From Cyanobacteria bacterium M_surface_10_m2_179 (GTDB lineage Bacteria; Cyanobacteriota; Cyanobacteriia; PCC-6307; Cyanobiaceae), in the NCBI GenBank assembly GCA_016882545.1, contig VGPW01000004.1:1-54810 (forward strand): a DNA stretch of 54,810 bases, in the 5' to 3' direction. This document shows, in pieces, positions 1 through 54,810 of this stretch; the stretch's first letter is position 1, and every line of letters starts with the position of its first letter. A program made the position numbers and the translations under genes. The notes beneath the pieces were generated by a model that was given only the letters and a program-made list of their open reading frames with translations, was not told where the DNA came from and searched no databases.

Positions 1-483
1 AGCAACGACTACCAGGGCGGCCAGGTGTTAGCCGTCACCGTGCAGCGTGGCGCAAGCCCCCACGTGGAGCCTCTCCCCACCGCCGCCCTCGACTGGCAGC
101 AGCGGCGGGTGGAGCTGCGCAGCGCCGCCGACCTTGATCGCCTGGAAAGCCAGCTTGAGCCCTTGCTTCATGGCGAGCCGGGACAGCAATTGCTGCTGCT
201 GGAGCAGAGCGGCAGCCTCAGCCTGGGCGCCCATCAGCGCTACCAACAGCTGCTGGAGCGCCTCGAGGCCCAGCTGCTGCGGCTCAAACAACGGGGCGCG
301 ATCGAGCAGCGCCCCGATACCGATGAACTGGCCCAGCTGATCGGCCGGGCCGATGCCCCACTGCTGGCCCGGGTGGCCTCCGAGCTACAAGCCGAACTCA
401 ACACGGCCACCGAGGAGCGCAGCCTGCTGGAGCGAGCCCTGGCCGAGCTGCACAGCTGCCTCGGGGACACACCATGCGCCTGA
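1..483 (+). CDS. SbcD-like DNA repair exonuclease, C-terminal part (partial)
   Basis: The reading frame is open from the first base of the window, so this is the 3' part of a gene that starts upstream; 160 residues are visible. The segment is helical and Leu/Gln/Glu rich and holds no catalytic motif. Its identity rests on context: it overlaps by 10 bases the start of an SbcC-like ATPase, the usual arrangement of a metallophosphoesterase nuclease (SbcD/Mre11 type) with its SMC-like partner, and such nucleases end in a helical capping region like this one. The pair would process DNA ends during repair. The catalytic phosphoesterase domain lies outside the window, so the call is an inference. 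Confidence 0.6.
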   Translation, partial: SNDYQGGQVLAVTVQRGASPHVEPLPTAALDWQQRRVELRSAADLDRLESQLEPLLHGEPGQQLLLLEQSGSLSLGAHQRYQQLLERLEAQLLRLKQRGAIEQRPDTDELAQLIGRADAPLLARVASELQAELNTATEERSLLERALAELHSCLGDTPCA

Positions 484-3107
484 TCGCCTGCCGGCTGCGC
501 AACATTCGCCGGCATCAGGACCTGCAGATGGCATTCGGTCGCCGCCTCACCCTGATCACCGGGGCCAACGAAACCGGCAAAAGCACCCTGGTGGAAGCGC
601 TGCACAAGGGCTTGTTTCTGCGGGCCACGGCCACCGGCCGGGGGGTGGAGGAGCTGCGCTCACGACTGCACGCCGGCCTGCCAGAGCTGGAGATTCAATT
701 TGAAACGGCCGACGCAAGCTGGCGGCTGCGCAAGCGCTTTGCTGGCTCCAGTGGCACCTGCCAGCTCAGCAACGGCCAGGGAGTGGCGCTCAGCGGTGCT
801 GCGGCCGAAGAGCAGCTGGCGGCCCTCCTGGGCTTTGAAGCACCGGTGGAGGGGCGCCGGATTGCCCAGCTACCGGAGCGATGGGCCCACCTTTGGGTGC
901 GGCAGGGGGATGCGGGCCTTAACCCCATCGGCGGCAACCAGGAGAGCTACGACCACAACCGGCTGATCGAACAACTGCAGCAATCCGGCGGCAGCCCCGA
1001 CGCGCTGGAATCCGGCCTCGATCGCCGGGTGCTGGACACACTCCAGACGCAGCTGGGGGAGCTCTACACAGCCACCGGCCGGATCAAGGCCGGTGGCCCC
1101 CTGGCGGAGGCGGTGCAGCGCTCGGCCAAGGCAGCCGAGGCACTCAGCCAGGCGCAACAGCAGCTGGCGGATCTGGAGGCCGCCATGGAGCAATGGCAGC
1201 GAATCAGCGAACGCCTGGAGACAATCGAGGGCCAACAGCTACCGCTGTTGCAGAGGGAACTGGCCCTGAGCCAACAAATCCGGCTGCTGGAGGCGCAGCT
1301 CGAGCCTCTGCAGCTGCAGGCCCGCGAACAACGGCAGCTGCAGGAGCAACAGCAGCGCGACAGCCTCGAGCAGCAGCGCGAGCAAGGCCAGCTGGAGGTG
1401 CTGCTCACCCAACAACAGCAACAACTGAACGAGCGGCAGCAGCGCCAACAGCAACTGAGCACCAGCCAGCAGCAGCTGCAGAGCACCAACCGAGAGCTGG
1501 ACACCCTGCAACAACAGCTCGATCTGCAGCAGCTGAGCGCTGAACTGGATCAGTTACGCCAACACGAGCGTGAGCTCGAGCGTTTGCAGAGCGAAGCCGC
1601 CGCGATCAAGCAACAGCTTGCGGCCCTGCCGGAGATCACTTCCGAGCAGGTGAAGCAGCTGCGGCAAGCGGAGCAGCTGCTGGCGCAGGCTTCAGCCCGC
1701 TGCGAAGCGATGGCCGCCAGCCTGGAGGTGCTGAGCAGCGATCAGAGCATCCAGCTCAACGGCGCACCGATCGCAGCGGGAGAGCGGCGGTTGATCCAGG
1801 CGGCCACACAGCTGCAGATCGGTGCGGGCGTTGTGCTGCAACTCAACCCGGGTGGAGGCGATGCCCTCCCCCAGGCGCTGGAGCGGCGCAGCCAGGGCCA
1901 GCGGGAACTGGAGCGGCTGCAACAGCAGCTGCAACTCGACAGCAGCGAAGCCGCCGAAACGATCGAACGGCAACGCCAGGCGCTCAGCGCCGAACTCGAG
2001 AACCTGCGCAAGGCCGCCCGCGCCATTCCCTGGTCGGGCCTGCAGCAGCGGCTGGCCGAACTCGAACCGCGGCGGCAACAACTCCAGGAGGCGCTGGCAG
2101 CCGCCGGCGCTCAACCGGAAAGCGAACGCAGCGGATTGGAGGCTCGCCAGCAGGAGTTGCGGCGCAGCAGCACCGAGCTCACGCGCCAACAGGAGCAGCT
2201 CAACCGCGCCCTGCAGCAGCTGGAGCAAGCCCTGCAGCAGAACCAGGGCCAGGTGGAGGCCGGCCGCATGCGCCTGGCACAACGCGAAGGATCGCTGCAG
2301 GTGATCGCCCAGCGGCTGCAGAGCCTGGGCGATCAGCAGGGCGATGGCGAGGTGCTGCAGCAGCAACAGGCGCAGCTGACCGAACTCCTGCACGAACGCC
2401 AGCGCCTTCAGGGGGAACGGCGCAGCGAGGTGGCCTTGGAAATCGAAGCCCTGGAGCAGGAGAAGGATCAGCTGCTCAGCCAGCGCGGGCAGCTGCAACA
2501 ACGCTGCAGCAGCCTGGGGGCGATCAATCCCACGGCCGAACTGGAACAACGCCAGGCGGCCTGGGAGGAGGCCGAAGCAGAGCGACGCAACCTGGATCAG
2601 CGCGCCAGGGCGCTGCAACTGCTTCAGGAGCGTTTTGATGCGGTGCGCAGCGACCTGGCATCCCGCTACAGCGAACCACTCCGCCAGGCGATTCAGCCCT
2701 ACCTGGCGGATGCCCAACAGCAGCCACTGGTGGACTTCGATCCGCAGCGGGGATTCCACGATCTGCAGCTCAATCAGTCGGGGGAAGCCTTCGCCTTTGA
2801 ACGCCTCAGTGGTGGCATGCGGGAACAGCTAGCCGCGGCCGTGCGCCTGGCGATGGCCGAGGTGCTCAAACCCGCCTATGGCGATGTGCTCCCCCTGGTG
2901 TTTGATGACGCCTTCACCAACAGCGACCGCGAGCGACTGGCGGGTCTCAAACGAATGCTGCAGCGGGGCTTGGATCAGGGTATCCAGATCATTGTGTTGA
3001 GCTGCCACCCAGAGGATTACAGCGATCTGATCGAACCAGATACAAAAAATCCCCCCGCCAAGGGCGAGGGGATCGATGCTGTGCGCGTGAGCCTCAGCGA
3101 ACGCTGA
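474..3107 (+). CDS. SbcC/YhaN-like SMC-family ATPase
   Basis: An 877-residue protein with split ABC-ATPase halves around a long coiled coil. The Walker A motif GANETGKST is at residues 30-38, the signature LSGGMREQ starts near residue 778 and Walker B LVFDDAF is near 808. Between them lie two long Gln/Leu/Glu-rich coiled-coil blocks, interrupted around residues 420-465 by a short Gly-rich, less charged segment. No CxxC zinc hook is visible at the turn, so it resembles YhaN-type proteins more than classical SbcC/Rad50. The start overlaps the upstream nuclease gene, implying translational coupling. Likely role: ATP-driven partner in DNA end processing in the cytoplasm. The family is clear; the exact substrate is not. 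Confidence 0.85.
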   Translation: MRLIACRLRNIRRHQDLQMAFGRRLTLITGANETGKSTLVEALHKGLFLRATATGRGVEELRSRLHAGLPELEIQFETADASWRLRKRFAGSSGTCQLSNGQGVALSGAAAEEQLAALLGFEAPVEGRRIAQLPERWAHLWVRQGDAGLNPIGGNQESYDHNRLIEQLQQSGGSPDALESGLDRRVLDTLQTQLGELYTATGRIKAGGPLAEAVQRSAKAAEALSQAQQQLADLEAAMEQWQRISERLETIEGQQLPLLQRELALSQQIRLLEAQLEPLQLQAREQRQLQEQQQRDSLEQQREQGQLEVLLTQQQQQLNERQQRQQQLSTSQQQLQSTNRELDTLQQQLDLQQLSAELDQLRQHERELERLQSEAAAIKQQLAALPEITSEQVKQLRQAEQLLAQASARCEAMAASLEVLSSDQSIQLNGAPIAAGERRLIQAATQLQIGAGVVLQLNPGGGDALPQALERRSQGQRELERLQQQLQLDSSEAAETIERQRQALSAELENLRKAARAIPWSGLQQRLAELEPRRQQLQEALAAAGAQPESERSGLEARQQELRRSSTELTRQQEQLNRALQQLEQALQQNQGQVEAGRMRLAQREGSLQVIAQRLQSLGDQQGDGEVLQQQQAQLTELLHERQRLQGERRSEVALEIEALEQEKDQLLSQRGQLQQRCSSLGAINPTAELEQRQAAWEEAEAERRNLDQRARALQLLQERFDAVRSDLASRYSEPLRQAIQPYLADAQQQPLVDFDPQRGFHDLQLNQSGEAFAFERLSGGMREQLAAAVRLAMAEVLKPAYGDVLPLVFDDAFTNSDRERLAGLKRMLQRGLDQGIQIIVLSCHPEDYSDLIEPDTKNPPAKGEGIDAVRVSLSER
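3044..3071 (-). terminator. Intrinsic terminator for cyAbrB, inside the 3' end of the SbcC-like gene
   Basis: Read on the minus strand there is a 9-pair GC stem (CCCCTCGCC with GGCGGGGGG, one wobble pair), a CTT loop and a run of six T. It lies 37 bases beyond the cyAbrB stop codon, within the coding sequence of the convergent gene. Confidence 0.7.
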
Positions 3108-3473
3108 TCACTCCTCGTCTTCGTCGCTACCGCCAACGGGGATCAGGCGAATCTGCTTACGACCGAGCTTGATCTCAAATTCGTCGCCAGGCTGCAGATC
3201 GAGCATGGCGGTGTAAGCCTTACCGATCAGCAGGTTGCCGTTGCCCTGCACGGTGGCCACATAGCTCAGCTTGCGGCCGCCTTTGCCCACCTTGCTGGTG
3301 CCGCCCAGCTCAACGCCCTTGGCTTCGAGCAGCGCTTCGTAGAATGCGGTGAAGTTCAGACGATCACCACCGTCCTTCTTGGTGGAGATGTAGCCGCAAG
3401 CGCGGACAATCTCAGATTTGCTCACGTCGCCAAGTTCTTTGACCTTGGCCAGCAGTTCGGATCCAGTGAGCAT
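3108..3473 (-). CDS. cyAbrB-type transcriptional regulator
   Basis: A 121-residue protein of the cyanobacterial AbrB-like family, DNA-binding regulators tied to carbon/nitrogen balance. It has the N-terminal helical region with the phrase VRACGYISTKKDG typical of the family. A swapped-hairpin-like C-terminal part follows, including LQPGDEFEIKLGRKQIRL, and the protein ends in an acidic tail. Length and layout match the cyanobacterial family (Synechocystis Sll0359/Sll0822 type). It is convergent with the SbcC-like gene, with no bases between the two stop codons, and has its own terminator inside that gene. A candidate promoter lies just upstream. Which cyAbrB paralogue group it belongs to was not decided. 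Confidence 0.9.
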   Translation of the reverse strand: MLTGSELLAKVKELGDVSKSEIVRACGYISTKKDGGDRLNFTAFYEALLEAKGVELGGTSKVGKGGRKLSYVATVQGNGNLLIGKAYTAMLDLQPGDEFEIKLGRKQIRLIPVGGSDEDEE

Positions 3474-3491
3474 TGCCTGTGCGGGTTCGGT

Positions 3492-3521
3492 TTAGAAGAC
3501 AACAAGAACTTACAGCATCAA
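3492..3521 (-). promoter_or_regulatory. Candidate promoter of cyAbrB
   Basis: On the minus strand TTGATG (3521-3516) and TTCTAA (3497-3492) are separated by 18 bases, a reasonable -35/-10 pair about 20 bases before the cyAbrB start codon. This is a sequence match only. Confidence 0.35.
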
Positions 3522-3553
3522 CGACAATCTGACAGCACGCACCAGCTTTATCG

Positions 3554-4021
3554 ATGACACATCGGATCCGGAGCCTTGAGCAAAGGGATCACGATGCGCT
3601 GGTGCAGATCTATCGCCAAGCGGTGCTCACATCCACCACAGCGTTCTATTCAGCGGCGCAGCAATCCGCCTGGGCCAGCCAGTGTGATGCGATCCGCCCA
3701 GCCCTGGAGCAGGGCCGCGGCCTGGTGAGCTGCAGCAGCGATGGCCAGGTGGTGGCGTTCTGTCTGCGGGATCCCAGCGATCGGATCGCCCTGCTCTACA
3801 GCGATCCCAGGGGACAACGGCGCGGCCACGGCCGGGCCGTGCTGGAGGCCTGCACCACCGAAGCAGCAGCCGAGGGTGAAACCGTGTTGCGCACCGAAGC
3901 GAGTTTGATCTCGCGGCCGCTGTTCGAATCCCTGGGCTGGCGGGTGAGCTGGCGCGAGGAGCTGCTGATTGCCGGCGTGCACTTTCAGCGCTTTCGGATG
4001 CACCAACAGCTCCGGCAGTAA
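3554..4021 (+). CDS. GNAT-family N-acetyltransferase
   Basis: A 155-residue protein starting at an ATG. It follows the GNAT pattern: an N-terminal strand-helix with RDHDALVQIYRQAV, a central strand region, and the acetyl-CoA loop near residues 86-95 (DPRGQRRGHGRAVLEA), a good match to the Q/RxxGxG/A motif. A C-terminal strand follows (FESLGWRVSWREELLIAG). It should transfer an acetyl group to a small molecule or protein, and the substrate cannot be read from the sequence. The next gene starts 10 bases downstream on the same strand, so the two may be co-transcribed. Confidence 0.85.
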   Translation: MTHRIRSLEQRDHDALVQIYRQAVLTSTTAFYSAAQQSAWASQCDAIRPALEQGRGLVSCSSDGQVVAFCLRDPSDRIALLYSDPRGQRRGHGRAVLEACTTEAAAEGETVLRTEASLISRPLFESLGWRVSWREELLIAGVHFQRFRMHQQLRQ

Positions 4022-4031
4022 TACTGCAGCG

Positions 4032-4577
4032 ATGGCTGAAGCTCAACTGCAGCAGTTTCTGGAGAAAGTGCGCCAGCTCAATGCCTTCGTGGCCTTGAGC
4101 GAAGCCCAACCAGCGCTGCGGGAAGCGCTCCGGGCCTGCAGCCAGCACCATGACGTGGTGGCGCTCGCAGCTGAGCACGGCTTCGAGATTAGTCGGCGCT
4201 GGGGCGACAGCAGCACAGAACCGCTCCAAAGCCAACCCGTTCCCGCCGACCAGCTCAATCTGTTCAGCAGCAGCTGCCCAGCGGCCGGGCAGGAGCGCGT
4301 GGACCTGATCGCCAGCGGTGCGCACTGGCGCCTGGAGCGCATTCATTCCTGCCTGGCCAGCAGCCCAGCAGGGTTCTGGTACGACCAAACCGAGACGGAA
4401 TGGGTGTTGGTGCTGCGGGGGAGCGCCACGCTGCAGTTTGAGGATGAGGCCAAACCGCGTGATCTCTGCGTGGGCGACACCTTGGTGATCGCGCCCCACC
4501 GCCGCCATCGCCTGCTTACAACCGATCCGGATCCTGGAACGCTGTGGCTGGCTCTCTTCTGGAGGGCAGACGCTTGA
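4032..4577 (+). CDS. Nif11-like domain/cupin fusion protein
   Basis: A 181-residue protein. Residues 1-60 match a Nif11-type leader domain: a helix with AQLQQFLEKV, then DVVALAAEHGFEIS, the signature found in nitrogen-fixation Nif11 and in cyanobacterial peptide leaders. There is no double-glycine cleavage site. Instead, residues 90-180 form a small cupin barrel with WYDQTETEWVLVLRGSATL and a second half VGDTLVIAPHRRHR. The start ATG at 4032 was chosen over an upstream in-frame ATG because the Nif11 domain begins exactly there. The 3' end overlaps the convergent psiE-like gene by 62 bases. The cupin metal ligands are incomplete in the first motif, so enzyme activity is uncertain; sensing or binding is possible. 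Confidence 0.8.
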   Translation: MAEAQLQQFLEKVRQLNAFVALSEAQPALREALRACSQHHDVVALAAEHGFEISRRWGDSSTEPLQSQPVPADQLNLFSSSCPAAGQERVDLIASGAHWRLERIHSCLASSPAGFWYDQTETEWVLVLRGSATLQFEDEAKPRDLCVGDTLVIAPHRRHRLLTTDPDPGTLWLALFWRADA

Positions 4578-4998
4578 AGTGCGATTGCCGCACCATCCAG
4601 TAGGCCGCCGCCAACGACACCACCGCAACACCCAGGCCGATCAGATCGGCCGGATTCTTCTGCACCCCCGGTGGCATCACGATCACCTTGCGGGCCACCG
4701 CCGTGAGCGCTGTGACCAGCACCAGCTCAATCTGCACAGCATGCTCACGCGTGTAGGCGGTGAGGTTCTGCAACACCTCCAGGGCAATCAAGATCACCAA
4801 CACCTGATCCAGCAACCGAATCAAGCCTTCACCGGTCCAGTTCATCTGCAGATCGAGCAGATCCATACCCAACACGATCAACAGCTGCAGGGTGGCGACC
4901 ACCAACACAGCGGTGAGCACCACGGAGAGCACCTTGGCGAGGCTGCGTTCGAACGCGGTTATGGCTCTTAAGAAGGTGCGGTCATCCAGGAGCTGCAT
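4516..4998 (-). CDS. PsiE-family (phosphate-starvation-inducible) membrane protein
   Basis: A 160-residue membrane protein with four predicted hydrophobic segments, near residues 22-45, 62-80, 88-108 and 120-140. The pattern ILIALEVLQNLTAYTREHAV and LVTALTAVARKVIV is characteristic of the PsiE/YjbA family, named for induction under phosphate limitation in E. coli; its biochemical role is unknown. The C-terminal 20 codons are antisense to the end of the Nif11-cupin gene. No Pho box was identified. Confidence 0.85.
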   Translation of the reverse strand: MQLLDDRTFLRAITAFERSLAKVLSVVLTAVLVVATLQLLIVLGMDLLDLQMNWTGEGLIRLLDQVLVILIALEVLQNLTAYTREHAVQIELVLVTALTAVARKVIVMPPGVQKNPADLIGLGVAVVSLAAAYWMVRQSHFKRLPSRREPATAFQDPDRL

Positions 4999-5010
4999 CG
5001 AACCGTTGCC

Positions 5011-5244
5011 TCAATAGGTGAACGGGCGGTATTGGGGGCGAGCCGGCGTATCACCCGGAGGATTCACGATCTCGGTGTCGCAGGTGATGCTGCCGTCGGC
5101 GGCGGTGACGCAGTTTTTGGGTTCCACCTTGGTGGCGGGGCCCACATTGCTGCCGGGTCCCCAGAGGAAGCTTTCCGCCTGGGCCATGGCTGGCATCGGC
5201 AGCGCGGCAGCAAGCAGAACAGCGAACAAACGAGGCAGCGTCAT
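5011..5244 (-). CDS. Small exported protein of unknown function
   Basis: A 77-residue product. Residues 1-22 form a clear signal peptide (MTLPRLFAVLLAAALP, then MAQA as the likely cleavage region). The mature part is about 55 residues with two cysteines that could form one disulfide (NCVTAADGSITC) and a Pro-rich, aromatic tail. An in-frame ATG eight codons upstream exists, but starting at 5244 gives a better signal peptide. It looks like a small periplasmic or secreted protein of the kind common in picocyanobacteria. No family function is known to me. Confidence 0.7.
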   Translation of the reverse strand: MTLPRLFAVLLAAALPMPAMAQAESFLWGPGSNVGPATKVEPKNCVTAADGSITCDTEIVNPPGDTPARPQYRPFTY

Positions 5245-5291
5245 GGCGGCGGCGGAGCGTGCCCCCACTTTGACGTGTTCCGACAGGGGCG

Positions 5292-5621
5292 TCAGGCGTC
5301 GCCGCTGTCGAGACGGATCTCCCGGAGCAGCAGATCGAGCTGACCGAGCGAATCTTCCAGCGCCTGGGGGGAGTGCGCGTTATCCACCAGCCCCTGATCC
5401 TCCCCATGCCAGAGAGACTCGATCTCACACAAACGCTGGGCCAGGCCACTGAGCCCGTCGCGGCTGTGGGTGCGGGCGAGTTCCTCCAGCAGCACGGGCA
5501 TGCGGATCGAACTGGCCCGAAGCGCCCGGCGCAGGTCGGATTGGGTGCGGCCGGCATGGCGCAGCCAGTCTTTCAGAAACGACTGGAGATCATCCAGCTG
5601 ATCGGCAGTGAGGCTGGCCAT
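5292..5621 (-). CDS. Conserved hypothetical protein
   Basis: A 109-residue, helical, soluble protein (LTADQLDDLQSFLKDWLRHA at its start). Its ATG overlaps the TGA of the upstream DUF1232 gene (TGATG), so translation is probably coupled and the two proteins may work together. The longer in-frame reading was rejected because it would run through the DUF1232 gene. I do not recognise a named domain. The composition (many Arg, Leu, Asp) and spacing suggest three to four helices. Confidence 0.65.
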   Translation of the reverse strand: MASLTADQLDDLQSFLKDWLRHAGRTQSDLRRALRASSIRMPVLLEELARTHSRDGLSGLAQRLCEIESLWHGEDQGLVDNAHSPQALEDSLGQLDLLLREIRLDSGDA

Positions 5622-5980
5622 CAACGCCCCAGGGGAATCCAGCGATCCAGTTTGCGCTGCGCCCGCAGGCGAATGGCGTCGGTCATGTGGGTGGAGCAGA
5701 GGCCGAGCAGGGCGGTGAGCGCCACGAGATCGTCGCTGAAGCCAGCGGCTGGAATGAAATCGGGGATCAGATCGAGCGGAATCAGCAGATAGGTGAGCGC
5801 CGCCACCATCGTGAGACGCACCTGCGGTGGGGTGGCGGGATCGAGCAGCAGCTCCAGACACTCCAGGGCCGGACGGGCCAGGGTGCGGCCAGCACGACGC
5901 AGCAGACGCCGCAGCGCACCTTCATCAACCTCGGTGCTGCCCAGCACCTGTGCATCCACCGTGGAGGAATCAGCAGCCAT
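5621..5980 (-). CDS. DUF1232 (YkvA-like) membrane protein
   Basis: A 119-residue protein. The core TMVAALTYLLIPLDLIPDFI followed by GFSDDLVALTALLGL is the hallmark of DUF1232: a short hydrophobic hairpin with the Pro-Asp-Pro-Asp-like turn LIPLDLIPDFIP. The ATG at 5980 is preferred over an upstream in-frame start, which would overlap the sigma-factor gene by over 130 bases. The function of the family is not established. It is followed by an overlapping small gene in what looks like a two-gene unit downstream of the sigma factor. Confidence 0.8.
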   Translation of the reverse strand: MAADSSTVDAQVLGSTEVDEGALRRLLRRAGRTLARPALECLELLLDPATPPQVRLTMVAALTYLLIPLDLIPDFIPAAGFSDDLVALTALLGLCSTHMTDAIRLRAQRKLDRWIPLGR

Positions 5981-6023
5981 GGATGCAACAGCTCCCTCGC
6001 TCAATTCCACCACGATGGGGCAC

Positions 6024-6947
6024 TCAGCCCACTTCCACCAACCCAGCCTGGATGCCGGCCTTACGCAGCTTGCGCAGGGCCCGCTGCACCACCTGGCGGC
6101 AATATTCGCGGCTGCAGCCCAGCAAACGCGCCACCTCCGCCAGGGTGCGCCATTCATGGCTGCCGTCGAGGCCGAAGCGCAGCATCACCACCGTGCGCTC
6201 CTTGGGGGTGAGGTTGGATTGATCCAGCAGCGTCCACACCGCTGCATTGCGCTCGGCCAGTTCACAACGCTCCATGGGCGGCAACTCATCACTGGGCAGC
6301 ACATCCACCAGCTCGGTGGGGTCTGATTTCGACTTCACCACCCCCTGCAGGCTCACGGTGACGCTGCGCAACTCACAGCCAAGCAGGTCTTCCACCTCCT
6401 CCAGCGGCAGCGCCATCGCCGCGGCCAGTTGCTGGGCCGTGGGCGCCATGCCGTGGCTCTGCAGCAAGCGCGCCTTGGCCGAGCGCAAGCGGGTGAGCTT
6501 TTCATTCACATTCACCGGCAGGCGAATCGTGCGGCTCTGGGTGGAGAGGGCGCGGTTCAAACCCTGGCGGATCCACCAATAGGCATAGGTGCTGAAGCGG
6601 TGGCCGCGGGTGGGGTCGTATTTCTCCACGGCCCGAGTGAGCCCCAGGGTGCCTTCCTGAATCAGATCGAGCAGATCAAGGCCCTTGCCCTGATAGCGCT
6701 TGGCCAGATTCACCACGAGGCGAAGGTTGGCGGTGATCATCTGATCCTTGGCCCGTTCACCCACGCGCATGGTGCGCTTTTCAAGGTCGTTGTAGGCGCA
6801 GGCTTCACCCACACCACCAGCTGTGGTGCAGCGCTCATGCAACGCCACCATCGCTTGTACCTTTCGGCCCAGCATTAATTCCTGCTCCGGTGTAAGCAGC
6901 TGATGGCGGCCGATTTCACCCAGAAAAGCACTCAGCGAACTGGCCAT
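6024..6947 (-). CDS. RNA polymerase sigma-70 factor, group 2 type
   Basis: A 307-residue sigma factor that directs RNA polymerase to alternative promoters. Region 1.2 begins at residue 8. Region 2 is near residues 75-140, with ANLRLVVNLAKRYQG, the core-binding DLIQEGTLGL and the -10 recognition stretch GHRFSTYAYWWIRQ. Region 3 follows, and region 4 is at the C-terminus (LTPKERTVVMLRFGLDG, then a helix-turn-helix with LLGCSREYCRQVV). Absence of region 1.1 and conservation of 2.4 place it with group 2 (non-essential, RpoD-like) factors of cyanobacteria. The region 4.2 recognition helix departs from the housekeeping SRERVRQIE, which suggests altered -35 preference. The AT-rich upstream region (6948-7182) is shared with the divergent DUF2214 gene. 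Confidence 0.92.
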   Translation of the reverse strand: MASSLSAFLGEIGRHQLLTPEQELMLGRKVQAMVALHERCTTAGGVGEACAYNDLEKRTMRVGERAKDQMITANLRLVVNLAKRYQGKGLDLLDLIQEGTLGLTRAVEKYDPTRGHRFSTYAYWWIRQGLNRALSTQSRTIRLPVNVNEKLTRLRSAKARLLQSHGMAPTAQQLAAAMALPLEEVEDLLGCELRSVTVSLQGVVKSKSDPTELVDVLPSDELPPMERCELAERNAAVWTLLDQSNLTPKERTVVMLRFGLDGSHEWRTLAEVARLLGCSREYCRQVVQRALRKLRKAGIQAGLVEVG

Positions 6948-7182
6948 GCATGAACGGTTTCACTGAATTGAACCTAGAAGCTTTTCCGCTCAACGAGGAA
7001 AGCAACCAAAAGGCTTCCAGGTTTAAAGATTGCTTCGCATCTGCAGATTCACTTCCAATACCGAAGATAGCGATAGAAAGCTAAAATTTGTTGGTGGATC
7101 CGCCGTGTTGCTCAGCCGCCCACACCACACTTCAAGCCTGGCGTTTCGCTACGGTCGGGCCTCCGTGCGCCCCTCACCGGCC
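6948..7182. other. AT-rich divergent intergenic region
   Basis: 235 bases between the sigma-factor gene and the DUF2214 gene, noticeably richer in A/T than its surroundings. An open frame starting at 7030 runs into the DUF2214 gene, but its first 51 codons look non-coding. The region presumably holds both promoters. No clear operator was found. Confidence 0.5.
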
Positions 7183-7695
7183 ATGCCAGCCTTCGCGGCC
7201 CTGCTTTCCGACCTCTCCGATGCTGTGCTGCCCCGCGCCGGCGTGGCCTATGTGCACTATCTGAGCTTCATGCTCTGCTTCGGAGCACTGGTGTTAGAGC
7301 GGCGGCTGATCAAAGCCAATCCCAACCGACAAGACGCCACCTTGATGGTGATCACCGATGTGGTGTACGGCATGGCAGCGCTGGCGCTGCTGGTGAGCGG
7401 CATCCTGCGGGTGATGTATTTCGGCCAAGGCGGCAGTTTTTACACCGAAAATCCACTCTTCTGGTGGAAGGTGGGCCTCTATCTGGCTGTTGGTGGTTTG
7501 TCGCTCTATCCCACCGTCACCTACATCCTCTGGGCGATCCCGCTGCGCAAGGGCGAACTGCCCCAGGTGAGCGAAGCCCTCGCCAAGCGCCTGGCCTGGA
7601 TCCTCAACATTGAGTTGGTGGGCTTTGCCCTGATTCCGTTGCTGGCCACCCTGATGGCCCGCGGCGTGGGCCTGCCCGGAACCCTCGGCGCCTGA
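7183..7695 (+). CDS. DUF2214-family membrane protein
   Basis: A 170-residue integral membrane protein with four hydrophobic segments. VAYVHYLSFMLCFGALVLER near residues 20-40 and the loop FGQGGSFYTENPLFWWKVGLY in the middle are typical of DUF2214, a cyanobacterial and proteobacterial family of unknown role. The ATG at 7183 gives the family's usual N-terminus; the longer upstream reading is not protein-like. It stands 25 bases before the metalloprotease gene and may be the first gene of the efflux operon. Confidence 0.8.
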   Translation: MPAFAALLSDLSDAVLPRAGVAYVHYLSFMLCFGALVLERRLIKANPNRQDATLMVITDVVYGMAALALLVSGILRVMYFGQGGSFYTENPLFWWKVGLYLAVGGLSLYPTVTYILWAIPLRKGELPQVSEALAKRLAWILNIELVGFALIPLLATLMARGVGLPGTLGA

Positions 7696-7720
7696 CCCGG
7701 CGGTCGCCGCGCTGCCACCC

Positions 7721-8371
7721 GTGGAGCTGCCACCACCCCTCACCGCCCCCTGCGCCATCGCCGCGGAGATCCGCCCCTGGCTGGCACCCCCGGCGCCCCC
7801 GGCAGAACAGCCGCCAGCGGCGGCCAGCGGCAGCGACTACCGCCATCGGTTGCGCCCCACTCCCGCGGGCTGGCCAACGCGGCGCCAGTGGTGCGTGTGG
7901 GTGGAGCCGATCCAGGCCAGCGGCCCGGCGGCATTGTGGGAGCAGCGCTGGCATCAAGCTGTGCTCAAGGCCCTGCACACCTGGCAGGAGCTCTTACCGA
8001 TCACCCTGGTGACGCAACCGGATCAGGCCCAGGTGCTGGTGCAGCGGCGGCGACCACCGCTTCAGAACCAACGGGCCAGCCATGGCCGCGCCCTGCTCGA
8101 GCTGCTGGAGGTGAAACGCAGCGATCACTGGCAGCTTGAGCCGAGGGTGACGGTGCTGATCAGCCCCGGACAGGCGCAGCCAGCCATCCAGGCCACAGCA
8201 CTGCATGAACTGGGCCATGCCTTCGGCCTCTGGGGGCACAGCGATCAAGCCGGCGATGTGATGGCGGCAACACCCGGTGCTAAGCCGCTGCTGCTACTCA
8301 GTGCCCGTGACCGGCTCACCCTGCAGTGGTTGCAGCAGCAACCGGGCCTGCAGCCAGCCCCGGCGCCATGA
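7721..8371 (+). CDS. Matrixin-like zinc metallopeptidase
   Basis: A 216-residue protein starting at GTG. The zinc site [12 protein letters not shown] at about residues 162-173 fits HExGHxxGxxH, and a Met soon after (DVMAAT) matches the metzincin Met-turn, so the matrixin/astacin fold is likely. The N-terminal part is Pro/Ala rich and the middle carries basic strands; a signal peptide is not obvious with this start. The stop overlaps the ATG of the RND pump (ATGA), implying translational coupling with the transporter. Cyanobacterial matrixin-like proteases occur in the envelope, but the substrate is unknown. Coupling to an efflux pump suggests processing of a pump component or cargo, which is an inference. 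Confidence 0.8.
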
Positions 8372-11300
8372 GCCAACCGAAGCGCACGATCTCCGACCTC
8401 TTCCTGCGCCGGCCGGTGCTGAGCCTGGTGCTGAGCGTGCTGCTGCTGCTGCTCGGTGGCCTCAGCCTGGTGCAGCTGCAGGTGGAAAACCTGCCGCCGA
8501 TTGCGCCGGGTCGGGTGAGTGTGCGCAGCACCTATCCGGGCGGTAGCCCCGAGGTGGTGGAACAGGGGGTCACAGCCCTGCTGGAGCGCCAACTCAATGG
8601 CCTTGAGCGGCTCGACACGATTCGTTCCACCAGCAGCGCCAACGGCAGCAACCTCAGCCTCAGCTTCAGCGGCGGCGCCCCTGAGCTCAACCAGGTGAAT
8701 GCACAAAACGAGGTGAGCCAGGTGTTGCGGCAGCTGCCGGCCCAGGTGGCACGGCTGGGGGTGCAGGTGCGCCGCAGCTCCGACGATCTGCTGATGGTGC
8801 TCAGTTTCAGCGCCGAAAACGGCCGCTACAGCGACGTGTTCCTGAGCGGCTGGGTGAATCAGGTGGTGAAGGAGCGGCTGCAGCGGGTGGAGGGTGTGGG
8901 CAACGTGAACCTGTTCGGGGGCAGCCCGCTGGCCTTCCGGCTCTGGCTCAACCCGGCCGCCCTGCTGGAGCGTCAGCTCACGATCAACGACGTGCGCACC
9001 GCCCTGGAAGCGCAGAACGTGCTGGCGGCGCTGGGGCAGCTCGGCGACGAACCGGTGCCCGCCGGGCAAGCCACAGCGCTGCCGTTGCAGATGGAAGGGC
9101 GCCTGCGCAGCCCCGAAGAGCTGGAGCAACTGGTGGTGGGTCGCGGACCGGATGGAGGCGTGGTGCTGCTGCGGGATATCGGCCGGGTGAGCCTGGGCAG
9201 TGAGGATTACGCCAGCATCGCCACCAACCTCAAGGGCGACACCACCGTGGCGCTGGGGGTGTATCAGCGAGACGGCAGCAATGCCCTGCGGGTGAGCGAG
9301 GCGGTGGAGCAGGCCCTTGCGGAGTTGAAGCCGAGCTTCCCGCCCGGCATCGATCTGCAGCTGATCGTGAATGAAGCCGACACGGTGCGCGACAGCATCG
9401 GCGAGGCGGCCGGCAGCCTGCGGGATGCCGTGCTGCTCGTGTTTGTCACCCTGCTGCTGGGCTTGGGCAACAGCCGCCTGGCCCTGATCAGCGCCCTGGC
9501 CGTGCCGGTGTCGCTGCTGGGCTCCCTCAGCCTGATCCTGCTGAGCGGCACCTCGATCAACACCCTCAGCCTGTTCGGCATGGTGCTCGCCTCGGGCCTG
9601 GTGGTGGACGACGCCATCGTGGTGAGCGAAGACATCGGCCGGCGGCTGGAGCAGGGCCAGGCGCCGTTGGCTGCAGCCCGCGGCGCCATGGCCGAGCTGG
9701 GCGGCGCGGTGGTGGCCACCTCCCTGGTGCTGGTGGTGGTGTTCCTGCCGGTGCTGGGGATGCAGGGAAGCGTGGGACGGCTCTATGCCCCGATCGCCAT
9801 CAGCATCGGCTCGGCGATCTTGATCTCCACCTTCAACGCCATCAGCTTCACGCCGGTGGCCGCCAGCCGCATCCTCCACGCCGAGCAGCGGGAAGCGGGC
9901 TGGCTGCTGCGCTGGATCGATCCGCCGCGGCGCTGGCTGGAATCGCTTGAGGGACCCTACGGCCGCTGGCTGGGGCGCAGCCTCCAACAGCGGGGACGAG
10001 TGCTGATCGCCCTGGCCGTGGGCCTGCTGATCACAGCGGCAGGTTTGAGCCTGCGGCCGAGCGCCTTCATCCCCCAGGAGGACAACGGCCAGCTGCGGGG
10101 CGTGGTGGTGCTGCCGGAAGGCTCCTCGCTGCAACGCACCCAGGCGGTGCTGGAGCAGGTGCAGAGCACCCTGGCGGTCGATCCAGCGCTCAACAGCGCC
10201 AATCTCTATGCGGGCCGTTCCTTCGGAGACAGCGGGCCCAACAAAGGCCTCGTGTTCGTGCGGCTCAAGCCGATCGGCGAGCGCGGGGCCGGCAACCCCT
10301 CCACCGCGGCGGTGGCTGAGCGGCTGAACCGCAAGCTCGCCCAACGCATCAACAACGCGGTGGTGTCGCTCAGCGAGGCACCAACGGTGCGGGGGTTCAG
10401 CAGTGAGGGCGGCCTGGAGCTGGAGCTGCTCGACACCAGCAACGGCCAGCTGAGCCTCCAGCAGTTCAGCCAGCAGGCGAAACGCTTCATCCAGGCCGCC
10501 AATGCCAGCGGCTCCTTCAGCCGCGTGTCCACCCGCTTCAACGCCGATGCACCGCTGCTGCGCTTGGAACCCGATCGGCTGCAGCTGGCCTCCCTGGGGG
10601 TGGATCTCGATGGGCTGGTGAGCACGCTCCAGGCCAGCTTCGGCAGCAGCTATGTGAACGACAGCTTCGAAGGGGGGCAGGTGCGCCGGGTGATCGTGCA
10701 GCTCGACGGGCGGGGCCGGCGGGATGTGAATGACCTCTTGGCGCTGCAGGTGCGCAACAAAAGCGGCCAGCTGATTCCCCTCGCCCAGCTGGTGCAGGTG
10801 GTGCCGGCCACAGGCCCCAGCGCGATCAACCACACCCGCCTGGTGCGCTCGATCGCGATTCAGGCGCTGCCGGCCGAGGGGGTGAGCACCGGCCAGGCGA
10901 TGGCCCGGCTGGAGCAGCTGCACCAAGCCCAGGGTGTGAGCGACCTGGATCTGGAGTGGGCCGGGCTGGCCCGCGAGGAGCGCCAGGCCGGTGGCGGCAG
11001 CCTGCGCGCCTTCGTGCTGGCGGTGGTGGTGATGGGGCTGGTGCTGGGGGCCCTCTACGACAACCTGATCGACCCGCTGATCATCTTGATCACAGTGCCG
11101 CTGGCCCTTCTGGGGGCGCTGGCGGGCCTGGTGCTGCGGGGCCTGCCCCTGGATGTGTACGGCCAGATGGGCCTGCTGGTGCTGGTGGCGCTGGCGGCCA
11201 AAAACGGCATCTTGATCGTGGAATTCGCCAATCAGCGGCTGCGGGAGGGGCTACTCCTGGATCAGGCGATTCAGGACGCTGCCACCCGCCGCCTGCGGCC

Positions 11301-11505
11301 GATCCTGCTCACGGCCATCTCGTCACTGGCGGGCTTCCTGCCGCTGCTGCTGGCCCAGGGCGCCAGTGCCAACAGCCGCATCAGCATCGGCACCGTGGTG
11401 TTCTTCGGGCTGCTGGTGTCCACGCTGCTGAGTTTGTTTGTGGTGCCAGCGGTGTATCGCGTGGTGAAGGGCTGGGAGCTCAGCCGGGGGCGGCAGCATG
11501 GCTGA
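8368..11505 (+). CDS. RND-family efflux transporter, inner-membrane permease
   Basis: A 1045-residue protein of the AcrB/HAE1 type, a proton-driven exporter of drugs, lipophilic compounds or solvents. It has the N-terminal helix after [12 protein letters not shown], two large periplasmic loops, and the essential Asp pair in TM4 ([20 protein letters not shown], near residue 410). The second half repeats the pattern with [20 protein letters not shown]. Twelve membrane segments are expected and length is normal. The ATG at 8368 overlaps the protease stop. The membrane-fusion protein follows with an 8-base overlap. No outer-membrane channel is encoded next to it, so it must use one from elsewhere. 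Metal-exporting (CusA) motifs were not seen, so organic substrates are more likely. Confidence 0.92.
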
Positions 11506-12595
11506 ATACTGTGGTGCTGCCATGCGCTCCGGCCTGATGCTTGCCCTCGGCAGCGGCCTGCTCAGCAGCTGCAGCGCACCCGCCGCGCGCCCCCCCGCCC
11601 GGGTGCAGGCCCAGCCCCTGCAGGCCGAAGCCTTCGAGCGCAGCCTCAATACGGTGAGCAGCCTCGAAGCCACCAGCGAAGTCGAGCTGGCCTCCCAGGC
11701 CGGCGGGCGGGTGCAGCGGCTGCTGGTGCAGGCCGGCACGCCCGTGGTGGCCGGCCAGATGCTGGTGGTGCTCGATCAAACCCAGCTGCGGGCGGATGTG
11801 GCCGCCCTGCAGGCCACCGCCGAGAGCGATGCCCTGAGCTATCAGCGCTACAAGGGGCTGGTGGCGCAGGGGGCGGCGACGGCGCTGCAGCGCGATGAAC
11901 TGCGCGCCAAGGCGATCGGTTCGCGCGAGGCCCTGCGCGCCAAGCAGGCGGATCTGGCCTACAAGGACGTGCGCGCCCCGATCAGCGGCGTGATCGGCGA
12001 CATCAGCATCAAACCCGGGGATGTGCTGCAGGCCGGCACACCCTTCAGCCGCATCATTCGCAACGCGCAGCTCCAGGCGCGCATCGACATCCCGGCCAAC
12101 CAGGCCAATGCCGTGGCGAAGGGTCAGCGGGTGCAACTGCTGGATGGGGTGAGCCCTCGCCCCCTGGCGGAGGGGCGCATCAGCCAGATCGATCCGGGGG
12201 TGAGCAGCGCCACCCAAACCCTGCTGGCCAAGGCCACGATCAACAACAGCCAAGGGCTGCTGCGCAATGGCCAGCGGCTGCGGACCCGCGTGCTGCTGGG
12301 GGCCGAACGGCAGCTGGCGGTGCCCTTCGGGGCGGTGACGCGCCGCTTCGGGCAGAGCTTTGTGTTTGTGGTGGGCACGCAGGAGCAGTTGGCGCGTGAC
12401 CCTGGCAAAGCGGATCTGGGCAGCCTGCGCCGCCTGCCCAAGGGCACGCTGGTGGCCCTGCAACAGCCCGTGAAGCTCGGAGCGCTGCAGGGCGATCGGT
12501 ATCCGGTGATCGCAGGGCTCACCCCCAGCGACCGGGTGATCCTCAGCGGCACCCTGGGCCTGCGCCACGGCAGCCCGATCCGGCTCAGCCGCTGA
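11498..12595 (+). CDS. RND efflux periplasmic adaptor (membrane-fusion lipoprotein)
   Basis: A 365-residue HlyD/AcrA-type adaptor linking the RND pump to an outer-membrane channel. The N-terminus carries a lipobox (GLLSSC, Cys25), so it should be a lipoprotein. The barrel-sandwich region shows [19 protein letters not shown] near residue 67 and its second half [20 protein letters not shown] near residue 165, with a short alpha-hairpin between them and a beta-barrel domain after. Start choice: ATG at 11498 overlaps the pump gene; ATG at 11522 is an alternative giving a shorter signal. It is the last gene of the operon. Confidence 0.9.
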
Positions 12596-12607
12596 ACCAG
12601 CCGCCGG

Positions 12608-13303
12608 TTACTCCCGGCGCGGAGCGCCACGGCGCTGGGCCAGCACCTGCTGCACCGCACGCCAGCTCACACCGTGATGGGCCAGGGCCACCTGCAGATG
12701 AAACACGATGTCGGCCGCCTCGCCGGCGATCTCAGCGGGGTTGTTGTCCTTGCAGGCCATCACGAATTCGGCACTTTCCTCGCCGATCTTCTTGAGGATG
12801 CGGTTGTCGCCCCCCTCCAGCAACTTGTTGGTGTAGCTGCCGGGCTCGGGTTGATCGCGGCGGCCCTCAATCACCCGCATCAGTTCAGTGCACACATCCG
12901 CCGGTGGCGAGGCGGCGCCAGCACCACCGCCAGTGGGGGCCGGGGTGTCGTCGTAGAAGCAGCTGCGGGCGCCGGTGTGGCAGGCCACGTCGCCGGTCTG
13001 CTCGATCGTGAGCAGCAGCACATCGGCATCGCAGTCGTAGCGAAGGCCCCGCAGGATCTGCAGATGACCGCTGGTGGCGCCCTTGTGCCAGAGCTCCTGA
13101 CGCGAGCGGCTCCAGTAGTGCACCTCACCGCTGGCCAGGGTGCGCTCGATCGCCTCGCGGTTCATCCAGGCCACCATCAGCACGGCCCCATCCAGCCAGT
13201 CCTGAGCCACAGCGGGGATCAGACCGGCCTCGTTAAAACGAAGGGAGCCGATCAAAGCGGGATCCGGGAGCTGAAATGATGCGTGCAAGGGCTGCCGATC
13301 CAT
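12608..13303 (-). CDS. hisI: Bifunctional phosphoribosyl-AMP cyclohydrolase/phosphoribosyl-ATP pyrophosphatase
   Basis: A 231-residue HisIE enzyme catalysing steps two and three of histidine biosynthesis in the cytoplasm. The HisI half (residues 1-115) has [28 protein letters not shown] for magnesium and CHTGARSCF for zinc. The HisE half (about 135-231) has [13 protein letters not shown] and the pyrophosphohydrolase helix [14 protein letters not shown] Gly/Ala/Pro linker joins them. The start at 13303 is chosen because upstream codons read as non-conserved. Its 5' region faces the divergent QueD-like gene 49 bases away. Confidence 0.95.
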
Positions 13304-13352
13304 CTCCCCCGATCCTCCCGCAACACCGATCAACCCCCAACCAGGCCCGGGC

Positions 13353-13820
13353 ATGAGCGCCGCCTTCACCTGCTCGAAGACCTTCAGCGGCTACCCCTGT
13401 TGCCACCGCCAGTGGCGCCACAGCGGTCACTGCCGGTTTGTGCACGGCTACAGCCGCAGCTTCACCCTCTGGTTCCAGGCGCAGGAGCTGGATCCACATG
13501 GCTTCGTGGTGGATTTCTCCAGCCTCAAGCAGCTCGAGCAGCGCCTGGCCGAGCAGTTTGATCACACCTTTCTGGTGAACGCCGACGACCCCCTGCTGGA
13601 GCAATGGCAGAGCCTGCATGCCCAGGGAGCCCTCGACCTGCGGGTGATGGACAACGTGGGTATGGAAGCCAGCGCTCAGCTGGTGTGGCAGTGGGCGAAC
13701 GCACTGCTGCAACAACGCGAAGACGGCCGCAGCTGCTGCTGGAAGGTGGAAGCCCGCGAAAATGAAAAGAATGCGGCCTGCTTTGAGGCGATGCCGCCCT
13801 GGTTCAAGGCGCCGGGTTGA
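13353..13820 (+). CDS. 6-carboxytetrahydropterin synthase/PTPS-like protein
   Basis: A 155-residue T-fold protein related to QueD and 6-pyruvoyl-tetrahydropterin synthase. Recognisable parts are [20 protein letters not shown] near residues 16-35 with the catalytic-position Cys, DPHGFVVDF near 48, [11 protein letters not shown] near 68 and the substrate-binding ARENEKNA near 140. The usual zinc HGH reads HGY, a variant I believe occurs in a subgroup of the family. It probably works in queuosine or pterin synthesis. The end overlaps the convergent HMA-domain gene by 17 bases. Confidence 0.82.
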
Positions 13821-14130
13821 TGGTGCGGATCTCGCGCACATCAAACCCGGAATCGCGAATCACCTTGCGGATCTGCTGATCATCCAGCGCCGCGCCAGGT
13901 TTCAGGCTGATCGTGATGCGGTGCTGCTGAAGATCCACCGACACCGCCTGGGTGGCCGGCAAGCGCCGCAGATTGCGCTCCAAACCCTGGGCACAGAACG
14001 AGCACACCATGCCGTTCACCGTGACCTCCACGCGGGAGCCCACGGCTGCCGACCAGGCGGGCGCCACCAGTGCGGCTGCCGTCACAAACACCAGCGACAG
14101 CATTGCGCGGCGCAGATGGGCAGCGAACAT
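13804..14130 (-). CDS. MerP-like exported heavy-metal-associated (HMA) domain protein
   Basis: A 108-residue protein with a signal peptide (LSLVFVTAAALVAPAWSA) followed by a single HMA ferredoxin-like domain. The metal loop reads GMVCSFCAQG, the GMxCxxC motif that binds a soft metal ion between two cysteines; the later DSGFDV matches the conserved loop at the domain end. Location is periplasmic by the signal. This is the layout of MerP, which hands Hg(II) to MerT, though copper or another soft metal is equally possible. It is divergent from a MerT-like gene 73 bases away. An in-frame ATG at 14166 would add 12 residues. Confidence 0.82.
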   Translation of the reverse strand: MFAAHLRRAMLSLVFVTAAALVAPAWSAAVGSRVEVTVNGMVCSFCAQGLERNLRRLPATQAVSVDLQQHRITISLKPGAALDDQQIRKVIRDSGFDVREIRTINPAP

Positions 14131-14203
14131 GGCGAACGAGCGATGCACTGTCCCTCTCAATAGCATCGATTCACGCCGCATACATCCACTCTTTTCACCT
14201 CCG

Positions 14204-14581
14204 TTGTTATCAGCTCCCCGCCGCCTGGCCGCGTTCGCGCTGCTGCTGTGTTCCGGCACGCTGGTGTGCTGCGCCCTGCCGGCCCTGCTGGTGCTGCTCG
14301 GTGCCGGATCGGTGCTAGCCACAGCGTTGAGCTGGTGGCCGGGTTTAACCGTGCTCTCCGAGCAGAAAACGGTGGTATTCGGCCTGGCGGCAGCGGCATT
14401 GGTTGTGGCGGGCGTGGGCCTGTGGCAGAGCGCCCGCTTGCCGTGCCCGGTGAATCCTGAAGCGGCGCAACGCTGCCGCAGACGCCGCCGCCAGGCCCTG
14501 GGGCTCTACGCCCTCTCCTGCGCCCTGTTCGGCATCGGCAGCGTGGCTGCATTTGTGCTGCCCCTGCTGGCCTGGCGATGA
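14204..14581 (+). CDS. MerT-like three-helix metal transport protein
   Basis: A 125-residue membrane protein beginning at a TTG. TM1 holds a vicinal cysteine pair (LCSGTLVCCALPALLVLLG), TM2 follows (VVFGLAAAALVVAGVGLW), then a cytoplasmic loop with two spaced cysteines (LPCPVNPEAAQRC) and a very basic stretch RRRRR. TM3 ends in AAFVLPLL. That order of helices, CC pair and loop cysteines is the architecture of the mercuric transporter MerT. The neighbouring MerP-like and MerR genes agree. The TTG start lacks an obvious ribosome site and the reading is open upstream, so the N-terminus is uncertain. Substrate (Hg, Cu or other) is inferred only. Its stop overlaps the next start (ATGA). Confidence 0.65.
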   Translation: MLSAPRRLAAFALLLCSGTLVCCALPALLVLLGAGSVLATALSWWPGLTVLSEQKTVVFGLAAAALVVAGVGLWQSARLPCPVNPEAAQRCRRRRRQALGLYALSCALFGIGSVAAFVLPLLAWR

Positions 14582-15303
14582 GGAAAACATCCGCGCTGGT
14601 TGCGGTGGTTGGCGGCCAACTGGCTGGTCAGCTGATCGTCGCTGGCCCCAGCCTGGCGTTGCCGATGAGCTACCCAGGCAGCACCACGGTTGGCGTTGAA
14701 CTGGATCACGTCTGGTCGAGTGCCTGGTTCAGCCACGCCGTGCAACGCCAGTTGGGCGTGGGTCTCTCAGCCCAGGTGATCCCCGGGAGCGGGGCTGAGG
14801 CGGGCGGCCATGCCGGCCATGGCAGCAGCCAAGCCAATGCCACCGAAAGCTTCCTGCTGGTGGACAGCACCCACCTGCTCAAGCGCTGGAACATGGCGCG
14901 AGCCCAAAGCAATCTGTGGTTGTTCGCCGGTGTGGGCACCTACCAGACCTGGAGCAGCGAGGGGGGCAACGCCCCACGGATCAACGCCACGCGAATCGCA
15001 GCCCGCCCCGGCCTGCAATTCGACATCGAAAACACGCGCCTGCGCCTGGAGGCCAAAGCACAGCTGTTTCTCGCCGAGGGGGTGGAACGGTCGATGCTCA
15101 GCGCCACCACCGGCGTTGGGCTCACGCCACCGCGCTACGAGGGGGTTCAACCCTGGCTGGAGCTGCAGGTTCGCGCCATGCCCGGCGTGATCGATCAGGT
15201 GGAGATCATCCCCAAGCTGAGGCTGTTACACCCAAAAATCATTCTTGATGTTGGCTACAGCAGCTTAGGCACAATCACAGGAGGAATAACAACCACATTT
15301 TGA
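14578..15303 (+). CDS. Putative outer-membrane/exported beta-rich protein in the metal cassette
   Basis: A 241-residue protein with a weak signal peptide (residues 1-28, GPSLALP). The remainder is strands of alternating hydrophobicity (VGVELDHVWSSAWFSHAV, LWLFAGVGTYQTWSS, LRLEAKAQLFLAE) and ends in a C-terminal aromatic (TTTF), as in outer-membrane barrels. A short His/Gly segment (GGHAGHG) near residue 75 could bind metal. It overlaps the MerT-like gene by four bases and is surely co-translated with it. I do not recognise a named family. A role as a metal-related porin or sensor is inferred from position. Confidence 0.6.
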   Translation: MRKTSALVAVVGGQLAGQLIVAGPSLALPMSYPGSTTVGVELDHVWSSAWFSHAVQRQLGVGLSAQVIPGSGAEAGGHAGHGSSQANATESFLLVDSTHLLKRWNMARAQSNLWLFAGVGTYQTWSSEGGNAPRINATRIAARPGLQFDIENTRLRLEAKAQLFLAEGVERSMLSATTGVGLTPPRYEGVQPWLELQVRAMPGVIDQVEIIPKLRLLHPKIILDVGYSSLGTITGGITTTF

Positions 15304-15314
15304 GAAGTTTCACC

Positions 15315-15680
15315 TCAAGATGATTTCACACCACCACACTCTTTCCAAGACCCCAGCAAGTTAACGAGCTCACCGCGCATCGACTCCAGCTCACTCAGTC
15401 TGGCATCAATCGACTCAATGCGGCTTTGGATACTACTTTTCAAAGTCGAGCAATGACAGAACCCAGAGCGGCGTGCATCAAGAATTCGCCTGAGCTCAGA
15501 GAGCGGCACATCCATCGCACGCAGAGAGCGAATCAAGGCCAACTCGTCAACAACCCTGGGATGAAACAACCGGTAGCCGCCCTGCGAACGGGAGGCGGCA
15601 TCGATCAAGCCTTCATCACAGTAGAAACGGACTGTTTTCACTGACAAACCCGAAGCATCGGCTACCTGACCAATGCGCAT
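15315..15680 (-). CDS. MerR-family metal-responsive regulator
   Basis: A 121-residue regulator. The winged-helix starts MRIGQVADASGLSVKTVRFY and continues with GYRLFHPRVVDELALI; a long dimerisation helix follows. Three cysteines sit where metal-sensing MerR proteins have theirs: GFCHC before the helix and KECGG after it. This pattern fits sensors of Hg, Pb, Cd or Zn more than organic-ligand regulators. The start at 15680 gives the canonical N-terminus. It converges with the barrel gene (11 bases between) and diverges from the DUF3721 gene, with a palindrome between them that could be its operator. Confidence 0.85.
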   Translation of the reverse strand: MRIGQVADASGLSVKTVRFYCDEGLIDAASRSQGGYRLFHPRVVDELALIRSLRAMDVPLSELRRILDARRSGFCHCSTLKSSIQSRIESIDARLSELESMRGELVNLLGSWKECGGVKSS

Positions 15681-15770
15681 GGCCGGAGTATCCACGAACA
15701 GCGCTTGATTCCGAGGGATCTCCACCAACACTAGACAGCCCGGCCAGAACTCGAATCCATGACATCAAGT

Positions 15771-15784
15771 CTCCAGTACTCGAG
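15771..15784. promoter_or_regulatory. Candidate MerR operator
   Basis: CTCCAGTACTCGAG is a 14-base palindrome with one mismatched pair, situated between the MerR gene and the divergent DUF3721 gene. On the minus strand TTGGCT overlaps its edge, reminiscent of mer-type promoters where the dyad abuts a -35 box. No strong -10 was found, so this is tentative. Confidence 0.4.
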
Positions 15785-15871
15785 CCAAACCAGACATTGG
15801 CGCTAACTTGCCCCAATGGTCATCGCTACGCGTTCGTGTCCCTAGTCAGCCAACACCGGTTTGTCGCCAGC

Positions 15872-16087
15872 ATGGCAAGCAGCTTGGCAGTGGCTGCCTC
15901 CTCACTCGTTGGCGCTGCCGCCCAGGCCAACACCAGTGCTGTGCCAGCCATGTACGCCACCAAGGCAGAAGCAGAGGCAGCGGGCAAGAAGCATTTCAAC
16001 TGCACCGGAGCCCACCAGATGGGCAATCAATGGATGCCCTGCGCCACCCATGGGCAGTTAAACGAAAATGCCCAACACAATCACTGA
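15872..16087 (+). CDS. DUF3721 exported protein
   Basis: A 71-residue protein with a signal peptide (SSLAVAASSLVGAAAQA) and a mature domain YATKAEAEAAGKKHFNCTG followed by AHQMGNQWMPC. The C..H..M..M-C pattern defines DUF3721, a small family I know from cyanobacteria with no assigned role; the Cys, His and Met residues would suit metal binding. A GTG at 15836 would add 12 residues including Arg and His, giving a more typical positively charged signal sequence, and is a good alternative start. It is the first gene downstream of the presumed MerR operator. Confidence 0.75.
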   Translation: MASSLAVAASSLVGAAAQANTSAVPAMYATKAEAEAAGKKHFNCTGAHQMGNQWMPCATHGQLNENAQHNH

Positions 16088-16095
16088 AATTGAAT

Positions 16096-16497
16096 ATGGG
16101 CAACTGCGGTGAACCACCCAAGCTCATTGCCATTGGCATTGCTCCTTTGGGAATCATTTCCATTGGAGTCGTTCCCATGGGGGTCGTGAGCATTGGGGTG
16201 GTGCCCATGGGGGTGCTCAGCCTTGGCGTGGTCGGAATGGGCGTAGTGAATGCCTGCCTGGTGGGCATGGGCGTGCTCGTGGCCGGGCTTCATCCCATGG
16301 GTCTTTGGGCGCTCAGCCCAGGCGGCGGCGATCAACAGCACGGCAAGGGTGAGGCTCAGGAGCAGCTAGTTGCCTACCCCAGCAAACAGATGGCACTTGA
16401 GAAAGCACGCGCACTCGACTGCGAGGGTGTGCACGCCATGGGCGATCTCTGGATGCCCTGCTCAGAACATCTCAGCCAACCTTCCACACACCACTGA
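16096..16497 (+). CDS. Met/Gly/Val-repeat protein fused to a DUF3721 domain
   Basis: A 133-residue protein. Residues 10-72 are built of a repeated unit of the form (I/V)G(V/I)(V/A)PMG(V/L)(V/I)S(I/L), about six copies, strongly hydrophobic with regularly spaced Met and Gly. A short Gly/Gln/His-rich spacer follows, then a DUF3721 module with YPSKQMALEKARALDCEGVH and AMGDLWMPC. The start at 16096 is 9 bases after the previous DUF3721 gene, so the two are surely one operon. The repeat could form a membrane-embedded or beta-solenoid Met array suited to soft metals. No function is known to me. Confidence 0.72.
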   Translation: MGNCGEPPKLIAIGIAPLGIISIGVVPMGVVSIGVVPMGVLSLGVVGMGVVNACLVGMGVLVAGLHPMGLWALSPGGGDQQHGKGEAQEQLVAYPSKQMALEKARALDCEGVHAMGDLWMPCSEHLSQPSTHH

Positions 16498-16501
16498 TTC
16501 T

Positions 16502-16693
16502 ATGAACTCCCTGCGCCGCTTCCCCCTGGCTCTCGTCGCCATCCTCCTGGCAGCAACGTTTTCCGCCCTGGCCTGCGGCGGTGGTGGCTCAGGCAGCTAT
16601 CGCAAACCAGCACGCCCGGGCGAACCACATCACAATCCTCCCGCGCAAACCTCACAGCAAGGATCTACAGCTCCCCAGAACGCCCCTCAGTAG
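16502..16693 (+). CDS. Small putative lipoprotein
   Basis: A 63-residue product. The first 25 residues are a signal sequence (SLRRFPLALVAILLAATF) ending ALACGG, a usable lipobox with Cys25. The mature part is 38 residues, rich in Gly, Pro, Gln and His, and appears disordered. It follows the repeat-DUF3721 gene by four bases and looks like the last gene of that small operon. Function unknown. Confidence 0.6.
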   Translation: MNSLRRFPLALVAILLAATFSALACGGGGSGSYRKPARPGEPHHNPPAQTSQQGSTAPQNAPQ

Positions 16694-16698
16694 GGGCG
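16681..16698 (+). terminator. Short hairpin at the end of the DUF3721 operon
   Basis: CGCCCCT (16681-16687) and AGGGGCG (16692-16698) form a perfect 7-pair stem with a 4-base loop, spanning the stop codon of the small lipoprotein gene. No T-run follows. Confidence 0.4.
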
Positions 16699-16727
16699 CC
16701 TGAGAGCTGCCGAACGCCCGGCTCACC

Positions 16728-16759
16728 GACGAGCTTCCGATCAGAAGCGGAAGCTCGTC
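16728..16759 (-). terminator. Hairpin spanning the porin stop codon
   Basis: GACGAGCTTCCG and CGGAAGCTCGTC form a perfect 12-pair stem with an 8-base loop that contains the porin stop codon. There is no T-tract on either side, so it may stabilise the mRNA 3' end or act as a weak terminator. Confidence 0.45.
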
Positions 16760-18360
16760 TTCACCAGTCCGCCGAACTGGCTGAAGCTCTCACCCGCTGG
16801 TGTGGCTTCACCCAGGGGCCGGCTCAAGTAGATCAATGCCGGTGTGACACTGATCTTGTCAGTCACCTGGAACTTGTACCACCACTCCCACACGTAATTA
16901 CCGTCGTTGGGCGTCACCCCGCCGGTGAGCGCTGTGGCAAACACGGGCTGAGCAACAGCAAAGCCAAAGTCATTCCCCTTCTGGAACACATCGGTCCACT
17001 GCAGGCCCACCATCCACGACTGACTGGTGCTCAGACTGCCGGCAGGCTGGGGCACGCTGTACGTGGTGCTGTTGATCCCCCAGCCCAGGCTTACCGACGG
17101 CCACCAACCACTCTGCAGAGGCTGCCAGTAGGCACTCAGACCAAGGGCATTGGTTTTGGCGTTGACGTTGTGATCAATCGCACTGTGGGTGAACGGAGTC
17201 GTGCCGGGCACAAACTGGGTCTCAGGCTGCACATAGCTCCAGATAGCAGCCAACCCCCACTGCTCCTGCTGATATCCTAACTGAATGCTGCCGGTTGAAC
17301 CTGAATACCGGTTACCAATTCCTCCACCACCTTTGCCCTTAGGCACGGAGGGATTACCGGACTGACCGTTGGAAGCGACGTAGTTAGCACTCAGGCTAAA
17401 ACCACCGTTTTGCCACCAGAACCCACCACCAGCACCAAGGTTTTTGGCATAAGCGGCGGGAGCGCCATTCACCGTCATCACGTTGAGGATGGTGTCAGCG
17501 GGATACACGCTGGGCCAGAGTGCCAGCATGTCTTCTTGTCCGACACGACCACCGAGAGTGAAGGTGAACTGACCAAGAGGGAATTGGTAAAAGAGCTTAT
17601 CAATGCCCACAATATTGGGGCCAGCATCTTCTTCAAAGGCAATTTCCAACTCCGACAAACCCAGCGCATGGGGCTCGCCACCAAAAACACTGCTGCCGAA
17701 GTTGCCGACGCGCAGATTGGTTCGCAGTAAATCTTTGCCCGTGAAGCTGGTGTCGAAGGTGAGCTGCACGTCGTAGTTGAACGTGGCCGCGTTCGGCAGG
17801 GATACCGGCGTCCGCGCTGCGCCAGTGATGGAATTGGGCGCACGGTTCACGGTGTTAGCCCCCGTGTTGATGGCTGAACCGCTGAAGGCGTTCGCACCCA
17901 CCACAAAAGTGGCCAAACCCGAAAGCTTGGTGGTGGTGGAGAACTGGGTGGCTTCCAGCTCAGCAACCTTGGCCTCGAGGCCATCCACACGGCCCTTCAG
18001 CACGGCGAGTTCCTTTTCGAACTCTTTCATCAGGCGCTTGAGCTCGTCGGTCACTTCGGTGATCCGGTCGAGGCAAGCGTTGAGCAGAGCAGCAGCTTCC
18101 CAACGGGTCATGGCGCGCTCGCCACGGAAGGTGCCGTTCGGGTAGCCAGCCACGCAGCCGTAGCGCTCGATCAGGTTGCTCAGTGCCTGATAAGCCCAGT
18201 CGGTGGGCTTCACGTCGGAGAACTGGGTGATCGAGGTCACCTGCTCTTCCGAGCCGTACTGGCTCACACCAGCGATGTTGAGATCAGCGGCGGATGCAGC
18301 CACGGGAGCCATCAGGCCCAGGGCAGCAGGCGCCAGAAGAAGCTTCTGGAACAGTTTCAT
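16741..18360 (-). CDS. Cyanobacterial SLH-domain porin (iron uptake/OprB type)
   Basis: A 539-residue major outer-membrane protein. Signal peptide residues 1-25 (LLLAPAALGLMAPVAASA). An SLH domain follows, near residues 45-105 (FSDVKPTDWAYQALSNLIER, then GYPNGTFRGERAMTRWEAAA), which anchors to peptidoglycan-linked polymer. Next is a coiled coil at about 105-140 (LKRLMKEFEKELAVLKGRVD), then a barrel of 16 or so strands ending in Phe (TSFRF). This is the cyanobacterial SomA/OprB-like family that lets small solutes and inorganic ions through. The ribosome site GAGGA lies 2 bases before the ATG. Its neighbours are metal genes, which may explain induction under metal stress, but that is inference. 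Confidence 0.9.
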   Translation of the reverse strand: MKLFQKLLLAPAALGLMAPVAASAADLNIAGVSQYGSEEQVTSITQFSDVKPTDWAYQALSNLIERYGCVAGYPNGTFRGERAMTRWEAAALLNACLDRITEVTDELKRLMKEFEKELAVLKGRVDGLEAKVAELEATQFSTTTKLSGLATFVVGANAFSGSAINTGANTVNRAPNSITGAARTPVSLPNAATFNYDVQLTFDTSFTGKDLLRTNLRVGNFGSSVFGGEPHALGLSELEIAFEEDAGPNIVGIDKLFYQFPLGQFTFTLGGRVGQEDMLALWPSVYPADTILNVMTVNGAPAAYAKNLGAGGGFWWQNGGFSLSANYVASNGQSGNPSVPKGKGGGGIGNRYSGSTGSIQLGYQQEQWGLAAIWSYVQPETQFVPGTTPFTHSAIDHNVNAKTNALGLSAYWQPLQSGWWPSVSLGWGINSTTYSVPQPAGSLSTSQSWMVGLQWTDVFQKGNDFGFAVAQPVFATALTGGVTPNDGNYVWEWWYKFQVTDKISVTPALIYLSRPLGEATPAGESFSQFGGLVKTSFRF

Positions 18361-18594
18361 CGTCCTCACACCAAAAGAGGAATTGGGCGCCACAGCGACG
18401 TCCACGGCACGGATCATCCCCCATTTCTCCCCTACTACCGCCCTACAGGAGACTTGATGCGATGACTCCCTAACGGCAGCGCCGCGTCGCGAGCGCGACG
18501 AACAGACTGCATAGACAACAGACAGGTCCAGCGGGTCGCAACTTAAGATCTGCTTCAGATTTGCGTCGCGCAAGTTCGTCTTCGCGGAAGCCTG
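18361..18594. other. Structured divergent intergenic region
   Basis: 234 bases between the porin and the M23 peptidase gene. It contains the inverted repeat CGTCGCG-AG-CGCGACG (18485-18500) and two adjoining perfect hairpins, ATCTG-CTT-CAGAT (18548-18560) and TTGCG-TCG-CGCAA (18561-18573). These lie between flanking AACTT and AAGTT. The structure could be a 5' leader element of the peptidase mRNA or a regulator target. No ORF was seen. Confidence 0.5.
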
Positions 18595-19047
18595 TTGCCC
18601 CTTGCCCTGCTCCTGCCAGCCCTGCAGCTGCTGCACCCCATGCCAGGGGTGATCACGCAGGGGGTGCGAGAAGGCCATCCCGCCATTGACATCGCCTGCA
18701 TCACGGGTGCACCCGTGCGCGCCGCCCACGACGGCATCGGCAGCGTGCGCCGCAGCCACACCCACGGCACCACCTTCGAACTGCGGGGGGCCGATGGCCT
18801 GGAAACCAGCTACAGCCACCTCCACTCGGCGATGCCAGCCGGCCGTTACAGCCGAGGCGACCTGATCGGCACCTGCGGCAGCACAGGCGCCTGGAGCACA
18901 GGGCCCCATCTCCACTTCGAATCCAATCGCCCTGAGCTGCTGGGCTCCCTACTCGTGGAAGAACGACCCACCATCCTGCCGATCGCGCAACCCCAGCCGC
19001 CTCACGCCATCGGCGGCTCTCCAGATGCCCTGAAGACGCGGCCATGA
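18595..19047 (+). CDS. M23-family (LytM-like) metallopeptidase
   Basis: A 150-residue exported protein with a short hydrophobic N-terminus (LALLLPALQLLHP). The zinc motifs of M23 are present: GHPAIDIA near residue 28, SYSHLHSAM near 73 and the closing GPHLHFE near 103. It should cleave peptide cross-links in peptidoglycan or act as an activator of amidases. Starting codon is TTG, since no ATG is available in frame. The family core is complete, but the protein lacks the usual LysM or coiled-coil extensions, making it one of the smallest M23 proteins. Confidence 0.85.
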   Translation: MPLALLLPALQLLHPMPGVITQGVREGHPAIDIACITGAPVRAAHDGIGSVRRSHTHGTTFELRGADGLETSYSHLHSAMPAGRYSRGDLIGTCGSTGAWSTGPHLHFESNRPELLGSLLVEERPTILPIAQPQPPHAIGGSPDALKTRP

Positions 19048-19088
19048 TGCGCGCCTGATCCCTGGCTACGCGACGTGGCTGAACCCGA

Positions 19089-20042
19089 TTGAGCAGGCTG
19101 GTCACCATCTGGGCCGTCTTTCAAGGGCTGCTGCTTGAGGCGCTTCCATTTCTGCTGATCGGCGTGCTGATCGCAGGGCTCGCCCGCTGGATCGCCCCAG
19201 GAGGCCGCTGGCTGCAGCGTTTACCGAGCCAGCCACTGCTGGCTCCGCTCACCGGCGCTGCCCTGGGCTTTGCGCTACCGGCCTGCGAGTGCGGCAATGT
19301 GCCGGTGGCGCGGCGGTTGTTGGCCGGCGGCGCACCGCTGGGGTCGGCCTTGGGCTTCCTCTTTGCCGCACCGGTGCTCAATCCGATCGTGCTGGCGAGC
19401 ACCTGGGCCGCCTTTCCCGGTCAGCCCTGGCTGCTGGCGGCGCGGCCCCTGGCGGCTCTGCTGCTGGCCCTGGCCCTTTCTGCTCTCTTGCAGCAATGGC
19501 CTGAAGGCCAACTACTCGAGCCGGCACTGTTGGAGGAACGGCGCCTGAGCCAACCCCTGGCTGAGGTGGGGCTGCTGGAACGTCGCAGTGGCCTGGTGGG
19601 GGCCGCTCCAGCCGCACCGCCGCCGCCGCCGGAGCGGCCGAGCCTGACCACGGTGCTGGAGCACAGCAGCCGGGAATTTCTCGATCTAGCCGGCCTGCTC
19701 GTGCTGGGCAGTGCCCTGGCAGCGGTGGTGCAAACCCTGTTGCCCCGCACCTGGTTGCTGGCGGTGGGCGGGGCTCCCACCATCTCCGTGCTCAGCCTGA
19801 TGCTGATGGCGGTGGTGGTGTCGGTGTGCTCCAGCGTGGATGCCTTCCTCGCCTTGGGGTTTGCCGCTCAAATCACCCCCGGCGCCCTCTTGGCCTTTCT
19901 GGTGCTGGGGCCCGTGGTGGATCTGAAGCTGCTGGGCTTGTTTGGGGTGGTGCTGAAGCCGCGAGCCATTGCGCTCACGGCGGCTGGTGCCTTTGTGGTG
20001 GTGCTGCTGATTGGGCAATGGGTGAATCTCTGGCTGCTTTGA
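19089..20042 (+). CDS. YraQ-family (DUF318/UPF0718) membrane permease
   Basis: A 317-residue membrane protein with about eight hydrophobic segments. The hallmark CECGN (FALPACECGNVPVARRLLAG) sits near residue 70; the second half has a conserved VVSVCSSVDAFLALGF. These paired Cys motifs define the DUF318 permeases. A long Ala/Pro spacer (APAAPPPPPERPS) separates the halves. It overlaps the downstream TIGR03943 gene by 25 bases. In Bacillus, homologues of this pair (ycgR/ycgQ) are Zur controlled, which fits the adjacent znu genes. Substrate is not proven. The start codon is TTG. Confidence 0.85.
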   Translation: MSRLVTIWAVFQGLLLEALPFLLIGVLIAGLARWIAPGGRWLQRLPSQPLLAPLTGAALGFALPACECGNVPVARRLLAGGAPLGSALGFLFAAPVLNPIVLASTWAAFPGQPWLLAARPLAALLLALALSALLQQWPEGQLLEPALLEERRLSQPLAEVGLLERRSGLVGAAPAAPPPPPERPSLTTVLEHSSREFLDLAGLLVLGSALAAVVQTLLPRTWLLAVGGAPTISVLSLMLMAVVVSVCSSVDAFLALGFAAQITPGALLAFLVLGPVVDLKLLGLFGVVLKPRAIALTAAGAFVVVLLIGQWVNLWLL

Positions 20043-20689
20043 TCCGCCCACTGGCCCTTGCCCTCTGGGGTGCCGTGCTGCTGATGAGCACCCTCACAGG
20101 CCGGTTGGAGCTGTTGCTGCGTGGTGTGTTTCATCCGCTGGTGGGGCTCAGCGGCGTGGTGCTGCTGGCGATCGCCCTGCAACAGGCGCTACAGGGCCGG
20201 CGCGAACGGCGCTGGAACCGCAGCTGGGCGTTGAGCGGCCTGCTCGCGATCGCCGTGCTGCTGGTGCCGCCCAATCCATCCTTCAGCGATCTGGCCTCGA
20301 ACCGCAACAGCGATCTCGGCAGCGAGGTTGAGCTGGATTTCCTGCTGCCGCCAGGCCAGCGCAGCCTCACCGACTGGGTGCGCCTGCTGCGCAGCCAGCC
20401 CGACCCACAGCTGTATGAGGGCGACCCCGTGCGGATCAGCGGTTTCGTGCTCACGCAGCCCGATGGCCCGCCCCAGCTGGGGCGCTTGCTGGTGCGCTGC
20501 TGCCTGGCCGATGCCACACCGATCGGGCTGCCTGTGCGCTGGCCGAAGGGCTTCAGCGCACAGGCCGACCAATGGCTGGCCATCGAGGGCCGCATGGGAG
20601 TGGAAAACGAGGCGGGCCAGCAGCGCAGCGTGGTGCTGCCGGAGCGCATCCGCACGATTCCGCGGCCCGCCAGACCGCTCGAACCATGA
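20018..20689 (+). CDS. TIGR03943-family permease partner
   Basis: A 223-residue protein with two N-terminal membrane helices (LALALWGAVLLMSTLTG and LSGVVLLAIAL) and a soluble C-terminal domain. The C-terminal part shows DPVRISGFVLTQP, then LVRCCLADATPIGLPV and WLAIEGRMG, the layout of the YcgQ/TIGR03943 family. It starts inside the end of the YraQ-type gene and overlaps the following gene by four bases, so three genes form one translationally coupled unit. It probably works with the permease in metal (zinc) handling; this rests on family precedent. Confidence 0.82.
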   Translation: MGESLAALIRPLALALWGAVLLMSTLTGRLELLLRGVFHPLVGLSGVVLLAIALQQALQGRRERRWNRSWALSGLLAIAVLLVPPNPSFSDLASNRNSDLGSEVELDFLLPPGQRSLTDWVRLLRSQPDPQLYEGDPVRISGFVLTQPDGPPQLGRLLVRCCLADATPIGLPVRWPKGFSAQADQWLAIEGRMGVENEAGQQRSVVLPERIRTIPRPARPLEP

Positions 20690-21999
20690 ACAAACCAGCC
20701 CTGCTGCTGGCCACTGGCGGACTCTTGGCCCTGTTGCAGCAGCAGCTGTTGCTGCAACGCCCACCCAGGCTGCTGGAGCTGCGCTCGAGCACCGCCAGTT
20801 CAGGGCCAGCCGCCCTCTCACTGCGCTTCAGCCGCCCGATGGATCGCGCCAGCCTGACGGCGCACAGCCAGCTGCAGCCATCCCTGCCCCATCAGTGGCT
20901 AGGCGCGAACAACCCCTTACGGCTACTGCTCGCTGCCAATCAACCAGTGACCGGGGCGATCCAGCTGCTGATCAGCGGCATGGATCAACGGGGCCTGGCA
21001 CTGCAGCCGCAGCGCTGGCGCTGGGACCCCAGACCGCGGCTGCTGGCGGTGGTAACCATGGGCAGTGGTGAGCAACTGCAACTGCTCCAACGCGATGGCC
21101 GCTGGCAACCGCTCACCCCGGAGTTCGCGCGAATCACCGCGGTGACCCCATTGGGGGATGGATCAGGCATCGCGCTGGCCAGCCGCAATGATCAAGGTGA
21201 GCGGCTGTGGCTGCTGCCGCTGCAGCAAAGCGCCCTGCAGCGCAGCGGCCAATCGGGCAGCAGCGCGGTGAAGGCAGGCCCCCTTCGGGCGCTGCTACCG
21301 GAGCCGTTGATCTTCACCCACCTGAGCAGCAACCAGCGCGGCGATCTGCTGGTGCAGTGGAGCGCCCAGGCCCTGGGCCGCTCGATCACCAGCTTCTGGC
21401 CCCGCCAGGGCAACCCTCAGCAACTGGAGCTGGAAGCATCCGGCCCGATGCAGCTGCTGCCCGCTGGTGGTGCTCTGGTGATGCCCGAGCTGGAGGGGCT
21501 GAGCCTGCGCAACCTGCCCGGACGCTCCGAGCGCCGCCAGCTGCTGCCCGGCAGCCGCGATCTGAGCAGCTTCTGCCCGGTGAGCGGGCGAGCGCTGCTG
21601 GTGCGGCATTGGCCTGATTTCCGGCGCTCTCTAGAACTGGTGGAACCCGGTCAGCCGCCACGCCAGCTGTGGCTGGGCGGCGATGCGGTGCTGAGCACGG
21701 CCTGCGATCGCGGCGGTGAACGGGTGTGGCTGCTGGTGAGCCATTGGCGCGATGCCCAGCGCAGCCGGCTGCTGGAAATCAACCGCCAGGGGCAGATCGT
21801 GCGGACACGGGGTCTCACGGGGTGGCAGGTGGTACCCGGCGTGCCGATGGCCTACGACCCCACCCGTCAGCAGTTGCTGCTCACCCTGCGGCAACAGGGG
21901 CGCCCTGACGCGCAACCGGTGCTGATCGCGGCGCGGGATTTCGCTCTACAGCCGCTGCAGAAACGAGTGAGCCAGGCCCTCTGGCTACCGCCGGGCTAG
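20686..21999 (+). CDS. Exported SbsA-Ig/beta-propeller-like protein of unknown function
   Basis: A 437-residue protein. A hydrophobic N-terminal segment (LLLATGGLLALLQQQLLLQ) anchors or exports it. Near residues 38-110 an Ig-like fold of the SbsA kind is suggested by LSLRFSRPMDRASL. The rest is a run of strand-turn repeats (LQLLQRDGRWQPLTPEFARI, VWLLVSHWRDAQRS) that look like a beta-propeller. It is coupled by ATGA to the TIGR03943 gene and convergent with znuB (15-base overlap). Its place in a zinc-linked operon suggests an envelope role, but no function can be assigned. Confidence 0.65.
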   Translation: MNKPALLLATGGLLALLQQQLLLQRPPRLLELRSSTASSGPAALSLRFSRPMDRASLTAHSQLQPSLPHQWLGANNPLRLLLAANQPVTGAIQLLISGMDQRGLALQPQRWRWDPRPRLLAVVTMGSGEQLQLLQRDGRWQPLTPEFARITAVTPLGDGSGIALASRNDQGERLWLLPLQQSALQRSGQSGSSAVKAGPLRALLPEPLIFTHLSSNQRGDLLVQWSAQALGRSITSFWPRQGNPQQLELEASGPMQLLPAGGALVMPELEGLSLRNLPGRSERRQLLPGSRDLSSFCPVSGRALLVRHWPDFRRSLELVEPGQPPRQLWLGGDAVLSTACDRGGERVWLLVSHWRDAQRSRLLEINRQGQIVRTRGLTGWQVVPGVPMAYDPTRQQLLLTLRQQGRPDAQPVLIAARDFALQPLQKRVSQALWLPPG

Positions 22000-22776
22000 C
22001 TGCAGCGGCAACAGCAGCAGGCACAGCACCCCAATCAGTGGGCCCGGCGGCAGGTTGATCCAGGGCTGGATCGCCAGCAAAAGGCCACCCCCGCTCAGAA
22101 GCATGCCAAGCAAGGCTGATCGCCACAGGGCCTGGCGCAGGCTCGTGGCACCGGGCAGCGCCAGCAAGGCCGGTGCGCCCATCAAGCCGATCACCAGCAC
22201 CACGCCAACGGCCGTCATCGCACTCACCACGGTGAAGGCAGTCACCAGGGTGAGCAGCAGCCGCAGGCGCCGCACCGGCAACCCGGCACTGGTGGCACCA
22301 AGGGGGTCGACCCCCAGATACACGTAGTGGTGATAGCGCCAGAGCAGCAGCAGCAGCATGGCCAGCAGCGCCAACAGGCTGCGCACCAGATCAGCGGGTG
22401 CCGCAGCCAGCAGATCACCAAACAGCACGGCCTCCAGATTCACGCGGATGCCCAGCAGGGGAATCAGCAGCACCCCCAGCCCTAAAAAGCCCGCCAGAAC
22501 AGTGTTGAGCACGGCTTCATCACCCGGTTGTCCTGGGCGTGAGGCGCCGCTAAAACGCTCCGCCAGCAGCGCACCCGCCAGGCCACTGATCGCACCCCCC
22601 ACCCCTGGGTCGATGCGAAGCGCCACAGCCAGGGCCAGCCCGGGAAGCACGGCGTGCGACACCAGGTTCACCAGAAACAAGCGCCGCTGCACCAGCAGCA
22701 CGGTGCCCGTGAGCGGGCAGAGCCCACCCACGACCAACGCCACCGCGAGCGGCAGCAGCCACCACACACGCTCCAT
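21985..22776 (-). CDS. znuB: Zinc ABC transporter permease ZnuB
   Basis: A 263-residue ABC-3 family permease with eight or nine membrane helices. Typical features are the N-terminal GLCPLTGTVLLVQRRLFLVN and SHAVLPGLALA, and the later TAVGVVLVIGLMGAPALLAL. It forms the membrane channel for zinc (or manganese) import with ZnuC and ZnuA. Unlike the usual znuC-znuB operon, the zur gene lies between the two on the other strand. Only 32 bases separate znuB from the zur start, with no AT-rich operator in them. Expression would need either a promoter inside zur or read-through from znuC. Confidence 0.92.
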   Translation of the reverse strand: MERVWWLLPLAVALVVGGLCPLTGTVLLVQRRLFLVNLVSHAVLPGLALAVALRIDPGVGGAISGLAGALLAERFSGASRPGQPGDEAVLNTVLAGFLGLGVLLIPLLGIRVNLEAVLFGDLLAAAPADLVRSLLALLAMLLLLLWRYHHYVYLGVDPLGATSAGLPVRRLRLLLTLVTAFTVVSAMTAVGVVLVIGLMGAPALLALPGATSLRQALWRSALLGMLLSGGGLLLAIQPWINLPPGPLIGVLCLLLLPLQLARR

Positions 22777-22808
22777 AGGATCAGGGTCCCCGCCCCGCTG
22801 GTTCGGCC

Positions 22809-23210
22809 ATGCCCTCCCAGGTTGCCGCCTCAGGCGATCGCCAGCTGCTGCTGCTGGAGCAACTGAAGCTGGCCGATCGGGAACTCTCGGGTCAAGACCT
22901 GCACGCCCTGCTGCGCCAGAGCCCCCAGGCCATGGGACTGGCCACGGTGTACCGGCACCTGCGCCAGCTGCAGCAGCGGGGCTTGATCCGCTGCCGCCAT
23001 CTCCCCAGTGGCGAGGCCCTGTTCACGCCGGTGGAGCGCGATGAACACCACCTCACCTGCGTGGATTGCGGCACCACCTTGGTGCTGGAGCATTGCCCGA
23101 TGCACAACGTGCAGTTGCACGGCGATCAGGCGGAGGGGTTTCGGCTGCTGTTTCACACCCTGGAATTCTTCGGGCTGTGCCGCAACTGCCAGAACCGCCA
23201 GAACGCCTAA
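22809..23210 (+). CDS. zur: Zinc uptake regulator, Fur family
   Basis: A 133-residue Fur-type repressor. The winged helix includes LSGQDLHALLRQSPQAMGLA and TVYRHLRQLQQRGLIR. Its metal sites are visible: HHLTCVDCG, CPMHNVQLHG and the terminal CRNCQNRQNA, two CxxC pairs for structural zinc plus regulatory His/Cys residues. Location between the znu genes makes Zur the best identity. It would repress zinc import when zinc is plentiful. Its 3' end overlaps znuC by four bases, and the whole gene lies antisense between znuC and znuB. Confidence 0.9.
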   Translation: MPSQVAASGDRQLLLLEQLKLADRELSGQDLHALLRQSPQAMGLATVYRHLRQLQQRGLIRCRHLPSGEALFTPVERDEHHLTCVDCGTTLVLEHCPMHNVQLHGDQAEGFRLLFHTLEFFGLCRNCQNRQNA

Positions 23211-23923
23211 CCGCAGCAGTGGTTGCCCACCCGCAGATCGCCCAGGGCCTGGCGAACCTGTTGGGGCGTGCCGTCGGCCAGGAGCTGGCGATCGAGCACG
23301 AGCACCCGGTCGTAGGCGTCGAGGTCGCGACCCCAGTCGTGACTGCTCACCAGCAGGGTGAGCCCGGCATCACTGAGCTGACGCATCACCCGCAGCAACT
23401 CCGTGCGCGAGGGCGGATCGATCGCTGCGCAGGGTTCATCCAGCAGCAGCATTCGCGCCGGTTGCACCAGGGTGCGCGCCAGCAGGGCCCTCTGCTGCTG
23501 ACCGCCGGAGAGCTGATCAAGGCGACGCCCAGCGAGCCCCATCAATCCAACCCGCTGCAGCGCCGCCTCCACATCGCAGCAACCCGGCCGCTGACCGGCC
23601 AAGCGTCCAAGGGCCACCAATGCCCGCACCGTGATCGGAAAACCCCAGGCAATCTCTCCGCGCTGGGGCATCAGGGCGAGCTGCTGACGCGCCAGGGCGG
23701 GAGTGAGGGAAAGGCCCTCCCAAGTGATGGAACCAGCTGCAGGGCTCAGTTGCCCCTCCAAGGTCTGCAGCAAGGTGCTCTTGCCAGCCCCATTGGGCCC
23801 CACGAGAGCGGTGAGGGCGCCGGGCTGGAGCCTGAACGAGAGCTGATCGAGCACCAGCTCGGGCCCGCGGCGCACACACAGCTGATCAACGCTGAGCACC
23901 GCTTCTGGCCTCACTCCATCCAC
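23207..23923 (-). CDS. znuC: Zinc ABC transporter ATP-binding protein ZnuC
   Basis: A 238-residue ABC ATPase. Walker A is GPNGAGKST near residue 42, signature LSGGQQQRALLARTL near 138, Walker B LLLDEPCAAID near 160 and the switch His in SSHDW. It powers zinc import through ZnuB. The intergenic region to the divergent znuA (135 bases) holds a Zur-like box and probably both promoters. Downstream, its stop overlaps the end of zur, not znuB. Confidence 0.92.
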   Translation of the reverse strand: MDGVRPEAVLSVDQLCVRRGPELVLDQLSFRLQPGALTALVGPNGAGKSTLLQTLEGQLSPAAGSITWEGLSLTPALARQQLALMPQRGEIAWGFPITVRALVALGRLAGQRPGCCDVEAALQRVGLMGLAGRRLDQLSGGQQQRALLARTLVQPARMLLLDEPCAAIDPPSRTELLRVMRQLSDAGLTLLVSSHDWGRDLDAYDRVLVLDRQLLADGTPQQVRQALGDLRVGNHCCG

Positions 23924-24019
23924 GTTACGGAGCGAGCAAGCCTTGATCGATCCAACGCGTCCATCAACCTGGCAGCACCTTCCTCATGGGGGCACCACGC
24001 CAGAACAACCCTGCGCTTC

Positions 24020-24034
24020 TGAGAACCATTATCG
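24020..24034. promoter_or_regulatory. Candidate Zur box upstream of znuA
   Basis: TGAGAACCATTATCG matches the 7-1-7 Fur-type consensus TGATAAT-N-ATTATCA at 12 of 14 arm positions; the right arm ATTATC is perfect. It lies 24 bases before the znuA start and 96 bases from the divergent znuC start, where it could repress both. Confidence 0.6.
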
Positions 24035-24058
24035 TTGTCTTTGGAGCTGGGCTTAAGG

Positions 24059-25201
24059 ATGCGGCGAACCGCAGCTGTATTGATGGCACCACTCGCCCTG
24101 GCGGCGCTTCAGGCCTGCAGCCCAGGCTCCCAGATAGACGTGATCGCTGCCGATGGCGCGCTGTGTGACATCACCCAGCGTCTCGCCGCAGGCCGCCTGA
24201 AGGTGGTCTGCCTGCTGGGCCCAAGCGACGACCCCCATCAGCTGCAGCTCACGCCCGCGCAAACCCGCCAGATCAACCAGGCCAAGCTGCTGCTGATCAA
24301 CGGCTACGGACTCACCCCTGCGCTCGAGAAGCTCAGTGAGGCGGTGAAGGTGGCGGAGATTGCGGTTCCGAACAGCCCCGATCTCAACGATGGCGTTCAG
24401 AGCGACGAACACAGCCACACCGAACATGAACACGAGCACGCCCACGAGGGAGACGGCGAAGCGGCCCACCCGCATGGCGACCAGGATCCCCACGTGTGGC
24501 ACGACCCACGCCAAGCCGCAGCGATGGTGCAAGTGGTGAGCAAGAAGCTCGAGCAGCTCGATCCGCAGGCCGCTCCACAGATTCAGGCGCGATCCAAGAC
24601 GATGCAACAAAGCCTGAACGCCCTCGATCGCTGGAACCGCGAGCAATTCAGCTCGATCCCCTCGCCGCGCGTTCTCGCCAGCGGCCACCGGGCCTTCGCA
24701 AGCCTCGCCAGGGCCTATCAACTCAAGGAACTGCCGGTGATTGATGCCACCAGCACGAGCGACGCGCTCCGGCCTCAGGCCCTCGCCAACGTGGTGGCAG
24801 CGCTGCGCGAACAGGGCGTGCGCAGCCTGTTCGCCGAGCAAACGCCGGCCAGCAAGGCACTGCTGCGGATCAGCAGCCTCAGCGGTGTGCCGCTCGCCAG
24901 CCAACCCCTGCGGGCCGACTCCGCCGCAGACAACCTGATGGCGACCCTCACCAGCAACACCTGCCTGATCGTGAACGCCCTTGGAGGGAGCTGCAACCAA
25001 GCCGCCGCAACGAACTCGTGGCGAACTGGAACGCCATCCGCTGAGCAAGCCGGACCAGCAGCCATAGCGAAAAGGACATCAGAGGGTACAGATACCGCCC
25101 CCGATGGAGCCGTGACACGTGGAACACCTACGATGCGATTGATTCTCAACAGCAGCGCATCGCCGCACCATGGCTCAGCAGATCGGCTGTCGCAGCGATG
25201 A
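24059..25201 (+). CDS. znuA: Zinc ABC transporter substrate-binding lipoprotein ZnuA, probable 3' frameshift
   Basis: A zinc-binding protein of the cluster 9 family. Lipobox ALQAC with Cys20. Zinc ligands: DPHQLQLTP (His near 60), a His-rich loop (HSHTEHEHEHAHEGDG) near residues 118-135, then DPHVWHDPRQA and SGHRAF, with the Asp/Glu ligand region LFAEQTPAS. The frame stays open to 25201, giving 380 residues, but the last 65 or so residues look unnatural. One frame over, the bases end NELVANWNAIR then TGA at 25042-25044, a typical family C-terminus. A one-base loss near 25000 would explain this. The ATG at 24059 fits the lipoprotein signal and the Zur box upstream. Confidence 0.88.
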   Translation: MRRTAAVLMAPLALAALQACSPGSQIDVIAADGALCDITQRLAAGRLKVVCLLGPSDDPHQLQLTPAQTRQINQAKLLLINGYGLTPALEKLSEAVKVAEIAVPNSPDLNDGVQSDEHSHTEHEHEHAHEGDGEAAHPHGDQDPHVWHDPRQAAAMVQVVSKKLEQLDPQAAPQIQARSKTMQQSLNALDRWNREQFSSIPSPRVLASGHRAFASLARAYQLKELPVIDATSTSDALRPQALANVVAALREQGVRSLFAEQTPASKALLRISSLSGVPLASQPLRADSAADNLMATLTSNTCLIVNALGGSCNQAAATNSWRTGTPSAEQAGPAAIAKRTSEGTDTAPDGAVTRGTPTMRLILNSSASPHHGSADRLSQR

Positions 25202-25307
25202 GGCGCCCAAGAGGCGCACCGCCAGGGGTCACGCCAAGAAAAAAGGCTGCAAAAAGAAAAAGTGCTCCCACTGGAAGGGCGGCCAGTGCCGCTGCGGCCG
25301 CGACTGA
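25170..25307 (+). CDS. Small Cys/Lys-rich ORF (possible metal-binding peptide)
   Basis: A 45-codon ORF starting at ATG 25170, in a different frame from the znuA extension. The product has five cysteines (positions 7, 27, 32, 40, 42), thirteen Lys/Arg and two His; the C-terminal half reads GCKKKKCSHWKGGQCRCGRD. That spacing (CxxxxC then CxC) and the absence of hydrophobic core resemble metallothionein-like or zinc-ribbon peptides. It is directly downstream of znuA, so a zinc-storage or buffering role is tempting. No ribosome site is obvious and the family is unknown to me, so coding status is moderate. Confidence 0.55.
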   Translation: MAQQIGCRSDEAPKRRTARGHAKKKGCKKKKCSHWKGGQCRCGRD

Positions 25308-25377
25308 CGCCAGCTCAGCCCGCGTCGCCGACTTGAGGCCTTCCTTGGATGCCTCCTTTCACATGGGCGAGGGCCGT

Positions 25378-25870
25378 TCACTCGCGAACTTGCTGATCCA
25401 ACAACAACAGAGCCGCACTGTTGTCACCGGCCAACCGCAAACGCTTGCGGACGAACCGCGCTTCCGCCTCTTCCTGCAACTGTTCAGACACAAACCAATC
25501 GAGCATCGCTGTTGCGCTGCGTTCACCCAAGGCCCTCCGCCAGGGTGTAGAGGTGATGAATGTAGGCATTTACGCCCTTCTAAAGATCATAAACGTCGTC
25601 GAACAACGCCTGAACGGAGCTCCAATCACGCTGCGGCGCATCGATCGCATGGAGCTCCACAGCCTGATCACTATCCACCAGATAGACGACCATCCGGGAT
25701 GCACGCCCCCGCTCATCATTGATCTTGGTGAGCATATAAAAGGAGAAGCCCACCAGGCCTTTCTCCCGCAACCAGATCGACATCGCCAGATCGACATTAC
25801 CCAGATAGGCGTGGCTGGCCTGAAACTCGGTAGCGAGTTGGTTGTTGATGGCCCGGGTGAGCCCCTTCAT
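25378..25870 (-). pseudogene. Ferritin pseudogene
   Basis: The minus strand encodes a recognisable bacterial ferritin broken by several lesions. The N-terminal half runs from MKGLTRAINNQLATEFQASH to LFDDVYDL and then meets TAG at about 25580. Beyond it the same frame continues as KGVNAYIHHLYTLAEGLG before another stop, and a one-base shift (an extra G in GAGGGCC) restores LGERSATAMLDWFVSEQ. A 15-base partial duplication inserts five residues in helix A (YLGNVDLAMSIWL). The ferroxidase EExH-like site reads DERGRAS, with Arg where His is expected. Iron storage function is therefore almost certainly lost unless the lesions are assembly errors. Confidence 0.8.
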
Positions 25871-25966
25871 CCTCAAAGTGTGAATTGATGAGCGTGTTCT
25901 AGCGAGAGCAGAACGCTCCTCCACAGCTGCGGCACAACTGGCGGTAGCCAATGGTGCAATCGCTGG

Positions 25967-26449
25967 TCAGCTTTCCAACAGGCTGCGCAGCATCCAGGCT
26001 GTCTTCTCGTGAATCTGGAGACGTTGCGTCAACAGATCGGCGGTGGGCTGGTCATTGGCTGCATCCGCCGTGGCGAAAACACCGCGAATCGTGCGGGCCA
26101 CGGCCTCATGGCCCTCCACCAGCTCGCGCACCATGTCCATGGCCGCAGGCACTCCCTCACTCTCGGGAATCGACGACAAGCTGCCGTAGATCTTGCCTCC
26201 AAACGGAGCTTTATGGCCCAGGGCCCGGATCCGCTCGGCGATCTCGTCGAGGGATGTCCACAGCTCGGTGTACTGCTCCATGAACATCAGATGGAGCGTG
26301 TTGAACATCGGGCCCGTGACGTTCCAATGGAAGCCGTGGGTCTTGGCATAAAGCACGGTGCTGTCGGCCAGCACCCGCCCCAGGCCCTCAGCAATCTGGG
26401 CGCGCTGCTCAGCGGGGATGCCGATGTCGATCGGTCGTGCGACAGCCAT
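25967..26449 (-). CDS. Dps-family ferritin-like DNA protection protein
   Basis: A 160-residue Dps. The ferroxidase site is intact: [18 protein letters not shown] followed by [20 protein letters not shown], with the conserved His, His, Asp and Glu at the dimer interface. Length is normal for a dodecamer subunit, and no long basic tail is seen, so DNA binding may be weak. It oxidises Fe(II) with peroxide and stores iron. It sits 96 bases upstream of the ruined ferritin gene on the same strand and could be what remains of a two-gene iron-storage unit. Confidence 0.92.
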
Positions 26450-26565
26450 GGGGTGCTGGGGTCTGGAGCTGTTTCCGTTCTATGGGGATTGGCACGAGGT
26501 GTCAGCGGCAACCATCCGGAGAGCCCACGGATCAGACTGGCTACAGCCCTGATCCACGGATCCAC

Positions 26566-27765
26566 GTGACCGCCAGCGCGACCGACCTCGCACCCGCAAC
26601 CTCTGCCCAGGCCAGCCCACTGCCGGTGACCATCCTCACTGGCTTCCTGGGCGCCGGCAAAACCACGCTGCTCAACCACATCCTCAGCAACCAGCAGGGC
26701 GTGAAAACGGCCGTGCTGGTGAACGAATTCGGTGAGATCGGTATCGACAACGATCTGATCATCGCCACCGGCGAAGACATGGTGGAACTGAGCAATGGCT
26801 GCATCTGCTGCTCGATCAACGGTGAATTGCTGGACGCGGTGTATCGCATCCTCGATCGCCCCGATCCGGTGGACTATCTGGTCGTGGAAACCACGGGTCT
26901 GGCGGATCCGCTACCGGTAGCCATGACCTTCCTGGGCAGTGATCTACGTGATGCCACTCGCCTGGATTCGATCATCACCCTGATCGATGCGGAGAACTTC
27001 AGCGACGACATTCTGGATGGCGAAGTAGCCCGCGCCCAGGTGGTATACGGCGACATCCTTCTACTGAATAAGTGCGACCTCGTGAGCGAGGAACGGCTCA
27101 CGCAGGTGGAAGGCCGGCTACGGGAGATCAAAACCGACGCCCGCATCCTGCGCTCGGTGAAAGGCGATGTGAGCCTGCCGCTGCTGCTGAGTGTGGGGCT
27201 CTTTGAAAGCGACAAGGTGGCCGCGGAACAGAACCACGACGACTGCGACCACGACCACGGCCATTGCGTGCATGAACACGGGCATGACCACGCACACGAT
27301 CACCACGACCACAGCAGCTGCGATCACGACCATGGTCATTGCGAGCACGACCAAGCGGAGGGTCACCAGCACGGTCACAGCCACGATCACAGCCATGGCC
27401 ACGATCACAGCCATGGCCACGACCACAGCCATGGCGATGCGGATCACCTGGCGATCGAAGGCTTCACCTCGCTCTCGTTCAGCAGCGACGGCCCCTTTGC
27501 GCTGCGCAAGTTCCAGAACTTCCTCGACAACCAGTTGCCAGCTGGTGTGTTCAGGGCCAAGGGCATCCTCTGGTTCAACGAAAGCGCCAAGCGGCATGTG
27601 TTCCACCTAGCCGGCAAGCGTTTCTCCATCGACGACAGCGAGTGGAAGACCCCCAACGAACGCAAGAACCAGCTGGTGCTGATCGGTAAAAACCTCGACC
27701 ACCCTCAGCTGCGCAAACAGCTCCAGGCCTGCGTGGCCAAAGATGCAGGGAAGGGCTTCGCCTGA
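26566..27765 (+). CDS. COG0523 (CobW/zinc chaperone) GTPase with His-rich loop
   Basis: A 399-residue G3E GTPase starting at GTG. Walker A TGFLGAGKTTLLN near residue 24; metal motif GCICCSINGE (CxCC) near 84; guanine-specificity LLNKCDL near 166. Residues 224-295 form a loop with about 30 histidines, built in part from three tandem copies of HDHSHG. The C-terminal CobW_C domain begins with FTSLSFSSDGPFALRKFQNF and contains RAKGILWFNESAKRHVFHLA. Such proteins insert or store zinc or cobalt. Proximity to znu genes argues for zinc, the downstream cobalamin riboswitch for cobalt. An AT-poor 116-base spacer separates it from divergent dps, with no clear Zur box. Confidence 0.9.
   Translation: MTASATDLAPATSAQASPLPVTILTGFLGAGKTTLLNHILSNQQGVKTAVLVNEFGEIGIDNDLIIATGEDMVELSNGCICCSINGELLDAVYRILDRPDPVDYLVVETTGLADPLPVAMTFLGSDLRDATRLDSIITLIDAENFSDDILDGEVARAQVVYGDILLLNKCDLVSEERLTQVEGRLREIKTDARILRSVKGDVSLPLLLSVGLFESDKVAAEQNHDDCDHDHGHCVHEHGHDHAHDHHDHSSCDHDHGHCEHDQAEGHQHGHSHDHSHGHDHSHGHDHSHGDADHLAIEGFTSLSFSSDGPFALRKFQNFLDNQLPAGVFRAKGILWFNESAKRHVFHLAGKRFSIDDSEWKTPNERKNQLVLIGKNLDHPQLRKQLQACVAKDAGKGFA
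27382..27435 (+). repeat. Three tandem 18-base repeats in the His-rich loop
   Basis: The unit CACGATCACAGCCATGGC occurs at 27382, 27400 and 27418 (the last with one mismatch), encoding HDHSHG three times. A trinucleotide-in-frame unit allows the loop to lengthen or shorten without a frameshift. Confidence 0.9.
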
Positions 27766-27771
27766 AGCGAT

Positions 27772-27920
27772 ACTGCAGATGGCGGTTTCCCGGTCTCACC
27801 CCGGGAAGGCAACGAGGAAAGTCCGGTGCGGTGCATCCCGCGCTCACTCCGGCACTGTCCCGCAGCTGTGATGAGGCAGGCCCCAAACCCGCTTCTCAGT
27901 CAGAACGCTCGCCGCAGTTA
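27772..27920 (+). ncRNA. Cobalamin riboswitch upstream of hupE
   Basis: The region shows the conserved core of AdoCbl-type riboswitches: GAGGAAAGTCCGGTGC, then CACTGTCCCGCAGCTGTGATG, and the B12-box-like GTCAGAACGCTCGCC at its end. Terminal pairing of CTGC with GCAG closes the element. It ends about 45 bases before the hupE ATG, where cobalamin binding would block expression. GAGGAAAGTCCGG also resembles RNase P RNA, but the rest does not. Confidence 0.8.
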
Positions 27921-27962
27921 CCCCACCCCTCTCTTCAGCACCGGCGCGGACCGGCACTGCCC

Positions 27963-28538
27963 ATGACAACCAAGCTTTCCCGTTCCCTGCTGCTGAGCAG
28001 CGCCGCTGGCCTGGGCCTGAGCCTGCTCTCCGCCCTTCCGGCTAGCGCCCATGGCAGCGCCGATGCCGGGGTGGTGGGCGGAGCCCTCCATCCACTGCTG
28101 GGTGTCGATCACCTGCTGCTGCTGCTGGGCGTGGGCCTGACGGCAGCCCGCTTCGGCCCGATGCTGCTGGGCTTTGCCCTCGGTGGCGCCGTGCTGGGCA
28201 GCGTGGTGGGCAGCTTTGGCGGCCATCTCCCCGCAGCCGAGCTGCTTGCAGCACTGGGCGTGAGCGCCGTGGGTGCCGCCCTGCTGCTCAGCGACAGGCT
28301 GCAGCGTCCGCTGCCGGTGATCGGCTCGGTGCTGGCCGCCGCGGTCGCCATCCACGCCATGCTCCACGGCCAGGAATCGGCCGGAACCGCCGGCTGGTGG
28401 ATGGGGGCGCTGCTCGCCTCCGCCGCTGCGGTGGCGGCGAGCTTTGCGGCTGGACGCCGCCTCAGCCAGCAGCAGGCCCAGCTACTTGCAGGAGCCCTGG
28501 CGCTGCTGGGCGGCGTGCTGGCGATCGCACCGCTGTAA
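27963..28538 (+). CDS. HupE/UreJ-family metal permease, probably cobalt
   Basis: A 191-residue membrane protein. Signal peptide (LLLSSAAGLGLSLLSALPAS, then AHG) exposes a His at the mature start; the family motif HPLLGVDHLLLLLGVG is near residue 40, and six helices follow. HupE/UreJ proteins transport nickel or cobalt. Control by a cobalamin riboswitch indicates cobalt uptake for B12 synthesis, as predicted previously for cyanobacterial hupE genes. A second conserved His is in IHAMLHGQE. Confidence 0.9.
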   Translation: MTTKLSRSLLLSSAAGLGLSLLSALPASAHGSADAGVVGGALHPLLGVDHLLLLLGVGLTAARFGPMLLGFALGGAVLGSVVGSFGGHLPAAELLAALGVSAVGAALLLSDRLQRPLPVIGSVLAAAVAIHAMLHGQESAGTAGWWMGALLASAAAVAASFAAGRRLSQQQAQLLAGALALLGGVLAIAPL

Positions 28539-28618
28539 CCCGCAGCCCCGTAATCGCATCGGTTGCGACACCACTGCTGGAGGATGCCGCTAGCGTGCTG
28601 CCAATCGCGTCCAGCGCC

Positions 28619-28765
28619 ATGGCCGATCTGCTGCTGCTCTCCGCCGCCATTGCCCTGGCTGGAGTGCTGGCCTGGCTGGCCGCCAACTCGGACGATGACA
28701 ACGGCGGCGGTGGCTTGATGCAGCCGGTGCTGGTGCCCGTGCGCTCAGCCCGTTACCGGGGCTGA
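28619..28765 (+). CDS. Small membrane protein of unknown function
   Basis: A 48-residue product with one N-terminal helix (LLLLSAAIALAGVLAWLAA) followed by an acidic/Gly turn (NSDDDNGGGG) and a short basic tail. Its end overlaps the convergent Fur-family gene by 21 bases. Small one-helix proteins of this shape are common in picocyanobacteria. Coding status is judged on the signal-like start and composition only. Confidence 0.55.
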   Translation: MADLLLLSAAIALAGVLAWLAANSDDDNGGGGLMQPVLVPVRSARYRG

Positions 28766-29227
28766 ATCTGCGGCGGCGCAGCGTGGGCACAAGGCCCTCA
28801 CGTTGAGCACACACTCGAGCAGCCGGAAGCCGTGGCCATCGGCTGCCTGCTCACCGGCGGACAACACCGCCTCGCTCTCGAATTCCTCGGTGTGGCCGCA
28901 GCGCACACACACCAGGTGGTGGTGGTTGCGGTGGTCGGCGTCGGTGGCGAGCTCGAAGCGCCTCCCACCTTCGGCCAGCTCCAGCTCCCGCAGCAGCTCC
29001 ATGGAACTGAGCAAGCGCAGGGTGCGATACACCGTGGCCAGCGACACCCGCTCCTCGGCCCGCAACAGGCGCTGGTGCACCTCTTCGGCGCTGAGGTGAT
29101 TGCCTTCGCCAATCCGCTCAAACAGGGCCAACACCCGCTGCCGCTGCGGGGTGAGGCGCTGGCCCCGGCCCCGCAGGCTGCTGCGCAGGGCTTCAGCGGG
29201 CAGATCAGGCGCCGGGACGGCGGGCAT
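28745..29227 (-). CDS. Fur-family transcriptional regulator
   Basis: A 160-residue Fur-type regulator. N-terminal helix with GQRLTPQRQRVLALFERIGE, recognition helix in RVSLATVYRTLRLLSSMELL, then the metal-binding part HRNHHHLVCVRCGHTEEFES and a closing CPRC. The HHHLVCVRCG sequence suits Fur or PerR rather than Zur, and the neighbouring dps, ferritin remnant and porin fit iron or peroxide control. Which of the two it is cannot be decided from the sequence alone. Confidence 0.88.
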   Translation of the reverse strand: MPAVPAPDLPAEALRSSLRGRGQRLTPQRQRVLALFERIGEGNHLSAEEVHQRLLRAEERVSLATVYRTLRLLSSMELLRELELAEGGRRFELATDADHRNHHHLVCVRCGHTEEFESEAVLSAGEQAADGHGFRLLECVLNVRALCPRCAAADSAPVTG

Positions 29228-29249
29228 CAGGAGGTGAGCGGCGCTGTTC

Positions 29250-30194
29250 TCAACAGTAACGCCTGTTGCGAACCGCCGCCAGATCAGCGCGGGCTGTGAG
29301 CGCCCCCAGCAGATCCGCCAGGGCGCTCACCAGCCGGTAGCTGATCACCACCGCCAGCAGCGGCGCCTCGGGCACCACCGCGGCCAGGCGCAGCAGCAGC
29401 ACCGCCTCAAACACCCCCAGCCCCCCGGGCGCACCGGGCACTACCAGCCCTGCCGTCCAGGCCAGGGCGAATCCAGCCAGCCAGCCGCCCCAACCGATGG
29501 CAAACGACAGATCAAACGCCTGCACGCAGCAGGCGAAGCCGGCAAAGCGCAGCAGCACAAAACCCAACTCCGCCAGCAGCAGCGGCCAGGGGTAGCCCGG
29601 AAAAGCCGGCGGCAACTCCTCGAGGGCGTCGTCCAACAGACCTCGATCCGCCAGCTGGCGAGCCCGCTGCTGTTCAAGGCGCTGCATCAGCGGGTTGAGC
29701 CAGCGGGGCAGCAGCACCAGCAGGGGCAGCAGGCAGAGCAGTCCCAGGCCGGCCTGCCAGCCGCCGAACGGCACGAGCGCCAGGGCTGCCACAGCCGCCA
29801 GCAGAGGATCGAGCAGCACCGCCACCAGCGCCTGGGGCGTGCGCAGGGGCGGCTGCTCCACGGGGCTGTCAGCGCTGGGCTCCGCCTTCAAAGCCCGCAC
29901 CCTGGCCAGCAGATGCCACACCCCGCCCGGGAGATATTTGCGCAGGTTCGAGGCCAGGAACAGCACCACTGCCGCACTCCAGCGGGGCTGATGGCCGAGC
30001 CAGCGCAACACCACACCCCAGGCCGCCGCGTTGGCCAGCAGGCTCAGCAGGCTGACTCCCACCCCCAACAGCAACCAGCACCAACCCTGGCCATCCAGGC
30101 TGAGCTGCAGCAGCTGGCGACCGTGGCCCGCCAGTGCCGCCAGCAGAAAGCCGGCGCTGGCCAGGGTGATCCACAAACGCGGGTTACGGATCAT
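29250..30194 (-). CDS. LPG-synthase-TM-like (UPF0104) flippase-type membrane protein
   Basis: A 314-residue membrane protein with about eight helices, resembling the transmembrane half of lysylphosphatidylglycerol synthase (UPF0104). Visible family features are NLRKYLPGGVWHLLARV near residue 70 and GLVVPGAPGGLGVFEAVLL near 255. The cytoplasmic transferase domain of MprF is absent. It may flip a lipid or polyprenyl-linked substrate. Its ATG overlaps the larC stop by four bases, so it is the last gene of a coupled run. Confidence 0.8.
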   Translation of the reverse strand: MIRNPRLWITLASAGFLLAALAGHGRQLLQLSLDGQGWCWLLLGVGVSLLSLLANAAAWGVVLRWLGHQPRWSAAVVLFLASNLRKYLPGGVWHLLARVRALKAEPSADSPVEQPPLRTPQALVAVLLDPLLAAVAALALVPFGGWQAGLGLLCLLPLLVLLPRWLNPLMQRLEQQRARQLADRGLLDDALEELPPAFPGYPWPLLLAELGFVLLRFAGFACCVQAFDLSFAIGWGGWLAGFALAWTAGLVVPGAPGGLGVFEAVLLLRLAAVVPEAPLLAVVISYRLVSALADLLGALTARADLAAVRNRRYC

Positions 30195-31432
30195 GGGCGG
30201 GGCTCCGGCGGCTGAACGGGCGAACCGTTCACGCCATCGTCGAGCAGGGCCAGCACGGCGCGGCGCAGGCTGGCGATCGGGAGCTGGTGGCGCTGGGCCA
30301 GCTGGGCCAGGTCGTCGGCCTCCGGTTTGCTGAGCCAGCTGCCATCGGGGCGGCGGGAGCGTTTGATGCGCACGGGACCCCAGGGAGTAGCGATCTGGCT
30401 CTGCTCGCGGGGCAACGACCAACGCTGCTGCAACTGCTCACGCACACCGATGCTGCTGCCCTGCAGCCACCACACCCGGCGCAGCGCCGCGGCCTGATCG
30501 GGGCGCGCCAACACCGTGATCAGGCTGGCGGGGCGCCCTTTCTTCATCAGCAGCGGCTGCGCAAACACCTCCAGGGCTCCGGCCTGGCGCAGGGCGTCCA
30601 TGAGGAAGGCGAGATCCTCGGCGCAGGCATCGTCGATCTGGGCCTGTTGCTGCAGCAGCGGCTCCAGCCGTTCGCCGCTGTCCGCAGCCGCGGCCGGTGC
30701 CAGCACGATCCTGAGCAGGTTGGAGCGATCGAGCACGCGGGTGCCCAACCCCACACCCACCGCCTCGGGCACCAGGGCCGGGCTGGGCGCGAAGCGATCA
30801 GCCAGGGCTGCCATCAACGCCAGGCCGGTGGGGGTGGTGAGTTCGGCCGGAGGAAAGCCTTCGCTGCTGGCCAGCGGCACCGATCGCCGCCGCGCCAGCT
30901 CCAGCACCGCAGGTGCCGGCAGGGGCAGCAGCCCATGGGCGGTGCTCACCCGGCCGTGGCCCGCGGGGGGAGGGGTGCAGATCAGTTCACGGATACCGAA
31001 GTGCTGCAGACCGGCGCAAACACCCACCACATCCACCAGGGCATCCACGGCCCCCACCTCATGGAAATGAACCTGCTCCGGGCCATGGCCATGCACAGCA
31101 CCCTCCGCCTCCGCGAGCAGCGCAAACACCGCCAGCACCCGCTGCTTGAGCTCAGGGTTGAGGGGGGCGGCGGCCAGTTGCTGCTGCAGATCGCCCCAAT
31201 GGCGATGGGAGGGCGATGGTTCCGTGAGCTCCACCTCCAGCTGCAGGCCACGCAGGCCGGCGCTGCGGGTGTCGCGCAGCTGGAGGCGGTAGGCCTGCGC
31301 CAGGCCGAGGGCCGCCAACGGCTCATGCACGGCCGCCTCGGGCAGGCCGAGGTCGAACAGGGCCGCCAGCAGCATGTTTCCGGCCAGACCGGTGGGGCAA
31401 TCCACCACAGCCAGCCTTGACGGAGCGGTCAT
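30191..31432 (-). CDS. larC: Nickel-pincer cofactor synthesis protein LarC
   Basis: A 413-residue protein of the DUF111/LarC family, which inserts nickel into the pincer cofactor of lactate racemase and related enzymes. It opens with VVDCPTGLAGNMLLAALFDL, matching the family's DCxxGxxGxM start, and has VHFHEVGAVDALVDVVG, the conserved nickel/CTP-region motif, near residue 125. TPTGLALMAAL follows near 206. The family usually works with LarB and LarE; neither is in this window. It is coupled by four-base overlaps on both sides. Confidence 0.9.
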   Translation of the reverse strand: MTAPSRLAVVDCPTGLAGNMLLAALFDLGLPEAAVHEPLAALGLAQAYRLQLRDTRSAGLRGLQLEVELTEPSPSHRHWGDLQQQLAAAPLNPELKQRVLAVFALLAEAEGAVHGHGPEQVHFHEVGAVDALVDVVGVCAGLQHFGIRELICTPPPAGHGRVSTAHGLLPLPAPAVLELARRRSVPLASSEGFPPAELTTPTGLALMAALADRFAPSPALVPEAVGVGLGTRVLDRSNLLRIVLAPAAAADSGERLEPLLQQQAQIDDACAEDLAFLMDALRQAGALEVFAQPLLMKKGRPASLITVLARPDQAAALRRVWWLQGSSIGVREQLQQRWSLPREQSQIATPWGPVRIKRSRRPDGSWLSKPEADDLAQLAQRHQLPIASLRRAVLALLDDGVNGSPVQPPEPRP

Positions 31433-32103
31433 GAGGCTTCGAGGAGCAACCGCTCGGCCTGTTGCTCCAGCTCGCTGCGGCGCTGACGCAGCCCCTGCTC
31501 CACCTCGCGCCGCGCCCGACGCTGCTCCTGCTGCGCCGTGGCCACGTCATACCCCGACAGGCCCCAGAGCCGGCCCAGCAGGGCCCGATCGTCGGCGCCA
31601 CCGCGGGAACCGCCGTAAACCACCTGTTCGGCCACCATGCCGGCCTGCAACACGCGGCTCCAGCGGCGCAGATCCTCGATGGGCAGCTTGGCGTGGGCGG
31701 GGGGTTCCAGCTGGGTGCTGCCGTTGGCGCTGAGCCCCTCCCGCAGACAGGCGCGGCTGCCCACCAGCACCTGCTTCACCGGCAGGTGGTTGTCAGCGGC
31801 GATCAACACGTGGCCGGCCTCATGGATGGCGATGCGGCGCAGCCGCGCCGTGCCAATCCCGCCCGGCAAGGCTTCCGCCAGCAGGTGCCCACCCAAACCG
31901 CCAAAGCTGGCTGCATCCACGGTGAGGGCCACCAGCCCACCACCCGCAGCCAGGGCAATCAGCCAGGGCGAGAGGCCCAGGGGTGGACCCACCACGGCCA
32001 ACACGCTGATCGCCGCCACGGCAGCGCCGGCGGAGAGGGCTGCAGTCGACCCCTGATCGGAGCCCTGAGTGGAGCGAGGGAATGGCGGCTCCGGCGGCGC
32101 CAT
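31429..32103 (-). CDS. HEAGH-containing membrane protein (FtsH-peptidase-like, no AAA domain)
   Basis: A 224-residue protein with two N-terminal membrane helices (AAVAAISVLAVVGPPLG and WLIALAAGGGLVALTVDAA) and a zinc-like motif AIHEAGHVLIA near residue 92. A downstream acidic GGADDRALLGRL resembles the third ligand region of FtsH-type M41 peptidases. The AAA ATPase module is missing. A C-terminal coiled coil of Arg/Glu/Gln ends the protein. It may be a protease or an FtsH-interacting remnant. It is coupled to larC by four bases. Confidence 0.7.
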   Translation of the reverse strand: MAPPEPPFPRSTQGSDQGSTAALSAGAAVAAISVLAVVGPPLGLSPWLIALAAGGGLVALTVDAASFGGLGGHLLAEALPGGIGTARLRRIAIHEAGHVLIAADNHLPVKQVLVGSRACLREGLSANGSTQLEPPAHAKLPIEDLRRWSRVLQAGMVAEQVVYGGSRGGADDRALLGRLWGLSGYDVATAQQEQRRARREVEQGLRQRRSELEQQAERLLLEAS

Positions 32104-32105
32104 GG

Positions 32106-32762
32106 TCAGCGGCGTGCGGCGGGGCGACCACCACGGCCGGGGCCACGGCCTTTGCCGGCCCGCTGCGGCACCGGGGCGATCACCTCATGCTGCTCCAGCT
32201 GCAGCTGCTGGCCCTGGCGACGCAGATCCAAAGCCACGAAATGGCGCAGGTGTTCTGGGGCGATCTCACCGCGCAGCTGCAGCTTGAACGGGGTGGGCCG
32301 TGAGCCGTCGGGGCGGGGCTGCTGGCGGATCTTCACCACCAGATCACCGTCTTCCGGACGGGTGTAGATCAATTCGCCGCGCACCGAGAAGTATCCATCC
32401 CCTTCGGGCAGGTCGTCGGCGGGAGCCGAACCGGCCTCCGCCTCTGCAGCGCTCTGGGTGGCGATCTCGGTGGCCGCGAGGGTGCTGGGTTCCCAAACGC
32501 CCACCAGCTGCAGGTGCAGCTTCTCCGGATCCCGGAAGCGGGGATAGGCCACCCACAGGTGGGGCTTGCTCAGATCCAGGTGACGACGCATCAGCGTGAG
32601 CACACGACCGAGCACAACCGCCTCGATCTCGGTGCCGTCCTCGGCCTGCAGGGTGCCACGGGTGAGCTGATCAGGATCTTCGGGCACATAGGTTCCCCGC
32701 ACCACACCGATGGCCCGGTACTGCATCGGTTCGGTGACCGGGGAAATGGGGTGTTGACGCAT
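32106..32762 (-). CDS. Conserved cyanobacterial protein of unknown function
   Basis: A 218-residue soluble protein. It contains TEPMQYRAIGVVRGTYVPED at the start, then LGRVLTLMRRHLDLSKPHLW and a C-terminal Gly/Arg-rich tail (GKGRGPGRGGRPAARR) suited to RNA or nucleic-acid contact. A middle acidic linker (AAEAEAGSAPADDLPEGDG) joins two beta-rich halves. I recall this type of sequence only as a cyanobacterial conserved protein. The ATG at 32762 was chosen over upstream 32798; both are possible. It is two bases before the next gene of the run. Confidence 0.7.
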   Translation of the reverse strand: MRQHPISPVTEPMQYRAIGVVRGTYVPEDPDQLTRGTLQAEDGTEIEAVVLGRVLTLMRRHLDLSKPHLWVAYPRFRDPEKLHLQLVGVWEPSTLAATEIATQSAAEAEAGSAPADDLPEGDGYFSVRGELIYTRPEDGDLVVKIRQQPRPDGSRPTPFKLQLRGEIAPEHLRHFVALDLRRQGQQLQLEQHEVIAPVPQRAGKGRGPGRGGRPAARR

Positions 32763-32865
32763 CGTGGCTGAAACCCTCTGGCCGCTTGTGGTGTCCATGG
32801 CCCGGCCGCCAATGTAACCAGCCCTTGCGAAGGCTCCAGACTGAGGCGCATGCCTGCGTTCCACC

Positions 32866-33726
32866 ATGCCGCCACGCACCAGCACCAACGCTCGAGGGCT
32901 GCTGCTCAGCCTGGGAGCCGTGGCCCTGGTGGGCGGCGCCCTGGCTGGAAGCTGGTGGCTGGGGGTTCAGAGCCGCAGCGGCGAGGCCAATCGCTCACGC
33001 ACGGCGGTGGAACGCCAGGCCGATCAGCTGCAAGAGCAGCTGGCCAACGGCAGCGCCAGTGAAGCAGAACAGCAGCGGCTGGTGCTGCTGCTGCTGGTGC
33101 TGGGCGAGCAGCAGGAGGCCACCACGCTGCTGGAGCAGCTGGCGGATCAGCAACCGCAGCGCTGGCAACTGCGCCTGCTGCTGGCGGAGCTGCACCGCAG
33201 CACCAACAACCGCACCGCAGCCGAACGGGAGCTGCGGCAGCTGCTCAACCTGCGGCCCGACCGCATCGAAGCGCTGCAATTGAGCACCCTGCTGCAGTTC
33301 GAGCAGGGGCGTGGCGGCCAGGCCCAGAACCAGCTGAAGGCGCTGATTGCCAAAGGCAGCAAGCCCAGCCTCCAACCCCAGGTGTTGCCGATCGGGCTGC
33401 TGCTGGGGGATCTGCAGCAGCGGATGGGCCAGCAGCGCGAGGCGATCACTACCTACAGCCAGCTGGCCAGCGACTTCCCCCGGGATCCACGACCGATGCT
33501 GGCGTTGGCGCTGCTGCGCCAGGAGCTGGGCGATACCCGTGGAGCCCAGGAGGCCTTAGCCCAGGCCCGCAGCCGTCAATCGGGTCAGAGCAGCAACAGC
33601 CGTCTCGATCAGGTGGCCGCCAGCTGGGGGATCAGCAGCCTCCGCCAAAGCGCCCTTAAGGCGCCTTCACCTGCGACGACGCCGACGGCGCCCCAGCCAC
33701 CGGAGCCTGAGCGTCCAACGCCTTGA
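32866..33726 (+). CDS. Membrane-anchored TPR-type protein
   Basis: A 286-residue protein. One N-terminal membrane helix (LLLSLGAVALVGGALAG), a coiled stretch, then helical pairs of TPR character: EQQEATTLLEQLADQQPQRW, TAAERELRQLLNLRPDRIEA and AITTYSQLASDFPRDPRPML. The C-terminus is Pro-rich. Such proteins scaffold partners in the periplasm or thylakoid. The end overlaps the convergent secreted-protein gene by 71 bases. Confidence 0.75.
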   Translation: MPPRTSTNARGLLLSLGAVALVGGALAGSWWLGVQSRSGEANRSRTAVERQADQLQEQLANGSASEAEQQRLVLLLLVLGEQQEATTLLEQLADQQPQRWQLRLLLAELHRSTNNRTAAERELRQLLNLRPDRIEALQLSTLLQFEQGRGGQAQNQLKALIAKGSKPSLQPQVLPIGLLLGDLQQRMGQQREAITTYSQLASDFPRDPRPMLALALLRQELGDTRGAQEALAQARSRQSGQSSNSRLDQVAASWGISSLRQSALKAPSPATTPTAPQPPEPERPTP

Positions 33727-34009
33727 GCGCCGCATCCACGGCATCACCAGGAGGCGTGGCGTCATCCATCGCGGTGCCCTTGCGGATCTTGTTCATCAGA
33801 TCGATCGGGTTGGTGGAATCCAGCACCGATCCAGCCTTCGAGCTGCCGTTGCTGCCGGAGGGGCCGTAGTCGTAGATCTGTTTTTCCTGGGTGGACATGC
33901 CCCAGGAGTTGTAATCAGCGCGGGCAGCCTCAGCGCCGAACGCCCCAGCCAGCAGCAGCAGACCGCCGCCGAGTGCTGCAGCAACACGAATCGTGCACGG
34001 GCGTTCCAT
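33656..34009 (-). CDS. Small secreted protein of unknown function
   Basis: A 117-residue product with a signal peptide (ALGGGLLLLAGAFGAEAARA) and a mature start ADYNSWGMSTQEKQIYDYGP that looks like a conserved cyanobacterial motif. The rest is Ser/Gly/Ala rich with NPIDLMNKIRKGTAM. A location in the periplasm or lumen is likely. Function unknown. The gene is convergent with and overlaps the TPR gene. Confidence 0.7.
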   Translation of the reverse strand: MERPCTIRVAAALGGGLLLLAGAFGAEAARADYNSWGMSTQEKQIYDYGPSGSNGSSKAGSVLDSTNPIDLMNKIRKGTAMDDATPPGDAVDAALKALDAQAPVAGAPSASSQVKAP

Positions 34010-34114
34010 GCCTGACACCACAATCTCCTGGCGTTGATCGTAGGAGCCCTTCAAAGCGTTGGGCATGGCCAGAGGTGCGGGAAGCTGGTGCCCGTTTGGC
34101 CCGGGTGGCTCAGC

Positions 34115-34942
34115 ATGCGCATCGCCAGCTGGAACGTGAACTCCGTGCGCACGCGCCTGGATCAGGTGCTGGCCTGGCTCGAGCGCGAACAGCCCGAGGT
34201 GCTGTGCCTGCAGGAAACCAAGGTGGCCGATGAGCTGTTTCCCCATGCCGCCTTCGAGCAGCTGGGCTACAGCTGTGCGATCAGCGGCCAGAAGGCCTAC
34301 AACGGCGTGGCTCTGATCAGCCGTCTACCGATGGACGATGTGCAGATCGGCTTCCCGGCGCTGCTGCCGGACGATCCCGAAGCGGGTCCGTTGAGTGAGC
34401 AGAAGCGGGTGATCAGCGCCCTGATCGAGGGAGTGCGGGTGCTGAATCTCTATGTGCCCAATGGCAGTGCCCTGAGCAGCGACAAATACCCCTACAAACT
34501 GCAGTGGCTGGCCTGCCTGCAGCGCTACCTCGCCGTTCAGGAGCAGCAGGGCGATCCGCTCTGCATGGTGGGCGACTTCAACATCGGCCCGGAGGCGGGG
34601 GATCTGCATGATCCAGAACGCCTCAGCGGCGGGATCATGGCCAGCGAAGCTGAACGCACGGCGCTGCAGGCGGCGCTGGCGGGTCGCCTCAGCGATGCCT
34701 TCCGGCTGTTTGAAGCCGGCAGCGGCCACTGGAGCTGGTGGGACTACCGCAGCGGTGCCTGGGATCGCGACCAGGGCTGGCGGATCGACCACATCTATCT
34801 ATCGGAGGATCTGGTGGAGTGCGCCACCGGCTGCGTGATCGACAAAGCCCCACGCGGCAATGTCCAACCCAGCGACCATGCGCCAGTGGTGGTGAATCTG
34901 GCCTGGCCGCCAGCCGAAGACGAGGACGACGACTGGAGCTGA
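34115..34942 (+). CDS. xth: Exodeoxyribonuclease III
   Basis: A 275-residue AP endonuclease/3'-5' exonuclease for base-excision repair. All family motifs are in order: MRIASWNVNSVRTRL at the start, VLCLQETKVADE with the metal-binding Glu, LNLYVPNG, VGDFNIGPE, the catalytic WRIDHIYLS and the terminal SDHAPVVV with the general-base His. Length is normal. The upstream in-frame ATG at 34034 is rejected because MRIASWN is the conserved start. It is convergent with glcD four bases away. Confidence 0.95.
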   Translation: MRIASWNVNSVRTRLDQVLAWLEREQPEVLCLQETKVADELFPHAAFEQLGYSCAISGQKAYNGVALISRLPMDDVQIGFPALLPDDPEAGPLSEQKRVISALIEGVRVLNLYVPNGSALSSDKYPYKLQWLACLQRYLAVQEQQGDPLCMVGDFNIGPEAGDLHDPERLSGGIMASEAERTALQAALAGRLSDAFRLFEAGSGHWSWWDYRSGAWDRDQGWRIDHIYLSEDLVECATGCVIDKAPRGNVQPSDHAPVVVNLAWPPAEDEDDDWS

Positions 34943-34946
34943 CGCT

Positions 34947-36440
34947 TCAGACCACCACCACCTCCGCAGGCAGCTTCACCCCCTCGGCCCGCAGTTCCAC
35001 CTGCCGCCGCAGCGATTCGCCGCAGCTGGTGGGAGTGGGGAAGAGCTTGCCGGGATTGGCCAGGCCCTGGGGATCGAAGGCCTTGCGCACCAACTGCATG
35101 GTGGCCTGATCGTCGGGGCTGAACATCCAATCCATGTAGCAGCGTTTATCGCTGCCCACGCCGTGCTCGCCGCTGATGCTGCCGCCGGCCTCGATGCAGA
35201 GGCGCAGGATCGCGCCGCCCAGGGCCTTCACCCGCTCATTCACACCCTCTTCACCGGCGCGATAGAGGATCAGGGGGTGGAGATTGCCGTCGCCGGCATG
35301 AAACACGTTGGCCACCGCCAGGCCGTGCTCAGCACTGAGCCGATCGATGGCCGCCAGCACCCCGGGCAGGGCGGTGCGCGGCACCACGCCGTCCTGCAGG
35401 TAGTAGCTGGGGAACTGGCGGCCCAGCGCTGAAATCGCACTCTTGCGGCCCTTCCAGAGCCGCGCCCGGGCCTCCTCGCTCCAGGCCTCCCGCACCGCCC
35501 CGGCGCCGGCCTCCAGGCAGAGGCGACTGGCGATCTCCACCGATTCCTTCACCTCGAGGGCATGGCCGTCGAGCTCGATCAGCAGCACCGCCGCGGCCTC
35601 ACGCGGATATTCATCCACCCCGAAGTAGTCATCCACGGCCTGGATGCAGGGGTTGTCCATCATTTCCATGCCCGCCGGCAGCACGCCGGCACCGGTGATC
35701 AGGCGCACCGCCTCACCGGCCGCCTCCATCGAGGCGAAATCGGCCAGCAGCACCGCCACTGTTTCCGGGGTTCGCAGCAGCCGCAGGGTGATCGCCGTGG
35801 CAATGCCGAGGGTGCCCTCGCTGCCGATAAACACACCGCGCAGATCGAGGCTGCCCATCTCCGGCAGACCGCCACCGAGGGTGGTGATCGACCCATCAGG
35901 CAGCACCACCTCCATCGCCAGCACGTGGTTGCTGGTGACGCCGTATTTGAGGCAGTGCACGCCACCGGAGTTTTCGGCGACGTTGCCGCCGATGCTGCAG
36001 GCCACCTGGCTGGAGGGATCGGGGGCGTAGTAGAAGCCATCGCCCGCCACGGCACGGGTGACCCAGCTGTTGATCACCCCCGGCTCCACCGTGATCCGCT
36101 CATTGGCCAGATCCACCTCCAACACGCGCCGCATGCGGCTGGTGGCGATCACCAGGGCCGGCTGCTCCGCCAGCGCGCCCCCGGAGAGGCCCGTGCCGCT
36201 GCCGCGGGCGATGAACGGCACATCCAGCTCGGCGCACAGGGTCACCACCGCAGCCACCTGCTCCGTGCTCTCCGGCAGCACCACCAACGGCGGTTGGTGG
36301 CGGTTCAAGGTGAGGCCGTCGCAGTCGTAGGCCAGCAACTCCTGACGCTTGGCCACCACGGCGCGGGCGGGCAGCAGAGCCCTGAGGCGGCGTTCCAGCA
36401 AGGCCCAGTCAGGCGTCACAGGCTTGGGCAGCGGTGGCAA
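34947..36440 (-). CDS. glcD: FAD-linked glycolate/lactate oxidase subunit GlcD
   Basis: A 497-residue flavoprotein. The FAD-binding PCMH part shows PFIARGSGTGLSGGA near residue 80 and SIGGNVAENSGGVHCLKYG near 150. The C-terminal cap has FHAGDGNLHPLILYR and SGEHGVGSDKRCYM, typical of GlcD. It oxidises glycolate to glyoxylate in photorespiratory metabolism, or D-lactate. GlcE/GlcF partners are not adjacent. Start is TTG at 36440; a far-upstream ATG would overlap hemL and is rejected. Confidence 0.92.
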   Translation of the reverse strand: MPPLPKPVTPDWALLERRLRALLPARAVVAKRQELLAYDCDGLTLNRHQPPLVVLPESTEQVAAVVTLCAELDVPFIARGSGTGLSGGALAEQPALVIATSRMRRVLEVDLANERITVEPGVINSWVTRAVAGDGFYYAPDPSSQVACSIGGNVAENSGGVHCLKYGVTSNHVLAMEVVLPDGSITTLGGGLPEMGSLDLRGVFIGSEGTLGIATAITLRLLRTPETVAVLLADFASMEAAGEAVRLITGAGVLPAGMEMMDNPCIQAVDDYFGVDEYPREAAAVLLIELDGHALEVKESVEIASRLCLEAGAGAVREAWSEEARARLWKGRKSAISALGRQFPSYYLQDGVVPRTALPGVLAAIDRLSAEHGLAVANVFHAGDGNLHPLILYRAGEEGVNERVKALGGAILRLCIEAGGSISGEHGVGSDKRCYMDWMFSPDDQATMQLVRKAFDPQGLANPGKLFPTPTSCGESLRRQVELRAEGVKLPAEVVVV

Positions 36441-36527
36441 GACCTTAACGAGACCACCGCCACTCGACTCACAGGCCGGTGATTGCGTAAGGATGGTGCG
36501 CTGAAGTTCCCGTCTGCGGATTCCGTT

Positions 36528-37844
36528 TTGACCTCGGCACCTGTTTCGGCTCCCGTGCACAACACCACCCTGTCCCAGGAACTGTTCGGTGCCGCGCAGA
36601 CGTTGATGCCCGGTGGCGTGAGCTCACCGGTGCGCGCCTTCCGCTCCGTGGGCGGGCAGCCGATCGTGTTCGACCGCGTTAAGGGCGCCTACGCCTGGGA
36701 CGTGGACGGCAACCGCTACATCGATTACATCGGCAGCTGGGGCCCGGCCATCTGCGGCCACGCCCACCCCGAGGTGATCGCCGCCCTGCACGCCGCCCTC
36801 GACAAGGGCACCAGCTTCGGCGCCCCCTGCGCCCTGGCACACACCCTGCCGGAGATGGTGATCGACGCGGTGCCGTCGGTGGAGATGGTGCGCTTCGTGA
36901 ACAGCGGCACCGAGGCCTGCATGTCGGTGTTGCGCCTGATGCGCGCCTTCACCGGCCGCGAAAAGATCATCAAGTTCGAGGGCTGCTATCACGGCCACGC
37001 GGACATGTTCCTGGTGAAGGCCGGCTCCGGTGTGGCCACCCTCGGACTGCCCGACTCCCCGGGTGTGCCGCGCACCACGGCAGCCAGCACCCTCACCGCT
37101 CCCTACAACGACCTGGAAGCGGTGAAGCAGCTCTTCGCCGAGAACCCCGGTGAAATCGCTGGCGTGATCCTCGAGCCCGTGGTGGGCAACGCCGGCTTCA
37201 TCACCCCCGAACCCGGCTTCCTCGAGGGCATCCGCGAGCTCACCAAAGAGAACGGTGCGCTGCTGGTGTTCGACGAGGTGATGACCGGCTTCCGCATCAG
37301 CTACGGCGGTGCCCAGGCCAAGTTCGGCATCACCCCCGACCTCACTACCATGGGCAAGGTGATCGGCGGCGGTCTGCCCGTGGGCGCCTACGGCGGCCGC
37401 GCCGACATCATGAGCATGGTGGCCCCCGCCGGCCCGATGTATCAGGCCGGCACCCTCAGCGGCAACCCGCTGGCAATGACCGCCGGCATCAAAACCCTGG
37501 AGCTGCTCAAGCAGCCCGGCAGCTACGACCGCCTCGAGGCGATCACCAAGCGCCTAGTTACCGGAATCCTGGATGGGGCCCGCAGCGCCGGCCTGCCGAT
37601 CACCGGTGGCTCGATCAGCGCCATGTTCGGCTTCTTCCTCTGCGAAGGCCCCGTGCGCAACTTCGAAGAGGCCAAGGCGGCCGACACCGTGCGCTTCGGC
37701 AAGCTGCACCGCGCCATGCTTGAGCGCGGCATCTACCTCGCCCCCAGCGCCTTCGAGGCCGGCTTCACCTCTCTGGCCCACAGCGACGAGGACATCGACG
37801 CCACCATCGCCGCCTTCCGCGAATGCTTCGCAGCGGTGGCCTGA
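36528..37844 (+). CDS. hemL: Glutamate-1-semialdehyde 2,1-aminomutase
   Basis: A 438-residue PLP enzyme making 5-aminolevulinate for tetrapyrroles (haem, chlorophyll, phycobilins). Key parts: [20 protein letters not shown] near residue 30, the phosphate-binding [28 protein letters not shown], the PLP Asp in [12 protein letters not shown] and the Schiff-base Lys in [13 protein letters not shown]. Several non-ATG starts are possible; TTG at 36528 gives the family's usual length. The frame is open 45 bases further upstream. It is divergent from glcD and overlaps the livK-like gene by 22 bases. Confidence 0.95.
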
Positions 37845-39091
37845 GCCCAACCGATCCACTTGCAGCCAGACGTCGCGGTAGCGCCCGTCTGGCCACGGCC
37901 CTCGCCGGTGCCTTAGCGCTACTGGCGTACCTGAGCCGCAGCAGCGATCCCGCCGCCCAACCCGTGCGCCAAAGAGGGCCGCTCCCGCTCGGGGCCGCCC
38001 TGGCACTCACGGGCAACGCCAACCTCTACGGCCAGGATCAGCGCATGGGCATCAGCCTGGCGCAGGGCTGGCTGCACAACAGGCCGCACCACCGCGCGGT
38101 GGAGCTTCAACTCGAAGACGGCGCCTCCGATGAGCCCAGCGCTATCGCCGCCTTCAACCTGCTGATCCGGCGGGGGGTGATTGCCCTGATCGGCCCCACC
38201 CTGTCGCAACAGGCCTTCGCCGCCGATCCGATCGCTCAGCGCCGGGGCGTTCCGGTAGTGGCCGCCTCCAACACCGCCAAGGGCATTCCCCAGATCGGTG
38301 CTTTCATCAGCCGCGTGTCAGCCCAGAGCTCGGTGATCGCACCGCTCTCGATTGATGAGGCGCTGCGCCGCGAACCCGGCACCCGCCGCGTGGCGGTGTT
38401 TTTCGCCCAGGACGACGCCTACAGCACCGCTGAAACCGCCATCTTCCAGAAGGTGCTGGCGGCCCGAGGCCTCACACCCGTGAGCATCCAGCGCACCCAG
38501 CTCGCCGACAACGACTTCCAGAACCCGATCACCGCGGCCCTGCAGCAACGGCCGCAACTGGTGGTGATCTCGGCCCAGGCCGTGGATGGCGGCAACCTGA
38601 TCCGGCAGCTGCGGGAGCTGGGGTATCGCGGCCAGATCGTGGTGGGCAACGGCCTCAACACGCCCAACATCTATCCGATCTGTCAGCGCTGGTGCGATGG
38701 CGTGCTGATCGCCCAGGCCTACAGCCCCGAACTCAACACGCCGATCAACCGCAGCTTCCGGAGCCTGTTCGCCGAGGCCAACAACGGCCGTGTGCCCGGC
38801 CAGATCGCCGCCCAGGCCTGGACCGCCTATCAGGTGCTGTTTGAAGCGATCCAGCGGCTGCAGGCGCGGGGCGGGTTCAGCGGTGTGACGCTGGCTGAAG
38901 CGCGGTGGCGGCTCCTGCAGGAATTGCTGAGCGGCCGCTACAACACACCTCTCGGTCCGATTCACTTCCGCGCCGACGGTGAAGTGGTGCAGGGCCGTTT
39001 TTATGTGGCCCAGGTGCGCATGGATGGAACCGGGCGCAACGGCCGCTTCACCCTGGTGCGCGAACGGGAGCTGCCGGAGGCCAAGCCGTGA
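37823..39091 (+). CDS. Branched-chain amino-acid ABC transporter substrate-binding protein
   Basis: A 422-residue periplasmic-binding protein of the LivK/UrtA type. An N-terminal anchor ([15 protein letters not shown]) precedes [17 protein letters not shown] and [20 protein letters not shown], hallmarks of the Peripla_BP_6 fold. It captures amino acids or amides for the permeases that follow. The start overlaps the end of hemL; a short overlap of this kind is common. Substrate is not certain: urea-type UrtA features were not seen. Confidence 0.85.
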
Positions 39092-40029
39092 TCGAAGCCC
39101 TGCTGCAAACCCTGTTGAACGGCGCCGCCAGCGGCGGGGTGTATGCCCTGGTGGCCCTCGGCTACACGCTGATCTTCTCGGTGCTGGGGGTGATCAACTT
39201 CGCCCAGGGCGCCCTGTTCAGCCTCGGGGGCTACCTCACCTATCTCTTCTTGGGAGGAAAGATCGGCGTGAATGGAGCGCTGCCGGGCTGGGGGCTACCG
39301 GTGGGGTTGCCGTTCTGGCTGGCGCTGCTGGTGGCCGCCCTGGGCTCTGGAGCCGTGGGGCTGCTGGTGGAGCGGATCGCCTTCGCACCCCTGCGCCGCC
39401 GCGGTGCCGAACCGCTGCTGTCGCTGATCACCAGCCTCGGTGCCGGCGTGGTGCTGGTGAACCTGCTGCAACTACTAATGGGCGCCGAGGGCTATGCCTT
39501 CCCCCAGGGCGCAGCCGGCCTGGCCCACCTGCCGGAATCGCTGCTGATCGGCGGCGCCCGCATCCGCACCATTCAGGTGTTGTTGCTGGCGATCTCCGCA
39601 CTTGCCGTGGCGGGGCTCAGCCTCTGGCTGGAGAACAGCCGCAGCGGCAAGGCGATGCGCGCCGTGGCGGAAGACGCCACCACCGCCACCCTGCTGGGGA
39701 TCAACAGCGTGGCCGTGGTGCGCCTGGCCTTCCTGCTGAGCGGCATGCTCGCCGGCCTCGGCGGCGGCCTGATCGGCATGAGCGTGAGCCTGGCGGGCCC
39801 CTACTTCGGCATCAGCTATGGCCTCAAGGGCCTGGCGGTGCTGGTGCTTGGCGGTCTGGGCAGCGTGCCCGGCGCGATTGTGGGGGGCCTGGTGATGGGG
39901 CTGGCGGAGGCCCTGATTCCGGCGGAGGCATCCGGTTGGCGGGATGCCCTGGCCTTCGCGATCCTGTTCGCCGTGCTGGTGCTGCGTCCCAGTGGCCTGC
40001 TGGGCCGCCGCCAGCTGGAGAAGGTTTGA
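39088..40029 (+). CDS. livH: Branched-chain amino-acid ABC permease LivH
   Basis: A 313-residue membrane protein with about eight helices. It opens LLNGAASGGVYALVALGYTL and has FSVLGVINFAQGALFSLGGY, both signature for LivH. The cytoplasmic coupling loop includes EDATTATLLGINSVAVVRLA. The start is GTG, overlapping the binding-protein stop by four bases, so the operon is translationally coupled. Confidence 0.92.
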   Translation: MIEALLQTLLNGAASGGVYALVALGYTLIFSVLGVINFAQGALFSLGGYLTYLFLGGKIGVNGALPGWGLPVGLPFWLALLVAALGSGAVGLLVERIAFAPLRRRGAEPLLSLITSLGAGVVLVNLLQLLMGAEGYAFPQGAAGLAHLPESLLIGGARIRTIQVLLLAISALAVAGLSLWLENSRSGKAMRAVAEDATTATLLGINSVAVVRLAFLLSGMLAGLGGGLIGMSVSLAGPYFGISYGLKGLAVLVLGGLGSVPGAIVGGLVMGLAEALIPAEASGWRDALAFAILFAVLVLRPSGLLGRRQLEKV

Positions 40030-40047
40030 GGTGAGGGGGGAGACGCT

Positions 40048-40911
40048 GTGATCGACAACGGCCTGCTGGTGCAGATGATCCTCGGGGCCTTGCTGGGGCT
40101 GTCGGTGTATCTGCCGATGGCGGCGGGTCAGCTGTCGCTGGCCACCCCCGCCTTCTACGCCGTGGGCGGCACCCTGGCGGCGCTGCTCTCCACCCAGGGC
40201 GACACCCCAAGCGCGATCAGCCTCGGGGCGGTGCTGGGGGAAATGCTGCTGGCCGCAGGCCTCACCGCAGCGCTGGCACTGCTGGTGGGGCTGCCGGTGC
40301 TGCGGCTGCGGGGGATCTATCTGGCGATCTCCACCATCGCGCTGGTGGAGATCGTGCGGGTGGCCATCCTCAACCTCCCCTTCACCGGAGGCGCCACCGG
40401 CATCTTCGGGATCCCCCAACCCTTCCAGCAGCCCTTGGGCTACGTGCTGTTCAGCGGCAGCCTGTTGGCGTTAGCCGGCTGGCTCTGCCAGCGCCTGGAA
40501 GCCAGCCGCCTGGGGCGTTCCATGGCCGCCATCCGCGACGACGAACTCGCCAGCCGCTGCATGGGTATCCACACCACCCGGGTGAAACTCACCGCCTTTG
40601 TGGCCAGCGCCATGCTGGCGGGCGTCACCGGCGTGGTCGCCGCCCACTACCTCAACACCTGGAACGCCCGCCAGGGCAGCTTCGATGTGGCGATCACCAC
40701 CCTCGCCTTCGTGATCCTGGGAGGGTCGCGCAGCTGGCTGGGGCCTGTGATCGGCGGCCTGTTGCTCACCGCCCTGCCGGAACTGCTGCGGCCGGTGGGC
40801 GATCTGCGGCTGGTGCTGTTTGGCCTGGTGATCCTGCTGGGGCCGGTGTTCTTCCCCCAGGGGCTGATTACCCCGGCTCTGCTGGAGCGGCTGGGGAGGT
40901 GGAAGCCATGA
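40048..40911 (+). CDS. livM: Branched-chain amino-acid ABC permease LivM
   Basis: A 287-residue permease with the LivM signature GLPVLRLRGIYLAISTIALVE near residue 95 and the coupling loop AIRDDELASRCMGIHTTRVK near 165. FVILGGSRSWLGPVIGGLLL closes the core. It pairs with LivH to form the channel. Starts at GTG 18 bases after livH and overlaps livG by four bases. Confidence 0.92.
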   Translation: MIDNGLLVQMILGALLGLSVYLPMAAGQLSLATPAFYAVGGTLAALLSTQGDTPSAISLGAVLGEMLLAAGLTAALALLVGLPVLRLRGIYLAISTIALVEIVRVAILNLPFTGGATGIFGIPQPFQQPLGYVLFSGSLLALAGWLCQRLEASRLGRSMAAIRDDELASRCMGIHTTRVKLTAFVASAMLAGVTGVVAAHYLNTWNARQGSFDVAITTLAFVILGGSRSWLGPVIGGLLLTALPELLRPVGDLRLVLFGLVILLGPVFFPQGLITPALLERLGRWKP

Positions 40912-41693
40912 ACAATCCATCCAGCGGAGCGCCCCTGCTTGAGCTGCGCCAGATCAGCCGTCGGTTCGGGGGCTTGCAGGCGCTGAGCGAGGTGAGCTTC
41001 CAGGTGGAGGCGGGCGAGATCTTCGGCCTGATTGGCCCCAACGGCGCCGGCAAAACCACCCTGTTCAACCTGCTCTCGGGCGTCACCCCAGCCTCCAGCG
41101 GCAGCATCCACTGGCGCGGCCAGAGCCTGCAAGGCCTGAGCCCCGACCGCCACAACCGCCTCGGCATCGCCCGCACCTTTCAAAACCTGCGGCTGTTCAA
41201 CGGGCTGAGCGTGCTCGAGAACGTGCTGTTGGCGCTGCATCGCCAGCCCCAGGGCCATGGGCTCGATGCGCTGTTCAACAGCCCGCGCTTCCGCCGCCGC
41301 CAGCACGAGCTTCAGCAGCGGGCCCTGCACCTGCTCGACGAGCTGGGGCTGGCGGATCAGGCCGATCGCCAGGCCGGCGGCCTGGCCTACGGCGATCGCC
41401 GCCGACTGGAAATCGCCCGAGCCCTGGCCACCGCACCGGCGCTGCTGCTGCTGGATGAACCAGCCGCGGGCATGAATCCCCGCGAGAAGGAACAGCTGTG
41501 TGAGCTGCTGGCGCAATTGCGCCAACGCCATCAACTCACGCTGGTGGTGATCGAACACCACGTGCCCCTGTTGATGCAGCTCTGCCAGCGCCTGGCCGTG
41601 TTGGATTTCGGGCGACTGATCGCCCTCGGCACACCCGAGCAGATCCAGGCGGATCCACGCGTGATCGAGGCCTACCTCGGGGGTAGCCGATGA
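40908..41693 (+). CDS. livG: Branched-chain amino-acid ABC ATP-binding protein LivG
   Basis: A 261-residue ATPase. Walker A GPNGAGKTT near residue 40, LivG-specific IARTFQNLRLFNGLSVLENV near 85, a signature of LAYGDRRRLEIARAL (the LivG variant of LSGGQ), Walker B LLLLDEPAAGMNP and the switch His in EHHVPLLM. ATG at 40908 is used because it overlaps the livM stop. Confidence 0.93.
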   Translation: MNNPSSGAPLLELRQISRRFGGLQALSEVSFQVEAGEIFGLIGPNGAGKTTLFNLLSGVTPASSGSIHWRGQSLQGLSPDRHNRLGIARTFQNLRLFNGLSVLENVLLALHRQPQGHGLDALFNSPRFRRRQHELQQRALHLLDELGLADQADRQAGGLAYGDRRRLEIARALATAPALLLLDEPAAGMNPREKEQLCELLAQLRQRHQLTLVVIEHHVPLLMQLCQRLAVLDFGRLIALGTPEQIQADPRVIEAYLGGSR

Positions 41694-42433
41694 GCAGCCG
41701 CATCGCGCCGCAGGCCGCAACCCAGCCCCTGCTGCAGATCGAGCGGCTGCAGGTGCACTACGGCAGCGTGCAGGCCCTGGCGGGGGTGTCGCTGCAGGTG
41801 CACCGAGGGGAACTGGTCACGCTGCTCGGCTCCAACGGCGCCGGCAAAAGCACCACCCTGCGGGCAATCTCGCGGCTGGAGCCCGCCAGCGGCGGCCGCA
41901 TCCTCTGGCATGGCGCCAACCTCGCGGCGGTGCCGGCCCACCGCACCCTCAAGCTCGGCATCGGCCACTGTCCGGAGGGGCGCCGGCTGCTCAACCGCCA
42001 GAGCGTGGCCTTCAACCTCGAGCTCGGCGCCTATCTGCGCCGCGATCGCGAGGCCATCGCCGCCGATCTGGAGCGGTGCTATGGGCTGTTCCCGCGGCTG
42101 GCGGAGCGGCGTCAGCAGCAAGCGGGAGCCCTCTCCGGCGGTGAGCAGCAGATGCTGGCAATCGCGCGGGCGCTGATGGGGCGGCCGGAGCTGTTGATGC
42201 TGGATGAACCCAGCCTGGGGCTGGCGCCCAAGCTGGTGGCGGAGGTGATGACCGTGCTGGCGGAGCTGCATGCCAACGGCCAGACGATCCTGCTGGTGGA
42301 GCAGAACGCCCAGGCCGCACTGGAGATTGCCGATCGCGGTTATGTGCTCGAGGCCGGCCGCATCCAGCTGCAGGACAACGCCACCGCCCTGCTCCGCAAT
42401 CCCCAACTGAAGGCCGCCTATCTGGGGGGCTGA
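41690..42433 (+). CDS. livF: Branched-chain amino-acid ABC ATP-binding protein LivF
   Basis: A 247-residue ATPase. Walker A GSNGAGKST near residue 46, signature LSGGEQQMLAIARALMGR, Walker B LLMLDEPSLGLAPKL and LVEQNAQAALEIADRGYVLE near the end, all typical of LivF. It completes a five-gene transporter, each gene overlapping or nearly touching the next. Its end overlaps the convergent gamma-glutamyltransferase gene by 16 bases. Confidence 0.93.
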   Translation: MSSRIAPQAATQPLLQIERLQVHYGSVQALAGVSLQVHRGELVTLLGSNGAGKSTTLRAISRLEPASGGRILWHGANLAAVPAHRTLKLGIGHCPEGRRLLNRQSVAFNLELGAYLRRDREAIAADLERCYGLFPRLAERRQQQAGALSGGEQQMLAIARALMGRPELLMLDEPSLGLAPKLVAEVMTVLAELHANGQTILLVEQNAQAALEIADRGYVLEAGRIQLQDNATALLRNPQLKAAYLGG

Positions 42434-44286
42434 GCAATGGCAGCAGCATCGAGCCGCCGCGGATCGGCCACGCCGAGGCTGCCGGTGGGCCGAGCCCCAG
42501 CGGCCTCTGAGGCGTAGCGCACCTCCACCGAGTTGGCGGAGCCCATGGCCGGTACCAGCCTGAGCGTGTGCCCCCACTGCTCCAACAAGCGCACGGTGTC
42601 GGGGCTGATGCCCTGCTCGATGCTGATCTGATCGGGCCAGAGTTGGCTGTGGATGCGGGGCTCCGCCACCGCTGAGGCCAGATTGAGGCCATACACGAGG
42701 CGATTGAGCAACACCTGCAACACCGTGTTGATGATGCGGCTGCCGCCGGGGCTGCCCGTGGCCAGCAGCGGTGCCCCATCAGCGCGAAACACCAGGGTGG
42801 GGGTCATCGAACTGAGGGGGCGACGACCGGGTGCGATGGCGTTCTGCGCTCCCTGGCGCAGGCCGTAGGCATTGGGAGCACCGGGTTGGGCGGTGAAGTC
42901 GTCCATCTCGTTGTTGAGCAGAAACCCGGCACCGGGCACGGTGATGCCATTGCCGTAGGCCGTGTTGAGCGTGGTGGTGGTGGCCACGAGGCCGCCGTCG
43001 CGATCCACCACGGAGAGATGGGTGGTGTTGGTGCCTTCGGTGGATGGGCTGGGTTCGGCCTCCAACGCGGCAGCCGGACGGTGGCGATTGGCTTGGATCC
43101 GTTGACGTTGGGCAGCGGCATAGCGATCACTGAGGAGACGATCCAGCGGCATCGCCACCTGATCGGGATCTCCCAGCAGGCGATTGCGATCGCGATAGGC
43201 GAGGTTCATCGCCTCCACCAGCCGGTGGATCGTGGCGGCGCTGTTGAGCCCCGTGGCGGCCAGATCCAAGGGCTCGAGCACCTTGAGCAGCTGCAGCAGC
43301 GTGGCGCCGCCGCCACTGGGGGGCGGCATCGTGAGCACCGTGGTGCCCCGGAAGCGGGTTTGCAGGGGCCTGGCCCAGGGGGCCCGGTAGGCCGCCAGAT
43401 CAGCGGCCGTGATCAGGCCCCCGCCCTGCCGCATCAGCGCCGCCAGCTGCTGGGCCAAGCGGCCGCGATAAAAACAGGCAGCCCCGGCCTGCGCAATGCA
43501 GCGCAGGCTGGCCGCCAGCTGCGGTTGCCGCAGCAGCGCTCCCGGCGGGTAGGCGCTGCCATCCGCCTGGAAAAACTGTCGGGCACTGCTGGGATCAGCC
43601 TTGAGTAAGGGCGCCGCCGCCTCCAGCGAGCGGCTGAGTTCAACCCCCACCGGGAAGCCTCGCTGCGCCAGCTCGATCGCGGGCTGCATCACCTGCCGCA
43701 ACGGCAGGCAGCCATAACGCGCCTGCACCTGGGTTAAGCCGGCCACCGTGCCCGGCACCGCCGTGCTGAGCAGGCTGCGCAGGGCCCGCTCGCGGTTCAC
43801 GCTGCCGTCAGCATTGAGGAACAGATCGGCGCGCGCCGCCTGAGGAGCCGTCTCCCGGAAATTGAGCGCCACAGCCTCCCCGCGGCCGAGCTGGATCGCC
43901 TCTGGCACGGGAGCGGTGCGAGCCACCGCCCGGCAGGTGACGATCCGGCCGTTGCGCGGCAGCCACAACACCAGAAAACCGCCACCGCCGAGGTTGCCGG
44001 CCTGGGGCAGGGTGACCGCCAGGGCAAACGAGGTGGCCACGGCCGCATCCACGGCATTGCCGCCGCGCCCCAGGATCGCTGCGCCCACCGCCGCGGCCCG
44101 CGCCTCCTGGGCCGCCACCATGCCGCCGCTGGATTCAATCGGGTGGAAGCGCTGGGCCTGCTCCTGCAGAAGGTTGGCGTGGGCTGGAGCCACCAGCAGC
44201 ACGGCAGCCCAGCCAGCCACGAATCGAGGGTGCAACACAGCAGGCAGGGGGCGCGGGTGTTGCCAAGTTTGGAGAGGCAGAACCAC
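42418..44286 (-). CDS. ggt: Gamma-glutamyltransferase
   Basis: A 622-residue Ntn hydrolase that cleaves gamma-glutamyl bonds such as in glutathione. A signal-like N-terminus (VAGWAAVLLVAPAHA) places it in the periplasm. The large subunit has GGMVAAQEARAAAVGAAILG and GGNAVDAAVATSFALAVTLP. Autoprocessing should occur at the catalytic Thr of GTNTTHLSVVDRDG near residue 420. The small subunit shows SSMTPTLVFRADG and ATGSPGGSRIINTVLQVL. The GTG start at 44286 is 7 bases after the oxoprolinase stop, so the two form an operon. Confidence 0.93.
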   Translation of the reverse strand: MVLPLQTWQHPRPLPAVLHPRFVAGWAAVLLVAPAHANLLQEQAQRFHPIESSGGMVAAQEARAAAVGAAILGRGGNAVDAAVATSFALAVTLPQAGNLGGGGFLVLWLPRNGRIVTCRAVARTAPVPEAIQLGRGEAVALNFRETAPQAARADLFLNADGSVNRERALRSLLSTAVPGTVAGLTQVQARYGCLPLRQVMQPAIELAQRGFPVGVELSRSLEAAAPLLKADPSSARQFFQADGSAYPPGALLRQPQLAASLRCIAQAGAACFYRGRLAQQLAALMRQGGGLITAADLAAYRAPWARPLQTRFRGTTVLTMPPPSGGGATLLQLLKVLEPLDLAATGLNSAATIHRLVEAMNLAYRDRNRLLGDPDQVAMPLDRLLSDRYAAAQRQRIQANRHRPAAALEAEPSPSTEGTNTTHLSVVDRDGGLVATTTTLNTAYGNGITVPGAGFLLNNEMDDFTAQPGAPNAYGLRQGAQNAIAPGRRPLSSMTPTLVFRADGAPLLATGSPGGSRIINTVLQVLLNRLVYGLNLASAVAEPRIHSQLWPDQISIEQGISPDTVRLLEQWGHTLRLVPAMGSANSVEVRYASEAAGARPTGSLGVADPRRLDAAAIAQPPR

Positions 44287-44293
44287 CTCGCGA

Positions 44294-47200
44294 TCAGGCC
44301 TGGGACAGCGAGGCACCGAAACCGCCCCCACCCGGGGTGAGCAGCCGCACCCGATCGCCGGGCTCCAGGTGCACAGCCACCGATCCGGGCAACTGTTCGG
44401 GCGGCTGACCGCTGCGCAGCAGCCAGTTTTCGCCGCAGGCGGCGGCCTCACCACCGGCCAGACCAAACGGTGCCACCCGCCGACTGCCACTCAACAGCGA
44501 CAGGGTGAGCGGTTCCAGCGCCCGCAACTCCCGCACCACACCATCGCCCCCGCGCCAGCGGCCGCCGCCGCCACTGCCCTGGCGAATGGCAAACCGCTGA
44601 AGCCGCACCGGCAGCCGTTGCTCCAGGATTTCTGGATCGGTGAGGCGGGAGTTGGTCATGTGCGACTGCACCGCCGACGCCCCCTCGAATCCCTCCCCCG
44701 CGCCCGTGCCGCCGCAGATCGTTTCGTAGTACTGGCAGCGCGCGTTGCCGAAGCTCACGTTGTTCATCGTGCCCTGGGCCGCCGCCATCACCCCCAGGGC
44801 GGCGAACAGGGCATTGGCAACCGCCTGGGAGGTTTCCACGTTGCCGGCCACCACCGCCGCCGGCGGCTCGGGATGCAGCAGGCAGCCCCGCGGCACCACC
44901 AGCTCCAAGGGTTCAAAGCAGCCGGCATTGAGCGGGATCGCCTCCTGCACCAGGCAACGGAACACGTAGAGCACCACGGCCTTGGTGATCGCCAGCGGTG
45001 CATTGAGGTTGCTGAGGGCCTGCGCCGAGGTGCCGCTGAAATCAATCCGCGCGCAGCGGCGGGCCTGATCCACCGCCACCGATACGCAGATCACCAGCCC
45101 GGCATCCAGCTCCACGCGGGCCGCGCCGTTCTGCAGCCGCCCGATCACCCGCCGCACGGCTTCCGCGGCATGGGCCTGCACCTGCGCCATTGCGGCCTGC
45201 ACACGCTCACGGCCATGGGCCGCCATCAACGCCTGCAACCGCTCAACCCCCAGCTGATTGGCAGCCAACTGCGCCTGCAGATCGGCGAGCACCAGATCGG
45301 GGTTGCGCGCCGGGAAGGCTCCCTGGCGGAGCCGTTCGCGCCACAACGCCTCCAACCACACACCCCGGCGCAGCAGCGGCACGTTGTCGAACAGCAGCCC
45401 CTCCTCCTCGATGCAGGTGCTGTGGGGTGGCATCGAGCCCGGCGTGATGCCCCCCACATCGGCGTGATGCCCCCGGGAGGCCACGAAGGCCACCAGCTGA
45501 TCCGCCTGGAACACCGGCGTGATCAAGGTGAGATCGGGCAGATGGGTGCCGCCGTTGAAAGGGTTGTTGGACACCACGGCATCACCGGGCGCCAGCGGCT
45601 CACGCTCGCCCCGCTCCACCGCCGCCAGCAGGGCCAGCACGCTTTCCCCCATCGATCCCAGATGCACGGGGATGTGCGGAGCATTGGCCACCAGCCGGCC
45701 GCCGGCATCAAACAGGGCGCAGGAGAAATCCAGCCGCTCGCGGATGTTCACCGAGGCGCTGGTTTGCTGCAGGCGGCTGCCCATCTGCTCGGCGATCGCC
45801 ATGAAGCGATGGCTGAACAGCTCGAGGCTGATCGGATCAAGCGCCGCGGCATCTGCCGGCGCGGTTGCGGTTGCGGTTGCGGTTGCGGTTGCGGGGGATG
45901 GCGACCGCCCCGGCTGCTCCAGCAGCAACGCACCCCCCTCCAGGCAGTGGGCGCTCCATTCCGGCAGCAACAGGATCGTGCCGGTGTCTTCGGCGATCAG
46001 CGCGGGGCCTTGCAAGCGCTGGCCGGCCTGGAGCTGCCGCCGCTGCCACAACTGAGCGGGGTGCCAGCTGCCTTGCCAGTAGATCGTGATCCCTTTGCAA
46101 GCCGTGCTGCCAGGCCCTTCTGAGCCGCCCGGGAGCCGATGCTGTTGCTGGAGCGGGTCGGCGTGCACCAGCTCAAGCCTGATGCGATCCACCAACGGCT
46201 CCTGGGAGGCGACGTAGCCAAAGCGTTGGCGATACACCTGCGCGAACGCCTGAAGCAGCTCCGCCGACGAACTGCCCTGCGGCCAGGGCAGGGGCAGGCT
46301 GTGATCCGCTCCGGGCAGGCGTAAGAGCAGCGTGCGCTGCAACTGCACAGGATGCAGCTGAACGCGATCCAGCTCCGGCCAGGCGCCGTGCTGCTGGAGC
46401 AGCTGGAGCGCCTGGTGCTCCAGCTCGGGCATGTGCTCGGGGCTGAGGGGCAGATCCACCGTCTGCTCCAGCAGCCGCCCTTCCTCCGCCAACCCGATGC
46501 CATAGGCCGACAGCACCCCGGCGAGCGGATGCAGCAACACCTGGCGCATCCCCAGCAAGCTCGCCAGGGCACAGGCGTGCTGGCCGCCGGCACCACCAAA
46601 GCTGCAGAGCGTGGCGTCGCGCAGGTCGTGGCCGCGCTCCAGCGACACGCGGCGAATCGCTTCCGCCATCCGCTCCAGCGCCACCGCCAGAGCACCTTCG
46701 GCCGCCTGTTCAGGGCTGCAGCCCATCGCCGCCGCCAGCGGAGCGAACTGCTGGCGCACCTGCTCGGCATCCAGCGGCTGATCACCGGAGGCGCCGAACA
46801 CCGCCGGAAACCACTCGGGGCGCAACCGGCCCAGCAGCAGGTTGGCGTCGGTGATCGTGAGCGGGCCGCCACGGCGATAACAGGCCGGGCCGGGGTTGGC
46901 GCCGGCGGATTCAGGCCCCACCGCCAGCCGCAGACCATCGAAGTGCAGGCGTGAGCCACCGCCTGCGGCCACGGTGTGGATGTCGAGCATCGGCGCCTGG
47001 ATGGGCAGGCCAGCCAGCTCCACCTGATCCCGCCGGGGCCAGACCCCCGCTTCGCAGTAACAGACATCGGTGGAGGTGCCGCCCATGTCGAAGCCCACGA
47101 TGTGCGAAAAGCCAGCGGCCGCCGCAGTTCGCACCGCCCCCACCAGACCACCCGCCGGCCCCGAGAGGATCGTGTCCTTGGCGTGCAGGGCATCCGCCGC

Positions 47201-47947
47201 CGCCAGCACGCCGCTGGAGCGCATCACCCGCAGGGGCACCTGCGGCCCCAGGGCCTGCTGCACCTGCTGCAAGTAGCCGTGCAGCACCGGACCCACCGCG
47301 GCTTCCAGCACACAGGTGTGGCCGCGGGGCACCAGCCGCGGCAGCGGGCTCACCTGATGGGAGAGGGCGATCTGCTCAAAGCCAAACCGCTGCAGCCACT
47401 CCCCCAGGGCCAGCTCATGGGCGGGCTGGGTCACGCTGTGGAGCAAGGCCACCGCCACGCTGCGCAGGCCATCCCGGCGCGCCGCTTCCAGTTGCGCTGC
47501 CAGCTGGTCATCCAGCCGCAACGGCTCGAGCTCCGTTCCATCCGCCGCCAGGCGCCCCTCCACCTCCACCACCCGCTGAGCCAGCGGTTCGGGCTTGTGG
47601 ATCGCCAACGTAAACAGCTCGGGCCGGTGCTGATCGCCGATGCGGAGCAGATCCGCCAGGCCGCGATTCAGCAGCAGCAGGGTGGGAGCACCCTTGCGTT
47701 CCAGAAAGGCGTTGGTGGCCACGGTGGTGCCGAGCCGCACCTCAGCAATCAACCCCGCTGGAATCGCGCTTCCCTGCTCCGGCAACCCCAGCAGCGCCCG
47801 CACGGCCCGGATGGCGGGATCGCCGGGGCGATCCGGCTGCTCCGACAGCACCTTCCGCACCAGCAGATCACCCGCCGGGCTGCAGCCCACCACATCGGTG
47901 AAGGTGCCGCCGCGATCGATCCAGAAGCGCCAGCCGGCCGAGGGCAT
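44294..47947 (-). CDS. 5-oxoprolinase (HyuA-HyuB fusion)
   Basis: A 1217-residue ATP-dependent hydrolase opening 5-oxoproline to glutamate. The HyuA half (1-680) starts FWIDRGGTFTDVVGCSPAGD and has GFDMGGTSTDVCYCE, both nucleotide-binding motifs, and the central VATNAFLERKGAPTLLL. A short (Ala-Thr)n linker lies near residue 690. The HyuB half has GDAVVSNNPFNGGTHLPDLT, FVASRGHHADVGGITPGSMP and ends in GGGGFGASLSQA. With GGT downstream, it completes the degradation of gamma-glutamyl compounds. The start ATG at 47947 shares its CATG with a possible regulator start on the other strand. Confidence 0.93.
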   Translation of the reverse strand: MPSAGWRFWIDRGGTFTDVVGCSPAGDLLVRKVLSEQPDRPGDPAIRAVRALLGLPEQGSAIPAGLIAEVRLGTTVATNAFLERKGAPTLLLLNRGLADLLRIGDQHRPELFTLAIHKPEPLAQRVVEVEGRLAADGTELEPLRLDDQLAAQLEAARRDGLRSVAVALLHSVTQPAHELALGEWLQRFGFEQIALSHQVSPLPRLVPRGHTCVLEAAVGPVLHGYLQQVQQALGPQVPLRVMRSSGVLAAADALHAKDTILSGPAGGLVGAVRTAAAAGFSHIVGFDMGGTSTDVCYCEAGVWPRRDQVELAGLPIQAPMLDIHTVAAGGGSRLHFDGLRLAVGPESAGANPGPACYRRGGPLTITDANLLLGRLRPEWFPAVFGASGDQPLDAEQVRQQFAPLAAAMGCSPEQAAEGALAVALERMAEAIRRVSLERGHDLRDATLCSFGGAGGQHACALASLLGMRQVLLHPLAGVLSAYGIGLAEEGRLLEQTVDLPLSPEHMPELEHQALQLLQQHGAWPELDRVQLHPVQLQRTLLLRLPGADHSLPLPWPQGSSSAELLQAFAQVYRQRFGYVASQEPLVDRIRLELVHADPLQQQHRLPGGSEGPGSTACKGITIYWQGSWHPAQLWQRRQLQAGQRLQGPALIAEDTGTILLLPEWSAHCLEGGALLLEQPGRSPSPATATATATATAPADAAALDPISLELFSHRFMAIAEQMGSRLQQTSASVNIRERLDFSCALFDAGGRLVANAPHIPVHLGSMGESVLALLAAVERGEREPLAPGDAVVSNNPFNGGTHLPDLTLITPVFQADQLVAFVASRGHHADVGGITPGSMPPHSTCIEEEGLLFDNVPLLRRGVWLEALWRERLRQGAFPARNPDLVLADLQAQLAANQLGVERLQALMAAHGRERVQAAMAQVQAHAAEAVRRVIGRLQNGAARVELDAGLVICVSVAVDQARRCARIDFSGTSAQALSNLNAPLAITKAVVLYVFRCLVQEAIPLNAGCFEPLELVVPRGCLLHPEPPAAVVAGNVETSQAVANALFAALGVMAAAQGTMNNVSFGNARCQYYETICGGTGAGEGFEGASAVQSHMTNSRLTDPEILEQRLPVRLQRFAIRQGSGGGGRWRGGDGVVRELRALEPLTLSLLSGSRRVAPFGLAGGEAAACGENWLLRSGQPPEQLPGSVAVHLEPGDRVRLLTPGGGGFGASLSQA
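45861..45895 (-). repeat. Hexanucleotide microsatellite in the 5-oxoprolinase linker
   Basis: Five perfect copies of GCGGTT and a partial sixth, read on the minus strand as alternating Ala-Thr codons between the HyuA and HyuB domains. Copy-number change would keep frame and alter only linker length. Confidence 0.9.
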
Positions 47948-48050
47948 GCAGCGCCGTGCTCAGCAAGGCACAACTTTAGAAACCGGCCTGAAGCGGCTGC
48001 ACAAATGGTTCAATTTCAGCGTACCCACCGCCCACAGCGCGCCGCCCAGC

Positions 48051-48977
48051 GTGATTGATCAGGACAGCCTGGCGGCACTCGATGGCTTGCTCTGGCTGCG
48101 CTCGGGCGAGGTGGTGGCACAGCGGTTTGGGCTGAGTCAGTCAACGGTGTCGCGGCAGGCCCGGCGCTGCCTGAGCCTGTTCGAGATCGATGTGACGAAG
48201 CTCGATGGGGAATGGGATCTGATCGGCGATGCGCCCTTGCTGGCCGCCGAGCGGGAGGTGCATCAATGGGCCCGCTGGCGCAGCAAGCGCCCGCTGCGGC
48301 TGGAGGCCACCTACTGGTCGGGCCCGCTGCTCTGTGATCCCGTGCCGCAGGGATGGATGCTGGGCCTCTGCAACATCGTGGGCATCCAGCGCAACTTCGA
48401 GCTGCTGCGCGAGCGGGTGGTGGATGTGTGGCTGGCAGGCCTGCCGGATCTACCAGCGCCCAACGATCCGGAACTCACCAGCCTCACGTTGTGCCAACTG
48501 CCGGTGCACTGTGTGGTGAACAGCGGCCATCCGCTGCTGCAGCGCCCAAGCATCAGCTTCAACGATCTGCAGGCCTACCCCAGCCTTGGACTACCCGAGG
48601 GTGCCTACCCCGAGGTGGAAGCAGCGCTGCGGCGCCTTGGCCTCTGGAGCTCGCCAGTGCGGATGCGGCGCTATCAGCGCCAGCTGTGGGAAGGCAAAAC
48701 CGAACAGGAGCTCACCATCGGCTACGGCACAGCGATGAGCCTTGATCTGGGTGGCCCCTCGATGCAGCCCCTGCCGCTCACGTTGCCGTTCCAATCGGGG
48801 GAGGCCCTGGTGGTGCGCCGCAAGTTCAGCGACACGCTGCCGTTTCGGCAGCTGGCGCAAACCCTTCACGGGCGCCTCAGCCAACTGGCCCTGCGGCTGC
48901 CGGAGATTCAGATGCTGCCGCTGCCGTTCAGCGGTAGTTCTGAAACTGCAGCGGCACCTCCACGTCCTGGGCCTTGA
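48051..48977 (+). CDS. LysR-like transcriptional regulator
   Basis: A protein of about 308 residues from the GTG at 48051. It has an N-terminal helix-turn-helix, LRSGEVVAQRFGLSQSTVSR followed by QARRCLSLF, then a LysR-type effector-binding region with SLTLCQLPVHCVVNSGHPLL. The frame is open to an ATG at 47946 that coincides with the divergent oxoprolinase start; the bases 47950-48050 are more AT-rich and look like a promoter, so the later start is preferred. Position suggests control of the oxoprolinase-GGT operon. The HTH sits closer to the N-terminus than normal. Confidence 0.75.
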   Translation: MIDQDSLAALDGLLWLRSGEVVAQRFGLSQSTVSRQARRCLSLFEIDVTKLDGEWDLIGDAPLLAAEREVHQWARWRSKRPLRLEATYWSGPLLCDPVPQGWMLGLCNIVGIQRNFELLRERVVDVWLAGLPDLPAPNDPELTSLTLCQLPVHCVVNSGHPLLQRPSISFNDLQAYPSLGLPEGAYPEVEAALRRLGLWSSPVRMRRYQRQLWEGKTEQELTIGYGTAMSLDLGGPSMQPLPLTLPFQSGEALVVRRKFSDTLPFRQLAQTLHGRLSQLALRLPEIQMLPLPFSGSSETAAAPPRPGP

Positions 48978-49419
48978 GCAGATTGATCGCTGCCTGCAGA
49001 TCGTCCTTGCTCTTGCCGGTCACCCGCAGGGTGTCGCCCTGGATCGCCACCGTCACTTTCTTGAGCTCGTCGCGGACGGTTTTGCTCAACGTCTTGGCCA
49101 GCTCCTGGCTCAACCCCTTGCGCAGCTTCACCTCCTGCTTCACCCGGTTGCCGCCCACGGGCTCAGGGCTTTGGAAATCGAAGATCTTCAGCGACAGATT
49201 GCGCTTGGTGGCTTTCTGACGCAACACATCCTCCACGGCCTGCAGGGTCATATCGCTGGCGGTGGTGATCGTGAGGCTGGTCTCCTCCAGATCGATCTCG
49301 GTGTTGGAGTCCTTGAGGTCGTAGCGGGTCGACACGTCGCGGCGCACCTGATCGAGGGCGTTCACCAGCTCCTGACGGTCGAAGTCGGAAACCACGTCAA
49401 AGGAATAGGTGTCGGCCAT
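48928..49419 (-). CDS. YajQ-family nucleotide-binding protein
   Basis: A 163-residue protein of the UPF0234/YajQ family. It shows SFDVVSDFDRQELVNALDQV at the start, TRYDLKDSNTEIDLEE and VRVTGKSKDDLQAAINLL at the end (as DTLRVTGKSKDDLQ), all conserved. YajQ proteins bind cyclic di-GMP in Xanthomonas and nucleic acids elsewhere. Its end overlaps the regulator's by 50 bases. Confidence 0.93.
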   Translation of the reverse strand: MADTYSFDVVSDFDRQELVNALDQVRRDVSTRYDLKDSNTEIDLEETSLTITTASDMTLQAVEDVLRQKATKRNLSLKIFDFQSPEPVGGNRVKQEVKLRKGLSQELAKTLSKTVRDELKKVTVAIQGDTLRVTGKSKDDLQAAINLLKAQDVEVPLQFQNYR

Positions 49420-49492
49420 GGCTCAGGGGGTGCTGGGCCCAGCCTAGAAAAGGACACTGATCTCACCCACCGGCCCAACACCGGCGTTGCTC

Positions 49493-49894
49493 GTGCAGTC
49501 TGCGTTTGCCTGGTCGCTCTGTCTGGCTGCCGGCGTGGTGGTGTCGAGCCTGGTGCCCCTCGGCGCTGCCCGCTCCCAGGCCGATTTCACCGTGGCTGAT
49601 CTGGCGGCACCGCGGGCGATGTTCGATCGGCTGCCGGAGTGGGGCAAACGAGCCAACTGGGCCCACCTCAACAGCTTCGAAGCATTCGTGCTGTTTGCAC
49701 CCGCGGCTCTGCTCTGCCTGATCGCCAAAGTGGACAGCAGCGCAGCAATCGCCGCCGCCTGGGCCTACCCAGCCCTGCGCCTGGCCTACATCGCGGCCTA
49801 TGTGACCAACCTGCCGCCCCTGCGTTCTCTCTGCTGGGCGGGTGCGATGACCTGCACCGGCTTGCTGTATCTGGAAGGGCTGAAAGGGCTCTGA
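49493..49894 (+). CDS. MAPEG-family membrane protein
   Basis: A 133-residue protein with four helices and family traits NSFEAFVLFAPAALLCLIA near residue 60 and YPALRLAYIAAYVTNLPPLR near 90. MAPEG proteins are membrane-associated glutathione- or eicosanoid-linked enzymes; the bacterial ones are mostly uncharacterised. GTG at 49493 is used; TTG at 49487 is equally possible. It ends next to a convergent gene without a gap. Confidence 0.8.
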   Translation: MQSAFAWSLCLAAGVVVSSLVPLGAARSQADFTVADLAAPRAMFDRLPEWGKRANWAHLNSFEAFVLFAPAALLCLIAKVDSSAAIAAAWAYPALRLAYIAAYVTNLPPLRSLCWAGAMTCTGLLYLEGLKGL

Positions 49895-50407
49895 TCAGTC
49901 AAAAAACATCAGGCTCACCACCTTGCCCATGTCTTCCGCCGTGCGGCAGCTGGCCAAAAGGGTTTCGCTGTCGTGGAAGGCGAAACAGATCAGCTGATCG
50001 CAGCGGCGGATGATTTCCTGATTGCAGAGGCTGCTGGCCATGGGCAACGGCAGCTCGTCGTTTTCTGGTTTTTCCACCAGATGCAGAACGTGCTCGAGCT
50101 GCTCGCGGGATTCGCGGGGCTGACGATCCAGGCTCTGGGGCAGCAGCACCGTGAGGCGCGAGGCATCCACCTCCAACACGCTGCGGATCACAGCGGCATT
50201 CACACCCTGGGAGCCCGAGGTAATCAGGCTGTGGCCTTCCTGGGCCAGGGAGCGGGACACCAGCTCCACCAGATGCACCGACACCACTGGCACATGCCGG
50301 CTGCCCAGGATGGCGATCCGACGCTTACTGCGGTCCTGCAGCAGAGCCAGCTCCTGCGCCAGGGTGTCGATCCGGTCTAGAGCCGGTAGATCAAGAGACC
50401 GGGTCAA
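49895..50407 (-). CDS. Rossmann-like (SLOG/DprA-type) conserved protein
   Basis: A 170-residue soluble protein. RRIAILGSRHVPVVSVHLVE and LITSGSQGVNAAVIRSVLE resemble the nucleotide-binding SLOG fold of DprA/LOG proteins, where GSR and GxxxGxxxA contact nucleotide. The C-terminal part has CNQEIIRRCDQLICFAFHDS. Family known to me only as cyanobacterial conserved. Role not assigned. Confidence 0.7.
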   Translation of the reverse strand: MTRSLDLPALDRIDTLAQELALLQDRSKRRIAILGSRHVPVVSVHLVELVSRSLAQEGHSLITSGSQGVNAAVIRSVLEVDASRLTVLLPQSLDRQPRESREQLEHVLHLVEKPENDELPLPMASSLCNQEIIRRCDQLICFAFHDSETLLASCRTAEDMGKVVSLMFFD

Positions 50408-50444
50408 CGCACGCCACCTGCTGACGGGTCGAAACTAGCAGTGG

Positions 50445-51563
50445 TCACGCGGCGATCGGCAGTCGCAAACGCGTCAACAGTGGCTCGAAATCACAGTGTT
50501 CTTCCACCAATCGGAAGGCATAGGTGGCCTTCACCGATTCGTGCAAACGCACATGACCAAAGGCGTTCTCAATCACGCCCACGGTGGTGAGCGTGTCGTG
50601 CTCCACCTTCAGCAGCGGCACTTCCAGTTCTTCCGCCCGCGACACCAGCTGCGGCAGGGGTTCACCGGCACCGGTGAGAATCAAACACTGCGTGGAAGCC
50701 TCCAGCGCCGCCAGCTGAATATCGGTGCGATCCGCACCGGTGACCACCGCCATGTTGCGGCGGCGGCGGAAAAACTCCATGGCGGAGTTCACATTCATCG
50801 CACCGATCGAAAGGGTTTCCACCAGCAGGTCCAGGCGATCGCGGCAGCACAGCACCTGAGCCTCCAAGCGCCGCACCAGTTCCTCCACGGTGACGCTGCG
50901 CAGCAGCGGCGAACGCGGCATGACCCCCAACACCGGCAGCCCCAGTCGCTCAAGCGCCGGCACCAGATCGGCGCGCACCGCATCCACTTGCTCCGGCGGC
51001 AGGCCGTTGAGCACCACGCCGCAGAGCAGAGAGCCCAGCTGGGCATGGGCCTGCAGCAGCGGTTCCACGCTTTGGCAGCCGCTCCAGCTGTGCACCAGCA
51101 CCACCGGTGCCTGCAGGGCCTGGGCCACCTGCACCAGGCTGAGGCCGTAGAGCACGCCATCGTTCAGGCCACCGGCGCCCTCGAGGATGGTCACCTGATC
51201 GCCCGCGGCCTCCAGATCGGCCTGCAGCTGGGCCAGGCCGCTGCCGGCCTGCAGATCGCCCGCCAACAGCCGTTCCCGGGCGGAAGCAGCACCCTGCAGA
51301 TGCACCGAGGGCACGAGCTGCGCATCGCTCAGCCCCAGGATCTGGCCCACGAAGCGCACGTCGTCGTCGATCAGTGGCCCGGCGCCCTCATTGCTCAGCT
51401 CAGCGCTATCGGCCAGGGGCTTACCGATCCGCACGGAAACACCCCGCTGCAGCCACTGCCGCGCCAAACCCAGCACAATCGCCGATTTACCGCTGAAGGG
51501 TTCGCAAGACCCAATCAGCAGGGCCGACGAACGGGCGTGGGGAAACGCACTGTCGTGACCCAT
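50445..51563 (-). CDS. BioD-like/DRTGG-domain phosphotransacetylase-family protein
   Basis: A 372-residue protein. An N-terminal P-loop (GSCEPFSGKSAIVLGLARQW near residue 18) belongs to the BioD-like NTPase domain, with ILEGAGGLNDGVLYGLSLVQ at the switch region. The C-terminal half is a DRTGG-type domain (VVTGADRTDIQLAALEASTQ) like that of cyanobacterial phosphotransacetylase-related proteins. The catalytic PTA domain itself is absent, so the role may be regulatory. Confidence 0.85.
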   Translation of the reverse strand: MGHDSAFPHARSSALLIGSCEPFSGKSAIVLGLARQWLQRGVSVRIGKPLADSAELSNEGAGPLIDDDVRFVGQILGLSDAQLVPSVHLQGAASARERLLAGDLQAGSGLAQLQADLEAAGDQVTILEGAGGLNDGVLYGLSLVQVAQALQAPVVLVHSWSGCQSVEPLLQAHAQLGSLLCGVVLNGLPPEQVDAVRADLVPALERLGLPVLGVMPRSPLLRSVTVEELVRRLEAQVLCCRDRLDLLVETLSIGAMNVNSAMEFFRRRRNMAVVTGADRTDIQLAALEASTQCLILTGAGEPLPQLVSRAEELEVPLLKVEHDTLTTVGVIENAFGHVRLHESVKATYAFRLVEEHCDFEPLLTRLRLPIAA

Positions 51564-51587
51564 GAGCCGAAAGCTGGTGCGCCGAAT

Positions 51588-51971
51588 CTAGGTCCGAGTT
51601 GCGGTGGGTTCGATCCCCAGAATCAACCACTGCCAAAAGGTCTCCGGCAGGTCGGCCCGCTGCTGCGGGCCGCCGCCGGCCTCCAGCCAGTCCATCAACC
51701 AGCGCACCAGCTGCTGGTTGGGCAGGGCAAAGCTGTAGCTGACGGGCCCATCACCCCCCGGTGCCGCCACCTCCAGCGCCACCTCGGCCGGCTCTAGCGG
51801 CGCCACACCCGCCTGCCAGCGCAGCACAAACGGCCGTTCACCCTCGGGACGCAACCGGCGCAGCCCCTGCAATTCCTGGCGCTGCAGCAGCTCCAGCGCC
51901 TGCTCGAGCTGCCCCTGACGGGCCGCCCCCTGGCAGTAGGGGGCGAACAAGGCCACCAGCGCCGCCGACAT
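51588..51971 (-). CDS. Conserved hypothetical protein
   Basis: A 127-residue protein of mixed fold, containing LEQALELLQRQELQGLRRLR and later QQLVRWLMDWLEAG and ETFWQWLILGIEP. The ATG at 51971 is used; another in frame at 51980 adds three residues. It is close to the divergent SDR gene (51 bases). No named family recognised. Confidence 0.65.
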   Translation of the reverse strand: MSAALVALFAPYCQGAARQGQLEQALELLQRQELQGLRRLRPEGERPFVLRWQAGVAPLEPAEVALEVAAPGGDGPVSYSFALPNQQLVRWLMDWLEAGGGPQQRADLPETFWQWLILGIEPTATRT

Positions 51972-52022
51972 CCGCGCCAACCCAGCTGTTTAGAGGATGC
52001 CGCAAGCTGACGGCATCGCCCA

Positions 52023-52757
52023 ATGCCCATGCTCAATCAGCCCTTTGCCGGCCGGCGCGTGGCCGTGACCGGTGCCAGCGGCAGCCTGGGCCGGGCGCTG
52101 CTGCAGGCGCTGCATCAACAGGGGGCCAGCCTGATCGCCCTCACCAGCAGCACCACACCGCTCGCGCTCTGCGACAGCGCCGGGCAGCCCATCCCGCTCG
52201 AGCAGGTGTGCTGGCGCTGCGGCGAGGAGGAGGCCCTGCGGCCGGTGCTGGCCAACTGCGCTGTGCTGGTGATCAACCACGGCTTCAACAGCCACGCCGA
52301 CCGCAGCCCTGCAGCGGTGGAGCGCTCGCTGGAGATCAATGCCCTGAGCAGCTGGCGGCTGCTGGAGCTGTTCGGCGCCCTGGCCGCAGCCGATCGGGCC
52401 GATCAGCCGCGCCGGGAGCTGTGGATGAACACCTCCGAAGCCGAAATCCAGGCGGCCGTTAGCCCGCTCTATGAGCTCAGCAAGCGCCTGCAGGGGCAGC
52501 TGCTGAGCCTGCGCAGCCTTGATCTGGCGGGTCCGAAGCTGCGGGTGCGGCGGCTGGTGCTGGGCCCCTTCCGCTCAGCCTTGAATCCGATCGGCCTGAT
52601 GAGCGCCGGCTTCGTGGCCCAGGAAATCCTTCGGCAGGTGCACTGGAATTGCGGGCTGGTGATCGTGACCCCCAACCCGCTCACCTACGTGCTGATGCCC
52701 CTAACGGCCCTGAGCCGCTGGCTGTATTTCCGCGCCGTGAGCCGGGCAGCGACGTGA
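52023..52757 (+). CDS. Short-chain dehydrogenase/reductase
   Basis: A 244-residue SDR. The dinucleotide motif VAVTGASGSLGRALLQ is near residues 13-28, NHG near 84 replaces the common NNAG, and the catalytic YxxxK is in SPLYELSKR near 150. The substrate-binding C-terminus ends with a hydrophobic YFRAVSR. It resembles a cyanobacterial type related to sterol-desaturase-fused SDRs. The substrate is unknown. The stop lies in a palindrome shared with the convergent map gene. Confidence 0.82.
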   Translation: MPMLNQPFAGRRVAVTGASGSLGRALLQALHQQGASLIALTSSTTPLALCDSAGQPIPLEQVCWRCGEEEALRPVLANCAVLVINHGFNSHADRSPAAVERSLEINALSSWRLLELFGALAAADRADQPRRELWMNTSEAEIQAAVSPLYELSKRLQGQLLSLRSLDLAGPKLRVRRLVLGPFRSALNPIGLMSAGFVAQEILRQVHWNCGLVIVTPNPLTYVLMPLTALSRWLYFRAVSRAAT

Positions 52758-52775
52758 TCAGCACGGTGCTGATCA
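52755..52775. terminator. Palindrome at the convergent SDR/map ends
   Basis: TGATCAGCAC-G-GTGCTGATCA is a perfect 10-base inverted repeat around one base, and it begins and ends with the stop codons of the two convergent genes. With almost no loop it may work as a bidirectional 3' end or extrude as a cruciform; no T-run follows. Confidence 0.5.
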
Positions 52776-53636
52776 GAAATCGCGGTCGGTGAGGATTTCG
52801 CAGCCGTCGCTGGTCACGGCGATGGTGTGCTCCCACTGGGCCGAGAGGCTGCCGTCCACGGTCACCACGGTCCAGCGATCCTTGAGGGTGCGGCAGGCCT
52901 TGCTGCCGGCGTTGAGGATCGGCTCCACCGCCAGGGTCATGCCCGGCCGCAGCTTCATGTTGGGCAGCTCGCGGGTGCGGTAGTTGAACACCGAAGGCTC
53001 TTCGTGGAGGTTGCGGCCCACACCGTGGCCGGTGTAGTCCTCCACCACCGCGAAGCCATGGGCTTCCACGTGGTCCTGCACCGCACCGGCCAGCTCAAAC
53101 AGCGTGCTGCCCGCTTTCACGGTGGCCAGCCCCTTCATCAGCGATTCCTGCGCTACGCGCGAGAGGGTGCGGGCTTCCTCCGGCACGCCCTCGCCCACGC
53201 AGATGGTCACGCAGCTGTCGCCGTGATAGCCATCGAAATAGGCGCCGGTGTCGATCTTCATCAGGTCACCGGCCTTGATCAGCCGCTTGTTGCTAGGGAT
53301 GCCGTGCACCACCTCGTTGTTGATCGAGGCGCAGATACTGGCCGGAAAACCGTGGTAGCCCTTGAAGCTGGGCACCGCACCCAGCTCGCGGATGCGCTTC
53401 TCGGCGTGGGCGTCGAGATCGCCGGTGGTCATGCCCGGAGCAGCCATGGCGATGATCTCGCGCAGCACAGTGGCCACGATGCGGCTGGCCTGGCGCATCG
53501 TTTCAATTTCGCGGGCGCTCTTCACCTCCACGCCGCGGCGACTCTTCTGAATGCGCGGCCCCGTTTGGGTGGCCACCGGCGTTTCAACGGCCTGGGTCTT
53601 CTGCGTCGCGGCGAGCAGTTCGGCGAACAGGTTCAT
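52773..53636 (-). CDS. map: Methionine aminopeptidase, type I
   Basis: A 287-residue enzyme removing the initiator Met. The metal ligands are visible: [16 protein letters not shown] (two Asp), [14 protein letters not shown] with His, [10 protein letters not shown] with Glu and the final [12 protein letters not shown] with Glu. A 40-residue N-terminal extension precedes the catalytic core, which starts at [16 protein letters not shown]. This is one of the several map paralogues cyanobacteria carry. It is divergent from rplS, 112 bases away. Confidence 0.95.
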
Positions 53637-53748
53637 CGCGATGGTTCAAATCCCGTGCCATCAAGTTAGAGCCCTCGGCCGGGGTGCAAAGGTGGCGGCA
53701 CCCTGAGCCGGTACACTGGTTGTTTGGCCAGGCGTTTCTCGGAGCTGG

Positions 53749-54258
53749 ATGGCAGCGGAATCCAAGGACATGACTCAAGACGTGACTGACAACAACGAGA
53801 CCACCAGCAGCACCGAGGCCGCTGACACCGCTGCAGAAGCCAGCGTGGCCGTGGCTGAGAAGCCCGCCGCCGCCAAGGTGAGCGTGGGCAAACTGAGCGC
53901 CAAACAGCTGATCGAGGCCTTCGAGGCCGAGCAGATTGCCGCCCAGGCAAAGGATCACCCCGACATCTACGTGGGCGACACCGTGCGCGTGGGCGTGCGG
54001 ATCACCGAGGGCAACAAAGAGCGCATCCAGCCTTACGAGGGCGTGGTGATCGCCAAGCGCCACGGCGGCCTCAACGAGACCATCACGGTGCGCCGGATTT
54101 TCCAGGGCATCGGCGTAGAGCGTGTATTCCTGGTGCACAGCCCCCAGGTGGCTTCCATCAAGGTGGAGCGACGGGGTAAGGTGCGCCGAGCGAAGCTCTT
54201 CTATCTGCGCGACCGGGTGGGCAAAGCCACTCGCGTTAAGCAGCGCTTCGATCGCTGA
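53749..54258 (+). CDS. rplS: 50S ribosomal protein L19
   Basis: A 169-residue L19, longer than the usual 115 because of an Ala/Glu/Thr-rich N-terminal extension of about 50 residues. The conserved core contains [40 protein letters not shown] and [11 protein letters not shown]. It sits at the 30S/50S interface. The ATG at 53749 has GGAG four bases before it; ATG 53770 is too close to its AAGGA. The gene is followed by a hairpin and tRNA-Trp. Confidence 0.95.
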
Positions 54259-54304
54259 TCGGCTTCCGCCCTCAGCTTCCGGCCATCACTTGTTGATCGG
54301 CCGG

Positions 54305-54336
54305 CCGCATGAATCGGTTGCGATCGGTTCATGCGG
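54305..54336 (+). terminator. Hairpin between rplS and tRNA-Trp
   Basis: CCGCATGAA and TTCATGCGG form a perfect 9-base stem around a 14-base loop, 46 bases after the rplS stop. No T-run follows, so it may be a processing or weak termination site. Confidence 0.45.
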
Positions 54337-54355
54337 TTGAGGGAACATCGGCCCT

Positions 54356-54428
54356 GCGCCGTTAGTTCAGTTGGTAGAACGCAGGTCTCCAAAACCTGAT
54401 GTCGGGGGTTCAAGTCCTCCACGGCGCG
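54356..54428 (+). tRNA. trnW: tRNA-Trp (anticodon CCA)
   Basis: A 73-base tRNA with perfect 7-pair acceptor stem (GCGCCGT with ACGGCGC), D-arm TTCAGTTGGTAGAA, anticodon stem GCAGG/CCTGA-like with loop CTCCAAA giving anticodon CCA, T-arm GGGGGTTCAAGTCCTCC and discriminator G. The terminal CCA is not encoded. Confidence 0.95.
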
Positions 54429-54465
54429 TTCGATGTTTCCTCCCTGCAGTTTCTACGTTCCGGAC

Positions 54466-54654
54466 ATGGAGTTGGATCTACAGCCCGGTGATGTCGTCAA
54501 GGTTCTCGAGTCAGCCGCTCTCGGCTGGGTTCGTGCCCGGGTGATCCGAGTGAAATCTGGTGGACGCGTTGTCGTGCAGAGCGACCAAGGTCGTGAATTC
54601 ACGGCGCGCGGCAACCAAGTGCGTTTAATTGAACCTGCTGGGTTCCGCCCCTGA
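54466..54654 (+). CDS. Small conserved SH3-like protein
   Basis: A 62-residue protein. LDLQPGDVVKVLESAALGWV and ARVIRVKSGGRVVVQSDQGR suggest a compact beta-barrel of the SH3 type; the end reads VRLIEPAGF. It follows the tRNA by 37 bases and precedes an intrinsic terminator. It resembles small cyanobacterial proteins of unknown function. ATG at 54466 is preferred to the one at 54433, whose first codons are Cys/Pro/Phe and unlike the rest. Confidence 0.7.
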   Translation: MELDLQPGDVVKVLESAALGWVRARVIRVKSGGRVVVQSDQGREFTARGNQVRLIEPAGFRP

Positions 54655-54681
54655 TCAGGCTGCCCCGTCGCAGCGACGCCC

Positions 54682-54706
54682 AAGCCCGCCACCGGCGGGC
54701 TTTTTT
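54682..54706 (+). terminator. Intrinsic terminator
   Basis: AAGCCCGCC-ACC-GGCGGGCTT forms a 9-pair stem followed directly by T residues (the T-run is 54701-54706), 27 bases after the small-protein stop codon. It ends the rplS-tRNA-small-gene group. Confidence 0.9.
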
Positions 54707-54810
54707 GATGCCTTACGCCAGCAGCGGCAGCCCGAGAGCCGCCTGAACGACGCCCTGCTGTGCGAGCCAGCGAGCGGCCGACCGGCCGGTTGGGTGGGCC
54801 TACTCAAAAC
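54707..54810. other. Terminal stretch without assignable feature
   Basis: 104 bases to the window end. On the minus strand a frame ending TAA at 54713-54715 reads as a plausible C-terminus (WLAQQGVVQAALGLPLLA), but a TAG interrupts it close to the window edge. It was not called as a gene. Confidence 0.3.

Follow-up and report, generated by a model that had tools for sequence, protein, structure and literature searches.

A candidate copper relay across the cell envelope, made up of an outer-membrane barrel, an exported HMA protein and a MerT-like membrane protein, inserted beside a resident MerR-DUF3721 module in a cyanobacterium

The window, a stretch of 54,810 nucleotides from Cyanobacteria bacterium M_surface_10_m2_179 (contig VGPW01000004.1), carries three neighbouring genes, referred to here as the trio, that encode an exported HMA protein, a MerT-like three-helix membrane protein and an outer-membrane β-barrel. 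With moderate confidence, we read the trio as an envelope relay for a metal that is likely to be copper, acquired beside a MerR-DUF3721 module that probably responds to copper as well, with import somewhat likelier than export. The trio operon offers one candidate component per compartment, is found chiefly in betaproteobacteria, among them streamlined lineages from fresh and marine waters, and separates the MerT fold from mercury reduction.

The source assembly is cyanobacterial (1.92 Mb in 127 contigs, 86% complete). A sequence-only reading of the window had described seven open reading frames (ORFs) as a compact mercury-like cassette, and all seven are present. The gene for the exported, MerP/CopZ-like HMA protein (13804–14181, reverse strand) encodes a GMVCSFC motif and matches PF00403 (2.8e-7). 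It is followed on the forward strand by the MerT-like gene (14204–14581), which has an uncertain TTG start and whose product contains a CC pair and a loop C-P...C motif, and by the barrel gene (14578–15303), whose modelled product has a signal peptide, 12–13 strands and a His/Gly loop. The resident module consists of a MerR-family regulator (15315–15683, reverse strand; PF13411, 2e-14) and, on the forward strand, the exported DUF3721 protein a (15797–16087; PF12518, 5.6e-14; C/H/M motif; an ATG at 15872 is a possible start), DUF3721 protein b (16096–16497; GLTT repeats; PF01744, 5.5e-14, and PF12518, 8.4e-14) and a small Gly/Pro-rich protein (16502–16693). The last of these is exported, but its earlier description as a lipoprotein is doubtful, the ALA-C junction of its weak lipobox not being a clean one; it is also found in L011, L012, L113 and L117 (L numbers denote the loci used for comparison). 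The HMA, MerR and both DUF3721 domains score above their Pfam cutoffs (52.0 and 51.5 bits vs a cutoff of 27 for PF12518), and the MerT-like and barrel proteins of the window match no Pfam family above cutoff.

All seven genes recur in the same order in two further cyanobacterial MAGs (L011 and L012), so the arrangement is not due to chance; most of the larger proteins are 77–84% identical to those of the window, with 59–68% for DUF3721a and 44–68% for the small ORF. The same-genus locus L114 reads RND pump, fusion protein, hisIE, queD, MerR, DUF3721a, DUF3721b, peptidase and permease, which is the synteny of the window minus the trio, and its queD and merR ORFs overlap, whereas they lie 1.5 kb apart in the window. 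The trio is therefore a 1.5-kb insertion between queD and merR. DUF3721 is present in 132 of the 151 same-family genomes, frequently in tandem pairs spaced by about 0.5 kb, and MerR homologues (E ≤ 1e-8) in 50 of them. The empty site in L114 and the separate distributions of the two modules rule out the seven genes as one co-conserved cassette, which is how they had been grouped; instead, MerR and DUF3721 are resident separately and the trio was inserted beside them. That all seven nevertheless form one MerR-controlled metal cassette within the window clade is improbable: the window, L011 and L012 do hold the complete set in identical order and both modules probably handle the same metal, but DUF3721 and MerR are widespread without the trio, the trio occurs elsewhere without DUF3721 or MerR, and no operator was found near the HMA and MerT-like start sites.

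Scanned with a three-sequence alignment of the MerT-like protein, bacterial and archaeal genomes yielded 371 relatives; the 80 best come mostly from Betaproteobacteria, joined by Alpha- and Gammaproteobacteria and Dadabacteria. These 80, the same-family loci L009 and L010 and the window make up a set of 83 loci, in which rarer forms of the trio may be missing because the ranking went by similarity to the query. Of the 83, 76 combine genes for the barrel, the HMA protein and the MerT-like protein, usually in the order barrel-HMA-MerT on one strand. The co-occurrence across genomes that the sequence-only reading had proposed as a check is thus borne out for the three trio genes, and fails for the trio with MerR and DUF3721. 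Among cyanobacteria, the MerT-like protein is found in 3/151 same-family genomes and 3/386 genomes across the phylum (one marginal at 1.5e-4), and the barrel in 2/151 and 1/386 respectively. In a midpoint-rooted concatenated tree, the five cyanobacterial copies are monophyletic (bootstrap 100), with L010, which has kept the proteobacterial gene order, as sister to the other four; L009 contains HMA-MerT only and the HMA gene is inverted in the window clade. The best explanation is that this cyanobacterial clade acquired the trio from outside and lost the original gene order as well as the leader described below.

The AlphaFold2 model of the MerT-like protein (pLDDT 79) consists of long helices at residues 4–31, 55–77 and 85–124, with a vicinal CC pair (C22 and C23) in the first helix and C81 and C91 at or near the loop between helices 2 and 3; all four cysteines are invariant among 45 relatives. 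Comparison of its profile with MerT by hhalign gives a probability of 83%, an E-value of 9.2e-6 and a score of 37.0, against a maximum of 21.9 in 200 column shuffles (0/200 reach 37.0) and 20.6 for the reversed alignment; the MerT side comprises three sequences, two taken from genomes and that of Tn21 MerT. Model, cysteines and homology agree with the initial view that the 14204 product is MerT-like. PRK13751, in a single-sequence model scan that is weaker than the profile comparison, matches 5/26 relatives, and PF02411 leaves the window protein unmatched and hits 1/26 relatives at E 0.01. The protein is a distant MerT homologue that falls outside PF02411 at the curated cutoff. Searching the PDB for similar folds returned no informative match, as is usual for short helical bundles.

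The resemblance to MerT and MerP of mer operons (PF02411, TIGR02052) extends to the arrangement of the genes: in both, an exported HMA protein adjoins a three-helix inner-membrane protein with a vicinal CC pair in TM1 and a cysteine pair in the loop, although the loop spacing is C-x9-C in the window protein and C-x5-C in Tn21 MerT. In contrast to mer operons, the trio lacks MerA, includes an outer-membrane barrel and has copper-type neighbours. Mercury uptake of the MerT/MerP type, with a reductase elsewhere or none at all, is a very improbable function for the trio; it would account for the MerT homology and the MerP-like HMA protein, but the neighbours and leaders are of copper type, PF02411 does not match the window protein, and no MerA passes its cutoff in the genomes searched. 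The lack of a mercuric reductase, which had been noted for the cassette, extends to its own genome (86% complete) and to 38 trio genomes, where none scores over cutoff (0/38; at most 31 candidates per genome were scored and several genomes are incomplete MAGs), and this absence disfavours a mercury system. Classical MerT is found in 4/38 trio genomes; 2/3 regions around these genes contain MerT and MerP with no MerA motif, one region ending at a contig end.

The HMA profile picks up copper ATPase domains and CopZ chains, with weaker matches to MerP; it fits copper and mercury proteins alike, which counts against a firm copper reading. The pairing of MerT with HMA is already recognised in an NCBIfam family, NF045683 (MerT/CopZ fusion-like heavy metal transport selenoprotein), where a MerT-like unit is likewise joined to a CopZ-like HMA unit and which matches 8/26 of the MerT-like relatives (best 5.7e-5). 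Unlike in NF045683, the two units are separate proteins here and are accompanied by the barrel, with no sign of selenocysteine.

The barrel model, built from 43 sequences (pLDDT 87.3), contains a signal peptide and 12–13 strands. KdgM porins are its top Foldseek matches (E 2e-4), and a second structural aligner returns the BrkA translocator (Z 17.5), the oligogalacturonate porins VhGalP (Z 15.7) and KdgM (Z 15.4), and the copper protein PcoB (7pge; Z 12.4), which at 17% has the highest identity among the matches listed. As barrel folds resemble one another, such matches indicate location and shape and are uninformative on substrate. The trio barrel is similar to PcoB/CopB (PF05275) in being a small outer-membrane barrel in a copper setting with a fold match to PcoB, but differs in that it has no Pfam match among 30 relatives and that the profile comparison is negative (hhalign E 0.13 vs one CopB); membership of the CopB/PcoB family is thus unsupported by sequence.

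The neighbourhoods of the trio point to copper, and the mercury-like frame first given to these genes is probably wrong. Genes near the trio encode CusF (3.5e-21), a cupredoxin (1e-7), a DUF411 protein (3.6e-26) and a CsoR-type repressor (2.4e-24), the last of which (PF02583) lies directly upstream of the barrel in three loci (L016:1562–1840, L048 and L066). In L009 and L010, cyanobacteria outside the window clade, reading by eye revealed no obvious copper genes beside the trio. At L029:1711–4382, a gene for a P-type ATPase with an HMA domain and then a MerR gene stand just upstream of leader and trio.

The leader is a short ORF before the barrel that has a CxxC (or CxxxC) motif, a PP among its ten C-terminal residues and a Cys/His/Met content of 9% or more. 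Among the 68 loci with enough upstream sequence, cyanobacterial loci left out, 38 have such a CxxC...PP leader before the barrel and 30 are without one. The leader definition fits 39/130 ORFs upstream of the barrel vs 23/3441 elsewhere, with a Fisher p of 5e-43 that is overstated because the definition was drawn up with the upstream ORFs already in view and the loci are non-independent. The leader tails are nevertheless found repeatedly in beta- and gammaproteobacteria as well as in Dadabacteria. In this respect, many non-cyanobacterial trios resemble operons headed by the upstream ORFs (uORFs) CruR and CutF (DUF2946; PMC9426467, PMC9973294), whereas no such leader is seen in the cyanobacterial version. 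Both are copper-sensing; the studied CruR-led operon serves copper acquisition (PMC9426467), and the CutF-led operon answers copper excess (PMC9973294). When six leaders (among ten neighbour proteins scanned) were compared with DUF2946, two weak matches were obtained (0.012 and 0.0053), both below cutoff. The main texts of PMC9426467 and PMC9973294 make no mention of MerT, HMA or the trio barrel as downstream genes; a survey based on domains could overlook the barrel, for which no Pfam family exists.

In the mechanism that we propose, the outer-membrane barrel would let the metal through or hand it on, the exported HMA protein would act as its periplasmic carrier, and the MerT-like protein would move it across the inner membrane via the TM1 cysteine pair and the loop cysteines. 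The metal would most likely be copper, probably Cu(I), and in the window clade the inserted trio would have landed beside the resident, probably copper-responsive MerR-DUF3721 module. MerT imports mercury from MerP, which favours import for the trio. Leaders of the CruR type and of the CutF type work in opposite senses, so that import is only slightly favoured; export would likewise be compatible with the CsoR-type repressor and the detoxification genes close by.

The trio might instead serve copper detoxification or export, with the HMA protein collecting periplasmic or cytosolic copper and the barrel releasing it outward, the role proposed for PcoB/CopB-type barrels. We regard this as rather unlikely: import is what the known MerT proteins carry out, operons led by CruR-type leaders serve copper acquisition and the barrel shows no profile similarity to CopB, even though CusF, DUF411, the cupredoxin and the L029 P-type ATPase with its HMA domain are neighbours that speak for export, PcoB (7pge) is among the fold matches (Z 12.4, 17%), and CopB occurs in only 1/17 trio genomes, so that the barrel could replace it. 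Returning to the copper relay with import favoured, a bolder form of it is put forward tentatively: the trio would be an undescribed importer devoted to copper, widespread among Gram-negative bacteria and governed by copper-sensing leader peptides, and its barrel would represent a new outer-membrane family; the cyanobacterial copy would have been acquired from outside and placed next to a resident copper regulator.

The copper response of the resident MerR-DUF3721 module is likewise a probable one, with sequence features on both sides. The window MerR carries a C-x-C where the dimerisation helix begins and a single C-terminal Cys, and is without the second C-terminal loop Cys of CueR and ZntR; the Hg(II)-sensor pattern, consisting of one dimerisation-helix Cys and two C-terminal loop Cys, is not found in it. 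Its best NCBIfam matches are CadR and CueR, at half their cutoffs, and it has a Cys where CueR has Ser, which brings it nearer to divalent-metal sensors and counts against the copper reading. A MerR with about 50% identity to that of the window occurs in four same-genus genomes, in a neighbourhood that holds genes for DUF411, multicopper oxidase, DUF305 and DUF3721 proteins, DUF305 being the domain of the Synechocystis copper-resistance protein CopM (PMC4335983).

Among the loci fetched, the 18-mer TACTGGAGNCTTGATGTC (15761–15778, reverse strand), located between merR and DUF3721a, is shared by the window, L011 and L012 alone. It bears a weak resemblance to one arm of a palindrome that precedes merR in related copper clusters and is a possible, if weak, operator half-site; the full palindrome has no good match in the window. 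A dyad search at the HMA/MerT-like start sites (14080–14240) and a consensus search of the region for a sigma-70 promoter found none. The adjacent MerR may regulate the trio.

In line with the sequence-only reading, which knew of no description of a joint function for the seven genes, no paper describing the trio was found in a literature search that had most subscription journals beyond its reach; the copper reviews searched leave MerT unmentioned, and neither the barrel nor the link to copper leaders was found described in the literature searched. The three-gene set is apparently undescribed. No paper on DUF3721 was found in the literature searched either.

In DUF3721b (16096–16497), the GLTT repeats carry a Met about every ten residues and precede the C-terminal C/H/M motif, and the DUF3721a/b pair is widespread in picocyanobacteria. 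In L011 and L012, a 200-residue ORF with GGxGxDxL-type repeats (L011:8612–9214), which is absent from the window, is flanked on both sides by copies of the small exported protein. An ArsP_1-type permease (19089–20042; PF03773, 4.5e-54) is encoded close downstream in the window and also adjoins the empty site in L114. Further along, the window holds a Znu-type ABC transporter set recognised by eye (21985–25201; membrane subunit, ATPase and binding protein) with a Fur-family gene (22809–23210), and a cobalamin riboswitch (27766–27930) at the start of a HupE/UreJ-like gene (27831–28538), which suggests cobalt or nickel uptake.
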